Below are positions 1 to 64,000 of a stretch of 64,000 nucleotides of DNA, one piece after another. A model generated the notes under the pieces. That model was given only the letters and a program-made list of their open reading frames with translations. It was not told where the DNA came from and did no database searches. Positions within the stretch are counted from its first letter, which is position 1. Every line of letters begins with the position of its first letter. The stretch is from positions 680,001 to 744,000 of the forward strand of contig NZ_CP047242.1 of NCBI RefSeq assembly GCF_009856605.1, written 5' to 3'. This DNA comes from Trichormus variabilis 0441 (GTDB taxonomy: Bacteria; Cyanobacteriota; Cyanobacteriia; Cyanobacteriales; Nostocaceae). Position numbers and translations under genes: made by a program.

Positions 1-1
1 A

Positions 2-493
2 ATTGCGGAAACCCTAGCATTTGATTATTACAGACAAAATAAAGTTGATATTCGAGTTGTCCGTATATTCAACACCTACGGCCCCAGAATGTTAGAAAAC
101 GATGGACGGGTGGTGAGTAATTTTATAGTTCAAGCTTTACGAGGCACACCTTTAACTGTGTATGGTGATGGCTCACAAACTCGGAGTTTTTGCTATGTTT
201 CTGACTTGGTGGAAGGCTTTATCCGTTTAATGAATAGCGATTACGTCGGGCCAGTTAATTTAGGAAATCCTGGTGAATACACCATTCTAGAATTAGCGCA
301 AGCTGTGCAAAATTTGATCAATCCAGATGCACAGATCAAGTTTGAACCATTGCCTGCTGATGATCCACGTCGTCGCCAACCAGATATTACAAAAGCCAGA
401 ACCTTACTCAATTGGGAACCAACCATTCCTCTGCAAGAAGGGTTAAAGCTGACGATAGAAGATTTCCGCGATCGCATCAAGAGTGCCGTCTAG
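2..493 (+). CDS. UDP-sugar SDR (UDP-glucuronate decarboxylase-like), 5' truncated
   Basis: The frame is open from base 2, so the start and the N-terminal NAD-binding half lie outside the window. What is seen is the C-terminal part of an extended short-chain dehydrogenase acting on a nucleotide sugar: the [10 protein letters not shown] segment, [16 protein letters not shown] and a substrate-binding tail ending in [12 protein letters not shown]. These match UDP-xylose synthase/UDP-glucuronate decarboxylase and related epimerases. The next gene makes UDP-glucuronate, which would be the substrate of a decarboxylase, so the pair fits a UDP-glucose to UDP-xylose route for surface polysaccharide. 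Family assignment is good; exact substrate is inferred from the neighbour. The first internal ATG (89) is not the real start because homologous sequence continues upstream of it. Confidence 0.85.
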
Positions 494-649
494 GATACAG
501 GCTACTTAGGAGCCTGGGGTACTGTTCTCAAGTGCTGGCTAACTTTATTTGAGCAGGTATTTCAGCAACAGTACAACATGAAAAAGTGTAAATGTCATTT
601 TGACAAATCTTTGTTTTAAAAGTAACCCCCTAGTGAGGAGTTCAACAAA

Positions 650-2038
650 ATGCGTGTTTGTGTAATTGGTACTGGTTATGTTGGCTTGGTAACAGGAGCT
701 TGCTTGGCTCACATCGGACACGATGTGATTTGCATAGATAACAACGAAGAAAAAGTCAAGATCATGAAGGCCGGGCAATCACCAATTTTTGAGCCTGGAC
801 TTTCAGAAATTATGCAGTCGGCTATCCAATCCGGCAAGATTCAATTTTCTACCGATTTGGCAGCAGGTGTAGCCCACGGAGAAATTTTATTTATTGCGGT
901 TGGTACACCACCACTACCCACCGGTGAAAGCGATACCCGTTATGTAGAAGCTGTAGCCCGTGGTATCGGTGCTAATCTCAACGGTGGTTATAAAGTAATT
1001 GTGAATAAATCTACAGTACCCATCGGCTCAGGTGACTGGGTAAGAATGATTGTTTTGGATGGGATTGCAGAACGGCAAAAAACCCTCGTAACCGCAGGTG
1101 GCGGTAGTGTTGAGGATAAATTACCAGAATTACCCCAGTTTGATGTAGTTAGTAACCCTGAGTTCTTGCGTGAAGGTTCAGCTGTATACGACACATTTAA
1201 CCCTGACCGCATTGTTTTGGGAGGTAATAGCCCTAGAGCGATCGCTTTAATGCAGGAATTATACGCCCCCATTGTCGAGCGCAAATTTGCAGAAAACCAA
1301 TCTTTACCACCAGTACCCATTCTGGCTACAGACCTCAGTTCCGCAGAAATGATTAAATATGCGGCAAACGCTTTCTTAGCCACTAAGATTAGTTTTATTA
1401 ACGAAGTAGCTAACATTTGCGATCGTGTTGGTGCAGACGTTACCCAAGTCGCCAAAGGTATTGGTTTAGACTCCCGTATCGGTAACAAATTCTTACAAGC
1501 TGGGATTGGTTGGGGTGGTTCCTGCTTCCCCAAAGACGTAGCTGCGCTGATTCACACCGCCGACGACTACGGCTATGAAGCACAGCTATTAAAATCTGCT
1601 GTTAGCGTCAACGAACGTCAACGCTTAATTGCTTTAGAAAAACTGCAACAAGTCCTGAAAATCCTCAAAGGTAAAACTGTTGGTTTACTCGGTCTTACAT
1701 TTAAGCCCGACACCGACGACTTACGTGATGCACCAGCATTGAACTTAATCGAGCAACTAAACCGTTTAGGTGCTAAAGTCAAAGCCTACGACCCCATCGT
1801 TTCCCAAACTGGTATGCGCCACGGTCTTTCTGGCGTATTAGTAGAAACCGATGCAGAACGTTTAGCTGATGGTTGTGATGCGTTGGTACTTGTAACCGAA
1901 TGGCAGCAATTTAGCGGTCTTGACTACGCCAAAATGGCCAAATTAATGAATAACCCCGTCGTGATTGACGGTCGTAATTTCCTCGATCCTGAAACTCTAG
2001 TACGGGCTGGATTCCAGTATGTAGGTGTTGGAAGATAG
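650..2038 (+). CDS. ugd: UDP-glucose 6-dehydrogenase
   Basis: It oxidises UDP-glucose to UDP-glucuronate with two NAD+. The 462-residue protein starts with the Rossmann motif GTGYVGLV (residues 8-15), has the NKSTVPIGSGD segment of the NAD domain, and carries the catalytic cysteine in GGSCFPKD (Cys292). The UDP-binding C-terminal domain begins at about residue 330 (GLTFKPDTDDLRDAP). A Gly/Ser-containing loop near residues 140-160 (TAGGGSVEDKLPELP) is longer than in the E. coli enzyme. An AGTGAGGAG stretch lies about 10 bases before ATG 650 and fits a ribosome binding site. It lies 156 bp after the SDR gene on the same strand and is followed by a terminator, so the two may form one unit for capsular or exopolysaccharide precursors. 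Confidence 0.95.
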   Translation: MRVCVIGTGYVGLVTGACLAHIGHDVICIDNNEEKVKIMKAGQSPIFEPGLSEIMQSAIQSGKIQFSTDLAAGVAHGEILFIAVGTPPLPTGESDTRYVEAVARGIGANLNGGYKVIVNKSTVPIGSGDWVRMIVLDGIAERQKTLVTAGGGSVEDKLPELPQFDVVSNPEFLREGSAVYDTFNPDRIVLGGNSPRAIALMQELYAPIVERKFAENQSLPPVPILATDLSSAEMIKYAANAFLATKISFINEVANICDRVGADVTQVAKGIGLDSRIGNKFLQAGIGWGGSCFPKDVAALIHTADDYGYEAQLLKSAVSVNERQRLIALEKLQQVLKILKGKTVGLLGLTFKPDTDDLRDAPALNLIEQLNRLGAKVKAYDPIVSQTGMRHGLSGVLVETDAERLADGCDALVLVTEWQQFSGLDYAKMAKLMNNPVVIDGRNFLDPETLVRAGFQYVGVGR

Positions 2039-2081
2039 GTAAGTATCTTATTTGCTCAAAAAGTGTAATTAAATAACTCTC

Positions 2082-2119
2082 AATACCGCTTAGTATTTCT
2101 AGGCGGTATTTAATTTTTT
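2082..2119 (+). terminator. Rho-independent terminator after ugd
   Basis: AATACCGC (2082-2089) pairs with GCGGTATT (2103-2110), followed by TAATTTTTT. It closes the ugd transcript before the convergent ybaK gene. Confidence 0.7.
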
Positions 2120-2142
2120 GACTTACAGAAATATCTCCATTA

Positions 2143-2613
2143 CTAATCTTGTGCAATAGCCCCCATTATGCCATTGACCGCAGATAAATAATCAGATGGG
2201 TTCAGCAAAATTAGCATTCCTCGCATTCCCCCAGAAACGGTAATTTTATCAAACAGGGTTGCTGTTTCGTCAACATAGGTGGGATAGCTTTTTTTACTAG
2301 CTAAAGCTGTGACACCACCACGGATATAACCTGTTAGCGGCTGTACCTCCTTCAGTGGAACCGTTTCAATTTTGCGATTTCCAGAAATCCGAGCCAGGGC
2401 TTTTAAATCTAAATGAGCATTTCCAGGTAAAACAGCAAAACAGATGCCTGTTTGGTCACCCCTGACTACTAGGGTTTTAAAAACTTGTTCTGGAGGAAGT
2501 CCAACTTTTTGGGCTGTACTTTCAGCCGCCAAATCATCAGGATCTACCTCATAGTTAAGAATTTCATAGGCAATGCCTAGTTTATCCAGTAGTCGAGCCG
2601 CATTAGTTTTCAT
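2143..2613 (-). CDS. ybaK: Cys-tRNA(Pro)/aminoacyl-tRNA deacylase, YbaK family
   Basis: A trans-editing deacylase of the YbaK/EbsC family that hydrolyses mischarged Cys-tRNA(Pro). Seen are MKTNAARLLDKLGIAYEI at the N terminus, VFKTLVVRGD, GNAHLDLKALARISGNRK and the glycine loop YIRGGVTALASKK, all typical of YbaK. I place the start at 2613 (156 residues, normal family length); a longer frame to 2640 adds nine residues that do not look like the family. The gene lies only four bases after a small zinc-ribbon ORF on the same strand, so the two are probably co-transcribed. Confidence 0.88.
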   Translation of the reverse strand: MKTNAARLLDKLGIAYEILNYEVDPDDLAAESTAQKVGLPPEQVFKTLVVRGDQTGICFAVLPGNAHLDLKALARISGNRKIETVPLKEVQPLTGYIRGGVTALASKKSYPTYVDETATLFDKITVSGGMRGMLILLNPSDYLSAVNGIMGAIAQD

Positions 2614-2617
2614 TCTA

Positions 2618-2800
2618 TTAATAGTCGCTATCAGCCACACAAATACCTTTACATTTAATACCGTTCGTAGCAGTGCGCTGACAATGAGGACAGAGAACTT
2701 TTTCGTCCTCTGTTTCTTGATTGGTATTTATATTAGTACTTCCCTGTAATTTATCTTTTTCCACAGTTATAAAAGATTTCCCATCACTCAAATTATACAA
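2618..2800 (-). CDS. small zinc-ribbon-like protein
   Basis: A 60-residue ORF with a C-terminal CPHCQRT ... KCKGIC pattern, i.e. CxxC followed about ten residues later by CxxxC, suggestive of a small zinc-binding knuckle. The N-terminal half is polar and low in complexity. It is separated by only four bases from ybaK, which argues for a real upstream partner, but I do not recognise the family and the length is short enough that chance cannot be excluded. Confidence 0.5.
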   Translation of the reverse strand: MYNLSDGKSFITVEKDKLQGSTNINTNQETEDEKVLCPHCQRTATNGIKCKGICVADSDY

Positions 2801-2885
2801 ATAGCTGGAGTAGGGAGAGTCATAACCGACCGTCGGAGAACCATATCTAAGTTATTATTAGGGGCAAGACTGAAAAATTTATTGT

Positions 2886-3173
2886 ATGCAAACTATTACT
2901 GATATTGGCACATTAATTGTTCGCACACCAGGAACTCTTGGCGGTCGTCCTCACATTGCAGGCACTAGAGTATCCATACAGAGGGTTGCTGCTTGGTACA
3001 AAATGGGTCTAAATGCAGAGGAAATTGTAGAAAGAATGGGTAATTTAACGTTAGTGCAGGTTTATGCTGCCTTGACTTACTACCATGCTAACCAAAAAGA
3101 AATTGAAGCTTATCTCGCTGCGGAGAAATCAAGCTATGAAGAACTTGCTACTCAAATGAATCAGTCAGTATGA
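2886..3173 (+). CDS. DUF433-family putative antitoxin
   Basis: A 95-residue protein with the DUF433 signature: TPGTLGGRPHIAGTRVSIQRVAAWYKMGLNAEEI, a helix-turn-helix-like domain found next to PIN-like nucleases. Residues 15-75 hold the domain; the C-terminal tail (YLAAEKSSYEELATQMNQ) may be the toxin-binding part. Its stop overlaps the start of the next gene (ATGA at 3170-3173), the usual arrangement of type II toxin-antitoxin pairs. Family knowledge: DUF433 members are predicted antitoxins and autoregulators; no experiment is implied here. Confidence 0.82.
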   Translation: MQTITDIGTLIVRTPGTLGGRPHIAGTRVSIQRVAAWYKMGLNAEEIVERMGNLTLVQVYAALTYYHANQKEIEAYLAAEKSSYEELATQMNQSV

Positions 3174-3535
3174 GTGAAATACGACTGTTAATCGATGAGG
3201 ACGCGATGGATCATCGATTCGTGGGAGCATTGAGAGCCAGGGGGGTAGATGTTACAACTGCTGGTGAGCTAAATACAACGGGTTTCAGCGATGAGGAACA
3301 GTTAATTATTGCTACTCAACAGCGAAGAGTATTCTATACATTTAATATTGGTGATTTTTGCCAGCTACATAGTATCTACACGACGGAGAAAAGAACTCAT
3401 TCCGGTATTATTATTTCGTCACAAGATTATTCAATTGGTGAGCAGATGCGGCGAGTCTTGAAATTGATTGCGACTAAATCTGCTCATGATATGGAAAATC
3501 AGCTAGTTTTCCTCAGTGCTTATTTAGGGGAGTAG
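3170..3535 (+). CDS. DUF5615 PIN-like toxin candidate
   Basis: A 121-residue protein of the DUF5615/Mut7-C-like PIN branch: LLIDEDAMDHRFVGALRARGVDV contains the first acidic pair (DED), FSDEEQLIIATQQRRVFYTFNIGDF the second acidic cluster and the asparagine/aspartate pair, and HSGIIISSQ the late strand. These acidic residues would bind the metal of an RNase. Translationally coupled to the DUF433 gene. The likely job is a ribonuclease toxin held by its partner; the actual target is unknown. Confidence 0.8.
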   Translation: MSEIRLLIDEDAMDHRFVGALRARGVDVTTAGELNTTGFSDEEQLIIATQQRRVFYTFNIGDFCQLHSIYTTEKRTHSGIIISSQDYSIGEQMRRVLKLIATKSAHDMENQLVFLSAYLGE

Positions 3536-3570
3536 ATTGACTAAATGAGAGATTGATATTGGTTGTCGAG

Positions 3571-3608
3571 GCGATCGCCTGTTGTGGTCATTTTGTGCGA
3601 TCGCTTTT
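3571..3608 (+). terminator. hairpin built from two HIP1 octamers
   Basis: Two GCGATCGC palindromes (3571-3578 and 3597-3604) can pair with each other across an 18-base loop and are followed by TTTT. It sits 36 bp after the toxin gene and could end that transcript. Each HIP1 can also self-pair, so the fold is not certain. Confidence 0.4.
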
Positions 3609-3737
3609 AGCAAGTGCATATATTCTTGATGGCTCAAATTAGTTATGTCACTCCATTAATTTATATGATAGTGCATTTAATAAACATAAAAGTTATACTT
3701 AAGACGTACGTGATGTAAAATTTACTGAGTAAACGAT

Positions 3738-4751
3738 ATGAATGGCTTTCAAAATTCTGAGACTTCAGGTATTGTTCCACAACAGCCTGAAACGATCATC
3801 AGCCTTGATGACTTCAAGTCTCTTTTTTATCAACTCAATGCAAAACCAGATACTGAGATACGGTTACTGCCTGGTAAGAAGACTGTGGAACTAGCGGACA
3901 TCAGTAATATCAATGAACAAATACAAGCTAAACTTAGGAATCATGATGTAGCTGCAAGTATTGGCTCAATTAACTTTATTCTTTCAAATAAAAAAATTAA
4001 GGATTATTCTACTTGGGCTGAGTTTGAAAGAGAAAAATGGAATACTATTAATGAAAGAATTAAAACGCTAACTATTCATTGGGATATTGCAATTAAATTA
4101 CCTCAATATAGTCTTCCGCAAAGACATTCTATCAGATTAAGAATTGGCAGTAATATTCCTCCTAAAGATATATTTCAATTAATATTTACAAGTGACAACA
4201 TTCAAGAGATAATGGAAGCCAAGACTCCTAGCGTCTGTAAAATTGATTTTATTAATAATATTATTGCCATTGAATTATTAAATATAGTGAGCAATTGGTA
4301 TGACGGTTTGAGAGATTCACCTGAATCTAGTACTTTAGAGAAAATTCTCAAGAAAAGAGGGAGAATCTTCAGTGAAATTATTCGCTACGCATCTCCTATC
4401 GTAGTTTTGATGATCGTATGTCAATACTCTAATTATTTATTGCCTATTTTAGGAATAGGAGAAGAAATATCGATTGAAAACTTGCAAGCATGTTTCATAT
4501 TTTTGGCAGCATTTTTTATGGTAGGGTTATTTTTTGGATTTAAACTTGAAGCATTTATAGATAAAAGAATAGATGAATTTGAAGAATTTCCCAGTTTTTC
4601 TATTACCAAAGGTGATGAGAAAGCTATAGAAAACTTTGAAAAATCTAATAAAAAACTAACCGCACAAATTGTTAATAGAATACTTTGGATTTTATTTAGT
4701 GTAATAGTATCTTCATCTTTAAAGTTTATATTAAATCATATCATATCTTGA
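3738..4751 (+). CDS. orphan membrane protein, function unknown
   Basis: I do not recognise this 337-residue protein. The first ~200 residues are soluble and mixed alpha/beta (for example ISLDDFKSLFYQL and a WDIAIKLPQY segment). The last third holds three hydrophobic segments: about 216-236 (YASPIVVLMIVCQYSNYLLPI), 250-270 (ACFIFLAAFFMVGLFFGF) and 315-335 near the C terminus, with an acidic-basic soluble loop (DKRIDEFEEFP) between the second and third. The DNA is visibly more AT-rich than its neighbours and the gene stands alone between a toxin-antitoxin pair and hupL, which suggests accessory, transferred DNA. The start ATG at 3738 follows a weak Shine-Dalgarno. No function can be assigned. 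Confidence 0.65.
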   Translation: MNGFQNSETSGIVPQQPETIISLDDFKSLFYQLNAKPDTEIRLLPGKKTVELADISNINEQIQAKLRNHDVAASIGSINFILSNKKIKDYSTWAEFEREKWNTINERIKTLTIHWDIAIKLPQYSLPQRHSIRLRIGSNIPPKDIFQLIFTSDNIQEIMEAKTPSVCKIDFINNIIAIELLNIVSNWYDGLRDSPESSTLEKILKKRGRIFSEIIRYASPIVVLMIVCQYSNYLLPILGIGEEISIENLQACFIFLAAFFMVGLFFGFKLEAFIDKRIDEFEEFPSFSITKGDEKAIENFEKSNKKLTAQIVNRILWILFSVIVSSSLKFILNHIIS

Positions 4752-4866
4752 TGAAATTATTATTCTGGATTTATTGAATGTTTTAGCGGCAATTCTCAAC
4801 TATGAAATATCAATGAGCTAATGACTAACTAAATAAAAACTAGCCATTAGCCATACTCATAAAAAA

Positions 4867-4908
4867 CTCTCCGCGCACCTCCGCGTTGACCTCCGCGCCA
4901 CTCTGCGT
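4867..4908 (+). repeat. CTCCGCG-rich intergenic repeat
   Basis: ACTCTCCGCGCACCTCCGCG and CTCCGCGCCACTCTGCGT lie in the 163-bp gap downstream of hupL. Related stretches occur before hypC (13854-13870, CTCTGCGCCTCTGCGTG) and, reversed, before hypF (11436-11455). It is a short dispersed repeat seen three times in the window. Confidence 0.5.
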
Positions 4909-4914
4909 TTAAAC

Positions 4915-6510
4915 TTAAGCAGTGCGAAAACGCGCCAACTCCTCACCAGTCTTCGCATCATGGGCGTGAACAGTACAAACCAGACAAGAGTCAAACGATC
5001 GCGCGACGTGTCCCACTTCTACAGGATCTCTAGAATCTTCAATAGGAGTTCCGATCAAAGCTTCCTCAATAGGGCCGCGTACCCCCTCACTATCACGGGG
5101 GCCGACGTTCCAAGTAGTCGCCGCAATCACCTGATAATTCTTAATCTTGCCACCTTCGATATCTATCCAGTGACACAAAGAACCCCGTGAGGCTTCCGTT
5201 GCACCCCAACCGCGACCGTCTTTTTCTTTGGGTTTGATATACCAAGGGTCATTTAAGACGAACTCACGCAGACATCTTTCCGCTTGGCGATATAACTTGA
5301 CAATTTCGTGAACTCGTGCAAGTTGACGTAAGTGAATACTAGCACCACCCATTTTTTGAAAAGCATCCAGAATAAACCCGTCGTAGTGTTGCCAAGATTC
5401 ACCATGCTGACCACCTGCAACTAACTGGCGGGCTAGGGGGCCGACTTCCAAGCGTCCGAAGTCTTGGTGTAATACCGCCGTTGACCAAGAGTAGGCATTT
5501 TTGAAGTCTTTAGTATTTTTCTGGGTGGGTTTGGTGGTGCGGTCAAAGGGGTGAACATCTGCGTTACCTTCGTCATACCAGGAGTGGGTGGTATTTTCAC
5601 GGGCGAAGGTGTGATCCATCAAAGTATGGGTATCGCTGAAGCTGTCATACACACCACTTTTCATAATCATGGCGGCGTTGCGGCCTTCGATGGTTGGCTT
5701 TTGGTATTTATCTTCATGGGGTAAGTATCCCCAGGAGACGTATTTACCCACACCAGCGCCATATCTATCTAAACCAATATCTAGACCCATACGCCAATAG
5801 AAACCCAAATCTGACTCACGATGCTTGATGTCTGCTTCTAACCAGTCCATGAAGTCATCATAAGTTTGAATTTCTTCGTAGCGTTCCAAAGAGCAACCCA
5901 ACCATACAGGTTCTAACCAGTTGGTACGGAAGTATTCGAGAATCGCCCATGCGCGGGTGATGTCGGTTAAAGTAGGGGCGCACATAACACCACCAGGCAC
6001 CATATAACTGCTGTGAGGCCATTGTCCACCAAACAGGGCGTAAATTTCTACGGGTTTGCTGGAAATGGTCACGCCGAGTTCATAGGATTTGCCTGTGAAG
6101 GCGGCGAAGCGGCGGACGGCTTCATCGTAGAAGCGGCTACTACGGTATTTTTTGTTTGTTAAGTCAATGGCGAACAATCCATAGAAGTAGCGGGGGATGC
6201 TTTGGATGGTTTCGACAATTTGACCGAGGTTTCTGGCTAAGATGGCGTTGCGGGGAACGGTTGTATTCCAGGCTGTATCTAATGCCCAGGATGCAGATGT
6301 CAAGTGAGAAGCACCGCAGATACCGCAGATACGAGGCGTGACAATTAGTCCAGCTTGGGGGTCTTTGCCACGAAGAATGATTTCAAAGCCGCGAAATAGT
6401 TCGGCGTGAGTCCAAGCGTTAACTACCTGTCCGTCTTCTATTTCCACACGGACATCTAAATCACCCTCGACTCTACCGACGGGTGATATATCTAATGTTT
6501 TGATTGTCAT
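4915..6510 (-). CDS. hupL: uptake [NiFe]-hydrogenase large subunit
   Basis: The 531-residue catalytic subunit of the uptake hydrogenase, which oxidises H2 released by nitrogenase in heterocysts. The NiFe ligands are seen at the N terminus in RICGICGASH (Cys62, Cys65) and at the C terminus in DSCLVCTVH (Cys509, Cys512). A 16-residue tail after His515 should be removed by the HupW-type endopeptidase, which is not in this window. The C-terminal motif reads DSCxxC where most NiFe enzymes have DPCxxC. The frame is intact: the 16-bp site at 6000-6015 is present once and no DNA element interrupts the gene. It follows hupS by 75 bp, a gap filled with TTGTCAGTTG-type repeats that may form hairpins and tune the hupS:hupL ratio. 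Maturation depends on the hyp genes transcribed in the opposite direction. Confidence 0.97.
   Translation of the reverse strand: MTIKTLDISPVGRVEGDLDVRVEIEDGQVVNAWTHAELFRGFEIILRGKDPQAGLIVTPRICGICGASHLTSASWALDTAWNTTVPRNAILARNLGQIVETIQSIPRYFYGLFAIDLTNKKYRSSRFYDEAVRRFAAFTGKSYELGVTISSKPVEIYALFGGQWPHSSYMVPGGVMCAPTLTDITRAWAILEYFRTNWLEPVWLGCSLERYEEIQTYDDFMDWLEADIKHRESDLGFYWRMGLDIGLDRYGAGVGKYVSWGYLPHEDKYQKPTIEGRNAAMIMKSGVYDSFSDTHTLMDHTFARENTTHSWYDEGNADVHPFDRTTKPTQKNTKDFKNAYSWSTAVLHQDFGRLEVGPLARQLVAGGQHGESWQHYDGFILDAFQKMGGASIHLRQLARVHEIVKLYRQAERCLREFVLNDPWYIKPKEKDGRGWGATEASRGSLCHWIDIEGGKIKNYQVIAATTWNVGPRDSEGVRGPIEEALIGTPIEDSRDPVEVGHVARSFDSCLVCTVHAHDAKTGEELARFRTA
6000..6015 (-). other. unoccupied hupL-element recombination site
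   Basis: On the minus strand these bases read CACAGCAGTTATATGG and encode HSSYM within HupL. As I recall, this is the 16-bp direct repeat at which the XisC recombinase excises a ~10.5-kb element from hupL of Anabaena PCC 7120. Here it occurs once and no xisC-like gene is visible, so this is the empty (or precisely excised) state. Confidence 0.75.
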
Positions 6511-6516
6511 ATTTGT

Positions 6517-6585
6517 TAGTTGTCAGTTGTCGGTTGTTAGTTGTCGGTTGTCAGTAGCAACTGACCATTGACTACTGACCACTGA
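6517..6585. repeat. TTGTCAGTTG/ACTGAC short tandem repeats in hupS-hupL gap
   Basis: Reiterated TTGTCAGTTG and TTGTCGGTTG units are followed by complementary ACTGACCATTGACTACTGACC. The two halves can fold into a long imperfect hairpin between hupS and hupL. Similar units recur at 7587-7645, 15870-15890, 16045-16070, 30818-30836 and 31000-31040. Confidence 0.65.
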
Positions 6586-7548
6586 CTAAACTGTAAAAAA
6601 GTCTTCTTCTGCCCATTTGGGGGCTGTGTCTTTAGCAACCATTGTGAGGACAGCGTAGTTTTTATTGCTTACCCCTGGTGGTAGTTCTTTGGGTACTCCC
6701 ATGATGGTCTGGGTTTTAAATACGGTTCCGGGTTTGAGGTCGAAGAAGGGGAACTCTGGTTCTGTGCAACCTAAACAGGGCATTCCGGCGCGGGTCTTGG
6801 AGGAGACGCGGTTCCAGAGGATGCGGTTGCAGGAAGAATGAGTCATGGGGCCGCGACAACCTAAGTCGTAGAATAGACAGCCTTTGCGTTGTCCAAATTC
6901 GGCGGTGGTGGCTTTGTAGGCGAAGTGGACGTTACGGGTACAGCCGGTTTGGGTGAAGGTGTTGAAGAAGGTTTGGGGGCGGTTGAGTTCATCGAGGGCG
7001 ATGTCTCCTATACGTCCGGTAGCGATCGCCACTAATATCTGCGTAATCCAATCGGGGTGAGATGGACAACCGGGGATATTGATTACTGGTAGCCCTGATT
7101 TGGCACGGAAATCTTTACCTAAAAAGCCGCCTTCCTTACGTTTGAGGAATTGCAAGCCTTGTGATTCGCTGGGGTTTGGTTCCATTGCGGGGATTCCTCC
7201 CCAAGTGGCGCAGTCTCCCACGGCGACGACAAAACTAGCAGCTTGGGCGAGGTCATTTAACCAATCTTTCATGGGGCGATCGGCAAAACGGTTCCATTCG
7301 CCTGTACCGTTGGGGGCATTAACTACAGTACCTTCAAAGACCAAAATGTCTAGAGGTATTTTGCCTAAGATGCAATCCCACAGTAAGGTTTGTACGTTGT
7401 CGCCTAGTTCCAGTCCTAAGGAAGGATGCCAAAGTACCTTGATACCAAAATCAGCAATTAAATCGCATACTGTCGGTTCTTCGGCATTAAGAAAAGACAT
7501 GGTGTTGCCTGAACAAGCACCACCTTGCAGCCAGAGTACGTTAGTCAT
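6586..7548 (-). CDS. hupS: uptake [NiFe]-hydrogenase small subunit
   Basis: The 320-residue electron-transfer subunit. It begins directly with MTNVLWLQGGACSGNTMSF and has no twin-arginine signal, as in other cyanobacterial HupS, so it is cytoplasmic or on the inner face of a membrane. FeS ligands are visible in GDCATWGG, NIPGCPSHPDW, CTRNVHFAYK, GCLFYDLGCRGP, NRILWN and GMPCLGCTEPEFPF. The proximal motif has a single cysteine (Cys12, CSGN) where standard membrane-bound hydrogenases have CxxC. The gene is first in hupSL, divergent from the accessory operon across a 469-bp region. Expression is known in relatives to be NtcA-dependent and heterocyst-linked; I see no exact GTAN8TAC site here. Confidence 0.96.
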   Translation of the reverse strand: MTNVLWLQGGACSGNTMSFLNAEEPTVCDLIADFGIKVLWHPSLGLELGDNVQTLLWDCILGKIPLDILVFEGTVVNAPNGTGEWNRFADRPMKDWLNDLAQAASFVVAVGDCATWGGIPAMEPNPSESQGLQFLKRKEGGFLGKDFRAKSGLPVINIPGCPSHPDWITQILVAIATGRIGDIALDELNRPQTFFNTFTQTGCTRNVHFAYKATTAEFGQRKGCLFYDLGCRGPMTHSSCNRILWNRVSSKTRAGMPCLGCTEPEFPFFDLKPGTVFKTQTIMGVPKELPPGVSNKNYAVLTMVAKDTAPKWAEEDFFTV

Positions 7549-8017
7549 TGGCTATTAGTTTGTATATTGTTTATCGCACTGGGTGTGTCAGTTGTCAGTT
7601 GTCAGTTGTTAGTTGTTAGTTGTTTTGCCACTGACTACTGACAAAACTCTATCCTCTTGTGAGTGGAGTTTTATCAGGCGTGACGCAGGTGTTGACGCTT
7701 GTAGAGGTTCACCTGTTTATAAAGGTTTACTTTTCAGAATACAGTATTTTTTATCTGATTGTATATCATTAAATAAATTTATTTTTTAGCAATAGTTAAA
7801 TCAAAATTATATTTGTTTTAATAGTAGTTTTTTAGACAGATTTTAATTGGTGAATTTGCAATTTTTATGGCTCAATTTTTAGGCATAAATACTGGGTTGT
7901 TAGATGATTTTTTTTGATTGACGATCACCCTCTAGAATTTATATATATGGTGTTTTATATTTAAAAGTTAATGAGGCTTTTTTGATCCTGCCAGTTAAGA
8001 GAGGAACGTAATAGCTA
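7549..8017. promoter_or_regulatory. divergent hupSL / accessory-operon control region
   Basis: A 469-bp gene-free stretch between hupS (minus) and the first small membrane gene (plus), so it must hold both promoters. The hupS-proximal part has TTGTCAGTTG repeats (7587-7645) and an inverted pair AAAACTC (7643-7649) / GAGTTTT (7666-7672). The distal 270 bp is strongly AT-rich with runs of T at 7907-7916. No perfect NtcA box (GTAN8TAC) was found by eye. A GAGAGGAACG stretch lies about 20 bases before ATG 8018. Confidence 0.6.
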
Positions 8018-8284
8018 ATGAATGAGTTTTTTAGTAACTCTTATCTTCGTGAATTTCTGACCAATATGGTAACAAGTGATGTCACTTTCATCACAGGATT
8101 ATTTTGGTTAGTTGTAGCCACGCTTATATCAATGATTGGCGGTGCTATTGGTGGGATGATATTAGCCGGAAAAGATATTGGCTATGGTTTTTCAGCAACA
8201 ATTGGGGCATTATTTGCGCCGGCGGGGGTAATTCCTGCCATTATTTTGGGTCTGGGTTTACTAAATTTCTTGAGTAATTATTAG
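8018..8284 (+). CDS. small membrane protein of the extended hyp cluster (asr0689-like)
   Basis: An 88-residue protein with two hydrophobic, glycine-rich helices: about 24-51 (FITGLFWLVVATLISMIGG and following) and 58-85 (GFSATIGALFAPAGVIPAI and following). Function unknown. It is the first gene on the plus strand after the hupS divergence and is followed eight bases later by another small membrane gene. In PCC 7120 a similar pair of small ORFs lies between hupS and the hyp genes. The repeated GG and GA steps suggest tight helix packing. The position suggests a role linked to hydrogenase, but nothing in the sequence shows it. Confidence 0.75.
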   Translation: MNEFFSNSYLREFLTNMVTSDVTFITGLFWLVVATLISMIGGAIGGMILAGKDIGYGFSATIGALFAPAGVIPAIILGLGLLNFLSNY

Positions 8285-8292
8285 GAGGTAAT

Positions 8293-8517
8293 ATGTTGGA
8301 ATTAGGATGGTTGTCGGCGAGGTTGTTTTTGAAAGGTAAGCTACTACGAGACCCCATATATTTTATGAGGCAAACTCTGATAGGTAGTACTATCGGTTTG
8401 TTAGTGCTATTATTACTCGCTCAGGCGGAAATTCCTTTTTGTTTACCAGTAACTATCTCTAGTTTAACTACAGGTATAATCATGCCATTTCTTCTCAAAG
8501 ATTTCAAAATGAAGTGA
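8293..8517 (+). CDS. small membrane protein of the extended hyp cluster (asr0690-like)
   Basis: A 74-residue protein; a TAGGAGG ribosome binding site lies between the preceding stop and ATG 8293. One clear transmembrane pair spans about residues 28-47 (LIGSTIGLLVLLLLAQAEI) and 48-68 (CLPVTISSLTTGIIMPFLL), preceded by a basic amphipathic N terminus (SARLFLKGKLLRDP). Tightly coupled to the gene before it. No known domain. A terminator-like hairpin follows at 8609, so this pair could form its own transcript. Confidence 0.72.
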   Translation: MLELGWLSARLFLKGKLLRDPIYFMRQTLIGSTIGLLVLLLLAQAEIPFCLPVTISSLTTGIIMPFLLKDFKMK

Positions 8518-8608
8518 TTTGTTGTTTACTTGTCAAAGTATGGTTGATTGTCAGATTAGTATTGATGAATCACCAAACTAAAAAATAGAAACTGTTGCCT
8601 AGAGATTA

Positions 8609-8642
8609 GGGGCTGAAAAATATTGATTTTTCATCCCTTTTT
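8609..8642 (+). terminator. terminator after the small membrane gene pair
   Basis: TGAAAAAT (8614-8621), loop ATTG, ATTTTTCA (8626-8633), extended by GGG/CCC with a bulge and followed by TTTTT. It separates the two small genes from the TPR gene; read-through would join them. Confidence 0.65.
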
Positions 8643-8728
8643 GTCTGTAAACAAGCTGTATATTTACCTGGAAAATGGTGATTTTTTCTGAAAAATATTA
8701 GTTTCTCCTACCTCATAATTCACTTTAA

Positions 8729-9706
8729 ATGACACCCAGCATTACAGATTCAACAGTAAAAGCCGCATTGGCAGCCATTGCATCGGAATCAGCAACAACT
8801 GAAGAGAAAATTCAGATGTTGATTGAATTGGCACAAGGTTTGCAGAAAAAACCTAAAACGCCTGGGGATTTATGGAATGCTGTTGAGTTATATCAGCAAG
8901 CCATTAAAATGTGTGGTGGGGATTATTCTTTATGGAAAGCCCGTTCTCAGGCGGGGATGGCTGGGGCGTTGAAGTCGATTCCTGATGTGGGGGCGGAATT
9001 GCTGCTACAAGCTAAAGCTGGTTATGAGGAGGCGTTACCAGTTCTGCGACAGTTGGCTGGGGCGGTGGAAGTTGCAGAAGCCCAGATGAATTTCGGGTTG
9101 GTGTTGCAGTCTTTAGTGCCTTTTAATTTGGCGAGGATAACCGATAGTGTCGCTGCTTATCAGGAGGCGATGGGGGTATTTACGAGTCAGGATTATCCTC
9201 AAGAATACGCGATTTTGGCGAATAATATTGCGATCGCCTACCTTTCTATGTCGGGGGGTGCAGAACAGCAAAATCTCTATGCAGGTTTGGCTGTACAGAC
9301 TTTTGAGTCAGCACTCAAGCAAATTAACTTGATTGACCACCCCAGGGAATATGCGATGTTGCAAAATAACTTGGGTAATGCTTTGCAATATTTACCCAGT
9401 TCCCATCCTGTGGAAAATAATTTACGGGCGATCGTAGCTTATGATGAAGCATTAAAGGTGCGTACTTGTCAAGGTACCCCTGTGGAATATGCCAACACAA
9501 TTGCCAATAAGGCTAATGCTTTATTCAATTTACCTGATGACCCCGAAAAACCAGAGTTAGGTAATTCCCAAAATCTTTTACAAGCCCGTGCTTATTATCA
9601 AGAGGCTTGGGAGATATTTAGTCAATGTCAGCAAATGGAACAGGCGCAGGCGGTAGCCCAGGCATTGCATGAGGTAGGGGCAGAAATCCGGATAAGCCAC
9701 TTGTAG
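8729..9706 (+). CDS. TPR-repeat protein of the extended hyp cluster
   Basis: A 325-residue all-helical protein with tetratricopeptide-like repeats. Helical pairs recur with the YQQAIKM, AGYEEAL, YQEAMGVF, FESALKQI, YDEALKV and YQEAWEIF pattern, and tails such as EYAILANNIAIAYLSM and EYAMLQNNLGNALQYL mark the second helices. There is no signal peptide or membrane segment, so it is a soluble scaffold. It begins a same-strand run with NifU-C, NHL and hypF. In relatives the genes upstream of hypF are reported to be co-transcribed with hyp genes and proposed to assist small-subunit maturation. The partner protein cannot be read from sequence. Confidence 0.82.
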   Translation: MTPSITDSTVKAALAAIASESATTEEKIQMLIELAQGLQKKPKTPGDLWNAVELYQQAIKMCGGDYSLWKARSQAGMAGALKSIPDVGAELLLQAKAGYEEALPVLRQLAGAVEVAEAQMNFGLVLQSLVPFNLARITDSVAAYQEAMGVFTSQDYPQEYAILANNIAIAYLSMSGGAEQQNLYAGLAVQTFESALKQINLIDHPREYAMLQNNLGNALQYLPSSHPVENNLRAIVAYDEALKVRTCQGTPVEYANTIANKANALFNLPDDPEKPELGNSQNLLQARAYYQEAWEIFSQCQQMEQAQAVAQALHEVGAEIRISHL

Positions 9707-9726
9707 AGACGCGATTCATCGCGTCT
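9707..9726. repeat. GAGACGCGAT hairpin repeat
   Basis: AGACGCGAT (9707-9715), TC, ATCGCGTCT (9718-9726). One of three related hairpins in the window (others at 39752 and 54378). It lies right after the TPR gene stop and may also weaken transcription, but it has no T run. Confidence 0.55.
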
Positions 9727-9762
9727 TCTTCAGCCAATGATATGTTGATATGTTGCTAACAA

Positions 9763-10239
9763 ATGACAAATTTAGAAGATTTAGTGACAGAAATTAGCCG
9801 CTATGAAGCAATTATCTCACAGTGGGATGAAACTCAGCGTGGGGTGGTAGTTGGGTTGAAAAGGGCGATTGAGGATTTACATCAGGAAGCTTTGAGGCGG
9901 TTAATTAAAAGTGTGAAGCAGGAATGTTTACTAGCTTTACAAAATGCGGTGCAAGATGAGGTGGTTTACGGGGTTCTACTTTATCATGGGTTGGTGAAAC
10001 AGCCCCAACCACCGCTTTTACAACGTGTGGAAGCTGCGTTGGAGGAGGTGCGTCCAGGGTTGAAAAGTCATCATGGGGATGTGGAGTTAGTGGCAATTAA
10101 ACCACCAGATACGGTAGAGGTGCGGTTTATCGGGACTTGTAGTAACTGTGCGGCTTCTACTTTGACGTTATCTCAAGGGGTGGAACAGGCTATTAAGGCG
10201 CTGTGTCCAGAAATTATGACGGTGATTGCTGTGAAGTAA
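9763..10239 (+). CDS. NifU C-terminal-domain protein, hydrogenase-linked FeS scaffold candidate
   Basis: A 158-residue protein. The N-terminal ~85 residues are helical and unassigned; residues 88-158 form a NifU/Nfu C-terminal domain: VEAALEEVRPGLKSHHGDVELVAIKPPDTVEVRFIG, then the cluster-binding GTCSNCAAST (CxxC) and the helix LSQGVEQAIKALCPEIM. Family knowledge: Nfu-type domains hold a 4Fe-4S cluster at a CxxC dimer interface and pass it to clients. Placed between TPR and NHL genes and two genes before hypF, it is a reasonable candidate for loading the three FeS clusters of HupS. It is not the full NifU of the nif operon. Confidence 0.85.
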   Translation: MTNLEDLVTEISRYEAIISQWDETQRGVVVGLKRAIEDLHQEALRRLIKSVKQECLLALQNAVQDEVVYGVLLYHGLVKQPQPPLLQRVEAALEEVRPGLKSHHGDVELVAIKPPDTVEVRFIGTCSNCAASTLTLSQGVEQAIKALCPEIMTVIAVK

Positions 10240-10264
10240 AAAATTAACAAACTACTATAAGACT

Positions 10265-11437
10265 TTGCAACCAGAATTAACAAAAACTCCAGCAAATTTC
10301 CCCCTTTCACCTCCAGGGGCGGCGGTGATTTTAGGTGATATTCCTAACTCAGAATTATTAGCGATTCCCCTAGCGCCTACTCCTAGCACCATGTTCGGCC
10401 CCCGTGGTGCTTGTTTGGTGGCGGAAACAGGGGCGTTATGGGTGTCAGATACGGGACATCATCGGTTGTTGGGTTGGCGTAAGTTACCTACAACAGATAG
10501 TCAACCGGCTGACTGGGTAATTGGACAACCAGATTTTTATCATGAGGGACAAAATGCTAAGGGTACGCCAGGTAGGGCTACTGTGAGTGTACCGACGGGG
10601 ATTTGTGTCTGTGGTGGAGGTTTGGCAATTGCTGATGCCTGGAATCACCGGGTTTTGATTTGGCACAAGATACCGGAAGATAACAATGTGCCGGCGGATT
10701 TGGTGTTGGGACAAGGGAATTTTTCTGACAATGAACCAAATCGGGGTAAGCAATCACCAGATGCGAATACTATGCACTGGCCTTACGGGGTTGCATATCA
10801 TCAAGGACGGCTATTTGTGGCTGACACTGGTAATCGTCGGTTGTTGATTTGGCAGGAGTTACCAACAGAAAATGGACAACCGGCTGATATAGTTTTGGGA
10901 CAGCCGGATATGATATCTCGCAATGAGAATGGTGGTGGTTCCCCCACGGCTGGGAGTATGCGTTGGTGTCATGATATTGCCTTTTGGGATGATAATTTAG
11001 TTGTCACCGATGCGGGTAATAATCGGGTGATGATTTGGCAGGGGATACCTACCGAAAATAATGTCCCCTGTGCGGTGGTGTTGGGGCAGAAAAGTTTTGA
11101 TTTGGTGGAGATGAACCAAGGGGTTTATTTTCCCAGTGCTGGTAGTTTAAGTATGCCTTATGGGGTGGGGACGACTGAGGATTGGTTGCTGGTGGCGGAT
11201 ACTGCTAATTCTCGGTTGCTAGGATGGAGGAAACGAGAGTCGATATTATTATTGCAGGGGGCGATCGCTGATGGCATCATCGGCCAAAATTCTTTTCAAA
11301 GTAAAAGTGAAAATCGGCATTTTGGGTTGCCTACAAGGGATAGTTTGAATTGGTGTTATGGGGTAAAGGTTTGTGGTAGTACGGCGGTAATATCTGATTC
11401 TGGGAATAATCGGGTTTTGTTATGGCGCTTTTTGTAA
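10265..11437 (+). CDS. NHL-repeat beta-propeller protein of the extended hyp cluster
   Basis: A 390-residue protein with about six NHL blades. The repeated units combine a DTGHHRLLGW / DAWNHRVLIW / DTGNRRLLIW / DAGNNRVMIW / DTANSRLLGW / DSGNNRVLLW signature with a PADxVxGQ linker (WVIGQPDF, LVLGQGNF, IVLGQPDM, VVLGQKSF, IIGQNSF). There is no signal peptide. NHL propellers are usually protein-binding platforms. The start is uncertain: the best in-frame start is TTG at 10265, 25 bases after the NifU-C gene, and no in-frame ATG lies before the first blade. Its position between NifU-C and hypF suggests a hydrogenase maturation partner, which is inference. Confidence 0.82.
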   Translation: MQPELTKTPANFPLSPPGAAVILGDIPNSELLAIPLAPTPSTMFGPRGACLVAETGALWVSDTGHHRLLGWRKLPTTDSQPADWVIGQPDFYHEGQNAKGTPGRATVSVPTGICVCGGGLAIADAWNHRVLIWHKIPEDNNVPADLVLGQGNFSDNEPNRGKQSPDANTMHWPYGVAYHQGRLFVADTGNRRLLIWQELPTENGQPADIVLGQPDMISRNENGGGSPTAGSMRWCHDIAFWDDNLVVTDAGNNRVMIWQGIPTENNVPCAVVLGQKSFDLVEMNQGVYFPSAGSLSMPYGVGTTEDWLLVADTANSRLLGWRKRESILLLQGAIADGIIGQNSFQSKSENRHFGLPTRDSLNWCYGVKVCGSTAVISDSGNNRVLLWRFL

Positions 11438-11460
11438 CGCAGAGGGGCGCGGAGTAGTTT

Positions 11461-13821
11461 ATGGCGACTGAGGAAATTCGAGTTCGCGGTACTGTCCAGG
11501 GGGTGGGTTTTCGTCCTACGGTGTACCGTCTGGCTAAGGCTTGTGGTTTGCGGGGGGATGTTTGTAATGATGGGGAAGGGGTGTTAATTCGGGTATGTGG
11601 TGACGAAGGGGCTTTGGCGGAGTTTGTTGTTAGATTGCAGGAAGAATGTCCACCACTGGCGAAAATTAATGAACTCGTCAGGACACCATATCAAGGTGAG
11701 TTGAACTTCCATGATTTTGTTATTTCTCATAGTGTTAGTGGCGTAGTGAGAACGGAAATTAGTCCTGATGCGGCTACTTGTGTTGAATGTCAGCGAGAAA
11801 TTTTTGACCCCTTTAGCCGTTTTTACCGTTATCCCTTTACTAACTGTACTCATTGCGGCCCCCGGTTGAGTATTATTCGTGCCATTCCCTATGACAGATG
11901 TAATACCAGTATGTCTGCGTTTGTCATGTGTTCTGAATGTGAAAAAGAATATCATGATATCGAAAACCGCCGCTTCCACGCCCAACCTGTCGCCTGTCAC
12001 ACCTGCGGCCCTAAAGCTTGGCTAGAACGGGCTGATGGTAAACCTGTGACGGCTTCTATGTTTTCTATGTTGGATGATGTGGATGCTGTTTGTACTTTGT
12101 TACAGAAGGGTGAAATTGTCGCTATTAAGGGAATTGGTGGTTTTCATTTAGCTTGTGATGCTACCCAAGAAGCGGCTGTGGAGAAATTGCGTCAGCGTAA
12201 GCGAAGATATGATAAGCCTTTTGCTTTGATGGCACGGGATATTACTGTTATTGAAAAATATTGCTTTGTTAATGATAAGGAACGGGAGTTATTAGATAGT
12301 CCTACTGCACCGATTGTTTTGTTAGGAAAAAGGACAGAGGAAATAAGTTCTTTCCCTATCGCCTCCACTGTCGCACCTGGACAAAATATTCTTGGTTTCA
12401 TGCTACCTTATACGCCGTTGCATCATTTGATGCTCAAGCGGATGAATCGCCCAATTGTTTTGACAAGTGGCAATATTTCTGATGAACCACAATGTATTGA
12501 TAATGATGAATCGAAAGAAAAGCTAAGTCATATAGCTGATTATTTTCTTCTACATAATCGGGAGATTGTGAATAGAGTTGATGATTCAGTTGTGCGGGTG
12601 ATTGATAATAAAATACAAATCATGCGTCGTGCTAGAGGTTATGCGCCAGCAACGATAAAATTACCACCAGGATTTGATAATATTCACCAAATTTTAGCGA
12701 TGGGTAGTGAGTTAAAAAACACCTTTTGTTTATTGAGAGATTATGAAGCAATTCTATCTCAACATTTGGGAGATTTAGAAAATGCTTTGGCGTTTAATTG
12801 TTATCAGGATACATTGAATTTGTATTTAAATTTGTTGCAACACAAACCAGAGGCGATCGCCGTTGATTTACACCCTGAATATTTATCCACAAAACTTGGT
12901 CAAGAATTAGCCGCCGCCAACCAGATTCAACTGCAATATATTCAACATCATCACGCCCACATTGCCGCTTGTATGGCAGAAAATCTTATTCCTTTAGATT
13001 CTTTGCCAGTCTTAGGTATTGCTTGTGATGGACTAGGTTACGGTGCAGATGGTAAACTTTGGGGAGGAGAATTTCTTTTAGCTGATTATACTCAATTCCA
13101 ACGCCTGGCTACATTTAAACCAGTGGCAATGATTGGTGGTGAGCAAGCAATTTATCAGCCTTGGCGTAATACCTATGCTCATTTATTAAGTGCCAATCTT
13201 TGGGATAATTGTCAATTAAATTACCATGACTTAGAAATTATTAAATTTTTACAAAAACAGCCGATAAATTTACTCAATCAACTTATAGAACAAAGTATTA
13301 ATACTCCTTTAGCTTCTTCTGTAGGAAGGCTCTTTGATGCTGTGGCTGCGGCTATCGGCATTTGTCCAGAAAAATGTAGCTACGAAGGACAAGCAGCGAT
13401 CGCCCTAGAATCTATAGTCGATATCCACACATTAAATAATCCTAAAGAAACAGCAGTTTATCCCTTTCAGGTTACTTTTTCCGATAATATTTATTGTATA
13501 GACTCATGCTCCATGTGGCAATTATTGCTTGATGACTTACAGCAGCAAACTCCTCAACAAGTTATTGCTGCTAAATTTCATTTAAGTTTGGCTAATGTCA
13601 TTGTGGAGACAGTCAAACATCTTCGTCAACAAAACTTATTTAATCAAGTCGCCCTAACAGGAGGAGTGTTTCAGAATAGTATCTTATTACAACTAGTCAC
13701 TAAGCAGTTACAAAACTTAGAAATTAACGTACTTACTCATAGCTTAGTTCCTACAAATGACGGTGGTTTATCACTAGGTCAAGCAATTATCACAGCCGCC
13801 AGATTAATGAAAAACTCTTGA
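11461..13821 (+). CDS. hypF: carbamoyltransferase HypF, CN-ligand synthesis for [NiFe]-hydrogenase
   Basis: This 786-residue enzyme uses carbamoyl phosphate and ATP to carbamoylate the C-terminal cysteine of HypE, the source of the cyanide ligands. Domains in order: acylphosphatase (1-90, VQGVGFRPTVYRLA), two zinc fingers (CVECQREIF..CTHCGPR and CSECEKEYH..CHTCGP, about 108-182), a YrdC-like ATP-binding domain (about 200-385, KGIGGFHLACDAT, KRRYDKPFALM) and a Kae1-like carbamoyltransferase domain (about 415-786) with the metal-binding QHHHAHIAACMAEN and the late GGVFQN loop. Length is normal and all key motifs are present. It is followed 89 bp later by hypC. The 23-bp gap after the NHL gene points to co-transcription with it. 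Confidence 0.97.
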   Translation: MATEEIRVRGTVQGVGFRPTVYRLAKACGLRGDVCNDGEGVLIRVCGDEGALAEFVVRLQEECPPLAKINELVRTPYQGELNFHDFVISHSVSGVVRTEISPDAATCVECQREIFDPFSRFYRYPFTNCTHCGPRLSIIRAIPYDRCNTSMSAFVMCSECEKEYHDIENRRFHAQPVACHTCGPKAWLERADGKPVTASMFSMLDDVDAVCTLLQKGEIVAIKGIGGFHLACDATQEAAVEKLRQRKRRYDKPFALMARDITVIEKYCFVNDKERELLDSPTAPIVLLGKRTEEISSFPIASTVAPGQNILGFMLPYTPLHHLMLKRMNRPIVLTSGNISDEPQCIDNDESKEKLSHIADYFLLHNREIVNRVDDSVVRVIDNKIQIMRRARGYAPATIKLPPGFDNIHQILAMGSELKNTFCLLRDYEAILSQHLGDLENALAFNCYQDTLNLYLNLLQHKPEAIAVDLHPEYLSTKLGQELAAANQIQLQYIQHHHAHIAACMAENLIPLDSLPVLGIACDGLGYGADGKLWGGEFLLADYTQFQRLATFKPVAMIGGEQAIYQPWRNTYAHLLSANLWDNCQLNYHDLEIIKFLQKQPINLLNQLIEQSINTPLASSVGRLFDAVAAAIGICPEKCSYEGQAAIALESIVDIHTLNNPKETAVYPFQVTFSDNIYCIDSCSMWQLLLDDLQQQTPQQVIAAKFHLSLANVIVETVKHLRQQNLFNQVALTGGVFQNSILLQLVTKQLQNLEINVLTHSLVPTNDGGLSLGQAIITAARLMKNS

Positions 13822-13910
13822 TATTAAACATCCCTAAATACTCATAAAAACTCTCTGCGCCTCTGCGTGAAAAAAAATCTTTCTTCCCTCTCCACCAAAG
13901 AACAACAAAA

Positions 13911-14171
13911 ATGTGTTTAGGAATCCCCGGACAAATCGTCGAAATCACCGACATCAACCACAAACTAGCCATCGTCGATGTGGGTGGAGTTAAACGCCAA
14001 GTCAATATCGCCTGTATAGTAGACGAACAACATCCACCCGAAGCTTGTTTAGGAGATTGGGTGTTAGTTCATGTAGGCTTTGCTATGAATAGAATCAACG
14101 AACAAGAAGCAGCCGAAACTTTAAAATTATTACAGGAAATTGCCACATTTCAAGCAGAAGTTAGTCATTAA
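13911..14171 (+). CDS. hypC: hydrogenase maturation chaperone HypC
   Basis: An 86-residue chaperone that, with HypD, carries the Fe(CN)2CO unit to apo-HupL. The essential N-terminal cysteine is present (MCLGIPGQIVEI), as are the strand VDVGGVKRQVNIACI and the tail GDWVLVHVGFAMNRINEQEAAETLKLL. The 89-bp leader carries CTCTGCGCCTCTGCG repeat DNA. In PCC 7120 a separate start point and a CalA (AbrB-like) binding region upstream of hypC have been reported, so an internal promoter is possible here too. Confidence 0.96.
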   Translation: MCLGIPGQIVEITDINHKLAIVDVGGVKRQVNIACIVDEQHPPEACLGDWVLVHVGFAMNRINEQEAAETLKLLQEIATFQAEVSH

Positions 14172-14289
14172 TTTTTCGGTGTTGCTGATTAGTGGGATGG
14201 TTTTTGTATCACGCATACCGCTAAGGCGGAACCGCTTGCGGTAGGCGCAAAGGCGCAAAGGTTTAAAACCCAACCCATTCTGTCTTTGA

Positions 14290-14366
14290 TTTTGAATTTT
14301 GAATTTTGAATTTTGAATTTTGAATTTTGAATTTTGAATTTTGAATTTTGAATTTTGAATTTTGAA
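14290..14366. repeat. 11 tandem copies of the heptamer TTTTGAA
   Basis: An uninterrupted run of TTTTGAA (11 x 7 bp) in the 234-bp gap between hypC and hypD. It is a short tandemly repeated repetitive sequence typical of heterocystous cyanobacteria. The phase is perfect and the copy number is likely variable. It creates open frames on both strands that are not genes. Confidence 0.9.
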
Positions 14367-14405
14367 TTGATTCATCTCCCAGTCCCCAATCCCCAATCCC
14401 CATAT

Positions 14406-15557
14406 ATGAAATACGTCGATGAATTTCGGGAACCAGAAAAAGCTGAAGCCTTACGTCGTGAGATAGAAAAACTCAGCCAGCAATTAGATAAACATATCAA
14501 GATTATGGAAGTATGCGGCGGGCATACTCACTCTATTTTTAAATACGGTATTGAAGAAATTTTACCAGCCAACATAGAACTGATTCACGGGCCTGGTTGT
14601 CCAGTCTGTGTTATGCCTAAGGGGAGATTGGATGATGCGATCGCTATTGCTCAAAATCCTAACGTCATTTTAGCAACCTTTGGCGACACCATGCGCGTCC
14701 CCGGTTCCAAAACCAGCTTGCTGCAAGCCAAAGCCACAGGCGCAGATATCCGCATGGTTTACTCTCCCCTAGATAGCCTGCAAATTGCGAGAAATCACCC
14801 TGATAAAGAAATTGTATTCTTCGCTTTAGGCTTTGAAACCACAGCCCCCAGCACCGCTTTTACCATCCTCCAAGCTGCTTCAGAAAATATTACTAACTTT
14901 AGTATGTTTTCTAATCACGTCCTCGTCATTCCCGCCCTGCAAGCTTTATTAAATAACCCTGATTTGCAGCTAGATGGCTTTATTGGCCCCGGTCATGTGA
15001 GTATGGTAATTGGTACTGAACCTTATGAATTTATTGCCCAAAAATATCATAAACCAATTGTTGTTTCCGGCTTTGAACCATTAGATATTCTCCAATCAAT
15101 TTGGATGTTGTTACAGCAACTAAGAGAAAATCGCTGTGCAGTAGAAAATCAATATAATAGATTAGTCCAAAAACAAGGGAATCAAATAGCACTAGAAGCT
15201 ATGCACAAAGTGTTTGCAGTCCGGGAAACATTTGCATGGCGTGGCTTAGACGAAATTCCGGATTCTGGGTTAAAAATTCGCCCAGAATATGCCCAATTTG
15301 ATGCTGAATTAAAATTTACCACTCCTAACTTGAAAGTTGCCGACCATAAAGCCTGTCAGTGTGGCGAAATTCTTCAAGGAGTCCTCAAACCTTGGCAGTG
15401 TAAGGTATTTGGTACAGCCTGCACACCAGAATCACCAATAGGTACCTGCATGGTGTCCTCAGAAGGAGCTTGTGCCGCATACTATAAATATGGCAGATTT
15501 TCGACAACGTTACAAAAACAAGCAGCCGAAAAGCCAAAAGTGACTATCTCGTCATAA
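14406..15557 (+). CDS. hypD: hydrogenase maturation FeS scaffold HypD
   Basis: A 383-residue iron-sulfur protein on which the Fe(CN)2CO moiety is assembled together with HypC. Seen are MEVCGGHTHSIFKYG (redox cysteine and iron-site histidine), IHGPGCPVCVMP (CxxC), GFETTAPSTA, GPGHVSMVIG and the cysteine-rich C terminus (CQCGEILQGVLKPWQCK ... CTPESPIGTCMVSSEGACAAYY) that binds the 4Fe-4S cluster. I use ATG 14406 (MKYVDEFREP), which fits the family; the longer frame begins with TTG inside heptamer repeats and is artefactual. Confidence 0.96.
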   Translation: MKYVDEFREPEKAEALRREIEKLSQQLDKHIKIMEVCGGHTHSIFKYGIEEILPANIELIHGPGCPVCVMPKGRLDDAIAIAQNPNVILATFGDTMRVPGSKTSLLQAKATGADIRMVYSPLDSLQIARNHPDKEIVFFALGFETTAPSTAFTILQAASENITNFSMFSNHVLVIPALQALLNNPDLQLDGFIGPGHVSMVIGTEPYEFIAQKYHKPIVVSGFEPLDILQSIWMLLQQLRENRCAVENQYNRLVQKQGNQIALEAMHKVFAVRETFAWRGLDEIPDSGLKIRPEYAQFDAELKFTTPNLKVADHKACQCGEILQGVLKPWQCKVFGTACTPESPIGTCMVSSEGACAAYYKYGRFSTTLQKQAAEKPKVTISS

Positions 15558-15610
15558 CCTCCAAAAAAGCAGCGACACACTCCACACAACAACACTGCGA
15601 GGACATTAGT

Positions 15611-15826
15611 ATGCCATTTGTCACCGTTAAAATTGCTAGAGGACACTCCATCGAAAAAAAACGGCATTTAGTAGAAGCCATTACTAATGCTTTAGTAACT
15701 GCTTTAGATACTAAACCGGAATGGATAACCGTTCACATTGATGAATTTGAACGCGAAAATTGGGCTGTGAATGGTATCTTGCATTGTGATAGGCATCGTG
15801 GAAGACACGATGAAACAGGTAGATAA
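15611..15826 (+). CDS. 4-oxalocrotonate tautomerase-family protein inside the hyp cluster
   Basis: A 71-residue protein starting MPFVTVKIARGHSIEKKRHLVEAITNAL. The proline after Met would become the N-terminal catalytic base of the tautomerase superfamily, and the KPEWITVHIDEFERENW segment matches the second beta-alpha unit. A similar small gene lies between hypD and hypE in PCC 7120, so the position is conserved and not accidental. No link between tautomerase chemistry and NiFe-centre assembly is established. It lies 53 bp after hypD and is followed by a terminator-like hairpin. Confidence 0.85.
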   Translation: MPFVTVKIARGHSIEKKRHLVEAITNALVTALDTKPEWITVHIDEFERENWAVNGILHCDRHRGRHDETGR

Positions 15827-15838
15827 AATTTACCAATA

Positions 15839-15868
15839 AAAACTCCACCCGCAAAGGAATGGAGTTTT
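15839..15868 (+). terminator. terminator-like hairpin between tautomerase and hypE
   Basis: AAAACTCCA (15839-15847) pairs with TGGAGTTTT (15860-15868) across a 12-base loop; the trailing TTTT is part of the stem. It may attenuate transcription into hypEAB. Confidence 0.55.
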
Positions 15869-15898
15869 GTCAGTGGTCAGTGGTCAGTGGCAAAGATA

Positions 15899-15963
15899 TG
15901 GGAATCCGATTTGATTATTGAAAATATCTAAGTATCTGTGGGGTGGGCAATGCCCACCCTACG
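15899..15963 (+). repeat. dispersed repeat with GGGTGGGCA/TGCCCACCC hairpin, copy 1
   Basis: Begins GGGAATCCGATTTGATTAT and ends with the perfect inverted repeat GGGTGGGCAATGCCCACCC (15941-15959). The reverse complement of 37490-37556 has the same layout and similar flanks, so both belong to one repeat family. Confidence 0.65.
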
Positions 15964-16117
15964 TATGTTTCAAAAATCAAATACTAGTCCTATATGTAAA
16001 AATCACGCCACAAGGGGTTGGGGTATTAGACCATATCCTTTCAACAACTGACAACTGACAACTGACACGGAAATCTTAATAAATACTCTCTTAATTACAA
16101 ACTACGAATGATAAAAA

Positions 16118-17221
16118 ATGGACTTTTCAAAAACTAACTCAGTATCAAATCCCCTGTTTCAAAAAATCGAACAAGTCCGCCGTCGCCCAGCTAAAGTAAA
16201 AGATACTCACATTAATTTGGCACATGGTAGCGGCGGTAAAGCCATGCGCGACTTAATTGATGATATTTTTGTTAGTAATTTTGATAATCCTCTTCTCTCA
16301 CAATTAGAAGACCAAGCCAGCTTGGATTTATCTAGTCTTTTACAACAGGGAGATAGGCTAGCTTTTACCACAGATTCCTATGTTGTAGACCCCTTATTTT
16401 TTCCTGGTAGTGATATAGGAGAATTAGCAGTAAATGGCACAGTTAATGACTTAGCTATGAGTGGTGCTAAACCCTTATATCTTACCTGTAGTGTAATTTT
16501 AGAAGAGGGATTACCAACAGAAACCCTCCGCCGTGTCGCTACCAGCATGAAAATAGCCGCCCAAAAAGCTGGAGTGCAAATTGTCACAGGTGACACTAAA
16601 GTTGTTCATCGTGGTTGTGCGGATAAACTCTTTATTAACACTGCTGGTATTGGTATTATTCCCAGTGGCGTTAATATTTCTGCACACAATATTCAACCAG
16701 GAGATGCCATAATTGTTAATGGTGAGTTAGGCAATCATGGGGCAGCAATTTTAATCGCTCGTGGGGAATTAGCTTTAGAAACAAATATAGAAAGTGACTG
16801 TCAACCGTTGCATGATTTAGTCGCAACTATTCTCCATGTATGTCCCCAAGTTCACGCCATGCGGGATGCTACACGAGGAGGTTTAGCAACAGTTTTAAAT
16901 GAATTTGCCCTAACTTCTAATGTAGGAATACGCATTCATGAAGCATCTATACCTGTGCGTGAAGAAGTCAAAGGAATTTGTGAAATTTTGGGTTTAGACC
17001 CTTTATATTTAGCTAATGAAGGCAAATTAGTAGTAGTGGTTAGGGCTGAACAAGCACACACAGTTTTATCTGCAATGAAGTCTCACCCGGTGGGTAAAGA
17101 TGCGTGTATTATTGGTGAGGTTATTGCTTCTCCTCCAGGAGTAGTGTTTCTAAAAACTACTTTTGGTACAGAACGGATTATTGATATGCTAGTAGGCGAT
17201 CAACTACCACGTATTTGTTGA
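16118..17221 (+). CDS. hypE: hydrogenase maturation protein HypE, thiocarbamate dehydratase
   Basis: This 367-residue PurM-like enzyme dehydrates its own carbamoylated C-terminal cysteine to a thiocyanate, then gives CN to iron. The carrier cysteine is the last residue of the PRIC terminus. The ATP-binding glycine-rich loop is LAHGSGGKAMRDLI; further signatures are FTTDSYVVDPLFFPGSDIGELAVNGTVNDL, MRDATRGGLATVLNE and the DPLYLANEGKL segment. About 35 residues precede the usual family start. It opens the hypEAB block, 291 bp after the tautomerase, so a local promoter is likely in the repeat-rich gap. Confidence 0.96.
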   Translation: MDFSKTNSVSNPLFQKIEQVRRRPAKVKDTHINLAHGSGGKAMRDLIDDIFVSNFDNPLLSQLEDQASLDLSSLLQQGDRLAFTTDSYVVDPLFFPGSDIGELAVNGTVNDLAMSGAKPLYLTCSVILEEGLPTETLRRVATSMKIAAQKAGVQIVTGDTKVVHRGCADKLFINTAGIGIIPSGVNISAHNIQPGDAIIVNGELGNHGAAILIARGELALETNIESDCQPLHDLVATILHVCPQVHAMRDATRGGLATVLNEFALTSNVGIRIHEASIPVREEVKGICEILGLDPLYLANEGKLVVVVRAEQAHTVLSAMKSHPVGKDACIIGEVIASPPGVVFLKTTFGTERIIDMLVGDQLPRIC

Positions 17222-17239
17222 TAATAAGTAGAGCGTTTC

Positions 17240-17581
17240 ATGCACGAACTAGGAATTACGCAAAATATCGTAGCCATTGTTAATGAATATGCTCATGGTG
17301 CAAAAGTGCGCCGAGTTTTGCTAGAAATTGGTAAACTTTCAGCTATTATGCCAGATGCGATAAAATTCTGTTTTGATATTTGTAGCCAAGGTACAGTCTT
17401 GGAAGGTGCAGTATTAGAGATTTTGGAGATTCCTGGTTTAGCTAAATGTCGCCAATGTGGTGCAGAAATTGCTTTAGAGAAACCATTTGGAATATGTAAT
17501 TGTGGTAGTGTGCATTTAGATTTAATTACTGGCGAAGAACTGAAAATTAAAGAGATAGAAGTTGAGGAAGTATGTGTGTAA
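17240..17581 (+). CDS. hypA: nickel chaperone HypA
   Basis: The 113-residue metallochaperone that inserts nickel with HypB. The nickel-binding N terminus MHEL is intact. The zinc site is built from Cys70 and Cys73 (CRQC) and Cys86 and Cys88 (CNC): the second pair is CxC where most HypA proteins have CxxC. The stop overlaps hypB by ten bases, indicating translational coupling, and the start lies 18 bp after hypE. Confidence 0.95.
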   Translation: MHELGITQNIVAIVNEYAHGAKVRRVLLEIGKLSAIMPDAIKFCFDICSQGTVLEGAVLEILEIPGLAKCRQCGAEIALEKPFGICNCGSVHLDLITGEELKIKEIEVEEVCV

Positions 17582-18417
17582 CCTGCGGTTGTTCTGATGA
17601 TGCTGACGGCACAATCACTAATTTACAAACAGGTGAGATGGAACATAATCACCATCACCATACCCATAATTTGCCAGATGGTACTGTGATTACTCACTCC
17701 CATCATCACGACAATGAACCATCGCAAATTCATGCAAAAATTCACGGCACAACTATATCTTTAGAACAAGAGATTTTAGGAAAAAATAACCTATTAGCTG
17801 CCCAAAATCGGGGATGGTTTAAAGGTCGAAATATTCTCGCTCTCAATCTAATGAGTTCCCCTGGTGCAGGAAAAACAACTCTTTTAACTCGCACCATTAA
17901 TGATTTAAAACATAAATTACCTATAACCGTCATTGAGGGCGACCAAGAAACAATTAATGATGCCCAAAAAATTAAAGAAACAGGGTGTCAAGTTGTTCAA
18001 ATTAATACTGGTACAGGCTGTCATTTAGATGCTTCTATGATTGAACGGGGTTTACAACAATTAAACCCACCCATTAACTCAGTTTTAATGATTGAAAATG
18101 TCGGTAATTTAGTTTGTCCAGCATTGTTTGATTTAGGCGAACAGGCAAAAGTTGTCATTCTCTCGGTGACGGAAGGCGAAGATAAACCAATCAAATATCC
18201 CCATATGTTCCGTGCTAGTGAGATTATGATTCTCACTAAAACTGATTTGTTACCTTATGTGCAGTTTGATGTGCAGCGTTGTCTAGAATATGTACAGCAA
18301 GTAAATCCCAATATGCAGGTTTTCCAAGTTTCTGCAACTACAGGTGTGGGATTAGATACTTGGTATCAATGGCTAACGCAGAAAGTAGCCAATTCTCCAC
18401 AACCAGTAGTGATGTAA
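17572..18417 (+). CDS. hypB: nickel-binding GTPase HypB
   Basis: A 281-residue GTPase that delivers nickel to the hydrogenase precursor. It starts MCVTCGC, carries a histidine-rich stretch (residues 24-47, three HHH/HHHH runs) able to store nickel, and then a G domain: P-loop SSPGAGKTT (about 95-103), ENVGNLVCP with the metal-binding cysteine, SVTEGEDKPIKYP and TKTDLLPY. Length and motifs are complete. It is the last hyp gene; 261 bp later the CRISPR array begins. No terminator is evident between them, so read-through into the array is conceivable. Confidence 0.97.
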   Translation: MCVTCGCSDDADGTITNLQTGEMEHNHHHHTHNLPDGTVITHSHHHDNEPSQIHAKIHGTTISLEQEILGKNNLLAAQNRGWFKGRNILALNLMSSPGAGKTTLLTRTINDLKHKLPITVIEGDQETINDAQKIKETGCQVVQINTGTGCHLDASMIERGLQQLNPPINSVLMIENVGNLVCPALFDLGEQAKVVILSVTEGEDKPIKYPHMFRASEIMILTKTDLLPYVQFDVQRCLEYVQQVNPNMQVFQVSATTGVGLDTWYQWLTQKVANSPQPVVM

Positions 18418-18678
18418 GCAGTAACTTTGCGTCAACCCATAGATGTTTTTCCAAACTTATGAGATTTTCTGCTGGAAAAGCTTATCCCCTATGGGTTTGA
18501 AGTGGTTTTGACTCGCTATGAGGTTGACGCAATCACCAAATCTCTTACAGTCACTGATTTCCACATATTTTTTAGGTACTACCTCTTGACAAAGCGATCG
18601 CTCAACAGCTACCTTAGTCACAAGTTCACGCAACCGCACCTTGAAAACCAAATATATCAAGCTTTCCATGCCTGAGCC
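18418..18678 (+). promoter_or_regulatory. candidate CRISPR leader
   Basis: The 261 bp between hypB and the first repeat. Because the repeats end in ATTGAAAC (the usual 5' handle of mature crRNA), the array should be read rightwards and this side should be the leader. It contains an interrupted inverted repeat: TTGCGTCAAC (18427-18436) with GTTGACGCAA (18523-18532), and inside it CCCATAG (18436-18442) with CTATGGG (18489-18495). A HIP1 site lies at 18596-18603. Confidence 0.5.
18457..18669 (-). CDS. small unidentified ORF antiparallel to the CRISPR leader
   Basis: A 70-residue frame starting MESLIYLVFKVRLREL at 18669 and ending at 18457. Its composition is protein-like (VAVERSLCQEVVPKKYVEIS, then NLIASQNHFKPIGDKLF), but the start lies only ten bases from the first repeat and no ribosome binding site is clear. 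It may be a decayed gene fragment caught between hypB and the array. I cannot name a family. Confidence 0.3.
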   Translation of the reverse strand: MESLIYLVFKVRLRELVTKVAVERSLCQEVVPKKYVEISDCKRFGDCVNLIASQNHFKPIGDKLFQQKIS

Positions 18679-21097
18679 ATTGCAATTAACTAAAATCCCT
18701 ATCAGGGATTGAAACATACCTAGATTCCCACCGAATACAATCCAATTGATTGCAATTAACTAAAATCCCTATCAGGGATTGAAACAATTCATTAAGCCTA
18801 GACGATCTTGTCTGCACTCGATATTGCAATTAACTAAAATCCCTATCAGGGATTGAAACGATGAGCTAATTTCCAATGCCAGTCTTTACGACGGTTGGCG
18901 ATGATTGCAATTAACTAAAATCCCTATCAGGGATTGAAACAGCAATTCTCAAATCAGCCCGCCACAAGCAATTTATTGCAATTAACTAAAATCCCTATCA
19001 GGGATTGAAACGTCAATTGGTTTAAGTTGTAGCACTCCTATCTTATATTGCAATTAACTAAAATCCCTATCAGGGATTGAAACATCGCAAGAGATGTAAC
19101 GCCTAAGAGTAAAAAAGAATTGCAATTAACTAAAATCCCTATCAGGGATTGAAACGTAAAAATCATGATTTTTACTATTGAAAAAATCCTGATTGCAATT
19201 AACTAAAATCCCTATCAGGGATTGAAACCAATTTAACTTATTTGATAGTGATATCTATCGGTATATAATTGCAATTAACTAAAATCCCTATCAGGGATTG
19301 AAACAAAGAAGTTGCAAGTAGAGCTAATTTAGCAATCACATTGCAATTAACTAAAATCCCTATCAGGGATTGAAACACTATGTATGGGGGTGAATATTAG
19401 TGGCATTTCGTCCACCCATTGCAATTAACTAAAATCCCTATCAGGGATTGAAACACTATTCTCTGCCGCTAAATCAAAAACAGAGCTAATTGCAATTAAC
19501 TAAAATCCCTATCAGGGATTGAAACCAACTTACTGGGACAACCGCAGCAACCACCTTAATATTGCAATTAACTAAAATCCCTATCAGGGATTGAAACGAG
19601 TTGGTTCGACTGATAGTTGATTTGAACAAGATTGCAATTAACTAAAATCCCTATCAGGGATTGAAACGCACCTGAGATGACGCAAGCAGCAAAGGCAAGC
19701 ATTGCAATTAACTAAAATCCCTATCAGGGATTGAAACAAAGTTGGTTCCGCCATAAAACTGATTTTTGAATTGCAATTAACTAAAATCCCTATCAGGGAT
19801 TGAAACGGGAACGCGCCCTTAAGGTTTATGAAATTGTCTAATTGCAATTAACTAAAATCCCTATCAGGGATTGAAACTAAATCGGTCGAGCTAGTAACGC
19901 TTCGGCTTGCATTGCAATTAACTAAAATCCCTATCAGGGATTGAAACAGTGGTATCTTTGGCACAATCTTCAGGATTGTCGATTGCAATTAACTAAAATC
20001 CCTATCAGGGATTGAAACCGAGTTACCGCCCCTTTAATCGGTAGGGACAGGATTGCAATTAACTAAAATCCCTATCAGGGATTGAAACGGAATCAGGGAA
20101 AGGGTTAGGACCTGCAAGATTATTGCAATTAACTAAAATCCCTATCAGGGATTGAAACAGCGAATTAACACTTTATTAACCTTCTCTATTTGTATTGCAA
20201 TTAACTAAAATCCCTATCAGGGATTGAAACTAAATTCCTTAGCTAAATCCAATAAGGCCAAGGAAATTGCAATTAACTAAAATCCCTATCAGGGATTGAA
20301 ACTATGGAATCCTGGCAACCTACGGGCTGAGGAATATTGCAATTAACTAAAATCCCTATCAGGGATTGAAACAGAAGACGGGGAGGAGGAGAAATGCAAG
20401 CTAAAACGATTGCAATTAACTAAAATCCCTATCAGGGATTGAAACCTGGATATTTATCCAAATGCCGATCCTCTATCGAATTGCAATTAACTAAAATCCC
20501 TATCAGGGATTGAAACAGCTGCGCGACATCGCCAAGTATTACAAAATCCATTGCAATTAACTAAAATCCCTATCAGGGATTGAAACCTAGCGATCGCCGC
20601 CGCCTTTACCCCTTCTAAATATTGCAATTAACTAAAATCCCTATCAGGGATTGAAACCCTATACAGGGTTCACAAACACTATCCAATCTAGGGATTGCAA
20701 TTAACTAAAATCCCTATCAGGGATTGAAACAAAAAATCCAAAAGGGCATATATCTCTTTGTATCGATTCGATATTGCAATTAACTAAAATCCCTATCAGG
20801 GATTGAAACAAGTAAGCCAATACTGAAGTTTTCGTGTTATATTATTGCAATTAACTAAAATCCCTATCAGGGATTGAAACCAACCCAGAATCGGCTTATC
20901 ATACACCAGAGATAAATTGCAATTAACTAAAATCCCTATCAGGGATTGAAACTCCTTAATTGACTCTAAAGCACTATATACAATATCAAATTGCAATTAA
21001 CTAAAATCCCTATCAGGGATTGAAACGCAACATTCGTTTCTACAATAATATTGGTGTAGCATTGCAATTAACTAAAATCCCTATCAGGGATTGAAAC
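18679..21097 (+). CRISPR. CRISPR array, 34 identical 37-bp repeats and 33 spacers, no cas genes nearby
   Basis: The repeat begins ATTGCAATTAACTAAA and ends CAGGGATTGAAAC (37 bp). AATCCCT and AGGGATT within it form a 7-bp stem with an ATC loop. All 34 copies read identical by eye, including the last (21061-21097). Spacers are 32-44 nt, mostly 33-36; the longest (44) is at 18860-18903. Spacer 19156-19191 starts with a 20-bp perfect palindrome (GTAAAAATCATGATTTTTAC). Spacer 20587-20620 contains a HIP1 octamer. The ATTGAAAC end fits type I/III systems of cyanobacteria. No cas1, cas2, cas6 or effector gene lies in the window, so processing must be supplied from elsewhere. Confidence 0.99.
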
Positions 21098-21276
21098 GTA
21101 GGAAAAAATAGATTTGTTGTACTCGCAACATTGAGTTCCAATTAATACAACGCGAATCCTTAGCCCCTAAAATCGAGAAATATTGCAACTCTTCATCAAA
21201 AAGCAATAACAAAGCAACAAAACTGTCATAAATGCTATCTAAAGTAATAATAAACATAGTTTCCTCGCTCAAGGCC

Positions 21277-22518
21277 ATGCAAAACCAAGTACACGATGAA
21301 TCTCAACCCTTAAATCCTAAAAACCAGAATCACGCACCTTGGAAAAAAGCGGCTGCATCTCTATCACTAGTACTGCTGGGATCTGGTATGACTTTAGCTG
21401 GTGGATATTTAGCAGGAAACCAGCAACAATTGGCACAAAAAGCATCTGACTTGGCCGTGAGCCGAGTAGATGCAGCACCGCCATTAGGAAATAACACAGA
21501 CCCCAACTTTGTAACTCAAGTAGTACAGAAAGTTGGGCCGGCTGTTGTGCGTATTGAAGCGTCTCGGACTGTCACATCTCGATTACCAGCCGAATTTAAC
21601 GATCCATTTTTCCGTCGCTTCTTCGGTTCCCAACTACCTCAACAACAAGAGAGAGTACAACGGGGTACTGGTTCCGGGTTTCTTATTAGTGCTGATGGTA
21701 GTATTCTTACCAATGCTCACGTTGTTGATGGTGCAGATACGGTGCGAGTCATCCTCAAAGATGGGCGCAGTTTTCAGGGTAAGGTATTAGGTACAGATAA
21801 TTTAACAGATGTAGCTGTTGTCAAAATTCAGGCAAATAACTTGCCGACCTTAGCAGTGGGTAATTCTGACCAATTACAACCTGGACAATGGGCGATCGCT
21901 ATTGGTAATCCTTTAGGTTTAGATAACACCGTCACCACAGGTATAATTAGTGCAACTGGACGTACCAGCAATCAAATTGGCGCACCAGATAAGCGTGTAG
22001 AATATATTCAAACTGACGCAGCAATTAATCCAGGTAACTCTGGTGGCCCCTTGCTGAACTATCGTGGTGAAGTTATTGGGATGAATACCGCCATTATTCA
22101 AGGCGCGCAGGGTCTAGGTTTTGCCATCCCTATCAAAACAGCACAGCGTATTTCTAATCAACTTATAGCCACAGGTAAAGTACAGCATCCTTACCTGGGT
22201 ATTCAAATGGTAGGATTAACACCCCAAGTCAGACAAAACATTAACTCTGACCCCAATAGTGGTTTGAGTGTTGATACAGACAAGGGTGTTTTAGTGGTCA
22301 GAGTCATGCCAAATTCGCCAGCCGCAAGAGCAGGGTTACGCGCTGGCGATGTTATTCAAAAGCTGAACGGCCAATCTGTTACGGATGCTAGTAATGTACA
22401 AAGAGCCGTAGAGAACGCTCAAGTCGGTGGACAATTGCAGCTAGAATTATGGCGCAATGGTCGAAATGTTAACTTAGCTGTACAAGCAGGCGCTTTCCCG
22501 ACTCAACAGGTGGAATAG
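21277..22518 (+). CDS. HtrA/DegP-type trypsin-like serine protease with PDZ domain
   Basis: A membrane-anchored or periplasmic quality-control protease, 413 residues from ATG 21277. That start has AAGG just upstream and yields a basic N terminus followed by a hydrophobic segment (about 22-43, ASLSLVLLGSGMTLAGGYL) acting as signal anchor; a longer frame from 21232 adds 15 unlikely residues. The catalytic triad is His148 (TNAHVVDG), Asp178 (LTDVAVVKI) and Ser255 (GNSGGPLLN). One PDZ domain follows (about 310-400, GVLVVRVMPNSPAARAGLRAGDVIQKLNG). The single PDZ domain fits the cyanobacterial HhoA/HhoB/HtrA group; which member cannot be decided. The 179 bp after the array must contain its promoter. 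Confidence 0.95.
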   Translation: MQNQVHDESQPLNPKNQNHAPWKKAAASLSLVLLGSGMTLAGGYLAGNQQQLAQKASDLAVSRVDAAPPLGNNTDPNFVTQVVQKVGPAVVRIEASRTVTSRLPAEFNDPFFRRFFGSQLPQQQERVQRGTGSGFLISADGSILTNAHVVDGADTVRVILKDGRSFQGKVLGTDNLTDVAVVKIQANNLPTLAVGNSDQLQPGQWAIAIGNPLGLDNTVTTGIISATGRTSNQIGAPDKRVEYIQTDAAINPGNSGGPLLNYRGEVIGMNTAIIQGAQGLGFAIPIKTAQRISNQLIATGKVQHPYLGIQMVGLTPQVRQNINSDPNSGLSVDTDKGVLVVRVMPNSPAARAGLRAGDVIQKLNGQSVTDASNVQRAVENAQVGGQLQLELWRNGRNVNLAVQAGAFPTQQVE

Positions 22519-22630
22519 GGGTTTAGGGGTTTAGGGGTTTAGGGGTTTAGGGGTTCAAAGCTGTTAAACTCTTACACCCTCACACCCTCACACCCTCATA
22601 CCCTCATACCCTCATACCCTCATACCCCTA
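22519..22630. repeat. GGGGTTTA and ACACCCTC/ATACCCTC short tandem repeats
   Basis: Directly after the protease stop come four to five copies of a GGGGTTTA-type octamer (22517-22555), then about seven ACACCCTC/ATACCCTC octamers (22571-22627). This is intergenic low-complexity DNA between convergent genes. Confidence 0.8.
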
Positions 22631-22639
22631 ATCCTTCAA

Positions 22640-23011
22640 CTAACGTACTAATAAATATCTGAAACCAATGGCTAACAAAAAGATGCCGTATAGTTTTTTC
22701 ATGGTTTCGCTCGTAATAAATGGCTGATTGGCAAACATCGCGCCAAATAAGTTGCCAACTAATAAGCCTACTGCAATAATCACAGCATATTTAAAATTAA
22801 TATTGCCGCTACGATGATAAACAGCTGCTCCTAAAAGCCCAATGGGTAAGATTTGGGCTGCAATAGACGTACCAGTGGCAAATTTTTGATCAAGCCCCAT
22901 TAATAGAACCATTGCTGGAACCATAATTGCGCCACCACCAATGCCAAACATTCCTCCAGCAACACCAGCAGCCAGTCCAATTAGCAACAGTTGTACAAGT
23001 AAATTAGACAT
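22640..23011 (-). CDS. half-size TSUP (TauE/SafE) membrane transporter
   Basis: A 123-residue membrane protein with the TSUP glycine motif near the N terminus (GLAAGVAGGMFGIGGGAIMVPAMVLLMG), followed by TGTSIAAQILPIGLLGAAVYHRSG and two more hydrophobic segments. About four helices are present, half the usual 240-270 residues. The C terminus (FLLAIGFRYLLVR) looks natural, so it may be a real half-transporter that dimerises. Family members export or import sulfur-containing anions; the substrate here is unknown. Confidence 0.85.
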   Translation of the reverse strand: MSNLLVQLLLIGLAAGVAGGMFGIGGGAIMVPAMVLLMGLDQKFATGTSIAAQILPIGLLGAAVYHRSGNINFKYAVIIAVGLLVGNLFGAMFANQPFITSETMKKLYGIFLLAIGFRYLLVR

Positions 23012-23083
23012 ACAAACGTGTAATTTCTCTGTGAATTACAAATAATTTTAGGTGAAAAGATTGGTTGATAAATAGGAGGATTT

Positions 23084-24058
23084 CTAATTTATTATTACTT
23101 TCATAGCTTTCTCAAACAATTTTTTCGGTAGTAAACCATGCACACCTTTATTGGGACTGTTGACAACTTGAGTGATACGAAAATTCACCGCTAAACTACA
23201 CAAAACATAAGCATCTTCTGGAGATAAATTGACGAAATGTTCCAGAAAATCAATCATATTTTTGAGGGCTTGTTCTAATGCTGCATCTAAAGTTGGTGCA
23301 AACCCCATTGTGATGATATCAGTGGGCGTTTCTGCAATGGGTGTAGTGAAGTGCAAATCCTTACGCAGGGTTAACTGGATACGGCCATTCATGGAAGTTT
23401 CAATCGCCGTCACATTAACTTCGCCATCCCCCTGGGCTGAATGTCCGTCACCAAGGGAAAATAAGCCGCCAGGGACAAATATCGGCAAAAATATGCGAGA
23501 GCCTGCTTGAAGTTCACGGTTGTCTATGTTACCGCCATAATAGCCAGGGGGAACGGATGACCGAGAATCTTCTGGGGTAGCGACACCAAGGATACCAAAA
23601 AAAGGCTTGAGGGGAATTTTAATCCCGCTATTGAGAGGGAATTCCGCAGTGTTATTAGCTAAATCTAAGGGAATAAATCTCAAAGCTGGTTGAGTAAACT
23701 GATTGGGTAAGGCTCCCCAACCTGAACGAATTGCATTAAACCCAACAGGTAAACTAGGTGCGATCGCCTCTAATTGTACTTCTAAAACATCCCCTGGTTC
23801 AGCATCCTTGACATAAATTGGCCCGGTCAGTAGATGCGGCCCGGCGGCAATTTTGCGTTCCGGTGACAAATTTTGGCAGATATCCAAAAATTCTGGTGTG
23901 AGAAACTCTGGTGGTGCTTTATCGTAAATGTAATAACCTGTGTAAGTTTCTACATCAATGGTGTCACCAGACTCAACTTTTATTGCTGGTTCTAATAAAT
24001 TGGAGAAACCGCCTAAATGTACTGTTGATGTGGTGGCTTTAAGGATGTGATGAGTCAT
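23084..24058 (-). CDS. acetamidase/formamidase family amidohydrolase
   Basis: A 324-residue enzyme of the FmdA/AmdA family, which hydrolyses short amides to ammonia and the acid. Family signatures: MTHHILKATTSTVHLGGFSN at the start, GPHLLTGPIYVKDAEPGDVLEVQ, the metal-site segment LGDGHSAQGDGEVNVTAIETSM and ALKNMIDFLEHFVNLSPEDAYVLCSLAVNFRI. The length is normal. It could release nitrogen from formamide, in line with the urease accessory genes elsewhere in the window, but the link is loose. It lies 72 bp from the TSUP gene on the same strand. Confidence 0.92.
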   Translation of the reverse strand: MTHHILKATTSTVHLGGFSNLLEPAIKVESGDTIDVETYTGYYIYDKAPPEFLTPEFLDICQNLSPERKIAAGPHLLTGPIYVKDAEPGDVLEVQLEAIAPSLPVGFNAIRSGWGALPNQFTQPALRFIPLDLANNTAEFPLNSGIKIPLKPFFGILGVATPEDSRSSVPPGYYGGNIDNRELQAGSRIFLPIFVPGGLFSLGDGHSAQGDGEVNVTAIETSMNGRIQLTLRKDLHFTTPIAETPTDIITMGFAPTLDAALEQALKNMIDFLEHFVNLSPEDAYVLCSLAVNFRITQVVNSPNKGVHGLLPKKLFEKAMKVIIN

Positions 24059-24147
24059 CGCCGCTATGCTATTTATTCAGTATTATTGCTTAGAATAGCG
24101 AGCTTATGATTTTTTATGCAATCATCAACAAAAACGACTCATATTTC

Positions 24148-25314
24148 ATACTAAATTGGGAAAGGAAGTATTAATTGAATAACTGAGGTCAAATTTGGCA
24201 AATCCAATCAAACCCAACCTTGCCATGAACAATTTGAGGGTGAGACATTAACCATTGACAACGAGAAATTAACACAGTTTCTAGTTCATCGAGAGTAGAA
24301 AACATCTGATTAGCAACAGCTTCACGTAGAAGCGACCAAACACACTCAGTCGGTTGGAGTTGAGGTGTATAAGCAGGCAGAGGAAACAGAATGATACCAG
24401 CTGGCAACATTAATTGTTTACTGGTATGCCAACCAGCTTGATCAACAAGCAAAACAATGATTTTGTGATGATGAGGATTGACTTCAGCGGCAAAAGCATC
24501 TAAAGCCATTTGCATGACAGCAATGTTGACTCTGGGTAAAATCAAGAAAAAACTCTCGCCAGTAGCTGGATGGACAAATCCATAAGTATAAAGCCATTGG
24601 TAACGAGTGCGATGCACAGCATTGGGACGATGACCTACTGGTGTCCAAACTCGACGGACGATGGGTTTGAGGCCTAATCGAGCTTCATCTTCTGCCCAAA
24701 CTTCAACTGATTTGTGCGGATGGAGGAAACGTAACAATCGCACAAACTCCGTTAACTCAGTTTTAAACATCTGTCTTTGAACAAAAGTTGCCGCCTCAGT
24801 ATGCAGAGGTCGTGGTTGTTGCAGACTAAATCCTAGCCTTTTGAGGTAATCCCAAGCTGTAGTGACATGGAGTGTAATTCCAAACTGTACTCGGATCAAT
24901 TCCCCTACTTTTGGCGCACTCCATAACCCCCCATCTTCTGGTGGTGAAGCTAACCTTTGGCGCAACCACTGTTGTTGCTCGTTTGTGAGTGCAAGTTTTT
25001 TTCCTCCTGGTTTCAGTTTCTGTTGATTGATGATTCCGTTTGCTCCTAGCTTGTTGTATCGCCGCACGATTTTTCTCACCCAGTCCCCTGAGAATCCCAC
25101 AATCTCTGCTACCTTTTGCGCTGACAACTGTGGTTGTTGATTGAGCAATTTAATCACTAACCATCGGGTTTTCTCTTGTGCATCTTCACATCGGCGATAA
25201 CTTTGTTCTATTTCTTCTGTTGATAGATGCTCTGTTAGTTTTATCCTGGGACGTACCATTTTTCTAGCCTTTTTCCCTCTGCTTCAAATGATACTACCTT
25301 TCCCTATTCAGTAT
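24148..25314 (-). mobile_element. complete IS630-family insertion sequence
   Basis: Left end 24148-24179 begins ATACTAAATTGGGAAAGG; the right end (25283-25314) read in reverse begins ATACTGAATAGGGAAAGG. The two 32-bp ends differ at only a few positions. IS630 elements insert at TA and duplicate it; TA dinucleotides at 24149-24150 and 25312-25313 could be that duplication, giving an element of about 1.16 kb. It carries one intact transposase gene. It sits between the formamidase and the Hsp70-like unit without disrupting either. Confidence 0.88.
24189..25259 (-). CDS. IS630-family transposase
   Basis: A 356-residue transposase. The N-terminal winged helix-turn-helix pair (LSAQKVAEIVGFSGDWVRKIV and WSAPKVGELIRVQFGITLHVTTAWDYLKRLGF) binds DNA. 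The DDE catalytic residues are in VWAEDEARLGLKP, IIVLLVDQAGWHTS and LQPTECVWSLLREAV. No frameshift or stop is seen and the full family length is present, so the element may be active. Start at ATG 25259, just inside the right inverted repeat. Confidence 0.95.
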   Translation of the reverse strand: MVRPRIKLTEHLSTEEIEQSYRRCEDAQEKTRWLVIKLLNQQPQLSAQKVAEIVGFSGDWVRKIVRRYNKLGANGIINQQKLKPGGKKLALTNEQQQWLRQRLASPPEDGGLWSAPKVGELIRVQFGITLHVTTAWDYLKRLGFSLQQPRPLHTEAATFVQRQMFKTELTEFVRLLRFLHPHKSVEVWAEDEARLGLKPIVRRVWTPVGHRPNAVHRTRYQWLYTYGFVHPATGESFFLILPRVNIAVMQMALDAFAAEVNPHHHKIIVLLVDQAGWHTSKQLMLPAGIILFPLPAYTPQLQPTECVWSLLREAVANQMFSTLDELETVLISRCQWLMSHPQIVHGKVGFDWICQI

Positions 25315-25404
25315 CATAAGTATTTGTGGCTGTTCAAAGATGATTTATAAAGTAAACATTAATCCCTATAACAGTTACACAAGCAAATTGACAATTTAGA
25401 TACA

Positions 25405-27327
25405 TTATTGAATCAAAATTATTGCCTCTTGCACCTTATTAGAAAGAGCTTTTTGTAGTCCTTGCTCAACTTTACTAATTAGTTCGTTAAAAGCATCTTG
25501 ATTTGCTGTCAATTGTTCTTGAATTACCTTGTCTAACTCAGGCTTAACTTGTTTACACATATCTTCAATTTTCCGGTCGTTCAAAAAACTAGAACGAATC
25601 CAACTAGGAACATTGACATTTGTTTTAATTGCCTCTTTCACCGTCTCTCGATTTAGCTCCATACCTGCTGCTATTACCGAAGCCCCGTAAACTAATGCAA
25701 TAGGCCAGGTCAAATGTCCAGTCAGTATGAGAGTGATGATACTGGCGAGAGTACCACCACCAATTAAAACATTAACGATGAATGCTACGGTTTCGCCTAA
25801 GATAGCGTCTCCAATACGCAACTCTGGGTTAACTAAAGCAGGCTCAATACTATCTTCAAATCTCAAACTGCTTCTGGGTATATGGAACTTGCGACATATC
25901 GGGTCAGTTTCTGCGGCTAAATCTGGTTGAATTTTCTGATTAAACCAACTGATACATTGGTTGTTAACTATCTTTTGAGCTATATCACTTTGCAGCCACT
26001 TTTCTGCTCGCTGCTTCATGGAGGTTTCCAAATCAGCTAAAGTACGGATTTGGTTTTTTTGCCAATCTTTTACTCCTGGTCTAACTGCGTTCTCAATTAA
26101 CCCCTCGGCTAATGGCTTGGTCAAGGATTCTATTAACTCTGGAATATGTTTACCAATCAATTCTTTGAGCTGGTTGGATTCCAACAGTTTATTGACTTCT
26201 TGTTTAAAAGCATTAGCTCGTAAGTCCCAGCGTCCCACCCGCGCTAAACCCAAGGCAATACATCTTTCTGGCTCTGGGTCTGGACGCAGCAGGGTTTGTG
26301 GTTCAGGGAAAAATTCCTGACAAAGTTGATGGGTAAATTTCATCCGAGATGCACCACCAGTCATTAACACTAGTTTCGGTGTGATACCTTGCTGGTCTAA
26401 CTTTTGTTTTGCTTCCTTTAATGCTGAGTGAAATGATTGTAACCAACTTTTTTCCCCTAGTTCGGGTAAAGGTTGGTTCAATATTTCTTCCATCATTAAT
26501 TTGTTGACTTGGGGGATAAAATAAATCTGTTCGTTGATAGATTCAAAGCCACGGGCAAAGGATTGAGAATCGCTATAAAGCTGTTCGTTAGAAAAGTAAT
26601 CTTCCTTAGCTTTGCGACAGGCTAATTCACAACGCGCTTGATGATGGGGATATTCCTGAAATACTTTTTCTAGTAATGACTTTTGTTCGTGTTTGGCGAG
26701 AGTTTTAGTAAAAATAGCTTGATCAATTAAAGATGCTCCTAAAGCATTATTACCAAAATCTAAAGGTATTTCTTGTAAGCTTTTAACTAAGGTAAAATCT
26801 GTAGTTGAAGAACCAATATCAACAATTAGTACTGACGAAATAAGTTTTTCATATTCTAGTTTCCCGGCTTCCTTAGCCTGCATAAAAGCTGCCCTTGATT
26901 CGGGAACAACATTTAGCAAAGAAATGCCGGCTTGTTGTAGTAGTTGTCGATATTCGGAACGTTCTTTCACTGACCATCCTGAAGGACAACCAACGTAAAA
27001 GTAAGTATTGTCTTGAGTTTCAATTTGCCTACTTTGTTTTAGTAGGTGGTAGTAGGTGGCAATAAAAGTACTAATGGTTTTGCGATATTTGGGATCGTTA
27101 TTGGGTTTTTCCTTGAAAGTAATTGCTAGTTGCGTCACACCAGCTTGAATTAAGGCTTGTTCACCGACTAGATAACCTAATTGAGGATGCCAACCCAGTG
27201 CTGTGATTTGGTTTTTTTTGTTATTAATCTCCAACATTTGGGGCGGTTCGATACTCTCCACAATTGCCTTAGCAACTGCTGTTTCACCGTGTCCCAAATC
27301 AAAACCGACTATTTCTAAAATTTCCAT
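25405..27327 (-). CDS. Hsp70/actin-type ATPase fused to a C-terminal membrane hairpin
   Basis: A 640-residue protein. Residues 1-365 form an Hsp70/actin-fold ATPase: phosphate-1 loop VGFDLGHGETAVAK (7-20), phosphate-2 loop VLIVDIGSSTTDFTL (166-180), adenosine motif LVLMTGGASRMK (319-330). There is no standard Hsp70 peptide-binding domain. Residues 370-500 are helical, 510-557 contain two hydrophobic stretches (GETVAFIVNVLIGGGTLASIITLIL and WPIALVYGASVIAAGM), and the last 80 residues are amphipathic and polar. This suggests a nucleotide-driven switch attached to a membrane. It lies 12 bp after a gene for a two-helix membrane protein, so the two are surely co-translated. Not DnaK or MreB; resembles poorly studied Hsp70-like proteins. 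Function unknown. Confidence 0.8.
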   Translation of the reverse strand: MEILEIVGFDLGHGETAVAKAIVESIEPPQMLEINNKKNQITALGWHPQLGYLVGEQALIQAGVTQLAITFKEKPNNDPKYRKTISTFIATYYHLLKQSRQIETQDNTYFYVGCPSGWSVKERSEYRQLLQQAGISLLNVVPESRAAFMQAKEAGKLEYEKLISSVLIVDIGSSTTDFTLVKSLQEIPLDFGNNALGASLIDQAIFTKTLAKHEQKSLLEKVFQEYPHHQARCELACRKAKEDYFSNEQLYSDSQSFARGFESINEQIYFIPQVNKLMMEEILNQPLPELGEKSWLQSFHSALKEAKQKLDQQGITPKLVLMTGGASRMKFTHQLCQEFFPEPQTLLRPDPEPERCIALGLARVGRWDLRANAFKQEVNKLLESNQLKELIGKHIPELIESLTKPLAEGLIENAVRPGVKDWQKNQIRTLADLETSMKQRAEKWLQSDIAQKIVNNQCISWFNQKIQPDLAAETDPICRKFHIPRSSLRFEDSIEPALVNPELRIGDAILGETVAFIVNVLIGGGTLASIITLILTGHLTWPIALVYGASVIAAGMELNRETVKEAIKTNVNVPSWIRSSFLNDRKIEDMCKQVKPELDKVIQEQLTANQDAFNELISKVEQGLQKALSNKVQEAIILIQ

Positions 27328-27339
27328 ACTACATATTGT

Positions 27340-28239
27340 CTATGATTCTCTGGCTTGCGAGTATGCTGGCTCAATTACCCTACCCCGTCTTAGCAAGCGA
27401 TCGCCTCTCAACAAAGCTGGCGTAATCGTGACATAATCTTGGTTATCAGGGTCGATACTTGGCTCAAAGTCAAAATAAGTGCGATCGCTATCAGGTTCTT
27501 TTGCTTGGTAAATTTGAGCGCGAATCCCTTGAGACATCAAAACTTGTGGCAAAAGTTTCGTTAGTTCCATCACCATCTGGGGTTTATTCAAAGACGACGC
27601 ACCCATAAGTCTTTGCAAGAAATTCAAGAGTTCCGGCAATTCTTCCATATTCCGTTCATCTTTGGCTTTGTCAGAGTCAGCAAATCTAGCAACTACTAAA
27701 TCGATAGTGTTGAGTGCATCACTCAGTTGAGCTAAAAGAATTGTGCTATCTACTTTGAGGATAGGTTTAGCTAGTTCCCTGACCTCCGGTAAGCTTGAAC
27801 CATTTTTATCAAGTTGCAGCACCACCTCCAATCCTAGCAGCACAGAAGCGAGTAAAATCCCCATCCATGCGCCTGGGGTGGTATTTGTTAGATAAAATAA
27901 CCAACATAAAATACCTGCATAAAGTAGTACTTTTAGCACTTTCAAAATTAATCTATTGGGGGAAGACGTAAGCGCTAGATTAGTAATTTGTTGATGTTCT
28001 GCTACCTCAATCTGAGCAATTCCAACCGCCCCAAGAGTGGGGATTGACTGACGCAACACATCTAAAAAAAATGCAGCTAAACGCACTTGAGTTATATTGA
28101 GTTCGCTAACATAAATTCTTTCTAGATTGTCAAGTTCATTTTGAACGAGTTTAACTACATCTTCAATATTACTTAAGTTATTAATCTCTGTCTGAAGTTG
28201 ATTACCTTCTTCGCTAAAAAGTGAAGTTATCGTTTTCAT
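27340..28239 (-). CDS. membrane partner of the Hsp70-like ATPase, unknown function
   Basis: A 299-residue protein with no family I recognise. Residues 1-95 are helical and acidic (coiled-coil-like segment IEDVVKLVQNELDNLERIYVS). Two transmembrane helices span about 98-118 and 123-143, separated by a short TNTTPGAW turn, so both ends face the same side. Residues 150-299 are soluble, with helices around LAQLSDALNTIDLVVARFADS and FLQRLMGASSLNKPQMVMELTKLLPQVL. It is the first gene of a two-gene operon; the downstream ATPase also has a membrane hairpin, so the two probably form one membrane complex. Confidence 0.75.
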   Translation of the reverse strand: MKTITSLFSEEGNQLQTEINNLSNIEDVVKLVQNELDNLERIYVSELNITQVRLAAFFLDVLRQSIPTLGAVGIAQIEVAEHQQITNLALTSSPNRLILKVLKVLLYAGILCWLFYLTNTTPGAWMGILLASVLLGLEVVLQLDKNGSSLPEVRELAKPILKVDSTILLAQLSDALNTIDLVVARFADSDKAKDERNMEELPELLNFLQRLMGASSLNKPQMVMELTKLLPQVLMSQGIRAQIYQAKEPDSDRTYFDFEPSIDPDNQDYVTITPALLRGDRLLRRGRVIEPAYSQARES

Positions 28240-28338
28240 TACGATGCTTAAAAATTAAATTTTTGCCGGATCATTTTATGCTTGTGTGCAGTATATCTAT
28301 TTTAGAGCGATTATTTGGAAATGCTTGACAAAAGTAAA

Positions 28339-28359
28339 GGATGAGCGCCTAGCCCATCC
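28339..28359 (-). terminator. hairpin downstream of glgB
   Basis: On the minus strand GGATG (28355-28359) and CATCC (28339-28343) pair across an 11-base loop, followed by TTTACTTTT. It lies 29-49 bases after the glgB stop and can separate glgB from the downstream operon. Confidence 0.5.
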
Positions 28360-28387
28360 CTAAGATAAAAACAATGTGATGTATTGT

Positions 28388-30682
28388 TTAAGAACCTGAT
28401 GCTTTAGCCGTTTTTTCCTTATCCATCTTCAAAATCAAAACTCCCAGAGGTGGTAAACATAAATCCAGTGAATAGGGGCGACTGTGCATCGACCAATCAT
28501 CAGTCCACTTACCACCTAAGTTACCCATGTTGCTACCGCCATACTGACGAGCATCACTATTGAATAACTCGGTGTAAAAACCTTTTTCTGGGACACCAAT
28601 ACGGTAATGAGAATGAGGCTGGGGTGTGAAGTTACAAACCACCACAACGAAATTCTCAGTATCTTTTTCACGGCGAATAAACGAGACTACGCTGTGGCGA
28701 TTATCGCTACAATCAATCCAATCAAACCCTTCTCTAGCAAAATCTAAAGTGTATAAAGCAGGTTCAGAACGGTAAAGTTTATTCAGTTCAGTGAAGAATT
28801 TTTTCAACTGTTGGTGTGGTTCAAACTGTAACAAAGGCCACTCCAAGTCAGCCCAAACATTCCACTCACTCCATTGCCCAAATTCCATGCTCATAAACAT
28901 GGTTTTCTTACCTGGGTGAGCAAACATATAGGCAAACAGACAACGCACATTTGCCAACTTCTGCCACTTATCACCAGGCATTTTACCGATGATATTGCTC
29001 TTACCATGTACGACTTCATCATGGGATAGAGCCAGCATGAAGTTCTCACTGTGGTTATACCACATACTAAAGGTGACGTTGTTTTGGTGGAATTGCCTAA
29101 ACCAAGGGTCCATGCTGAAATAATCCAGCATATCGTGCATCCAGCCCATGTTCCACTTGAGGTTAAATCCTAAACCACCTGTGTAGGTAGGCCAAGACAC
29201 CATCGGCCAATCTGTGGATTCTTCCGCAATGGAAAGCACACCAGGAAAATAGCTAAAAAGCAAGTGATTTACCTGACGCAGAAAATCTGCTGCTTCTAGA
29301 TTTTCTCTACCACCGTACTGGTTAGGCAACCATTCGCCCTCTTTGCGACAGTAGTCGAGATAAAGCATGGAAGCCACCGCATCAACACGAATACCATCTA
29401 TGTGGTATTTGTCAAACCAGAACAGGGCATTTGCTACCAAAAAGTTGCGGACTTCGTTCCGGCTATAATTGAAAACCAGAGTCCCCCACTCTTTATGTTC
29501 ACCTTTACGGGAGTCGGCGTGTTCATATAGGTGAGTACCATCAAAGAAGGCTAAACCATGCCCATCCTTGGGGAAGTGACCAGGAACCCAATCGACAATT
29601 ACACCGATGTTGTTTTGGTGACACTGATCAACAAAATACATAAAGTCTTCAGGAGTCCCAAAACGCGAAGTAGGGGCGTAGTATCCTGTTACCTGATAAC
29701 CCCAAGACCCATCAAAAGGATGTTCGGCGATTGGTAATAATTCTATGTGGGTATATCCTAGTTCTTTAACATAGGGAATGAGTCTGCTGGCTAGTTCCCG
29801 ATATGTTAAAAAACGTGCGCCTGGATTGAGTTCTGAAGCAATGACTACAGGCTCAGTTTCACCATTAGGTAGTTTAGCTGGTTCTGCACTAGCAGCGTGT
29901 AACCAAGAACCCAGGTGTACTTCATAAACTGAAATCGGCTGGGTTAAAGGATCTGTATGACGGCGCTGTTCTAACCAGTTTTCGTCACTCCAGTTGTATG
30001 AATTTAAGTTACTAACAATTGAGGCTGTTTTGGGGCGGGGTTCTTGTTGAAAACCGAAGGGGTCGGATTTTTCATAAATATGCCCTGCAAAATTTTTGAT
30101 TTCGTATTTGTAATGCTCCCCTACCCCGATTTCGGGAATGAATAATTCCCAAACGCCAGTAGCGCCTTTACGCATCTGATGTTTACGTCCATCCCAGAGG
30201 TTGAAATCTCCCAAAACAGAGACATTTCGAGCATTGGGGGCCCAGACTGCAAAGTAAACACCTGTAACGCCATCTACTTCTGTGAAATGCGCTCCCAGTT
30301 TTTCGTAAATGCGATGGTGATTACCTTCAGCAAACAAATGTAAGTCAAAGTCTGTTAAACGAGGGGAACGAAAAGCGTAAGGATCGTAGGAAACACGCTC
30401 ATGTTCTCCTTCTTTAGTTTTTAACTGGTAGTTTGATAGTTCGGAAGTTTCAATAATACATTCAAAAAAGTGTGGATCATGCACCGTCTGCATGGCGTAT
30501 TCTTGCCGTTGTTCTGGAAGAACGACCCATGCTGCACTGGCATTTGGTAGGTAGGCTCTCACAACCCAAACGTTTTTGCCGTTTTGTTCTATGGGATGAG
30601 AACCGAGGATTTCAAAAGGATCATGATGCTGGTTCCAGACGATGCGGTTAACCTGTTCAGGAGCGATCGTGGTCATGGGCAT
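28388..30682 (-). CDS. glgB: 1,4-alpha-glucan branching enzyme
   Basis: A 764-residue GH13 enzyme that introduces alpha-1,6 branches into glycogen. Domains: N-terminal carbohydrate-binding module (about 1-110), CBM48 (about 125-215, [25 protein letters not shown]), a catalytic barrel with [40 protein letters not shown], the nucleophile region [17 protein letters not shown], the acid/base [10 protein letters not shown] and [11 protein letters not shown], and a C-terminal beta domain. All catalytic motifs are intact. It starts [10 protein letters not shown]; either the first or third residue could be the true start. Stand-alone gene with repeat-rich upstream DNA. Confidence 0.97.
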
Positions 30683-31044
30683 TAAGCTACCTACGTAGAA
30701 TAAATTGGTTGACTAAATTGAGTTTTGTATATATATATTCTTTACATTTATTTGCAATTTTGTCGCCACCGTTATCGTATCGCACAATGTGTCATTGGGA
30801 TGGAGTTTTTGCCAGTGGTCAGTGGTCAGTAGTCAGTAGCATTCGCGCAGCTTGTACCCTTGGGAAAAGATACGTAAAAACCATAGGACTTAGGCACCCA
30901 GATTTTCTGCTGAGACCGGGTGTAGGGGTGTAAGGGTTTCAAACATTTATTGGTAAGTTATGAGCCACCCAAAAGGGATAAGATATTAAACCATTCCAAA
31001 AACAACTGACAACTGACAACTGACAACTGACAACTGACCAATTC
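30683..31044. other. gene-free repeat-rich stretch upstream of glgB
   Basis: A 362-bp gap that must contain the glgB promoter near its left end. It has GTCAGTGGTCAGTAGTCAGT repeats (30818-30837) and, at the right, ACTGACAACTGACAACTGAC repeats (31000-31040). Between them is a CACCC..GGGATAAGATATTAAACCAT..CAACTGAC segment that resembles 16010-16068 upstream of hypE. No coding signal is convincing. Confidence 0.5.
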
Positions 31045-31428
31045 TCACAAATTTAAGAAGGGGAAAAACTGAAGCAGAAATTTACGCATACGGGTCAGGA
31101 AAATAGTTTGTCGTATGTTGGTGCTAAGTTTCGGGGGAGGGCTGATTTGTAATTGTTCTTGTAATTGTGCATACTCCGCCGCAGTCAGAGGCTGGCCATC
31201 TATGGGCGATCGCGCATCTATAATAATTTCTGTTCGTAATATTTCTTCTGGGATATCCTTGACTGGAGATAGCGCCAAGACTGAATTTCCCCAATGACCA
31301 CTCAACCAAACCAAAATGCTACTGCTGAGAGCGACAATAGATAGTCTTATCCACTTCATGGGATGTCTTGTGAAGTTCTGCATTAATGACCTCAGATACA
31401 TCTGTGTCGTATTTATGTTGTTCTTCAA
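31045..31428 (-). CDS. conserved-looking exported or membrane-anchored small protein
   Basis: A 127-residue protein. A basic N terminus is followed by one hydrophobic segment (about 25-53, KWIRLSIVALSSSILVWLSG) that could be a signal anchor. After it comes a soluble part: DIPEEILRTEIIIDARSPIDGQPLTAAEYAQLQEQL, then a C-terminal basic helix ending FLLQFFPFLNL. The DARSPIDG..LTAAEYAQLQEQL pattern looks conserved rather than random, but I cannot give a family name. Internal methionines at 16 and 24 are alternative starts; the latter would place the hydrophobic segment at the N terminus. Confidence 0.7.
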   Translation of the reverse strand: MKNNINTTQMYLRSLMQNFTRHPMKWIRLSIVALSSSILVWLSGHWGNSVLALSPVKDIPEEILRTEIIIDARSPIDGQPLTAAEYAQLQEQLQISPPPKLSTNIRQTIFLTRMRKFLLQFFPFLNL

Positions 31429-32015
31429 TTGCCAAGGAACTAAAACACTTAACTACGACCCAAATATAGTTGACCTTATTTTATAGATATAGTCGGACTT
31501 TGGTGTTCTCTCAGGAACGGAGGTGATTTTTAATTATGAATTTAGATAATTACTAATTCTTATGAGATAAATAAATTACTCAAAGGCTTCGGCACCAAAA
31601 CGGAAAACAGTAGTATTCCTGTAACATATTTAATTTTTTTATATGTAACGTCACATTATACTGGCATATTAACTTTTCGGTTTTGTATAATATTTAACAA
31701 ATAACTGAATAATAAGCTTTGATTAAGAGTGTTTTAAACTACAATTCTACTTAAAACTTGTGTTTGAATAAGCTCCAAGTAAATCCAGATAGAAGAAAGA
31801 CAGAGAGGAGAAGGCTTGAGAAAATAAGTTTGCTCTTTGCCAAGAGGTTTTTAACTTCCACCGCTTGTTGCTGCTTTTCTCTCCTTTTGCCTTCTGCCTT
31901 TCCAATAGACAACTTTTTGCTACTTGATGAGGCTAGTACTTTTGTTCAAACTCATGACCTCCACCAATGAAAGAAAGACTTACTAGAAATCTTTCTTGGA
32001 AAGGTTATCAATTAT
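31429..32015. other. 587-bp gene-free AT-rich stretch
   Basis: AT-rich intergenic DNA holding the promoter of the small exported protein at its left end. Positions 31790-31910 contain purine-rich then pyrimidine-rich text (AGAAAGACAGAGAGGAGAAGG, then TTTTGCCTTCTGCCTTT) that recurs between genes in this group of cyanobacteria and opens a false 70-codon frame. I see no RNA gene. Confidence 0.4.
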
Positions 32016-32204
32016 CTAGGGGGTAGTAGTAGGACTAGCAGCAGGGGTAGTTGCCGCAGGGGTAGTTGCCGCAGGGGTAGCCGCGCCAGTGTCAGTTGGC
32101 TCACCTGTAGCAGGGGTTGTTTGATCACCGCCACCGCCTTCGCAAGCTCCGAGAAATGCAGCCAGACTTAACATTAGAGCAAAACCAAAGATTTTAGTTC
32201 TCAT
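32016..32204 (-). CDS. small Ala/Thr/Pro-rich lipoprotein
   Basis: A 62-residue precursor with a classic lipoprotein signal: MRTKIFGFALMLSLAAFLGAC, lipobox LGAC with Cys21 as the lipid-bearing residue. The mature part is acidic glycine-rich (EGGGGD) and then a low-complexity tail with PAATTPAATTPAAS repeats. This is likely a cell-surface or periplasmic small lipoprotein. The DNA of the tail is a short tandem GCAGGGGTAGTTGCC repeat, so length may vary between strains. A good Shine-Dalgarno (GAGGAG) lies upstream of the start. Confidence 0.75.
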   Translation of the reverse strand: MRTKIFGFALMLSLAAFLGACEGGGGDQTTPATGEPTDTGAATPAATTPAATTPAASPTTTP

Positions 32205-32683
32205 ATAACTCCTCTTTCACCAATTGTGGCAATAAAATTTTTCGCCTGTTGAATACGATAACCTATTTATTGCAAGTTTTTAAAACCGCACATATTACAT
32301 ATTTATTTGATTTAGTTATTATGTACAAGACTGATTAGTATGCCCTGGATTGAAAAAGACGCTGGAGATTAGGGGCTAGGGACTGGGAAGCGCTTAGTCT
32401 AAGTATAGAAAAGCGATTCTTTTCATTTCCCTTTTCCTTGACCTTTGCCTTTTTGATCAGCTGTCAGGCATTGAACTTGCACATCTTTTCGTGCTGGCTG
32501 TTGACATTTAACTGTCAGCAGTCAGCAAACCATACAAGTGACTATGTAATTTAAAAGCGTCATAGCTTATCTTGCTCAAGTACTTACCTAACATTAAGTG
32601 TACTTATCACAAAAAAGGCGAGTTCAACCTTAGCAAAATCAGATAAACGGTCTAGAATACATTATTTTATATCTGTAAAAATT
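32205..32683. other. 479-bp gene-free region before the division genes
   Basis: Contains the divergent promoters of the small lipoprotein (minus) and the FtsL-like/ftsI pair (plus). A CTGTCAG repeat occurs at 32459-32465 and again around 32512-32526. No ORF or RNA fold of note. Confidence 0.4.
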
Positions 32684-33361
32684 ATGGCTGCTGTTCGCAA
32701 ATCGGATGTTTCTGTAACTGGTGGTTGGTTTCGGCGAGGTTCTACCTCATCTTTAAGAAAGCGGCGGACTAGTCCGGGGTCAATAATGAGCAATGATTCT
32801 AAACTTGCCACCGAACCCGCATTAATTCCCCCAGCAAGACAGCGACGTTCCTCGAATAATGTATCTTTCTCTGGGAAAACAAGGGTACAGAGTCCGGCAA
32901 CACAACAAACTTCTAATCTCACAGCCAAGCCCAATCGCAGACAAAGAGGTCTTCAATCACATTCACAGCACCTGCCTGTTGTACCTACTGCCAAAGCATT
33001 ACCTTTATGGTTACTGCGACTACACAGCATACATCGTTACTCTTCAATCGCCGCATTTTTATTAGTAGCAGGAACTTTAACAGTTTATGGATTGACAGTA
33101 TATACCCAAGAATTGTGGAGTCAAGGTTACAGCCGACTACAAAAGCTACAACGCGATGAGCGACAAATTACCACAACTAACGCGACACTAACTCACAAAA
33201 TGGCTGAGGAAGCAGAAACACCATCGGCGGGATTAATATCACCAACTCCAGCTAGGACTATTTTCTTATCTCCACTACCTCAGAAACCAGAGGTAGTATC
33301 TCCTAGTTCCACAGCGAATCAACAACCGCAACCATTAAATTCTCCACGACTGGGATATTAA
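32684..33361 (+). CDS. FtsL-like bitopic division protein candidate
   Basis: A 225-residue protein: a basic, disordered N-terminal ~100 residues (RRGSTSSLRKRRTSPG), one transmembrane helix at about 120-140 (SSIAAFLLVAGTLTVYGLTVY), then a short coiled coil (YSRLQKLQRDERQITTTNATLTHKMAEEAE) and a proline-rich tail containing TIFLSPLP. A cytoplasmic basic tail, one helix and a leucine-zipper-like periplasmic segment located directly before ftsI is the layout of FtsL in other bacteria. Sequence similarity is too weak to claim identity. It lies 170 bp upstream of ftsI on the same strand. Confidence 0.7.
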   Translation: MAAVRKSDVSVTGGWFRRGSTSSLRKRRTSPGSIMSNDSKLATEPALIPPARQRRSSNNVSFSGKTRVQSPATQQTSNLTAKPNRRQRGLQSHSQHLPVVPTAKALPLWLLRLHSIHRYSSIAAFLLVAGTLTVYGLTVYTQELWSQGYSRLQKLQRDERQITTTNATLTHKMAEEAETPSAGLISPTPARTIFLSPLPQKPEVVSPSSTANQQPQPLNSPRLGY

Positions 33362-33531
33362 TCAATATGGGGAGCGGGAAAAACCACTTTTATGCCTGGC
33401 GATGAACAAAGTTCATGGAGGTGGACTTTCCATGTAAACAGCTATCGAGTATGTGGTATTGTGGTTCACACCTGTGATGAGACTAATAGCTAAAAACTGA
33501 ATAACTCACAACTGACTAACTGAGCAGAGTA

Positions 33532-35361
33532 ATGCAAAAGTCACCAAGTAGATTGAAGTTTAGAAAGTTTCAAAAGCCGGAGTTCACCAGGCGCAAAAGG
33601 GTACCGCAAAAGGTGGCAATGAAGACAATCGCCCCCAATACCCAAGAGCCATTAACAAGTGCCAAAACCAGACTTTTGATTGTCTGGGGCATATTAATGA
33701 CTGCTGGACTGGGGTTGGCAATTAATGTGTATAACTTGCAAATTTTGCAGGGAGCAAAACTGACAGAAAGAGCGCGAAACCAACAAATGGTAAGCTTGCG
33801 CCCCTATATGCCTCGCCGCTTGGTGGTGGATCGCAATGATAATGTGTTGGCTGTTGACCGCCCTGTCTATACTTTATATGCCCACCCTAAGCTATTTAAA
33901 AAGACGAACGAAGAAATAAGCGATCGCCTAGCTCCTATTATTGATAGAAACCCTGCTGATTTAGTCAAGATTTTTCAAGGTCGAAAAAGTGGTATTACTT
34001 TGACCTCCTCTTTACCAGAGGAACTGGCCGAGCGCGTCAGGAAATTAAGCTTAGATGGCTTGGAAATGATTCCCAAATATTCCCGCTATTATCCCCAGGA
34101 TGATTTAGTGGCGGATGTAGTGGGATATGTAGACGTTGACCGTCGTGGTCAGGCGGGTGTGGAACGTAGCCAAGAGAAATGGCTAGAACGTTCTGTGAAA
34201 ACAATACGCTTAAGTAGGGCGGGTAATGGGGCTTTGATGCCTGATTATGCTCCTGAAGGTTTTTTAAATTCTGATGATTTGCGGATGCAATTGACTATTG
34301 ACAGTCGTTTGCAAAGGGCTACCAGGAATGCGCTGAAAGAACAGCTAGAAAAGTTTGGCGGGAAACGAGGAGCAGTGATTGTGATGGATGCGATGGATGG
34401 CTCTATCCTCGCTTTGGCATCTCAACCTACTTATAACCCGAATGAATACTCGAAAGCGGATATTTCGCTGTTCAAAAACTGGACGGTGGCTGATCTCTAT
34501 GAGCCTGGTTCGACATTTAAACCATTGAATGTGGCGATCGCTCTGGAAAATGGCGTAATCAAAGCAGATGATGTGTTTAATGATTCTGGTGCAATTCGCA
34601 TCGGTTCTCATACGATTAGAAACGCTCAACGCAACGGTTACGGACGCATCAATATTGCTCAAATTCTCCAAAACTCCAGCAATATTGGCATGGTGCAAAT
34701 GATCCAACGCCTAAAGCCTTCGATTTACTACAATTGGCTGGAACGTTTAGGACTGGGACAACCAGTAGATACAGATTTACCTTTTGCGGTCAGTGGCACA
34801 CTCAAAAGCCAAGAAAAATTTATTCACTCCCCCATTGAACCGGCAACAACTTCTTTTGGACAGGGCTTTTCCTTAACACCCTTACAATTAGTGCAGATGC
34901 ACGGTGCCTTAGCTAACGGTGGTAAATTGGTGACACCTCATGTTGTCCGGGGACTAATTGATACTAAAGGACAAATCCACTACACACCCAATCACCCAGC
35001 ACCAAGGCAAATTTTCTCAGCCGCAACGACCCAAAAAGTTGTGGAAATGATGGAAACGGTAGTTACAGAAGGTACTGGCAAGGTTGCTCAAATCCCTGGC
35101 TATCGCATCGCCGGCAAAACAGGTACAGCCCAAAAAGCCAGTCCTAACGGCGGCTACATCGTTGGCGCTCGGATTACTAGCTTTGTTGCTATTTTACCCG
35201 TTGAATCGCCCCGCTATGTAATTTTGGCCTTAGTTGATGAGCCAAAAGGAGCCAACGCCTACGGTTCAACTGTCGCAGCCCCAATTGTTAAATCCGTTAT
35301 GGAAGCACTAATTCCCATTGAACGCTTAGCACCCAGCCAGCCAATTGAGGAAAAACCTTAA
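33532..35361 (+). CDS. ftsI: septal peptidoglycan transpeptidase FtsI (class B PBP3)
   Basis: A 609-residue class B penicillin-binding protein that cross-links septal peptidoglycan. A basic cytoplasmic tail is followed by one membrane helix (about 45-64, LLIVWGILMTAGLGLAINVY), the PBP dimer domain (about 80-240, RGQAGVERSQEKWL) and the transpeptidase domain. The catalytic motifs are intact: SxxK at Ser327-Lys330 (EPGSTFKP), SxN at Ser382-Asn384 (SSNIG) and KTG at Lys529-Gly531 (AGKTGTAQ). Length and order fit FtsI rather than the elongation PBP2. It is preceded by the FtsL-like gene, a conserved division order. Confidence 0.95.
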   Translation: MQKSPSRLKFRKFQKPEFTRRKRVPQKVAMKTIAPNTQEPLTSAKTRLLIVWGILMTAGLGLAINVYNLQILQGAKLTERARNQQMVSLRPYMPRRLVVDRNDNVLAVDRPVYTLYAHPKLFKKTNEEISDRLAPIIDRNPADLVKIFQGRKSGITLTSSLPEELAERVRKLSLDGLEMIPKYSRYYPQDDLVADVVGYVDVDRRGQAGVERSQEKWLERSVKTIRLSRAGNGALMPDYAPEGFLNSDDLRMQLTIDSRLQRATRNALKEQLEKFGGKRGAVIVMDAMDGSILALASQPTYNPNEYSKADISLFKNWTVADLYEPGSTFKPLNVAIALENGVIKADDVFNDSGAIRIGSHTIRNAQRNGYGRINIAQILQNSSNIGMVQMIQRLKPSIYYNWLERLGLGQPVDTDLPFAVSGTLKSQEKFIHSPIEPATTSFGQGFSLTPLQLVQMHGALANGGKLVTPHVVRGLIDTKGQIHYTPNHPAPRQIFSAATTQKVVEMMETVVTEGTGKVAQIPGYRIAGKTGTAQKASPNGGYIVGARITSFVAILPVESPRYVILALVDEPKGANAYGSTVAAPIVKSVMEALIPIERLAPSQPIEEKP

Positions 35362-35508
35362 ATGGGTAATGACCATTGACCATTGACTAATAACCAATGA
35401 CTTCTTTCTTTATTACCGGAGAAAGAGGTAGACAATGTTACTCGTGTGGAATCTTAGATATTAAGGGTGAAATTAATTTCACGCCTGTGCCAAGTCACTG
35501 AAGATTCC

Positions 35509-36615
35509 ATGCAAAGCAATTTAGTTATGTTCCCAATTGTCGAGGTTGTAAGGCCAGGTACGCAAGTCAAAGAAACAAATTCTACTGATTACGAAGGTGC
35601 CGAGCAGCAATTTTTATTACTTTTGGCAACTGAGGACTTAGACGATAACTTAGATAGACAAGCTGCAATTGTCAGTGATTTTGAACAGGCGGTTTCCAGG
35701 GCAATTAATGGGGCTTATAAACGTGAGTGCCAAGATGACTTAGCACATCGGTTTTTGCAACGGATTCTCTATCGGATTAATCGGCTGAATCTGTTTTGGT
35801 TTGATGATTTGCGACAGTATACTAATGAGCGATCGCTCTATTTATCCTCATGTCGTAACCAAATTGAGGCTGCTTGGCAAAAGTGGGAACTTGCACAAGT
35901 AGATGTCGCTGCAATACAAAAATTAGATGTCAAACAAGCATTAATAGACCGTGCTGATGCTGATTTAGACCCGCCACTATCAGCCGCTAGTCGCTATATT
36001 CGTGAAGAGATGAGCGAAGCTGGCTACCGTCAATTGTTGGCGATCGGTTCTTTCGATGGTTTGGTTGAAGGTAGTCGTCTTTCCCGAATTTTAGGCGGCG
36101 CAGCTAATGAGGTGCAGTGTACCCTCGTGCGGGTACTACTGGAAGAGTACGGCAACGGTCGTTTATCTCGTAAGCATTCGACCTTTTTTGCTCAAATGTT
36201 GGCTGAGTTTGGTATGAACACCACACCAGAAGCATACTTTGATTTAGTCCCCTGGGAAGTTTTAGCTTGTGCCAATCATAATTTCTTGCTGACTGAACGC
36301 AGACGTTATTACCTGCGTTACAGTGGCGGATTGACCTATTTTGAAGTAGCTGGGCCTGCGGCTTATCGCAATTATCTCGCAGCCGCACAAAGATTAGGAT
36401 TATCAAATGCAGCGATGGGTTATTGGGAATTGCACATCAGGGAAGATGAACGCCACGGACGCTGGATGCTGGACGATGTGGCTTTGCCTTTAGCACAACG
36501 TTATCCCGATGATGCTTGGGAGTTAGTACTGGGATATGACCAGGAAAAATTAATGGGCGATCGCGCGGCTGAAGCTGTTGTCAGGTCTACTCGCCAAGCT
36601 GAATCAATTAATTAA
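35509..36615 (+). CDS. haem-oxygenase-fold, iron-containing redox enzyme family protein
   Basis: A ~368-residue, mainly helical protein of the haem-oxygenase-like di-iron group. The C-terminal two-thirds carries histidine/glutamate helices expected for metal ligands: VLLEEYGNGRLSRKHSTFFAQML, ACANHNFLLTERRRYYLRY and GYWELHIREDERHGRWML. Proteins of this fold in cyanobacteria have no settled substrate. I prefer ATG 35509; a GTG at 35467 would add 14 residues. It is not TenA or a true haem oxygenase. It stands between ftsI and a methyltransferase gene with no clear functional tie. Confidence 0.75.
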   Translation: MQSNLVMFPIVEVVRPGTQVKETNSTDYEGAEQQFLLLLATEDLDDNLDRQAAIVSDFEQAVSRAINGAYKRECQDDLAHRFLQRILYRINRLNLFWFDDLRQYTNERSLYLSSCRNQIEAAWQKWELAQVDVAAIQKLDVKQALIDRADADLDPPLSAASRYIREEMSEAGYRQLLAIGSFDGLVEGSRLSRILGGAANEVQCTLVRVLLEEYGNGRLSRKHSTFFAQMLAEFGMNTTPEAYFDLVPWEVLACANHNFLLTERRRYYLRYSGGLTYFEVAGPAAYRNYLAAAQRLGLSNAAMGYWELHIREDERHGRWMLDDVALPLAQRYPDDAWELVLGYDQEKLMGDRAAEAVVRSTRQAESIN

Positions 36616-36709
36616 GAGCTTAGGAATTTTCCGCTAATAGCATCATTTCTTTAGTAAAAAAACTATCGCTAAAGAAGTAATTTTTTGTCTAAATTTTTGT
36701 TGAATTTTG

Positions 36710-37429
36710 ATGACATTAAAGTTGAGGCGAAATCTCATGAAAGATGTTTTCTTTTGTCCTGAAGAGTCTAATTTCTACTCAAACTGCGTAGAAAATTTTA
36801 TTCTCAGGAATAGTGATCAATCTGATGCCATTATTGAATTTGGTTCTGGTGATGGTAGCCCTGTAATTAACTCATTATTAAGAAACCAGTTCAATGGTGT
36901 TATATATGGTTTTGAGTTAAATACCTCTGCGTGGAAAACCGCAAATTTAACGATTGATGAATATAATCTTACTGATAAATATGTAGTTAACAACTCCAGC
37001 TTATTTGAAGCTAGTACACCTGAAGCTAACTATCTAATCGCCAATCCGCCATATTTACCAGCACCAGATGCCGATATTTATATGCCCTTATTATTTGGTG
37101 GTGAAGATGGGGCGACAGTTACTAATGATCTTTTATGTTTAGGTTATGAAAATGCTTTACTTTTAGTCTCTAGCTTTTCTAATCCTATCAGTACAATTAA
37201 GCAGGCACAAAATAATGGATATAACGTTAGTAACTTTATAATTCTCCCATTAAAATTTGGTTACTATAGCTCAGAAACAAAAGTTAAAAATCATATAGAA
37301 AAACTACGAAAAAATAATATGGCGTTTTATTCTAGAGAATATTATTTTTTGGCTGGTGTTTTATTCCAAAAAAAAGCATCTGTGATTGATTTATCTCAAG
37401 AGTTAACCCAAGTGATGACGAGTTTATAA
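36710..37429 (+). CDS. class I SAM-dependent methyltransferase with NPPY motif
   Basis: A ~239-residue methyltransferase. Motif I is IIEFGSGDGSPVINS; motif IV is IANPPYLP, the N/DPPY signature of enzymes that methylate planar amide or base nitrogens (HemK/PrmC, N6-adenine or RNA methyltransferases). ATG 36710 is used; ATG 36737 (MKDVFFCPEES) has a GAGG about 11 bases upstream and may be the true start. It is AT-rich and has no operon partner. Substrate (protein glutamine, RNA or small molecule) cannot be told. Confidence 0.8.
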   Translation: MTLKLRRNLMKDVFFCPEESNFYSNCVENFILRNSDQSDAIIEFGSGDGSPVINSLLRNQFNGVIYGFELNTSAWKTANLTIDEYNLTDKYVVNNSSLFEASTPEANYLIANPPYLPAPDADIYMPLLFGGEDGATVTNDLLCLGYENALLLVSSFSNPISTIKQAQNNGYNVSNFIILPLKFGYYSSETKVKNHIEKLRKNNMAFYSREYYFLAGVLFQKKASVIDLSQELTQVMTSL

Positions 37430-37466
37430 TTGATGGGATTTATCCCTGATATCTGAAATATCCTTA

Positions 37467-37556
37467 GTGCTGTTGATTAATGCCGCTTAATCATCATAGG
37501 GTAGGTAATGCCCACCCTAACAGCACTCATAGACTTTTGAGAATCAAATTGGATTC
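37467..37556 (-). repeat. dispersed repeat with GGGTAGGTA/TGCCCACCC hairpin, copy 2
   Basis: GTGCTGTT (37467-37474) and AACAGCAC (37519-37526) are outer inverted repeats around GGGTAGGTAATGCCCACCC (37499-37517). The flank 37539-37556, read in reverse, begins GGGGAATCCAATTTGATTCT and matches copy 1 at 15899. It lies between convergent genes. Confidence 0.65.
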
Positions 37557-37558
37557 CC

Positions 37559-38662
37559 CTACGTCTGATAGGTACATTTTAATGTTTCTTCTATTGAACC
37601 TAAATTTTTAAATAATTCTATTAATGTATGAGATTTTGTTCTCCTTTTTGTCAAAATTACCTTTAATGGTGCTAATAGAGCAATATCTGGATCATCTCTC
37701 AGGGCAAACTCAGCAGCTTGCAAAATTGTTGCAGCATTCGTAAAAATACCTTCATCATCGAAGCCAAATTTTGCAGACAGTTTATGTAATTCCGCATCAG
37801 GTACAGTAGCCCTACCTGGCAGAGATTCATCTATAACTAAACCTTTTAATAGCGCCAGCAATGCTGCATAAATAGAGAAGTCATCACAACTATCAAAAGC
37901 TTTAAATTCTATACGACCTACTTCCGCAGGTAGGCGAGCAATTTTGGTTAATGCTGGCACACTATTAATTAGTTGCTCTTTTCCTTGAACAAATATTAAA
38001 GTTGCTGGTCTTTTGCCTGTTCTAATAAAGGTCCTGACTGATAATCCTTCCCATAAAGTGCCATTATAAAAAGGTGAACTGTAACTAAAAGGCACAATAT
38101 AAGGACTGTAATATGTTAACTTTTTGCCGATATCAATTACACGTTCATGGGGTAAATCGGCAACAGAAATATTTAAATCTGGCCCATATGTAACCATATA
38201 AATGTTAGCAGTTTGATCATCAGGATCGGTTTGTAACTGCTTAAGTTCATATTCATTTAATGGTGGATTGGGTGCAAAAGATGTTTTATAAGGATGAAAG
38301 CTAGTTAATATTGGTGAAAAGCCAAATTCAGCCGCAACTTCACATAATAAATTAAAACTATCTGATAGTTCTGTGATGGCATTTTGAATATTAGAATGAA
38401 TGGTTGTTCTAATTTCTATGCCCTTTGACAGACAATCAATTACCTCATCTGAATCAGCAAATCTTTCAAACCCCTCAATATACCATCGCTTCTTTCTAAT
38501 GCCTGCATCACCCACGCGTAATTGCAAATGATCATTAGGGTATATGGGTAATCTGTCTACGACTTGATTGAACTCTGCAAATGTTGTAGAGTCAAAATCT
38601 GCCAACTTTCCTTCTCTGTTGAGAAAAGCGACTTCATGTTCGATGCCGAATGAAAATACCAT
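37559..38662 (-). CDS. glutamate-cysteine ligase (GCS2)-like protein
   Basis: A 367-residue protein that opens with the GCS2-type signature MVFSFGIEHEVAFLN and has RVGDAGIRKKRWYIEGFERF, EIRTTIHSNIQNAI, FSPILTSFHPYKTSF and GRIEFKAFDSCDDFSIYAALLALLKGLV, consistent with the carboxylate-amine ligase superfamily (glutamate-cysteine ligase GCS2/YbdK). The ATP/metal-binding glutamates are in GIEHE and RIEFKAFD. It probably makes a gamma-glutamyl or related amide bond, but it is not the classical cyanobacterial GshA as I remember it. Stand-alone gene. Confidence 0.75.
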   Translation of the reverse strand: MVFSFGIEHEVAFLNREGKLADFDSTTFAEFNQVVDRLPIYPNDHLQLRVGDAGIRKKRWYIEGFERFADSDEVIDCLSKGIEIRTTIHSNIQNAITELSDSFNLLCEVAAEFGFSPILTSFHPYKTSFAPNPPLNEYELKQLQTDPDDQTANIYMVTYGPDLNISVADLPHERVIDIGKKLTYYSPYIVPFSYSSPFYNGTLWEGLSVRTFIRTGKRPATLIFVQGKEQLINSVPALTKIARLPAEVGRIEFKAFDSCDDFSIYAALLALLKGLVIDESLPGRATVPDAELHKLSAKFGFDDEGIFTNAATILQAAEFALRDDPDIALLAPLKVILTKRRTKSHTLIELFKNLGSIEETLKCTYQT

Positions 38663-38830
38663 AGGATCTAATAGAAAAAATTCTCAATAATCTAACAAAA
38701 CTATCTTACCCCAAATAGTACTGTTGCGGTTTAGCAAATGTATCTGTTTTAATTGCACAGACTAGGCAGTTATCTGCGATGGCTTAACGCAAGAGCCTAG
38801 CTGATCACTCTCCACAGAAGAGTACTATTA

Positions 38831-39751
38831 ATGAAATATATAAAATCAAAGTTAATTCTCAAAATATTGATTTTGGGATCATTGTTACTCATATCTCAAC
38901 AGGTTTTAGCACAAAGTTGGCGACCAGTTCGCGGTAGTGTTCTTTTCGGTATCAGTGGTATGGCGCTGATTAGCCAACAAAACTCTTCTCTAGATTTTCT
39001 CGTCGTCCACGACAATAAACAAGCCGATCAAGAACGTTTAGGAATCATTACAATTAAGGGTAAAAATCAACCCGAATATTTGAGTGTAAGTTGGCAAAGT
39101 AATACTCAATTACCTATTGATTTAGAAGCTTTAACCTCTATTCCCAACACAAAAGATAGTTTTATTGCTTTAAGCAGTAGTGGCAAAGTTTACAACTTTA
39201 AATTAAATTCTGATAAAAAAACTATATCTGTATCGAAAGAGTTTGAATTACCAGCAATACCTCCGGGTAGTAATTTTGAAGGATTTGCCCTGCAAAATAT
39301 AGAAGGTAAATTAGTTGCTATGTGGGCGCACAGAGGAGAAGGAGAACAACCATCTACTGTTTATTGGGGAGTCTTAGATTTAAATAAATATCAAATTACA
39401 TCTACAAATTCTGCCAAGCTCAAAGTACCGTTTCCCTCTGGAAATGTGCGGCACATTTCCGATATAAAAATAGATTCAGGTGGAATTGTCTATATTTCTG
39501 CCGCCAGTGATGCAGGAGATAATGGCCCATTTCAATCAGCTATTTATGTTGCTGGTTACTTAACTTTAAGCAATAGTTCTGGGCAAATTAGCTGGCGGCA
39601 GAGTCCCCAATTAGTCCCCCTCTACCGCTTTAATCACCATAAAATTGAAGGGATAGAACTTATTCCCGGTGCGGATGGTGGCTTAATAGTAGGTACAGAT
39701 GATGAAAACTTTGGTGCTTATGTTTATAGTTTGGGTGATAACGTTTTGTAG
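38831..39751 (+). CDS. secreted beta-propeller-like protein
   Basis: A 306-residue protein with a clear signal peptide (KLILKILILGSLLLISQQVLAQ, cleavage after VLA or VLAQ). The mature part has repeated beta-rich segments (FEGFALQNIEGKLVAMWAHRG, RHISDIKIDSGGIVYISAASDAGDNGP, IEGIELIPGADGGLIVGTDDENFGAYVYS) that resemble phytase-like or esterase-like propellers with DxG-type turns. No catalytic residues can be assigned. The TAG stop is directly followed by a hairpin shared with the convergent ychF. Confidence 0.7.
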   Translation: MKYIKSKLILKILILGSLLLISQQVLAQSWRPVRGSVLFGISGMALISQQNSSLDFLVVHDNKQADQERLGIITIKGKNQPEYLSVSWQSNTQLPIDLEALTSIPNTKDSFIALSSSGKVYNFKLNSDKKTISVSKEFELPAIPPGSNFEGFALQNIEGKLVAMWAHRGEGEQPSTVYWGVLDLNKYQITSTNSAKLKVPFPSGNVRHISDIKIDSGGIVYISAASDAGDNGPFQSAIYVAGYLTLSNSSGQISWRQSPQLVPLYRFNHHKIEGIELIPGADGGLIVGTDDENFGAYVYSLGDNVL

Positions 39752-39771
39752 AGACGCGACGAATCGCGTCT
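39752..39771. terminator. GAGACGCGA hairpin between convergent genes
   Basis: AGACGCGA (39752-39759), CGAA, TCGCGTCT (39764-39771). It lies in the 26-bp gap between two convergent stop codons and so probably ends both transcripts. Same hairpin family as 9707 and 54378. Confidence 0.55.
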
Positions 39772-39777
39772 TGATAA

Positions 39778-40869
39778 TTAGACGTTAAATCGGAATAACA
39801 TCACATCACCTTCCTGCACAATATATTCTTTACCTTCGCTGCGAACTAACCCTTTTTCTTTTGCAGCGATCAGAGAACCATTTGCAACTAAATCATTGTA
39901 TGCAACGGTTTCCGCACGAATAAATCCTCGCTCAAAATCAGAGTGAATTACACCTGCGGCTTGGGGTGCTGACATTCCTGCATTGATTGTCCAAGCACGG
40001 GTTTCTTTTTGTCCACTGGTGAAATAAGTCCGTAATCCCAATAGAGCATAAGTAGCACGAATCAAAGATTTTAATCCGCCTTCTTTTACCCCTAAAGATT
40101 CTAAAAAATCCGCCTTGTCTTCTTCCGGTAATTCTACAAGTTCTGCTTCTACTTGAGCAGAAACAACCACAACTTGAGCATTTTCCTGGGCTGCAACTTG
40201 GCGTACTCTTTCCACAAATTCATTACCAGTTGCTAATTCTTCTTCAGAAACATTAGCCGCGTAAATAATCGGCTTATTTGTCAACAGTCCCAGTCCCTTA
40301 ATAATTTCCGCTTCTTCTTCAGTTAAACTTATTTGCCGCACTGATTTACCTTCATTTAAGGCAGCAGCTAACTTTTCTAAAACTGTGATCTCAAATTGTG
40401 CATCTTTGCTGGTACGTGCTTGCTTACGCGTGCGTTCAATCCGGCGTTCAATTTGAGCTAAATCTGATAAACCCAATTCGATGCTAATGATTTCAATATC
40501 TCTTGCAGGGTCAACTGAACCGGCAACGTGGATGATATCATCATTCTCAAAACAACGTACTACATGAACGATCGCATCAACTTCTCGGATATGAGATAAA
40601 AATTGATTACCTAATCCTTCACCTTGGCTTGCGCCTTTCACTAAGCCGGCAATATCCACAAACTCAACTCGTGCGGGAATAATTTGTGCCGAACCGGAAA
40701 TTTGTGAAAGCACATTTAGCCGCTCATCTGGGACTGCAACTACGCCGACATTCGGTTCAATTGTGCAGAATGGGAAGTTAGCCGCTTCTGCTTTGGCATT
40801 AGCGACTACAGCATTAAATAAAGTAGATTTTCCAACGTTGGGAAGTCCGACAATTCCGGCTCTTAGCAT
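39778..40869 (-). CDS. ychF: Obg-family ATPase YchF
   Basis: A 363-residue translation-associated P-loop ATPase. It begins MLRAGIVGLPNVGKSTLFNAV (G1, about 8-15), then FCTIEPNVGVV (G2), VDIAGLVKGASQGEGLGNQFL (G3) and IYAANVSEEE in place of the usual NKxD, the change that makes YchF prefer ATP. The C-terminal TGS-like domain spans about 280-363 (TFFTSG-type, here RTYFTSGQKETRAW, then HSDFERGFIRAE). Complete and typical; a housekeeping gene. Confidence 0.97.
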   Translation of the reverse strand: MLRAGIVGLPNVGKSTLFNAVVANAKAEAANFPFCTIEPNVGVVAVPDERLNVLSQISGSAQIIPARVEFVDIAGLVKGASQGEGLGNQFLSHIREVDAIVHVVRCFENDDIIHVAGSVDPARDIEIISIELGLSDLAQIERRIERTRKQARTSKDAQFEITVLEKLAAALNEGKSVRQISLTEEEAEIIKGLGLLTNKPIIYAANVSEEELATGNEFVERVRQVAAQENAQVVVVSAQVEAELVELPEEDKADFLESLGVKEGGLKSLIRATYALLGLRTYFTSGQKETRAWTINAGMSAPQAAGVIHSDFERGFIRAETVAYNDLVANGSLIAAKEKGLVRSEGKEYIVQEGDVMLFRFNV

Positions 40870-40890
40870 TTTAGATGTGGGATTTTGAGT

Positions 40891-41100
40891 TTATACAGGC
40901 CCCGGTATGGTTTGGGGAATAGGTTCTGGTACAGTTTGGGGAATAGTCCCTGGAACTGTTTGGGGAATAGGAGCAGGTACAGGCTCCGGTATCGGTTGGG
41001 GAGTCATTGGTTCTGGTGTAGGTTCAGAACCAGGTAGCGGGTTTGGTTCAGGGTTGGGAATTTGTGGCTCAGGAATCGAAATAGCTGTGGGATAAATCAT
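40891..41100 (-). CDS. proline/threonine-rich low-complexity ORF
   Basis: A 69-codon frame made almost entirely of Pro-x repeats: EPQIPNPEPNPLPGSEPTPEP, then IPQTVPGTIPQTVPEPIPQTIPG. It has no signal peptide, membrane segment or cysteine. The DNA is a tandem GGAATAG-TTTGGGG-type repeat that also reads open as glycine-rich text on the plus strand. It may be a degenerate tail of a surface protein or just repeat DNA. It lies 21 bp upstream of ychF. Real gene status is doubtful. Confidence 0.35.
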   Translation of the reverse strand: MIYPTAISIPEPQIPNPEPNPLPGSEPTPEPMTPQPIPEPVPAPIPQTVPGTIPQTVPEPIPQTIPGPV

Positions 41101-41290
41101 CCTAAATCTAAATCATTGGACTTTCCCAAGCTAGATGACAACTTGAATTGTTGACATCCCCCTAAATGACTATACCTAAACCCTTTGATAATTCACAACT
41201 ATGTAGGAGTCCTCATTTAATCCTGCTCAGTATACTAAGAAGTAAATCTTTATAGAGCAAGTTTCTAGCGAAAGGAGTTAGGTAGATAAT

Positions 41291-41740
41291 ATGCCAACAA
41301 ATTATCCGACGAAAATTGCCATTTTGTGGATAGTGTTCCTTTTAGGAACTTTATTTCATACTCAACTGGGTTTAATGCCGCTTTTTCACGGTTTGAGTGT
41401 AATTGAATCGCAAAAAGCCACAAACATCAATGAGATATCAGGAATCATGTGGTTGATGCTGGGCTTTTTTGTACTGCCGATGTTGGCAACCATTGGCAAT
41501 ATATTCATTGAGAATAAACGCTATAGATTAGTACATTTTGGATTGACCATAATTTATAGCGTTTTAAATTTCATCCATCTAGTGTTAGATTTGCTACTGC
41601 CACAAATCATTTGGTATCAAATTACATTAATGGTGCTATTATTTCTCATTGGATTACTATTGAATCTTGTGGCTTTCCAATGGATGAAATCGCCGCCCAA
41701 AAATAATCATTCTCCAGAGCGTTTAACATCTACTTACTAA
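41291..41740 (+). CDS. small four-helix membrane protein
   Basis: A 149-residue integral membrane protein with four hydrophobic helices: about 8-28 (IAILWIVFLLGTLFHTQLGL), 48-68 (IMWLMLGFFVLPMLATIGN), 82-104 (LTIIYSVLNFIHLVLDLLL) and 107-130 (YQITLMVLLFLIGLLLNLVAF). It has a HTQLGLMPLFHG loop and no known catalytic motif. An AAAGGAG site lies upstream of ATG 41291. The family is unknown to me. Confidence 0.75.
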   Translation: MPTNYPTKIAILWIVFLLGTLFHTQLGLMPLFHGLSVIESQKATNINEISGIMWLMLGFFVLPMLATIGNIFIENKRYRLVHFGLTIIYSVLNFIHLVLDLLLPQIIWYQITLMVLLFLIGLLLNLVAFQWMKSPPKNNHSPERLTSTY

Positions 41741-41804
41741 ATTTATCAAAGTTTATTGGTCAGTTGTCGGTTGCCAACTAACCATTTCTTTGTATGTGTA
41801 AATT

Positions 41805-43379
41805 TTAACTATCCGATAGACGATAAACATAATATAAAGGAGTTTCGGCAATGATTTGAGATTTTTCTTGATATTTTGCCAATTCTTGGGGAAATTTTTC
41901 ATTTTTCTTAAGCTTATAATTTCCTAATGATTCATATTTTGTATGAATAATGTAAAAGCCTGCTTGACATTCAGCTATAAAATTCAGACTTCTTTTAGTA
42001 ATATAACGGTCAATGTACTCATCGTTTCTCAGATTGCGATAATTGCCATTAGGTTGACAAAGAGTAGATTTCTCAGGCAAATTTCTCAGACTATCTGCTA
42101 CATCGCGGGTACTAAGAATCCTGGGAATACCTGATCTACTGCTTATATAATTAAGATGTAAGTTTAAATTAATTATCAAAGAAATAGTAATACAGGCGAT
42201 GATAAATACTGATAGAAAACTATTAAAATTTTTGGAAAAATTTAGATAAGCTAAACTACAAACCGTGAAAAAGATAGGAGCCAGATAAATTAACAATTTA
42301 TAAAATGTAGGATTATAAGTCTTTTCCATATCTGTGGACGAATAGGCAGCTAGGAATACCAGCCAGATTAAGAATAATAAATTTAACAGTATCCGATTGC
42401 CTCGAAATTTTATAATCCCCAATCCTAATATCAAAGCAAGAAAGACTAGGGAAATTAATCCACTTTTCCAAGATTCACCAGCAAAATAGACTTCTTGACC
42501 TAATCCAAAATAACCGTTGAATATAGCCTTGAATCTTGATAACAGCGAAATGCCATATTCTTTACTGCTACTAGATTTTGTTGCTACGGCGATAATTCTG
42601 GTGGTGTTTATCCAGTTTCTGCCAATTTCACCGACCCAGTACGGTGTCATCGTAATGATGGCAGATAAAATAGCTACACCAGACAACATCCATCTTCTCT
42701 TTTGTCGGAAATTTATAGAAATATAAAAAATAATCGTAATGACAAAAACTACTGGCATTACATAGAGAGTAGAAAAGTGTAAATTTGATATTATTGCTAG
42801 TACAAAACCATAAGCTATCCAAGACAATAACTCTAGATTTGAAGATAGTTTACCTTCCAGTTGATAAGTGTATAGTAATACAAAACAAAGTAGAAAAAAT
42901 GTAATTGATACGGGATTTCCAGCAATACTATTACCTGTACTCATGACAATATTTTGAAACAGACAGATATACCAGAATCCTGCTAATGCTGATAGAAATA
43001 ACCTTTTATCACGTTCAACATTTTCTAGCAGTTTATAAGTGGTTAAAGTAAGTAAAGGAATGGAACAGAAAGTAAGGAGAGCATTTGGCATTGCTTGAGC
43101 AGATAAATCAGCAGTCAAGGCAGTGAAAGGAAATACTAAATAGTAATATAAAGGTGGCAGATAAAATTCGCCGACCAGACCTGACCAAGCAGTAGGGCCT
43201 GAACCTAATGTGGGCCATTTGTCATCCCATGTTGCCATAATTCTGTAGGCATCATTGATTTGGTCGCCACTATAATCACTGAAATTTATGACAACAAAAC
43301 TTAAAATATAAATTCCCCATATCAAAGATAAAAACATCATGACATAGCTCAATTTTTTAAGACTTATATGCTGTAGCAT
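41805..43379 (-). CDS. PMT/ArnT-type membrane glycosyltransferase
   Basis: A 524-residue polytopic protein with about ten membrane helices. The first extracytoplasmic loop carries acidic residues (YSGDQINDAYRIMATWDDKWPTLGSGPTAWSG) as in GT39/GT83 lipid-sugar-dependent transferases, then VGEFYLPPLYYYLVFPFTAL. The C-terminal ~100 residues form a soluble domain (SRSGIPRILSTRDVADSLRN). It likely moves a sugar from a polyprenyl carrier to an acceptor in the envelope. Donor and acceptor unknown. A stand-alone gene, AT-rich relative to neighbours. Confidence 0.78.
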   Translation of the reverse strand: MLQHISLKKLSYVMMFLSLIWGIYILSFVVINFSDYSGDQINDAYRIMATWDDKWPTLGSGPTAWSGLVGEFYLPPLYYYLVFPFTALTADLSAQAMPNALLTFCSIPLLTLTTYKLLENVERDKRLFLSALAGFWYICLFQNIVMSTGNSIAGNPVSITFFLLCFVLLYTYQLEGKLSSNLELLSWIAYGFVLAIISNLHFSTLYVMPVVFVITIIFYISINFRQKRRWMLSGVAILSAIITMTPYWVGEIGRNWINTTRIIAVATKSSSSKEYGISLLSRFKAIFNGYFGLGQEVYFAGESWKSGLISLVFLALILGLGIIKFRGNRILLNLLFLIWLVFLAAYSSTDMEKTYNPTFYKLLIYLAPIFFTVCSLAYLNFSKNFNSFLSVFIIACITISLIINLNLHLNYISSRSGIPRILSTRDVADSLRNLPEKSTLCQPNGNYRNLRNDEYIDRYITKRSLNFIAECQAGFYIIHTKYESLGNYKLKKNEKFPQELAKYQEKSQIIAETPLYYVYRLSDS

Positions 43380-43615
43380 GGTTCTTTAATTAACCTGACT
43401 TTTCGGAAAATTATCAATGTCATAGTAATATAAAGAATGGTTGTATTAAGAACGTCAGATACAAGCTATACAGATTCTTTATAAATCAATTGCCATAATA
43501 AAGTTCTCAAAAACTTAAAACCGATTTAGTCCAGATAATTTCTGTGAAGACTTAGGCAAATACCTCACCAGAATTTTATATATTTTCTAGTGAAAAAATA
43601 TACGTTTTTGTATTA

Positions 43616-43702
43616 AAGACGAAAATCATTGAAGATTTAAATGCCCAAGGTTTTAATCACCAACTGGTGCAAAACTCTGGACATCAACACTGGAAAAATT
43701 AG
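43616..43702 (+). pseudogene. remnant of a HicA/YcfA-type toxin gene
   Basis: A short frame reads KTKIIEDLNAQGFNHQLVQNSGHQHWKN then stop. The GF-x5-QNSGHQHWKN portion resembles the conserved GF-xxxRQ-x-GSH-xxxx core of HicA mRNA-interferase toxins, but the N terminus and the rest are missing. It lies in an otherwise empty 343-bp gap (43380-43722) between the glycosyltransferase and nagB. The similarity is short and could be chance. Confidence 0.35.
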
Positions 43703-43722
43703 ATCACACGCAACGGAAAAAG

Positions 43723-44499
43723 TTAAGAGGATAATAAGTTAGCTGAATTAATATCCAAAAATAAAGTTGCTTGTGGTTGTTGGCGTAACACAGAAGCTGG
43801 GCAAGTTTTACTAATTGACCCTTGTAGCATTTGTTTGACAATCTGTGCTTTACGTTGTTCTGGTGCTAGACAGAATATTTTTTTAGCTGAACAGATTAAT
43901 GGCAAGGTGACAGTAAAAGCGTACTGAGGAACACTATCAAGATGAGGAAATTGTCCTGTATTAACCTGCTGTTGACGGTTTACCGGATCTAGTTTCACCA
44001 GCTTGACGCTGTAAGGGTCTTGGAAATTCGCTACAGATGGATCATTAAAAGCTAAGTGTCCGTTTTCACCAACGCCAAGACAACACAGGTCTATTGGTTG
44101 TGCTTGTAGTAATTTAGTATAGCGATCGCATTCTGCCAAGGGTTCTAATGTATCACCCTCAATATAGTGAAATTGTTGGGGAAAAACTCGCTTTTCTACG
44201 CGTTCCTGCATATAGCGGCGAAAACTTGCCGGATGATCAGCCGTAATTCCTAAATATTCGTCCAAATGAAATAAGGTAATTCTTGACCAATCTATACCAC
44301 CCAAGGCTATCAACGCATCCAAAAATTTTAGTTGAGAATTTCCTGTTGCTAGCAACACAGCAGCAGTCTTTTTTTCTTCTAGTAAAGATTGTAGATACTT
44401 GCGTACAATCGCTGCCACATCCTGAGCCATGTCGGCTTCAGATTTGTAAATTTGGACTGACAGATGATCAACACGAAAAAAGTTTGTAGCGGCTACCAT
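43723..44499 (-). CDS. nagB: glucosamine-6-phosphate deaminase
   Basis: A 258-residue enzyme that converts glucosamine-6-phosphate to fructose-6-phosphate and ammonia. Motifs: AAVLLATGNSQLKFLDALI (phosphate loop), ITLFHLDEYLGITADHPASFRRYM with the catalytic aspartate, LCCLGVGENGHLAFNDPSVANF, and a C-terminal PASVLRQQPQATLFLD segment. Length fits NagB; 6-phosphogluconolactonase shares the fold but lacks this signature. It lies divergent from the HAD phosphatase gene, with both promoters in a 135-bp gap. Confidence 0.93.
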   Translation of the reverse strand: MVAATNFFRVDHLSVQIYKSEADMAQDVAAIVRKYLQSLLEEKKTAAVLLATGNSQLKFLDALIALGGIDWSRITLFHLDEYLGITADHPASFRRYMQERVEKRVFPQQFHYIEGDTLEPLAECDRYTKLLQAQPIDLCCLGVGENGHLAFNDPSVANFQDPYSVKLVKLDPVNRQQQVNTGQFPHLDSVPQYAFTVTLPLICSAKKIFCLAPEQRKAQIVKQMLQGSISKTCPASVLRQQPQATLFLDINSANLLSS

Positions 44500-44634
44500 A
44501 TCGAGAACTGAGGACTGGGTAATACCTTTAATCTAACCTCTAACCTCTATGGGAGTCGGAGATGACTGAGGAACACAAAACAATGTAGACTATCTAAATT
44601 AAGTTAATAATTATTTACATTACATCCAAAAATC

Positions 44635-45312
44635 ATGGTAACTGCGATTCTCTTTGATTTGGACGGTACTATTGTCAATACTGATCCTATACATTACCAA
44701 GCTTGGCAACAAATGTTGTGGAAATACAACATAGAAATTGATGAAAAATTTTATAAATCTCGAATTAGTGGTCGTTTAAACCCGGAAATTGTTAAGGACA
44801 TTCTGCCAGAATTATCATCAGCCGCAGGTAGAGAATTTGCCGATGAAAAAGAAGCCTTGTTTCGGCAACTAGCCTCCCATCTTCAACCATTAAACGGATT
44901 TGCTGAACTCATAGCTTGGACAGAACTACATCAACTGAAACGTGCTTTAGTAACCAATGCTCCGAGATTAAATGCAGAGTTTATGTTGGAGGTGTTGGGG
45001 ATAACAGAAAGTTTTCATCAAATTGTCTTGGCTGATGATTGCGTAGCAGGTAAACCAGATCCAGCACCTTATCAAGTTGCTTTGGGCAAATTGGGAATTT
45101 CAGCAGAAAAGGCGATCGCGTTGGAAGATTCCCCCTCTGGGATTCGCGCAGCAGTTGGTGCAGGTATTCGGACTATTGGCATTGCTTCTACTCACGACCC
45201 AGATGTTTTGCAGGAGGTTGGCTCATTTATGGCGATTCATGATTTTACAGATTTACATTTGTGGACATTACTCAATTCATTAATTGAGCCAGATTTAATT
45301 CGTAGTACGTGA
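44635..45312 (+). CDS. HAD-superfamily sugar-phosphate phosphatase or beta-phosphoglucomutase-like
   Basis: A 225-residue HAD hydrolase, subfamily IA with cap. Motif I is ILFDLDGTIVNTDPIHYQAW (nucleophile Asp in DLDGT), motif II RALVTNAPRLNAE, motif III/IV KPDPAPYQVALGKLG..AIALEDSPSGIRAAVGAG. A helical cap (about 18-85) suggests a sugar-phosphate substrate. With nagB divergent next to it, a link to amino-sugar turnover is possible. Phosphatase versus mutase cannot be decided. Confidence 0.87.
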   Translation: MVTAILFDLDGTIVNTDPIHYQAWQQMLWKYNIEIDEKFYKSRISGRLNPEIVKDILPELSSAAGREFADEKEALFRQLASHLQPLNGFAELIAWTELHQLKRALVTNAPRLNAEFMLEVLGITESFHQIVLADDCVAGKPDPAPYQVALGKLGISAEKAIALEDSPSGIRAAVGAGIRTIGIASTHDPDVLQEVGSFMAIHDFTDLHLWTLLNSLIEPDLIRST

Positions 45313-45420
45313 TGGTTATAGGGGTGTAAGGGTATGGTGTTGATTTTGTAGTGAAAAATTCATGCACAATCCTTTCCTAGCTAGCCTAACGCACATCTAT
45401 GAAGCGGTGCGTTATGGCTA

Positions 45421-45451
45421 AATTTAATTTTTAATTTTTAATTTTTAATTG
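45421..45451. repeat. tandem TTTTTAA heptamers
   Basis: Four copies of a TTTTTAA-type heptamer between the HAD gene and the hybrid kinase, ending TTTTTAATTG. Similar in kind to the 11-copy array at 14290. Confidence 0.6.
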
Positions 45452-45515
45452 ATTTATAGCCGTAACACACCCTACTGGCGTGGTAATGCTAACTCCTAAG
45501 TTCGATGAATTTTGA

Positions 45516-48500
45516 TTACGAAACATCTTTGATAGTACTAACTATCTGCATAATTTTTTCAAACTGGAAATTATGGGCTAAATCTACGAAATACTCTTTC
45601 AAAGCAGTATTTTCGCAAGATATTTCTTCGGTTAACTTTAAAATGAGATCATCGCTACATTGGGCGGCAGCATTATATAAATTTATTACCCAATCTCTTG
45701 GTAATGTAGATAACAAAGGCAACAAATTATCATGTGCAAATATTGTTGTCCTAGCTTTTAGTGTTTGAGAACTGTCTTCTTGATAAAGGTATTTTATTCC
45801 TAAGTATTTATTGAGCTTTTCTAGAATTTCTTTTTCGGAGAACGGCTTGTTAATTAAATCATCACAGCCCACTTGCAGCATTGCCTGGCGTTGTTCTTCA
45901 AAAGCGTGAGCAGTCAAAGCAATGATAATCGTGTGGGGGTTGGGTATGGTGGTGTGATTCTCTGTTTCAGCAGAACGAATGAAGTGGGTGGCTTCATAAC
46001 CATCCATTATTGGCATCCGCATATCCATCAAGATTAACTGTGGATGCCACTGTTGCCATATAGCCAGAGCTTCTTGACCGTTGGCAGCTTCTTGCACCAC
46101 AAAACCAACAGATGACAGGAGTTTCACCAACAATAATCGACTGTCTGCTACATCATCCACTACCAAGATGCGACATTCTTGTTGTTGTGGTGCTAAACCG
46201 ATGACTGAGCGTGCAGTAGGCTGACAGGGAATTTCATGGGCAGAAACTAAACCCACTTGTATCCGAAAACTAAATGTACTCCCCACCCCCACAGTACTAC
46301 TAATGCTAATATCACCCCCCATCAGTTGTACGTATTTACGGCTAATAGCTAAACCTAATCCTGTACCTTGTTGAGATTTTCTACCGGCTTCTGTTTGTCC
46401 AAATGCTTCAAACAATACACCCACTTCATCATCACAGATGCCGATGCCAGTATCTTGTATTTCAAATATCAGGAACCGGGGATTAGTGATGGGGAATTGG
46501 GTGTTAGGTGTTGAGAGATGAGTTTTTGTCTCATCCTCAGTCCCTCCTTCGGAGTTCGTCAGTTGCACCTTTACGGGAAGGCTAACGCCAACATGGGGGA
46601 AACCCCCTTCGCGCAGTGTCTCGTAGAGAAGACCGCGCTGACTCACCAGTCCCCAGTCCCCATCCCCCATCTTCACCCGTAAGATGATACTGCCCGTTTC
46701 GGTAAACTTGATGGCATTACCTAAGATGTTGAGTAAGACTTGACGTAGTTTACTTTCGTCAGCTTGGATATGTTGGGCTATGTTAGGGGCGTATTCAAAT
46801 TGGAGGTGTAAACCCTTTGCCTTGGCTCGGCCTTGCATCATTTCTTGCAAGTTATCCAAGAGGTGAATTAAATCAAAGTTATTAATGTTTAAGGTGGTTC
46901 TACCCGCTTCTATTTTTGACATTTCTAGAACGTCGTTGATCAAGTCTAGTAAATGTTCTCCTGCGCGGTTAATAATCGTTAGGTTCTGTTGGTTGTCTTT
47001 TGACAGTGTTTTGTCATGGCTCATAATTTGTGTGAAGCCTAAAATTGCGTTGAGTGGTGTCCGCAATTCGTGGCTCATATTGGCGAGGAATTCGCTTTTG
47101 GCTCGGTTTGCTCCATCTGCGGCGATCGCAGCTGCTTCTAGGGCTTGTGATTGTCTTTGGGTTTGTGTCAGCAGTTGTGCTTGCTGCAAAGCAACTTCTA
47201 ACTGATTACCGATTTGAATGACAATGTTAATTTCGCCAGTTTTCCATTGACGAGGGCCAGAGTTTTGGTAAGTTGCTAATAATCCCCAAACTTGATCACC
47301 AGATAAAATGGGGACAATAATATACGCTTTTGCTTGCAAGCGCTCTAAAAATTCAATGTAGCAAGAACCAAATCCAGCTTGATAAATGTCGGAAACGCAG
47401 AGAAAATTTTTGTCTGGGGTAGATTGTGGAGTGTATTCTAACAACTTGGCCAGACAACTTTGGTCTTGCACTGTATTTTCTGTCAGATGGGGTGCATTTT
47501 TATGTGTTTCCATGAGGGAAATCCAATCTTTTCCCCAAGATTCAGCGACAAATTCACCACTCCCCTGGGAATCGAAACGATAAACTACGGCGCGATCGCA
47601 GTTGAGGACCTGTCTGAGTTCTTCGGTGGTAGCAGTAAATATGGTATCTAAATCTAGGGTTTGGCGCATTCGTTGAATGACTTGGGCGATCGCTCTTTCC
47701 CTCTCGACGCTTTCTTTGAGAGCTTCTTCTGCTCGTTGGCGATCGCTAATTTCTACTATCACTTTACCCACACCAGAAAGCTGATTACCCTCCCCAGGAA
47801 TGGGAAAATAAGAAACTAAAAAGTGACGTAGGCTATCTGGTTGGTTGACTGCGGGCAGACTCAATTCTACATTCAGAATTGGTTGACTGGTTAAGAGTAC
47901 TTGTTGGCAGAATGGTGTGACTAGAGGGGCGATTTGGGGTGCTATCTCTTCCAGAGTCCTGCCAATATGTTCTTGAGCAGATTTACCGTGAATATCTGCT
48001 ATCAACTCATTAATTTGCACAAACCGTAGTTGATCATCGAAAATGCTCATACCCACAGGAGCGCCACTGAAAAAGGCATTGAGACGAGCTTCTCGCAATT
48101 CTAGTTCTTTTTCTAAAATTTTTCGCTCTGTAATGTCTTTGGTCGTACCTGTCATCCGTAAAGGCTGACCTTGTTCGTCGCGTTCCACAATTTGGCCACG
48201 AGACTGTACCCATTTCCAACCCCCGGCGGCGCAACGCATCCGAAATTCCATTTCATAAACGGGAGTAACACCTTGCAAATGATCAGCGATGGCTGATGTG
48301 ACTCCGGCTAAATCTTCAGGATGTAACAATTGCTGAATGACTCGTTCGTCATCTTCTATATCCTCTTGTGCGTAACCTAACATCTTTTGCCATTGCCAGT
48401 CCCGATAAATTTTACCTGTGGCAATATTCCAATCCCATAACCCTAAATCGCTGGCTTCTAAGGCTAGTTGTAAACGTTCTTCGCTCTTTCTGTGAGCAGA

Positions 48501-50534
48501 TTCTATTAACTTGCGTTCAATCAAGCTACCTAATTGGGTAGCAACAGCACCTAGCAGCATGAGTAAACGCTTATCTATGGAGATAGAACTGCGCTTGAAA
48601 AATATCAAAACTGCCAATACTTCCTTTCCCGCAAGAATCGGAATACCAAACCCTGCTTTTAAACCTACTTTGGCTGCTTGTGGCGATCGCAAAAATTGTC
48701 CTTGCTTGACTTGAGAAACATCTTCAATCCATTCAGATTGTTTGGTTTGCCAAACTCGTCCTGGTAGTCCGTCACCCGGTGCAATTCTTAGATTTTGACT
48801 TTGGTGACAAAATTCCTCTAAACTTGCTTCCTCGCAGTAACAAACCAAACTATGTTCTAAAACATGAGATTCACGATTGGGTGTCCATGCTTCCCCAAAA
48901 TCCCAGCCAATGGTTTGGCAAATTACCCGCAATACTAAGGTTAAGGCGCTTTTCACATCAACTGCACGGGCGATCGCTTGGGTTGTTAATAGTAATAAAC
49001 GGCTTTCCGCTTCGGCTTGCTTGCGTTCTGTAATATCTTTTGCTGTACCCAGGATGTACTTTTGTCCATCAATTTCAATCATTTCCGCACTAAACAGCGT
49101 CGTTTTAATTTCTCCACTGCTAGTGCGAAAATCAACTTCATGGTTGCGAATGGCTTTGGCTTTTTCGAGAATTCGGGACAGAAAATTGCACTCTTCTAGA
49201 TTTACCCAAATATTTAATTCTTTATCGGTGTTACCAATGACTTGAGAACGAGAATAACCAAATAAGCGACAAAAACTGTCGTTAACTTCGATATAACGTG
49301 TTTCTGGATAAGTACAAAGAGTAATGGGGTCAGGAGATGCTCTAAAGGCTGATGCTAGTTTTTGTTCGGAAATCCGATGTGCTGCTTCTGCACGCTGGCG
49401 TTCCCGTGCTTCCAAGGCTAAGGACACTAAGTTAGTTAAAGAACGAGCAAAATTTTGGTCTTCGGGTGTCCAATGATGAGGTGATTTTACTGCTTCCAAA
49501 CATAAAACCCCGACGGTTTCACCTGCTAGACGAATGGGTGTATCTAGCATGGCTGTGATATTCAAAGGGGTGAGGTAAGATTGAGCAAATTCTTTTGTTC
49601 TCGGATCTGTATAAGCATCATCTGCGGCGATCGCTTCATCTTGATGCAAGGCTTGAAAATAAGTGGGATAATCTTTTGCTGATAAAGACATTCCTGCACT
49701 GTGTTGATTGCGACTATATTCAAATAGATCGGCACATTGAATTTTAGTAAGTGTTTCGTCATATAACCAAATACTTGCTCGCTCTATACCTAAATTATGA
49801 GCAGCAACATTTGTAATTTCTGCAAGGGCTGTTTTTAAATTCCCTTGATATAGGATTGGATTTTTTCCCAGTTTCGTTAATACTAAATTATGTTTGTACA
49901 GCTTGACAGTATTAGTCTGGTATTCCTGCGTATTGTTTTTTGAGCTTGTAATCTTGCTGTTACTACTTACTAACGAATGGGAGTTTAATGATTGATTAAT
50001 ACTTTCTTCGTTATTTAACTCTGATAGTTGCCAACAACATTCTTTTTTATTACTTATGACATTTTGATTCAGTGCGTTATTCAACGATATTAAACCATCC
50101 ACAACTGGAAACGACTGATGAGGTTCTTCTAATTGATTTTTCTGTTTGCTTTGAATTTTTAATTGATTTCTCATCCGTAACAAAAATTCTTCTTGGCGTA
50201 ATGGCTTACTAATAAAGTCAGATACACCTATTTGAAAATAACTGCTATATTCAGAAAGCTGTTCAATATAAGTGAGCAAGAGAATAGATATGTCTTGGAG
50301 GGACTTCTCCGCCTTTAAATTTTGGCAAAAAGAAAGTCCGTCTATTTTATCAATAGAACTATCTATTAAAATTAGATCAGGCATTAATTCACTGACACTG
50401 CTGATTGATATTTTAGCAGTGCTAACCCTTTGTAATGAGTACTTTGTTTCTGCTAAAAAACCTGACAAACAGCGCCAATTTTCCAAAGAATTATCAATTA
50501 ATAAAATTTTTGTTCGTTGATAATCTATGAGCAT
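45516..50534 (-). CDS. multi-sensor hybrid histidine kinase (REC-GAF-PAS-GAF-PAS-PAS-GAF-HK-REC)
   Basis: A 1672-residue soluble sensor kinase. In order: receiver (about 8-125, phospho-acceptor Asp58 in LILIDSS, Lys in ISKPLRQ), GAF (about 220-375), PAS (395-505, YILGTAKDITERKQ), GAF (515-665), PAS/PAC (690-805, MTGTTKDITERK), PAS (815-930), GAF (950-1120, CDRAVVYRFD with VPILSGDQVWGLLA, close to phycobilin/phytochrome-like GAFs), HisKA (SEFLANMSHELRTPLNA), HATPase (LRQVLLNILGNAIKFTETG, DTGIGI, GTGLGLAIS) and a C-terminal receiver (RILVVDDVADS, LILMDMRMPIMDG) plus a tail of ~130 residues. The ATPase domain is split by a ~65-residue insert (see 46478-46672). The signal is unknown; the partner regulator is not adjacent. 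Confidence 0.93.
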   Translation of the reverse strand: MLIDYQRTKILLIDNSLENWRCLSGFLAETKYSLQRVSTAKISISSVSELMPDLILIDSSIDKIDGLSFCQNLKAEKSLQDISILLLTYIEQLSEYSSYFQIGVSDFISKPLRQEEFLLRMRNQLKIQSKQKNQLEEPHQSFPVVDGLISLNNALNQNVISNKKECCWQLSELNNEESINQSLNSHSLVSSNSKITSSKNNTQEYQTNTVKLYKHNLVLTKLGKNPILYQGNLKTALAEITNVAAHNLGIERASIWLYDETLTKIQCADLFEYSRNQHSAGMSLSAKDYPTYFQALHQDEAIAADDAYTDPRTKEFAQSYLTPLNITAMLDTPIRLAGETVGVLCLEAVKSPHHWTPEDQNFARSLTNLVSLALEARERQRAEAAHRISEQKLASAFRASPDPITLCTYPETRYIEVNDSFCRLFGYSRSQVIGNTDKELNIWVNLEECNFLSRILEKAKAIRNHEVDFRTSSGEIKTTLFSAEMIEIDGQKYILGTAKDITERKQAEAESRLLLLTTQAIARAVDVKSALTLVLRVICQTIGWDFGEAWTPNRESHVLEHSLVCYCEEASLEEFCHQSQNLRIAPGDGLPGRVWQTKQSEWIEDVSQVKQGQFLRSPQAAKVGLKAGFGIPILAGKEVLAVLIFFKRSSISIDKRLLMLLGAVATQLGSLIERKLIESAHRKSEERLQLALEASDLGLWDWNIATGKIYRDWQWQKMLGYAQEDIEDDERVIQQLLHPEDLAGVTSAIADHLQGVTPVYEMEFRMRCAAGGWKWVQSRGQIVERDEQGQPLRMTGTTKDITERKILEKELELREARLNAFFSGAPVGMSIFDDQLRFVQINELIADIHGKSAQEHIGRTLEEIAPQIAPLVTPFCQQVLLTSQPILNVELSLPAVNQPDSLRHFLVSYFPIPGEGNQLSGVGKVIVEISDRQRAEEALKESVERERAIAQVIQRMRQTLDLDTIFTATTEELRQVLNCDRAVVYRFDSQGSGEFVAESWGKDWISLMETHKNAPHLTENTVQDQSCLAKLLEYTPQSTPDKNFLCVSDIYQAGFGSCYIEFLERLQAKAYIIVPILSGDQVWGLLATYQNSGPRQWKTGEINIVIQIGNQLEVALQQAQLLTQTQRQSQALEAAAIAADGANRAKSEFLANMSHELRTPLNAILGFTQIMSHDKTLSKDNQQNLTIINRAGEHLLDLINDVLEMSKIEAGRTTLNINNFDLIHLLDNLQEMMQGRAKAKGLHLQFEYAPNIAQHIQADESKLRQVLLNILGNAIKFTETGSIILRVKMGDGDWGLVSQRGLLYETLREGGFPHVGVSLPVKVQLTNSEGGTEDETKTHLSTPNTQFPITNPRFLIFEIQDTGIGICDDEVGVLFEAFGQTEAGRKSQQGTGLGLAISRKYVQLMGGDISISSTVGVGSTFSFRIQVGLVSAHEIPCQPTARSVIGLAPQQQECRILVVDDVADSRLLLVKLLSSVGFVVQEAANGQEALAIWQQWHPQLILMDMRMPIMDGYEATHFIRSAETENHTTIPNPHTIIIALTAHAFEEQRQAMLQVGCDDLINKPFSEKEILEKLNKYLGIKYLYQEDSSQTLKARTTIFAHDNLLPLLSTLPRDWVINLYNAAAQCSDDLILKLTEEISCENTALKEYFVDLAHNFQFEKIMQIVSTIKDVS
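46478..46672 (-). other. in-frame low-complexity insert in the kinase ATPase domain
   Basis: Between RVK and RFLIFEIQDTG of the HATPase domain lie about 65 residues without ATPase character (for example DWGLVSQRGLLYETLREGG and SEGGTEDETKTHLSTP). The DNA consists of CCCCAGTCCCCATCCCC, GTCTCGTAGAGAAGACC and CCCCTTCGCGCAG pieces that look like intergenic repeat text of Nostoc-type genomes. It keeps the frame, so the kinase may still be made. Confidence 0.7.
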
Positions 50535-50855
50535 ACTATCAAATTAGGCAGCAAATTTTAAAAGAGATAAACGAACTAAAAAATTTAAACGTGATCAAAA
50601 TCATGAAAAGTCAGCAATTTGGCGAAAATATCGCCAAAAAAACTCAATTAGTAATAATTGTCCCCACAATTATTCACAACTATAACGCACATTTGTTACA
50701 TAAATGACAAAAGACTGGTGAGTATGGAGAGAGGAGAAAGAACGAGAACTTTTAACGGCTGCTTCGTCTGAACAGCCTCACAAGTTCCTCATGTTATGGC
50801 TATAAATTTTTGCTAATGACTCTTAGGCGATCGCCATTACGGTGATAGAACAAAT
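50535..50855. promoter_or_regulatory. 321-bp divergent intergenic region
   Basis: Lies between the kinase (minus) and a radical SAM gene (plus) and must carry both promoters. It contains AT-rich DNA near the kinase, a GGCGATCGCC HIP1 variant at 50826-50835, and no further visible gene. Confidence 0.4.
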
Positions 50856-51668
50856 ATGAGTGCTATGCAATCCCCCAAAAATTTTAGTTGTTCCTCTGTG
50901 TATGGGCCTGTCAAATCTTGGCGATTTGGAAATTCTCTTGGTATCGATCCCATTGGGGTTGTATCTACCTGCTCGTTTAACTGCGTCTACTGTCAGTTAG
51001 GGCAAATTCAAGCACATACCAGTCAGCGTCAGATTTTCGTCCCTACAAGCCAATTATGGGAGGATTTGCAAGCACTTGCGCCTTACGACCAGGTAGATGT
51101 CGTTACCCTTAGTGGCAGTGGCGAACCTACTTTAGCACTAAACTTAGAGGAAATTTTGGCGATCGCAAAACAGGTAACACAAAGGCCAACAGTAGTCTTA
51201 ACCAACAGTACCTTGCTGAGTGACACTACAGTCCGTCATGCTTTGCAATCAGCAGATATTGTGGCTGTTAAACTAGATGCGATTTCGTCAAATCAATTGC
51301 AGCGCATCAATCAACCTGTAGCGACAATTAATCTACCGCACATTCTTGCAGGTATTGAGCAATTTCGAGAAGAATATCAAGGGAATCTCGCTATTCAAAC
51401 AATGGTGTTGTCTCCCTGGACAACGGAAATGATAGAGATTTACATCCAACAGATAGAACGTCTAAATCCTCAGGAAATTCAACTTAACGTTCCTGCTCGC
51501 CCCCGTGTTTTAGTTCGACAATTAGATGCTAGGGGAAATGATGCAATTGAATCCGTCTCAGATAGTATACGTCAACTTAAATGTCTCAGTGCGAATATCC
51601 TCAAGCCACTGGCTGACACAATCCACTATGCCACAAAAATTCCTGTACGTTGCGCCCCGATAAACTAG
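50856..51668 (+). CDS. radical SAM protein
   Basis: A 270-residue radical SAM enzyme with the cluster motif CSFNCVYC (CxxxCxxC) at about residues 39-46, followed by VVTLSGSGEPTLALNLEEIL (the GGE-like SAM motif, here GSGEP) and VKLDAISSNQLQRINQP. Similar Fe-S oxidoreductases (COG0731-like) are widespread but mostly uncharacterised. The substrate cannot be read. Next on the same strand is a second radical SAM activase-like gene, 98 bp away, then ureEFG. Confidence 0.82.
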   Translation: MSAMQSPKNFSCSSVYGPVKSWRFGNSLGIDPIGVVSTCSFNCVYCQLGQIQAHTSQRQIFVPTSQLWEDLQALAPYDQVDVVTLSGSGEPTLALNLEEILAIAKQVTQRPTVVLTNSTLLSDTTVRHALQSADIVAVKLDAISSNQLQRINQPVATINLPHILAGIEQFREEYQGNLAIQTMVLSPWTTEMIEIYIQQIERLNPQEIQLNVPARPRVLVRQLDARGNDAIESVSDSIRQLKCLSANILKPLADTIHYATKIPVRCAPIN

Positions 51669-51766
51669 GGGTATGGGGGTAAATCCGTCTTTCCCTTACA
51701 CCCACCGCCAACAATATTTCTGTGTCGTTCAACTAGTTAACAACCAACGCTTCCAAGGAGAAACCA

Positions 51767-52390
51767 ATGGAAACCCAATCAACCAACCCACCAATTACAC
51801 TTCCAGAAATTCCCCCTGGCTATCTCAACATTATGGGTTACATCGATGAGTCAGAGGTAAATGGCCCCGGCTGTCGTGCAGTAGTTTGGGTACAAGGTTG
51901 TCCCCGTGAATGTCCAGGATGTTTTAATCCTGATTCATGGACGTTTGAAATCAACCAACTAGTTTCTGTAGATTCTCTTGTTGAGCAAATTCTCAGCAAA
52001 CCGCAAAATCAAGGTGTGACATTTTCCGGTGGAGAACCTTTTTATCAAGCAACAGCATTGGCGGAATTAGCTCGTAAGCTGAAAGCTGCTGGTTTAAGTG
52101 TCATGTCTTTTACAGGCTTCACCCTGAAACAACTACAATCTGAATCAGCACCCCCTGCTTCTCAAGCATTATTAGAACAACTTGATATTTTAATTGATGG
52201 GCCATTTGTGGAGTCTTTAGCAATTAATTCTCCAGATTCTCCAGTTTCCTCCAAAAATCAAAAAGTTCATGTTTTTAACCCCGCCTTTGTAGATAAAGTT
52301 ACCTGGGCTAGTGATCAAATAGAAGTTCACATTCTCAAAGATGGAAACCGTATTGTTACTGGTTATCAAGGATGGTTGGAATTGACTTGA
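51767..52390 (+). CDS. NrdG/PflA-type radical SAM activating enzyme
   Basis: A 207-residue protein with GPGCRAVVWVQGCPRECPGCFN: the CxxxCxxC motif lies in CPRECPGC, preceded by the VQGC of glycyl-radical activases. Then VTFSGGEPFYQATALAELARKLKAAG (SAM motif) and LDILIDGPFVESLA follow, as in anaerobic ribonucleotide reductase activators. No glycyl-radical enzyme gene is visible in the window, so its partner is elsewhere or it has another role. An AAGGAG site precedes ATG 51767. Confidence 0.85.
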   Translation: METQSTNPPITLPEIPPGYLNIMGYIDESEVNGPGCRAVVWVQGCPRECPGCFNPDSWTFEINQLVSVDSLVEQILSKPQNQGVTFSGGEPFYQATALAELARKLKAAGLSVMSFTGFTLKQLQSESAPPASQALLEQLDILIDGPFVESLAINSPDSPVSSKNQKVHVFNPAFVDKVTWASDQIEVHILKDGNRIVTGYQGWLELT

Positions 52391-52461
52391 AAATGGTTGA
52401 TTGTTGACTGTTGGCTGTTGAATATAGAACTGATGAACTCAAATGCTCCAATGATCTGAAT

Positions 52462-52526
52462 GTAGGGTGCGTCAGTGTGATAGAACCTAACTATACTCAG
52501 AAATTATTCATACTGACGCACCCTAC
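52462..52526. repeat. 65-bp inverted-repeat element, copy 1
   Basis: Starts GTAGGGTGCGTCAG and ends CTGACGCACCCTAC, a 14-bp perfect inverted repeat. The interior (AGAACCTAACTATACTCAG) closely matches copy 2 at 61314. A small non-coding MITE-like element. Confidence 0.85.
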
Positions 52527-52543
52527 CAAACTAACGACTGATA

Positions 52544-52987
52544 ATGTTGACCTTGACGCAACTTGTAACACCCAATCCTAATTTAGCAGTCACTCTAACC
52601 TTGCCTCTCACAGCAGAAGAACGCTGTCGCTCTCGTCATCGCTTTGAAATAGAAGATGGTCAGGTTGTGTTTTTGCGTTTACCTAGAGGTACAGTTTTGC
52701 AGGATGGGGATATTCTCCAAGATGAAACCAATGGCAATTTAATCAGAATTGTGGCTAAACCAGAACCAGTATTAACGGCGGTTGCTCAAACTCAACTTTT
52801 ATTAATGCGAGCAGCGTATCATTTAGGTAATCGTCACGTACCTGTAGAAATTACCCCGACTTATCTACGCTTATCGCCTGATACCGTTTTGCGGACAATG
52901 TTGGAACACATGGGGTTAGAAATTACCGCAGAAATTCTCCCCTTTCAACCAGAATTGGGCGCTTATGGACACAATCACCCTCACTGA
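52544..52987 (+). CDS. ureE: urease nickel chaperone UreE
   Basis: A 147-residue nickel-binding urease accessory protein. N-terminal peptide-binding domain ([46 protein letters not shown]) and C-terminal metal-binding domain ([14 protein letters not shown], with the key histidine in GNRH), ending in GAYGHNHPH. The histidine tail is short. The stop overlaps ureF by 23 bp, so translation is coupled. The urease structural genes ureABC and ureD are not in the window. Confidence 0.95.
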
Positions 52988-53654
52988 TCACCATTTTTTA
53001 CATATCTTACAACTAGCTAGTTCTGCTTTACCTGTGGGAGCTTATAGCTACTCGGAAGGATTAGAAACACTGGTAGAAAGTGGGACAATTACTAGTCAAT
53101 CAACTCTGCAACAATGGTTAGAGGCTGAACTAAGTTATGGGGCGATTCGTCTAGAAGCTGCGGTGATGGTGAGATCATATCAAGCTACCATAATGGGTGA
53201 GATGGAAACCTTACGCTATTGGAATCTGTGGTTATCTGCGGCGAGGGAAACCCAAGAATTACGCAATTCTAGCTGGCAAATGGGGCGATCGCTCATGCAG
53301 TTACTTGGTAAAATACAACCAGAAATTCTATCTTTAGCCAATAGTGTAGGTAATCCTTGTAATTATGCGATCGCTTTTGCAATTGCCTCTGCACATTGGC
53401 AAGTAAATATTCAAGCCGCCTTATTAGCATATCTGCATAGTTGGGCAACTAATTTAATTACGGCTGGTGTCAAACTCATCCCCCTTGGACAAACAGCAGG
53501 ACAAGAATTACTACTTCAGTTGCAACCGTTAATTAGTCATGCAACAGTAGAAATTATGTCTTTAAAAGATGATGAACTCAGTTGTTGTAGTTGGGGTTTA
53601 TCTTTAGCCAGTATGCAGCACGAAACGCAATATACAAGGTTGTTTAGGAGTTGA
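52965..53654 (+). CDS. ureF: urease accessory protein UreF
   Basis: A 229-residue helical protein that bridges UreD and the UreG GTPase during urease activation. Typical stretches: [59 protein letters not shown] and the C-terminal [18 protein letters not shown]. The start overlaps the 3' end of ureE. It is followed by a palindromic repeat and ureG. Confidence 0.94.
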
Positions 53655-53712
53655 CAGTTGACAGTTAACAGTTAACAGTTAACAGTTAACTGTTAACAGT
53701 TAACAGTTGACT
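53652..53712. repeat. tandem GTTAACA repeat between ureF and ureG
   Basis: GTTGACAGTTAACAGTTAACAG-type heptamer repeats run through the whole ureF-ureG gap. GTTAAC is self-complementary and the central AACAGTTAACTGTT is palindromic, so the RNA can fold into a hairpin just before the ureG start at 53714. Confidence 0.75.
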
Positions 53713-53713
53713 T

Positions 53714-54316
53714 ATGAATGCTTTTCGTGTTGGGGTAGCAGGCCCGGTGGGTTCGGGGAAGACGGCTTTAGTTGATGCTTTGTGTAAAGCATTGCGCGAT
53801 CGCTATAAGCTGGCAGTGGTAACAAATGATATATATACTCAAGAAGATGCCCAATTTTTAGTCCGTTCGCAAGCCTTGACAAGCGATCGCATTTTAGGCG
53901 TAGAGACAGGCGGTTGTCCACACACAGCAATTCGAGAAGATGCTTCCATGAATTTGGCAGCAATTGAACAGCTAGAACAGCGTTTCACCGATTTAGATTT
54001 AGTCTTTTTAGAAAGCGGTGGAGATAATTTAGCTGCTACCTTTAGTCCTGAGTTAGTAGATTTAACAATTTACGTCATCGATGTAGCCGCCGGTGATAAA
54101 ATCCCCCGCAAAGGCGGGCCGGGAATTACCAAATCTGACTTATTAGTAATTAATAAAACTGACCTAGCCCCCTACGTCGGCGCAGATTTAAGTGTTATGG
54201 AAAGAGACGCAAAAAAAATGCGTGGCGATAAACCCTTTATTTTTACTAATTTAAAAACTCAACAAGGACTCAACGATGTAATTGAATTTGTTTGTCATCA
54301 TATCTGTCCTGTGTAG
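53714..54316 (+). CDS. ureG: urease-activating GTPase UreG
   Basis: A 200-residue SIMIBI GTPase that drives nickel insertion into urease. P-loop [15 protein letters not shown] (10-17), [32 protein letters not shown] with the nickel-binding CPH motif, [32 protein letters not shown] and the guanine motif INKTDLAPY. Complete. HypA/HypB and UreE/UreG in one window give two nickel delivery systems. Confidence 0.97.
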
Positions 54317-54377
54317 GGGAAAATGGGTCTTGGGTACTAATACCGTTTCTTAATGAAGATGTGCTTTATTCTGGACT

Positions 54378-54405
54378 GTAGAGACGTTCCATGCAACGTC
54401 TCTAC
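54378..54405. repeat. GTAGAGACGTT hairpin repeat
   Basis: GTAGAGACGTT (54378-54388), CCATGC, AACGTCTCTAC (54395-54405), an 11-bp perfect stem between convergent ureG and ntrC-type thioredoxin reductase genes. It may end both transcripts. Same family as 9707 and 39752. Confidence 0.65.
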
Positions 54406-54477
54406 ATCATTTATTTGTTACAACTTCATAGAGAATTGGTATAAGCATTAAAAATAATTGTACCCATTCCCCATTCC

Positions 54478-55848
54478 CTAGAGATTAGCTTCAATCAACT
54501 GACGATACTCACTTTTTTGCTTAACACCCTTAACTTCTTTCACCAGTTCTTTATCCTTAAAGAACTGAACAGTTGGTGTGCCGGTTACCCCAGCATTTTC
54601 CGCAATATCCCGGTCTTGGTCAATGTCGATTTCCACAAAGTGGATTTTGCCGTCAAATTCATCGACTACTTTATTTAAGATTGGCTTGAGAGTATGGCAA
54701 GGGCCACAGCCAGGGGAGACGTATTTGACAATGAGTAGGCGATCGCTTTCATGAAATAATTTTCGTAAAGCATAGCCACCAGCATGGCGAGTTGCGCTCA
54801 AAGCAAATCCCGCCTCTTGTTCCGCTTCTGTTTTCTGCGCTACTGGCTGAGTTTCTAACTCATTATTGATTGTTGGTTCTTGATGGAACTCTTGAATCAA
54901 CGCATTCGCAGACAACCAACGTTCCGCTAACAGCGCCGCCGCGCAGCCACTACCAGCCGCCGTAATTGCTTGACGATACTCATGGTCTTGTACGTCACCC
55001 GCCGCGAACACACCCTCTACACTAGTTTCTGGCGAACCATGTTTGGTAACAACATAACCAATTTCATCTAGTTCTAGTTGTCCCTGAAATAAGGAAGTGT
55101 TGGGCTTGTGACCAATAGCGTAGAACAAACCCCTGGCGTGTACTGTGGTTTCTTCCCCAGTCTTATTATTGCGGACTTTCACCCCATCCATGTGACCATT
55201 ACCAAACACATCCACAACTTCTGTGTTCCAATGCACTTGGATTTTGGGGTTACTCAAAACGCGGTCTTGCATAGCTTTAGAAGCCCGCATCTTTTCAGAA
55301 CGCACCAACAAATTAACCTTCGAGCCGTACTTGGTGAGATATATGGACTCTTCCGCCGCCGAGTCACCAGCACCAATCACAGCTAACTCTGCACCGTGGA
55401 AAATTGGGGTTGCACCATCACAAATTGCACAAGCCGAAATCCCCCGACTCCAGAATTGATGCTCGCTAGGTAAACCTAAACGTTTTGCCGTCGCACCAGT
55501 GGCAATAATAATACTGTGTGCTTTAAATTCTCTTTCCTCTGAGCGCACAGTAAATGGACGTTGGCTCAAGTCAACTGATATAACATCTTCAGTATATAAC
55601 TCAGCCCCCCAGCGTTCTGCTTGAGCCTTCATCCTATCCATTAAATCCGGCCCGGTAATCCCTTGGGGAAACCCTGGAAAGTTTTCTACCTCAGTCGTTG
55701 TCATAAGTTGCCCACCAGGCAAACCCCCAGCTTGAAAACCTTCAAATACAACGGGTTTTAGGTTAGCTCTCGCCGCATAGATAGCAGCCGTGTACCCTGC
55801 TGGCCCAGAACCAATAATGACTAAGTTTTCTACAGTTGGGTTAGACAT
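54478..55848 (-). CDS. NADPH-thioredoxin reductase/thioredoxin fusion (NTRC)
   Basis: A 456-residue bifunctional redox enzyme. Residues 1-310 form a thioredoxin reductase: FAD motif [17 protein letters not shown], redox pair CAIC (Cys140, Cys143), NADPH motif [15 protein letters not shown] and the FAD C-terminal [24 protein letters not shown] linker of ~45 residues leads to a thioredoxin domain with the CGPC active site ([12 protein letters not shown]) and [10 protein letters not shown]. The fused layout is NTRC of cyanobacteria and chloroplasts, which reduces 2-Cys peroxiredoxin with NADPH. Complete, no unusual residues. Confidence 0.95.
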
Positions 55849-56048
55849 AATATTTATACGAACTCATAACGACTACGTTTAATATAACATAACATATCAG
55901 ATCGGCAAGGGGAATGACAAGAAAACATCTACTAGCTTGAGCCACTTCAAGATAGCTATTGGCTTTTCGCCCGTCTCCTGCGCAATCAGTGGCAACTGTT
56001 CGTGTAAGATAAATTAGCTTTGGTAGATAGCAGAGATAGAACGCTTTT

Positions 56049-56975
56049 ATGAATCAATTGACGGTTAAAGATTGGATACTCATCAAGCGGCGGCTGACTC
56101 CCTATCTGTTCTTGCTACCTGCTTTGATTTTGTTGGGGTTAACAGTCTTTTGGCCGGCATTGCAAGCGTTTTACCTGAGTTTTACTAGCTACGAAGACCT
56201 GAGCCAACCACCCCAGTGGATAGGGATTAAAAACTTTCTTCGGTTGTGGAAAGATGCTGTTTTCTGGAAAACTTTAGAAAATACATTTCTTTATCTTGTC
56301 GCTGTAGTGCCGATTTTGGTGATTGCGCCTTTAGGGTTGGCAATCTTAGTGAATCAAAAACTACGCGGAATTAATTGGTTTAGAGCCGCGTACTACACAC
56401 CAGTAGTAATTTCTATGGTGGTCGCAGGTATCGCTTGGAAATGGCTATACGCCGAAAATGGTTTACTTAATCAGTTGCTCAAAACAATTGGTCTTTTCCC
56501 AGAAGGTATTCCCTGGCTCACTACTTCCGCTAAAGTTTTCGGTATTGTGCCAATCTCCCTAGCCAGTGTCATGGCTGTGACGATATGGAAAGGACTAGGC
56601 TATTACATGGTGATTTATCTAGCTGGGTTGCAATCAATTCCCGCAGATGTGTATGAAGCCGCCGCCATTGATGGCTCAGATGGTATTAGTAAACATTGGG
56701 ATATTACCATCCCTTTAATGAAACCCTATTTAGCACTAGTAGCGGTAATTTCCGCGATTTCTGCTACTAAGGTATTTGAGGAAGTTTACATCATGACTCA
56801 AGGGGGGCCGCTCAATAGCTCGAAAACCATTGTTTATTATCTCTATGAGCAAGCCTTTAGTAATTTAGAAATTAGCTACGCCTGCACCATTGGACTAGTA
56901 CTATTTTTGATAATTTTAGCTTTGTCAGTTTTGCGGTTAGTGATTAGTCAACCAGGGGGAGACGGTCTAGTTTAA
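56049..56975 (+). CDS. sugar ABC transporter permease (MalF/UgpA type), apparently unaccompanied
   Basis: A 308-residue inner-membrane permease with six helices: TPYLFLLPALILLGLTVFWPALQAFYLSF near the N terminus, the inner block typical of binding-protein-dependent transporters, and the EAA loop EAAAIDGSDGISKHWDITIPLMKP (about 204-227) that docks on the ATPase. It fits the MalF/GgtC-like group for sugars or osmolytes. No second permease, binding protein or ATPase follows, so partners must be encoded elsewhere. Immediately downstream is the tRNA-like region. Confidence 0.9.
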   Translation: MNQLTVKDWILIKRRLTPYLFLLPALILLGLTVFWPALQAFYLSFTSYEDLSQPPQWIGIKNFLRLWKDAVFWKTLENTFLYLVAVVPILVIAPLGLAILVNQKLRGINWFRAAYYTPVVISMVVAGIAWKWLYAENGLLNQLLKTIGLFPEGIPWLTTSAKVFGIVPISLASVMAVTIWKGLGYYMVIYLAGLQSIPADVYEAAAIDGSDGISKHWDITIPLMKPYLALVAVISAISATKVFEEVYIMTQGGPLNSSKTIVYYLYEQAFSNLEISYACTIGLVLFLIILALSVLRLVISQPGGDGLV

Positions 56976-57130
56976 TACTGAGACTACCGCCTTAAATTTT
57001 CCTATGCTACATTAAGTTACAAGATAGTAATATATTTGCCGAGCTATGGTTTGGGTTCTGTATACCCAACTGGTGCGCCAACCTCTGGATTGAGCGTATA
57101 CCGCAAAGTAATAGGTTACTGTTTTGCACC

Positions 57131-57179
57131 GTTTGATAAGGCCAGTGGCAGAGCCGATAAAGCTTATGCTACATCAAAC
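57131..57179 (+). other. miniature tRNA-like remnant
   Basis: GTTTGAT (57131-57137) and ATCAAAC (57173-57179) form a perfect 7-bp acceptor-like stem. Inside is a D-arm-like GGCCAGTGGCAGAGCC (conserved GG and A). The remaining 17 bases are too few for both anticodon and T arms. It lies four bases before the tRNA-Asn gene and looks like a decayed array member. Not a functional tRNA by normal rules. Confidence 0.35.
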
Positions 57180-57183
57180 AACG

Positions 57184-57258
57184 CGAAAGTTAGCTCACTG
57201 GTAGAGCGATCGACTGTTAATCGATTTGTTGTAGGTTCGATTCCTATACTTTCTCCCA
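57184..57258 (+). tRNA. tRNA-Asn (GUU) with encoded CCA
   Basis: Acceptor CGAAAGT (57184-57190) and ACTTTCT (57248-57254) pair at six of seven positions; the first pair is a C/U mismatch. D arm GCTC-ACTGGTA-GAGC with U8, A14 and GG; anticodon arm ATCGA-CTGTTAA-TCGAT with anticodon GTT; variable loop of five; T arm GTAGG-TTCGATT-CCTAT. Then discriminator C and an encoded CCA (57256-57258). The open first pair and the C discriminator are unusual for tRNA-Asn and suggest a divergent, array-type copy rather than the housekeeping gene. Confidence 0.75.
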
Positions 57259-57316
57259 ACCCTGTCAGGGTCAAAAGACACTACTCTGCAAAAGTAGCCC
57301 ATTTAACTTTAGAAAA
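57259..57316 (+). other. tRNA-Cys-like remnant
   Basis: GTC-AGGGTCAAAA-GAC resembles a three-pair D arm as in tRNA-Cys, then A, and a perfect anticodon arm CTACT-CTGCAAA-AGTAG with anticodon GCA (Cys), around 57264-57297. No T arm or matching acceptor follows. It begins directly after the CCA of tRNA-Asn. Probably a degenerate member of a former tRNA array. Confidence 0.4.
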
Positions 57317-57333
57317 ACTCTGTGATGTAGGTT

Positions 57334-57368
57334 TACTATTGGTCATCACCAGGTGATGTTCAATAGTA
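57334..57368. repeat. long perfect inverted repeat after the tRNA-like region
   Basis: TACTATTG (57334-57341) pairs with CAATAGTA (57361-57368) and, inside, CATCACC (57344-57350) with GGTGATG (57352-57358) around a single A. It could end the tRNA transcript. The region 56976-57631 holds no convincing protein gene. Confidence 0.6.
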
Positions 57369-57631
57369 GCAGTGAAGAAGCTAGAGCGGATGTTCTCTCT
57401 CTAACTTGAGTATGTTCCTTCGGTTTCCTATTTAGGCAAACTGAACGACATATTTGATGCTGTTGTCTATTTCTAGATGACCCTTGGGTACTCTAGACGC
57501 AAGTAGCAGCAATCTTAATCCAGTTTTGGAGACACATTCGCCCGCAACTGAACTGTAAACACCTACATTTGCAGAGTTTTAAAATATCATGTAGTATAAT
57601 ACTACATATAGTGAATTGAAATTGAGAGACG

Positions 57632-58180
57632 ATGGAGCAAGCACGTCAAGTCAAAATCAGCAAATTCTTAAGTAAGCATTTGCGTCATACACCAGAACGC
57701 CTTGGTTTGGTTTTGGCTCCTGGCGGTTGGGTAGCAGTTGATGAGTTACTATCTGCTTGTGCATCCCATCAATTTCCTATTTCTCGTGCAGACTTGGAAC
57801 AGGTTGTATCTAACAATGATAAGCAGCGCTTCTCATTCGATGAAACTGCAACTAAAATTCGAGCCAATCAGGGACATAGTGTGGAAGTAGATTTGCAACT
57901 ACAACCACAACTTCCACCACCAATTCTTTATCACGGTACAGGTGAAAAATCAGTACCAGCAATCTTAAAATCTGGATTGCTGAAAATGTCACGTCACCAT
58001 GTGCATTTATCTAAAGATATAGAAACTGCCCGAACAGTAGGAATACGGCATGGTAAACCAGTTATATTTTCTGTTGATGCTATGGTTATGTATCAATCAG
58101 GATTTACTTTTTATTGTTCAGATAATGGGGTTTATTTAGTGGATCATGTTCCACCTGAGTATTTACATATGATGAATTAA
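57632..58180 (+). CDS. kptA: RNA 2'-phosphotransferase, KptA/Tpt1 family
   Basis: A 182-residue enzyme that in eukaryotes removes the splice-junction 2'-phosphate of tRNA using NAD+. The family's basic and histidine residues are seen in SKHLRHTPERLGL (first Arg), IRANQGHSVEVD (His), LYHGTGEKSVPAILKSGLLKMSRHHVHLS (Arg/His, ADP-ribosyl-transferase fold) and GKPVIFSVDAM. Bacteria mostly lack tRNA splicing that leaves a 2'-phosphate, so its bacterial substrate is unclear. It is the first gene of a tight three-gene run and follows a tRNA-bearing region. Confidence 0.9.
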   Translation: MEQARQVKISKFLSKHLRHTPERLGLVLAPGGWVAVDELLSACASHQFPISRADLEQVVSNNDKQRFSFDETATKIRANQGHSVEVDLQLQPQLPPPILYHGTGEKSVPAILKSGLLKMSRHHVHLSKDIETARTVGIRHGKPVIFSVDAMVMYQSGFTFYCSDNGVYLVDHVPPEYLHMMN

Positions 58181-58189
58181 GTTATTCTA

Positions 58190-58771
58190 ATGCCAAACTT
58201 TGATAATCAATTACAAACATTCCAGGCCAGCGATCGCCAAGAATGGCGGGAATGGTTGACACAAAACTATCAAACATCAATTGGGGTATGGCTAATTTAC
58301 TACAAAGTCAAAAGTGGTAAACCGAGTATTAAATATAATGAGGCAGTCAAAGAAGCCTTATGTTTTGGTTGGATTGACAGTAAAGTTAAATCCTTGGACA
58401 AAGAACGTTATATGCAGATATTTACCCCCCGAAAACCGAAGAGTGGATGGTCAAAATTAAATAAGCAATATATCCAAGAACTTACTCTGCAAGGTTTGAT
58501 TACCGAGGCTGGTTTAGCGAAGATTACAGTTGCAAAACAAGACGGTTCATGGACTATCTTAGATGCAATAGAAGCATTAATTATTCCCGATGACTTACAA
58601 CAAGCCTTAGCAGCTAATGAAACAGCTAGTACATATTTTTTAGGATTAAGTAGCTCATCGAAGAAAAATATTCTTTTACGGCTTGCCAGCGCTAAACGTC
58701 CGGAAACAAGGCTGAAGCGAATTGAGGAAACTATAAATTTAGCATTACAAAACAAAATCACCAAGTTATAA
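58190..58771 (+). CDS. YdeI/OmpD-associated family protein
   Basis: A 193-residue cytoplasmic protein of the YdeI family: FQASDRQEWREWLTQNYQTSIGVWLIYYKVKSGKPSIKYNEAVKEALCFGWIDSKVKSLD, then MQIFTPRKPKSGWSKLNKQYIQEL and a C-terminal helical repeat (LGLSSSSKKNILLRLASAKRPETRLKRIEETINLAL). Function in the family is poorly known (bacteriocin protection has been suggested). Nine bases after kptA, so co-translated. Confidence 0.85.
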   Translation: MPNFDNQLQTFQASDRQEWREWLTQNYQTSIGVWLIYYKVKSGKPSIKYNEAVKEALCFGWIDSKVKSLDKERYMQIFTPRKPKSGWSKLNKQYIQELTLQGLITEAGLAKITVAKQDGSWTILDAIEALIIPDDLQQALAANETASTYFLGLSSSSKKNILLRLASAKRPETRLKRIEETINLALQNKITKL

Positions 58772-58807
58772 ATGTCTTGGAATTGAATCAAATTATCTGA
58801 GTTTTTT

Positions 58808-60346
58808 ATGCAAATTGATATGTGGAAATATTTTTATATTAAACCTAACGAAATCGGCATTTTATATCATCGGAGTGATTTCAAAAAAATCTTACAGCCG
58901 GGGACTTACATTTATTTTGGTAGGCATTGGCAAGTTAAAACTTATGATCTCAATCAGCCTGAAGCTAAGATTGAGAACTTGGAATTATTACTAAGAAATC
59001 ATGGTGCAGAATTACAGGAGTATTTGCTAGTAGTTAGGACAGGATTTAATCAAGCTGCTTTAGTCAGGTGTGGTCAAATTTGGCTTAGTGTTTTACCTAA
59101 TCAATTGCGGGTATTTTGGCGTGGTTTTATAGAGGTACAAGCTCATTTTTTCAATTTGGAAACAAGTTTGGAATTACCTGCTGAGTTTGTGCAGCAAGTA
59201 AGGGGAATTGCTTTGAGTGGAATCAAGAAATTCCCAATTTCTGAGTATGAGCTTGGTTTGCTGTATGTGCAGAACAACTTTGTGCGATCGCTCTCTACCG
59301 GAGAGTACGCTTTTTGGTCGATTGATCGGGATGTTTCTGTGCGGACTATCAGTCGTCTTGTCCCTAATCCAGACTTTCCCTTAGAAGAAATATTGATTGA
59401 GCGACACCCTGATTTTGTGGCTACTTATTGCGAAACGGTACAGTTACAAAGTCAACAAGTAGCGATCGCTCGTTATCAAGGTAAAGTCATTGCTATCCTA
59501 CCACCAACCAGCCGCAAGCTATTCTGGCAAGACGTGGAAGTAGAAGTAATTGACATCAGCACCGATGCTAAATTGCCAACTTCCCTTATTGGTGAGTTAG
59601 TGTCTGGTTCACGAGAGGTTGTAGCCTTGAGCCACAATTACTTACACCTTTGTGAAGTACCACCACAACACATTGGCTTGTTATACATTAATCAAGAGTT
59701 TCAAACACAACTCCCTTCAGGGAAACACGCCTGGTGGGTGTTTGGACGTTCTTGGCAAACGGAAGTCTTTGACCTACGTCAACAAACTTTGGAAGTATCC
59801 GGGCAAGATATCCTCACCAAGGATAAAGTACCCTTACGCTTGAACTTAACTGCTGGCTACCGCCTTCTTGACCCCTTGAAAGCCAGAAACAGCTTATCAG
59901 ATATTCTCAACTATTTGTATAAAGAATTGCAGTTTGCCTTACGTGGTGCTGTGGGGGAGAGGAGTTTGGATGCTTTACTGGAGGATAAAGGCACAATTGA
60001 TAGAAGTATTTTTGAGTATATTCGTCAGAAAACTGCCGACTATGGAATCGAAGTAGATTCTGTTGGAGTGAAAGATATTATTCTTCCCGGCGAAATTAAA
60101 ACTATTTTGAGCAAAGTAGTGGAAGCCGAAAAAGCTGCCCAAGCTAACGTAGTTCGTCGTCGTGAAGAAACAGCCGCCACTCGCAGTATGTTGAATACCG
60201 CCAAGGTCATGGAAGATAACCCCGTAGCCTTGCGTTTAAAGGAATTGGAGGTGTTAGAGCGAATTGCCGAGAAGATTGAGAAAATACAAGTAAATGGCAG
60301 CTTGGACAGCATTTTGACGGAATTAATTCGGATTAATCGCAATTAA
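58808..60346 (+). CDS. slipin/SPFH protein with triplicated N-terminal module
   Basis: A 512-residue protein. The C-terminal half (about 320-470) is an SPFH/slipin domain: LEVSGQDILTKDKVPLRLNLTAGYRL, ELQFALRGAVGERSLDALL, YGIEVDSVGVKDIILPGEIKTILSKVVEAEKAAQAN, then a coiled coil. In front are three copies of one module: IGILYHRSDFKKILQPGTYIYF (about 17), LGLLYVQNNFVRSLSTGEYAFW (about 150) and IGLLYINQEFQTQLPSGKHAWW (about 292). No N-terminal transmembrane helix is visible, unlike classical slipins. Slipins scaffold membrane patches; here the role is unknown. It is 36 bp after the YdeI gene. Confidence 0.85.
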   Translation: MQIDMWKYFYIKPNEIGILYHRSDFKKILQPGTYIYFGRHWQVKTYDLNQPEAKIENLELLLRNHGAELQEYLLVVRTGFNQAALVRCGQIWLSVLPNQLRVFWRGFIEVQAHFFNLETSLELPAEFVQQVRGIALSGIKKFPISEYELGLLYVQNNFVRSLSTGEYAFWSIDRDVSVRTISRLVPNPDFPLEEILIERHPDFVATYCETVQLQSQQVAIARYQGKVIAILPPTSRKLFWQDVEVEVIDISTDAKLPTSLIGELVSGSREVVALSHNYLHLCEVPPQHIGLLYINQEFQTQLPSGKHAWWVFGRSWQTEVFDLRQQTLEVSGQDILTKDKVPLRLNLTAGYRLLDPLKARNSLSDILNYLYKELQFALRGAVGERSLDALLEDKGTIDRSIFEYIRQKTADYGIEVDSVGVKDIILPGEIKTILSKVVEAEKAAQANVVRRREETAATRSMLNTAKVMEDNPVALRLKELEVLERIAEKIEKIQVNGSLDSILTELIRINRN

Positions 60347-60447
60347 ACGCTATATTTTCGATAATTTACAATCCTACGTAACTAATTATCTAAGATAGAT
60401 GCAGAGAATTGGCTTCTATGTCATCCTAGAAAAGGAGAGTTAATTCG

Positions 60448-60534
60448 GTGAGTATCTTTGTTTTTAGTATTGACGGGCTTTTCCCTTTTAGTATTTACAG
60501 GCTTTTCTCCGAAATTTACATCTCTAGACAGTAA
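60448..60534 (+). CDS. possible 28-codon leader ORF upstream of rbp
   Basis: An AAAGGAG site (60431-60437) is followed by GTG at 60448 and a 28-codon frame (SIFVFSIDGLFPFS..YISRQ) ending 18 bases before the rbp start. It contains two copies of a 24-base repeat (TTTTAGTATTGACGGGC.. at 60462 and TTTTAGTATTTACAGGC.. at 60486). Could be an upstream regulatory peptide or part of the structured 5' UTR known for cyanobacterial rbp genes. Confidence 0.3.
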   Translation: MSIFVFSIDGLFPFSIYRLFSEIYISRQ

Positions 60535-60552
60535 CAATTTTGGAGACCATCG

Positions 60553-60861
60553 ATGTCAATTTATGTAGGCAACCTCTCTTACGAAGTTACCCAAGACACC
60601 TTAAGTGCCGTTTTTGCAGAATACGGTACTGTAAAGCGTGTTCAACTACCTACTGACCGCGAAACAGGACAACCACGGGGTTTTGGTTTTGTGGAAATGG
60701 GAAGTGAAGCTGAAGAAGCAGCCGCTATCGAAGCTCTTGATGGTGCTGAATGGATGGGACGTGACCTAAAAGTTAACAAAGCCAAGCCCAGAGAAGACCG
60801 AGGTCCTTCTGGTGGTAATCGGGGAGGATACGGTGGAGGCGGTGGACGCAACCGCTACTAA
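60553..60861 (+). CDS. rbp: RRM-type RNA-binding protein (Rbp)
   Basis: A 102-residue cyanobacterial glycine-rich RNA-binding protein. One RRM spans 1-80 with RNP2 IYVGNLSY and RNP1 RGFGFVEM, followed by a short glycine-rich tail (GGNRGGYGGGGGRNRY). Members are cold-inducible in Anabaena and bind mRNA; some steer thylakoid mRNA localisation. The 206-bp upstream region, with a possible leader ORF, may mediate temperature control. It is followed 130 bp later by rpsU, a pairing common in cyanobacteria. Confidence 0.95.
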   Translation: MSIYVGNLSYEVTQDTLSAVFAEYGTVKRVQLPTDRETGQPRGFGFVEMGSEAEEAAAIEALDGAEWMGRDLKVNKAKPREDRGPSGGNRGGYGGGGGRNRY

Positions 60862-60991
60862 GCTTTAAAAGCTGAAATTTTTGTAGCCGATTTTCAGATT
60901 AGACAAAGAGTACGCCTTTTTTTTAAACTTGAGTCAACTGGACGGCTTACCATTATGAGCCATTAATTAAGCTAATTTAGCAGGAGAGATA

Positions 60992-61180
60992 ATGACCCAA
61001 ATAGTAGTGGGTGAGAATGAACACATTGAGTCAGCCTTACGCCGATTCAAGCGAGAAGTTTCCAAAGCGGGAATTTTCCAAGACATGAGGAAACACCGTC
61101 ACTTTGAAACGCCTATTGAAAAAAGCAAGCGCAAAAAACTCGCCTTGCACAAACAAAGCAAAAGACGTTTCCGTACCTAA
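60992..61180 (+). CDS. rpsU: 30S ribosomal protein S21
   Basis: A 62-residue, strongly basic protein: [56 protein letters not shown] is the full S21 fold of two helices with the RxxKRxxxKxGI core. A AGGAGAG site precedes ATG 60992. It is co-located with rbp and followed by a strong terminator. Confidence 0.97.
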
Positions 61181-61196
61181 AGGATGACATAGAGAC

Positions 61197-61235
61197 AAAA
61201 GAAAACCCTCATAGTGCTTATGAGGGTTTTCTTTT
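61197..61235 (+). terminator. strong terminator after rpsU
   Basis: A 17-bp perfect stem (61197-61213 with 61219-61235; core AAAACCCTCATA / TATGAGGGTTTT) around a five-base loop, with A-rich and T-rich arms so it can act in both directions. It closes the rbp-rpsU unit. Confidence 0.9.
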
Positions 61236-61313
61236 GGCGATTTAGCTCAGAAGAGGAAAAATTCAGCAATAAGTACTTCTAACTGGACAGCTGATGCACG
61301 ATATCAAAGTTTG

Positions 61314-61378
61314 GTAGGGTACGTCAGTACAACAGAACCTAAATATACTCGGAAACTCTTTATACTGACGCACCCTAA
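61314..61378. repeat. 65-bp inverted-repeat element, copy 2
   Basis: Begins GTAGGGTACGTCAG and ends CTGACGCACCCTAA, with interior AGAACCTAAATATACTCGG closely matching copy 1. It lies in a 359-bp gene-free stretch (61181-61539) between rpsU and the toxin gene; nothing else is visible there except the terminator. Confidence 0.8.
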
Positions 61379-61539
61379 ATTTTGAATATTTTTTATCTGG
61401 AAGTCCCTTGGCAAAGATAATAATTTTCATTGTGATGTAAAGAAAATAGCCTTACACAAGAAAATTGTTGAAGTGAGTGGTTCTTTTATTTACTTGCTAT
61501 ACTGTTGAAAATATATGTCTCATTATCAATAATAGATAA

Positions 61540-61962
61540 GTGTGGAACGTTGAATTTCATGATGAGTTTGAATCAGAATTTGATGATTTACCTGAAGAAG
61601 TACAAGATGAACTAAGCGCTACAGCACAGCTATTAGAAGAATTTGGTTCACAGCTCAAACGTCCTCATGCTGACACGCTCAACGGTTCCCAATACAGCAA
61701 TATGAAAGAGTTGAGGTTTAATGCTGATGGTGGTGTTTGGCGTGTAGCGTTCGCTTTTGATCCAAAAAGGCAAGCAATCTTACTCGTAGCAGGTGATAAA
61801 TCAGGTGTTAGCCAAAAGCGTTTTTACAAGGAATTAATCAAAAAAGCTGATGCTCGATATAAAAGTCATCTTTTAAAGTTAGAAAAGGATTCAGCACAAG
61901 ATGGGAAAGAGCTTAAGAGACAAAATCAAAGAACTACCAATAGAACGCCAGAAAAAGATTGA
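61540..61962 (+). CDS. RelE/HigB-type (phage Gp49-like) toxin candidate
   Basis: A 140-residue protein using GTG 61540: WNVEFHDEFESEFDDLPEEVQDEL, then LEEFGSQLKRPHADTLNGSQYSNMKELRFNADGGVWRVAFAFDPKRQAILLVAGDKSG. This is the RelE/Gp49 fold of mRNA-interferase toxins, with the basic catalytic surface in WRVAFAFDPKR and KRFYKELIKKAD. The C-terminal ~25 residues are a charged extension (KDSAQDGKELKRQNQR). It overlaps the next small gene by 62 bp. Of the HigB or RelE type; exact class unsure. Confidence 0.82.
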   Translation: MWNVEFHDEFESEFDDLPEEVQDELSATAQLLEEFGSQLKRPHADTLNGSQYSNMKELRFNADGGVWRVAFAFDPKRQAILLVAGDKSGVSQKRFYKELIKKADARYKSHLLKLEKDSAQDGKELKRQNQRTTNRTPEKD

Positions 61963-62104
61963 AGCACGCGCTCAGGAGTTGATAGCGCAAGAGCTTAAGA
62001 GACAAAAAATGAAGCAAGAAAAATACAGAATGAGAAAGTCAGGAGTTTTTTCTAGCAGAGAAGTAGCTGTTCTTAGAAAAATTCAAGAGCAGGTGTTAGT
62101 TTAA
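61901..62104 (+). CDS. truncated HigA-type antitoxin
   Basis: A 67-residue frame: MGKSLRDKIKELPIERQKKIEARAQELIAQEL matches the N-terminal helix of XRE/HigA antitoxins that go with Gp49 toxins. Where a helix-turn-helix domain should follow, the protein ends after a basic tail (KQEKYRMRKSGVFSSREVAVLRKIQEQVLV). No HTH is found in any frame downstream. The DNA-binding domain is therefore missing or highly diverged; the toxin-binding part may still work. Confidence 0.65.
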   Translation: MGKSLRDKIKELPIERQKKIEARAQELIAQELKRQKMKQEKYRMRKSGVFSSREVAVLRKIQEQVLV

Positions 62105-62183
62105 TACAGCAAAATAATTAAGTCTCAAGGTTGTTATCAAGGATATGCTGAAAACCCCATATCTTTTCACAATGATGGCTAGA

Positions 62184-62300
62184 ACTTACGCAGGTATCAC
62201 ATAATATACGTCGTGTAGGGTGCGTCAGACGGCTCAAATGCTGTCAATAAAAATATTCTTGATATCTGACGCACCCTACTAATATGCCAGTTGCGTAAGT
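62184..62300. repeat. ACTTACGCA inverted repeat enclosing the third 65-bp element
   Basis: ACTTACGCA (62184-62192) and TGCGTAAGT (62292-62300) are outer inverted repeats, 117 bp end to end. Inside lies the 65-bp element copy 3. This looks like one MITE-like repeat inserted into another. Confidence 0.6.
62215..62279. repeat. 65-bp inverted-repeat element, copy 3
   Basis: Starts GTAGGGTGCGTCAG and ends CTGACGCACCCTAC, same 14-bp ends and same 65-bp length as copies 1 and 2, but the interior (ACGGCTCAAATGCTGTC..) differs. So the ends are conserved independently of the core. Confidence 0.8.
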
Positions 62301-62315
62301 GTTGAGGACACGTAA

Positions 62316-63956
62316 CTAATGATTAATAATAGTTGTGACGTGTTGTAGCTTTGTTTGATACACCTTGACTAATCTATCAATTCCTTTAAAACGATAATCT
62401 CCCATTTTTTGAAAATCATAACGTTGTGAAAGTAATTCATAAGTGGCTTCACTAATGACGCATTCGCTAGGTGGACACACTGCTTCCATACGCGCAGCTA
62501 AATTAATTGTTCCGCCTAAGGCTGTGTACTCTACCCTTTGAGAACTACCAACATCCCCAACAACAGCCTTACCACTGTTAATGGCTATACGTAACTGTAG
62601 CGGTTCTTGCCAGAAACCATTGGCGTTGAGATGTTCCATCCGAATAAGCATACCTTTAGCCGCAGCAGTGGCGCGATCAGCGTGGTCTGCTTGGGGTTCG
62701 GGCGCGCCAAAAAATGCCATGATACAATCACCGATATATTTATCTAAAGTGCCGCCACAGGCAAACACTTCTTGTAACATCTCTTCAAATAAGTTATTTA
62801 ATAATTGAGCGATCGCTGTTGGTGTTAATCTTTCGGAAATAGCTGTAAATCCCACTAAATCAGCAAACAAAATACTGATTTCGCTTTCCGCCGGCGGTAA
62901 GCGACCATCTGGTAAACCACCAATAGAAATCAATTGTTGGACGACGGCCGGAGAATGATAACGTTCTAGGCGATGGCGAATGACTTCTTCTGTTTTCAGT
63001 TTCTCTGCTAATAACCAACGTTGGACGCTAGAAGCCACAAGATTTGCCAAAGCGGAAAAAAAGCTGAGTTCTTCTTCGCCATCTCTCTCCCAGTGATAAG
63101 AAGACAAATGAGCATCAGCATAAAGCACGCCTACAACTTTATTTTCATCCCATAACGGTACAGCCATCGCGCTACGAATGCCTTTGAGTAAAATGCTGTG
63201 TTCACTAGAAAACCGCTCATCTTTGTGAGTGTCAGCAGTTTGGATGACGATTTTTTCTTCAAATACCTTTTGACAGATACTACGACTAATCCAACTAGCA
63301 TCAGCTAATAAATATTGCTGTTGAGTTTTACTTCTAGTACCAGCGTTGACTAGCTCTAGATGACCGCAACCATTGACATCAATTAATAATGCTAAACGGT
63401 CAATACTACCGAGGTAACGAAACACAACCTGTTGTACCTGAAAAAAGATTTCCTCGATGGATGCAGCTGCACACAGATTTTTGGCGATGTCTACTAAGTC
63501 CTTAAGCCGGGCAATTGTTTTATTCTTATTGCTGATGTCACCATCATCACTATTAGCTTCTATCCATTGTTGTTGTAGTTGCTTGGCACTGCGAAAAATG
63601 GTTCTCTGTTCGCCAACATCAGAAACTGGTACTGGCTCAATCGAGACTACTGTTACAGGTTTTTGAAACATCACGACTAAATTCACATTCCCCAACCAAA
63701 TGACATCACCATGCTGCAACTGTCGTGGATGGCTAACAATGCTTTGATTAACTTGTGTTCCGTTTTTACTACCCAGATCCTCAATTATCCATTTACCATC
63801 AGCTTTTTTTACCAATTGAGCGTGCTTACGAGAAACACCAGCGAACGGTAAGTATAAATTACATTCCGGCAACCGACCAATTGTGAACACATCTCGATTC
63901 ACGGTAACAGTTGTTTCCGTATCTCCTTGTTGTAGGCGTAAAGTCAGTTCAGTCAT
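62316..63956 (-). CDS. FHA-GAF adenylate cyclase (class III)
   Basis: A 546-residue soluble cyclase that makes cAMP. FHA domain (about 1-100, FTIGRLPECNLYLPFAGVSRKHAQLV, LGSKNGTQVN) for phosphothreonine binding; GAF (about 170-315, SAMAVPLWDENKVVGVLYADAHLSS) for a small ligand; class III cyclase (about 355-530) with metal aspartates in ISILFADLVGFTAIS and LDKYIGDCIMAFFG, the adenine-specifying lysine in DKYIGD, and VEYTALGGTINLAARMEA. All catalytic residues appear present. FHA suggests control by a Ser/Thr kinase. Its upstream end is close to the window edge; 44 bp remain. Confidence 0.94.
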   Translation of the reverse strand: MTELTLRLQQGDTETTVTVNRDVFTIGRLPECNLYLPFAGVSRKHAQLVKKADGKWIIEDLGSKNGTQVNQSIVSHPRQLQHGDVIWLGNVNLVVMFQKPVTVVSIEPVPVSDVGEQRTIFRSAKQLQQQWIEANSDDGDISNKNKTIARLKDLVDIAKNLCAAASIEEIFFQVQQVVFRYLGSIDRLALLIDVNGCGHLELVNAGTRSKTQQQYLLADASWISRSICQKVFEEKIVIQTADTHKDERFSSEHSILLKGIRSAMAVPLWDENKVVGVLYADAHLSSYHWERDGEEELSFFSALANLVASSVQRWLLAEKLKTEEVIRHRLERYHSPAVVQQLISIGGLPDGRLPPAESEISILFADLVGFTAISERLTPTAIAQLLNNLFEEMLQEVFACGGTLDKYIGDCIMAFFGAPEPQADHADRATAAAKGMLIRMEHLNANGFWQEPLQLRIAINSGKAVVGDVGSSQRVEYTALGGTINLAARMEAVCPPSECVISEATYELLSQRYDFQKMGDYRFKGIDRLVKVYQTKLQHVTTIINH

Positions 63957-64000
63957 GGGTGTAATATATGTATCCTGACAGATGGGAACACAAAGTTGTC

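Follow-up and report, generated by a model that had tools for sequence, protein, structure and literature searches.

A conserved gene pair encoding an Hsp70-type ATPase with a predicted membrane hairpin and a membrane protein that is probably GrpE-like

Described relatives and the locus

Hsp70s are understood as peptide-gripping machines, and DnaK with its partner GrpE is one described system to which the two genes studied here, called A and B, can be compared. As in DnaK-GrpE, A carries a nucleotide-binding domain of the Hsp70 type whose ATP-site residues are conserved, the C-terminal domain of B appears GrpE-like, and the two components lie in one unit; in contrast, A is devoid of the substrate-binding beta sandwich, B has no GrpE Pfam match, both proteins have predicted membrane hairpins, and the A-B unit lacks a conserved gene for a J-domain protein. 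According to the available portions of PMC7159879, the GAP1-N2 GTPase-centred conflict systems combine HSP70 and GrpE with a further HSP70 'sans its peptide-binding domain', and also hold an HSP70 ATPase domain without peptide-binding domain near an exchange-factor gene; however, only B is conserved in the surroundings of our pair, and those portions mention neither a hairpin on that HSP70 nor a membrane-anchored GrpE. CnuD of the CoCoNuT systems is likewise an Hsp70-like ATPase of bacterial multi-gene systems, some of which include a glycine-zipper protein or an FtsK/HerA-superfamily ATPase, but CnuD has both a nucleotide-binding and a substrate-binding domain and belongs to McrBC-type systems (available portions of PMC11090510), whereas A-B has no further conserved gene. 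Finally, MreB, ParM, FtsA and MamK share the actin/Hsp70 ATPase fold, and A gives weak Pfam and NCBIfam matches of this kind, but its fold and profile scores favour Hsp70. The A-B pair itself was found described nowhere in the literature searched, including the available portions of PMC7159879, PMC11019930 and PMC11090510.

The window is a stretch of 64,000 nt (G000:C1:680001-744000) of a 7.1-Mb genome, which the nearest named relatives of its proteins place in the Anabaena/Nostoc group. A first-pass annotation of it had placed two open reading frames 12 bp apart, and the ORF listing reproduced their exact coordinates (Table 1). Both are genuine genes, as their relatives display 80-93% identity over 100% of the length for A (best 120 of 973 relatives) and 65-98% identity over 98-100% for B (best 120 of 688), with dN/dS values against six relatives (~0.06-0.10 for A, ~0.14-0.26 for B) that indicate purifying selection on both. 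Neither window A nor window B scores above the cut-off of any Pfam or NCBIfam family, including curated families whose role is defined. Among the records listed, A is named 'Hsp70 family protein', 'molecular chaperone DnaK (HSP70)', 'plasmid segregation protein ParM' or 'hypothetical/uncharacterized protein', and B 'hypothetical protein' or 'uncharacterized protein'. The neighbour upstream of B is presumably a glycogen branching enzyme gene, and the open frame at 24189-25259, just downstream of A, looks by eye like an IS630-type transposase. The Anabaena PCC 7120 locus tags that we presumed for this neighbourhood gave a single literature match, naming only the tag of the presumed branching enzyme. 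We think it likely that the two proteins together make up a nucleotide-driven machine of the Hsp70 type, anchored in a membrane and with a built-in exchange factor.

Table 1. Positions of the A-B unit, its predicted parts and the gene set of a related branch
Feature	Position	Strand	Description	Basis
Gene A	25405..27327	-	640 aa, Hsp70-type ATPase with predicted C-terminal membrane hairpin	ORF, homologs, alignments, model
Gene B	27340..28239	-	299 aa, membrane protein, putative GrpE-like C-terminal domain	ORF, homologs, model
B-A intergenic spacing	27328..27339	.	12 nt; B directly upstream of A	
A residues 1-383	26179..27327	-	Hsp70-type nucleotide-binding domain	model, fold search, profile, alignment
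A residues 384-509	25801..26178	-	helical stalk replacing the Hsp70 substrate-binding domain	DSSP of model
A residues ~510-556	25660..25800	-	double hydrophobic segment, predicted membrane hairpin, uncharged loop	hydropathy, loop alignment
A residues 557-640 + stop	25405..25659	-	polar helical tail	model
B residues 1-72	28024..28239	-	N-terminal helical region	model
B residues ~94-143	27811..27960	-	two hydrophobic helices, predicted membrane hairpin	hydropathy, model
B residues 201-295	27355..27639	-	putative GrpE-like domain: short helices followed by six short strands	model, fold search, weak profile support
HerA-branch gene set	L045 7794-17012; L046 1732-12218		B, A, HerA/CedD-like ATPase, small protein, putative HExxH zinc metallopeptidase	

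Linkage, distribution and a possible role in defence

Our survey demonstrates that A and B are a true two-gene unit. Of the 291 genomes surveyed in the order, 51 contain A, 51 contain B and 50 contain both, i.e., 50 of the 52 genomes with either gene have both (G420 has only A and G486 only B), and this co-occurrence gives a Fisher's p of 4.4e-54, without kinship correction. B adjoins A in all 49 genomes that carry both on one contig: in 48 of them it lies directly upstream on the same strand at 1-408 nt, and in G312, counted as adjacent from the coordinates, 58 nt downstream; in G452 the two genes lie on two contigs. Note that for this count the pieces of A in G262 were merged, and the second pieces of A in G469 and of B in G461 and G486 were omitted. 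G486 holds B in two pieces with no A match, which suggests that the unit is decaying there. A separate survey of 292 cyanobacterial genomes found A in nine (E <1e-30) and B in the same nine; A matched 20 genomes altogether, of which 11 with weak values (E 3e-7 to 9e-4) were taken as other Hsp70s and excluded, and the one additional weak match of B (G190) was taken for chance. The search repeated with a profile of A returned the same 9 of 285 genomes.

The pair is also present in a metagenome-assembled genome assigned to the Phycisphaerales (Planctomycetota) (L077). The species-genome scan confirmed 197 relatives, of which the 80 best, at 79 loci, were kept; B was found at 78 of the 79 loci and within 300 nt of A or overlapping it at 74; two genes lie between A and B in L122, and no B was found on the contig of L118. 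Over 86 loci (L047, on the same contig as L045, was skipped), B lies no more than 6 kb from A at 85, the next commonest neighbour family reaches 23, and the surroundings show no conserved gene other than these two. In addition, the distances among A proteins and among B proteins correlate with r 0.98 at these 86 loci, without removal of kinship.

The relatives of the pair occupy varied surroundings and their presence is patchy, the window's genome having the pair and four surveyed genomes of the same genus being without it. A conjugative plasmid from Calothrix brevissima NIES-22 is the one record among 72,556 plasmid records that carries A, and there the gene upstream of A is B (E 3e-87). That B (L172 8018-8824) is short, 268 aa, beside an intact A, and since part of it can be read in a second frame, this copy may be broken. 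A phage or viral origin of the pair was discarded after searches, both limited in reach, in which phage records gave no match to the pair and none of the 48 viral-contig stretches fitting a pattern encodes a relative.

A defence role of the pair is possible. Should the pair be a conflict module, acting as an NTP-driven membrane sensor or effector as predicted for other bacterial systems with Hsp70, this would be compatible with the machine proposed above, and we consider it rather unlikely. It draws on the patchy presence, on the plasmid-borne A, on one branch that adjoins a HerA/CedD-like ATPase, on an A relative in L045 that matches the PADLOC candidate PDC-M61B over its ATPase domain (E 1.2e-5), on a predicted conflict system with HSP70 and GrpE genes (available portions of PMC7159879), and on the parallels with CoCoNuT (PMC11090510). 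However, the best PADLOC match of window A is the candidate PDC-M09A at E 0.0025, B has none at E up to 0.1, there is no conserved third gene, and evolution is slow and purifying. The neighbours in the window also look like housekeeping genes, going by the names we presume for them.

The two proteins

The two predicted helices of B agree with the two-helix membrane protein noted in the first-pass annotation. The loop between them carries charge (0.6 K+R and 1.2 D+E per 10 aa in 39 aligned relatives), and the hairpin is glycine-zipper-like in some relatives, 10 of the 39 giving glycine-zipper Pfam matches (E up to 10). Assigning B to GrpE by sequence alone was negative or weak. The Pfam scan of the B family gave no significant GrpE match (25 most-matched of 70 families), with nothing below E 0.094 for PF01025 in 39 members (25 most-matched of 27 families), and hmmsearch without filters gave E 0.13, the best with a GrpE model, and 0.0049. 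Using hhalign, B against 23 GrpEs reached P 0.041, or 0.069 when two divergent GrpEs were removed, compared with at least 0.14 for ten shuffles and 0.52 for reversed GrpE; the C-terminal part of B alone reached P 0.023 (local) and 0.0034 (global). Of 60 column-shuffles, 59 scored worse and one better than the real alignment in each mode, and the better-scoring local shuffle, which covers 3 aligned columns, was read as a numerical artefact and still counted.

With the model of B, which has low overall confidence, GrpE chains top the Foldseek list; the Z of the GrpE match is middling, and the order of helices and six strands in the C-terminal third agrees with GrpE, as does their register. That this likeness is due to chance, B being instead a membrane subunit which anchors A or is gated by it, seems unlikely to us: the sequence-family match is not significant, Z is middling and the model confidence low, but the GrpE idea predates the structure search that GrpE chains came to head, the structural order and register fit, and the adjacent gene encodes an Hsp70-type ATPase, the known partner of GrpE. 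A GrpE-like fold in the C-terminal third of B is supported, not proven. B is probably a GrpE-like nucleotide exchange factor, and the pair would therefore consist of an Hsp70 and the exchange factor that belongs to it, not of an ATPase and an unrelated membrane protein; at best, B would work like GrpE from outside the GrpE sequence family.

For A, profile comparison and predicted fold both bear out an Hsp70/actin-type ATPase domain. Residues D10, K72, E143, D170 and T175 are invariant in 60 of 60 aligned A proteins and D177 in 59 of 60; D10, E143, D170, T175 and D177 align with DnaK motifs in the profile alignment and are presumably the catalytic ATP-site residues, and K72 falls near the catalytic-lysine column, not exactly on it. 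The HSP70 Pfam row is absent for window A even at E up to 1. That A is a membrane-anchored actin-like filament protein in the style of MreB, ParM or MamK, with B as anchor or cap and ATP driving polymerisation instead of an Hsp70 cycle, appears very improbable, and an MreB/ParM/FtsA-type identity was downgraded despite an even Pfam split, for although MreB_Mbl matches equal those of HSP70 (24 of 60 A proteins each) and ParM_N reaches 11 of 60 (all at E up to 0.01), several public A records are called ParM-like and one relative combines two ATPase domains in a single frame, in both fold searches all of the first 50 rows but one unnamed chain are Hsp70-type, the profile of A aligns with DnaK over 308-340 columns (E down to 1.4e-11 over 340) against 151 columns (E 1.3e-5) for the single MreB sequence of the window's own genome, and a GrpE-like partner fits Hsp70.

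A is Hsp70-like, yet incomplete as an Hsp70. The substrate-binding domain (beta sandwich and helical lid) was not found, the model of A being strandless after residue 349; by DSSP of the model, the stalk holds helices at 386-393, 395-423, 430-445 and 448-480 and zero strands, and the tail is modelled as helices at 560-570, 575-581, 584-608 and 610-639. The loop of the hairpin is free of charge in all 55 proteins with letters in the loop columns (60 aligned). Because pLDDT falls below 50 in parts of the hairpins of A and B, their topology rests on hydropathy and short loops. Matches to DUF445 (9 of 60 A proteins, best E 0.001), seen over helical stretches in 2 of 10 A proteins scanned, were read as helical background. 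A dynamin-like helical membrane domain at the C terminus was set aside, the PADLOC matches behind it being weak (LeoBC at E 0.042 in the L046 relative, PDC-M09A at E 0.0025 in window A).

These results confirm the earlier observation and support part of its interpretation. The actin/Hsp70-type nucleotide-binding domain without peptide-binding domain, the helical region, double hydrophobic segment and polar tail that follow it, the hairpins and the two-gene unit, with B conserved beside A, all held; soluble parts on the same side of the membrane are where the hairpins would place them, going by hydropathy. The claim that the partner is unrelated is probably wrong, as the C-terminal third of B resembles GrpE. 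A nucleotide-gated membrane complex, as had been suggested, would be a plausible description of the pair.

Proposed working and the HerA-like branch

In the two-protein machine that we favour, A would bind and hydrolyse ATP through its Hsp70 nucleotide-binding domain, which appears wired directly into the helical stalk, the membrane hairpin and the polar tail; these three parts would be the output of A in place of a peptide-binding domain. B, presumably anchored by its own hairpin in the same membrane and with its GrpE-like domain on the same side, which we infer to be the cytosolic one for the soluble parts of both proteins, may contact A, open its domain and let ADP leave, so that the cycle restarts. 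Instead of a captured peptide, the stalk, the membrane and the tail, with anything bound to them, would then receive the ATP-driven movement, and our best guess for the output is that a membrane protein complex is assembled, remodelled or gated. If true, this would put the Hsp70 cycle to work on membranes, with the gripping domain swapped for a hairpin, and a widespread co-inherited pair would offer a simple two-protein system for such a cycle.

It is conceivable, if somewhat unlikely, that the pair represents a distinct class of membrane motors (an Hsp70 ATPase without peptide binding on a membrane stalk, with a tethered GrpE-like factor) of which one branch is coupled to a HerA-type pumping ATPase as a transport or defence machine. 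In that branch (G262/L047, L048, L049 and G111/L046), B and A are followed by a HerA/CedD-like ATPase of ~900 aa, which bears its own hydrophobic stretch, and further along by a 105-110-aa protein and a putative HExxH metallopeptidase that in L046 just clears the cut-offs of two Pfam metallopeptidase-type models. This five-gene set resembles a more extensive system for transport or conflict. HerA-like relatives (E up to 1e-10) occur in 17 of the 291 genomes, four of them close (E <1e-200): directly downstream of A in G111, G262 and G375, and on another contig than A in G345. Among the 79 loci, the gene was found in L047-L049 only, and it has no match in the window's genome. These loci counts and its absence there rule out the HerA-like gene as a fixed third component for the window's branch; the two-gene unit thus stands alone in the window and can join a larger assembly elsewhere.

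The make-up of A also varies within the branch. In L046 the hydrophobic segment is missing from A but kept in B and in the HerA-like protein; G262 has two ATPase domains in one A frame and L048 two A genes. In L045, a single frame of 1078 aa (12771-16007) places tandem Hsp70-type ATPase domains ahead of one membrane tail.

Two further loci of the window's genome, both outside the window, hold GrpE-like proteins. L159 (6463-7107) encodes a 214-aa protein with a GrpE-like domain (34 bits to PF01025) and, by eye, an N terminus like an XRE-type regulator; no Hsp70 gene was recognised by eye nearby. L158 (5834-12424) is a chaperone-like run with a 737-aa Hsp70, proteins of 148 and 915 aa, a 204-aa protein that is J-domain-like by eye and a GrpE-like protein that scores 62 bits against PF01025.
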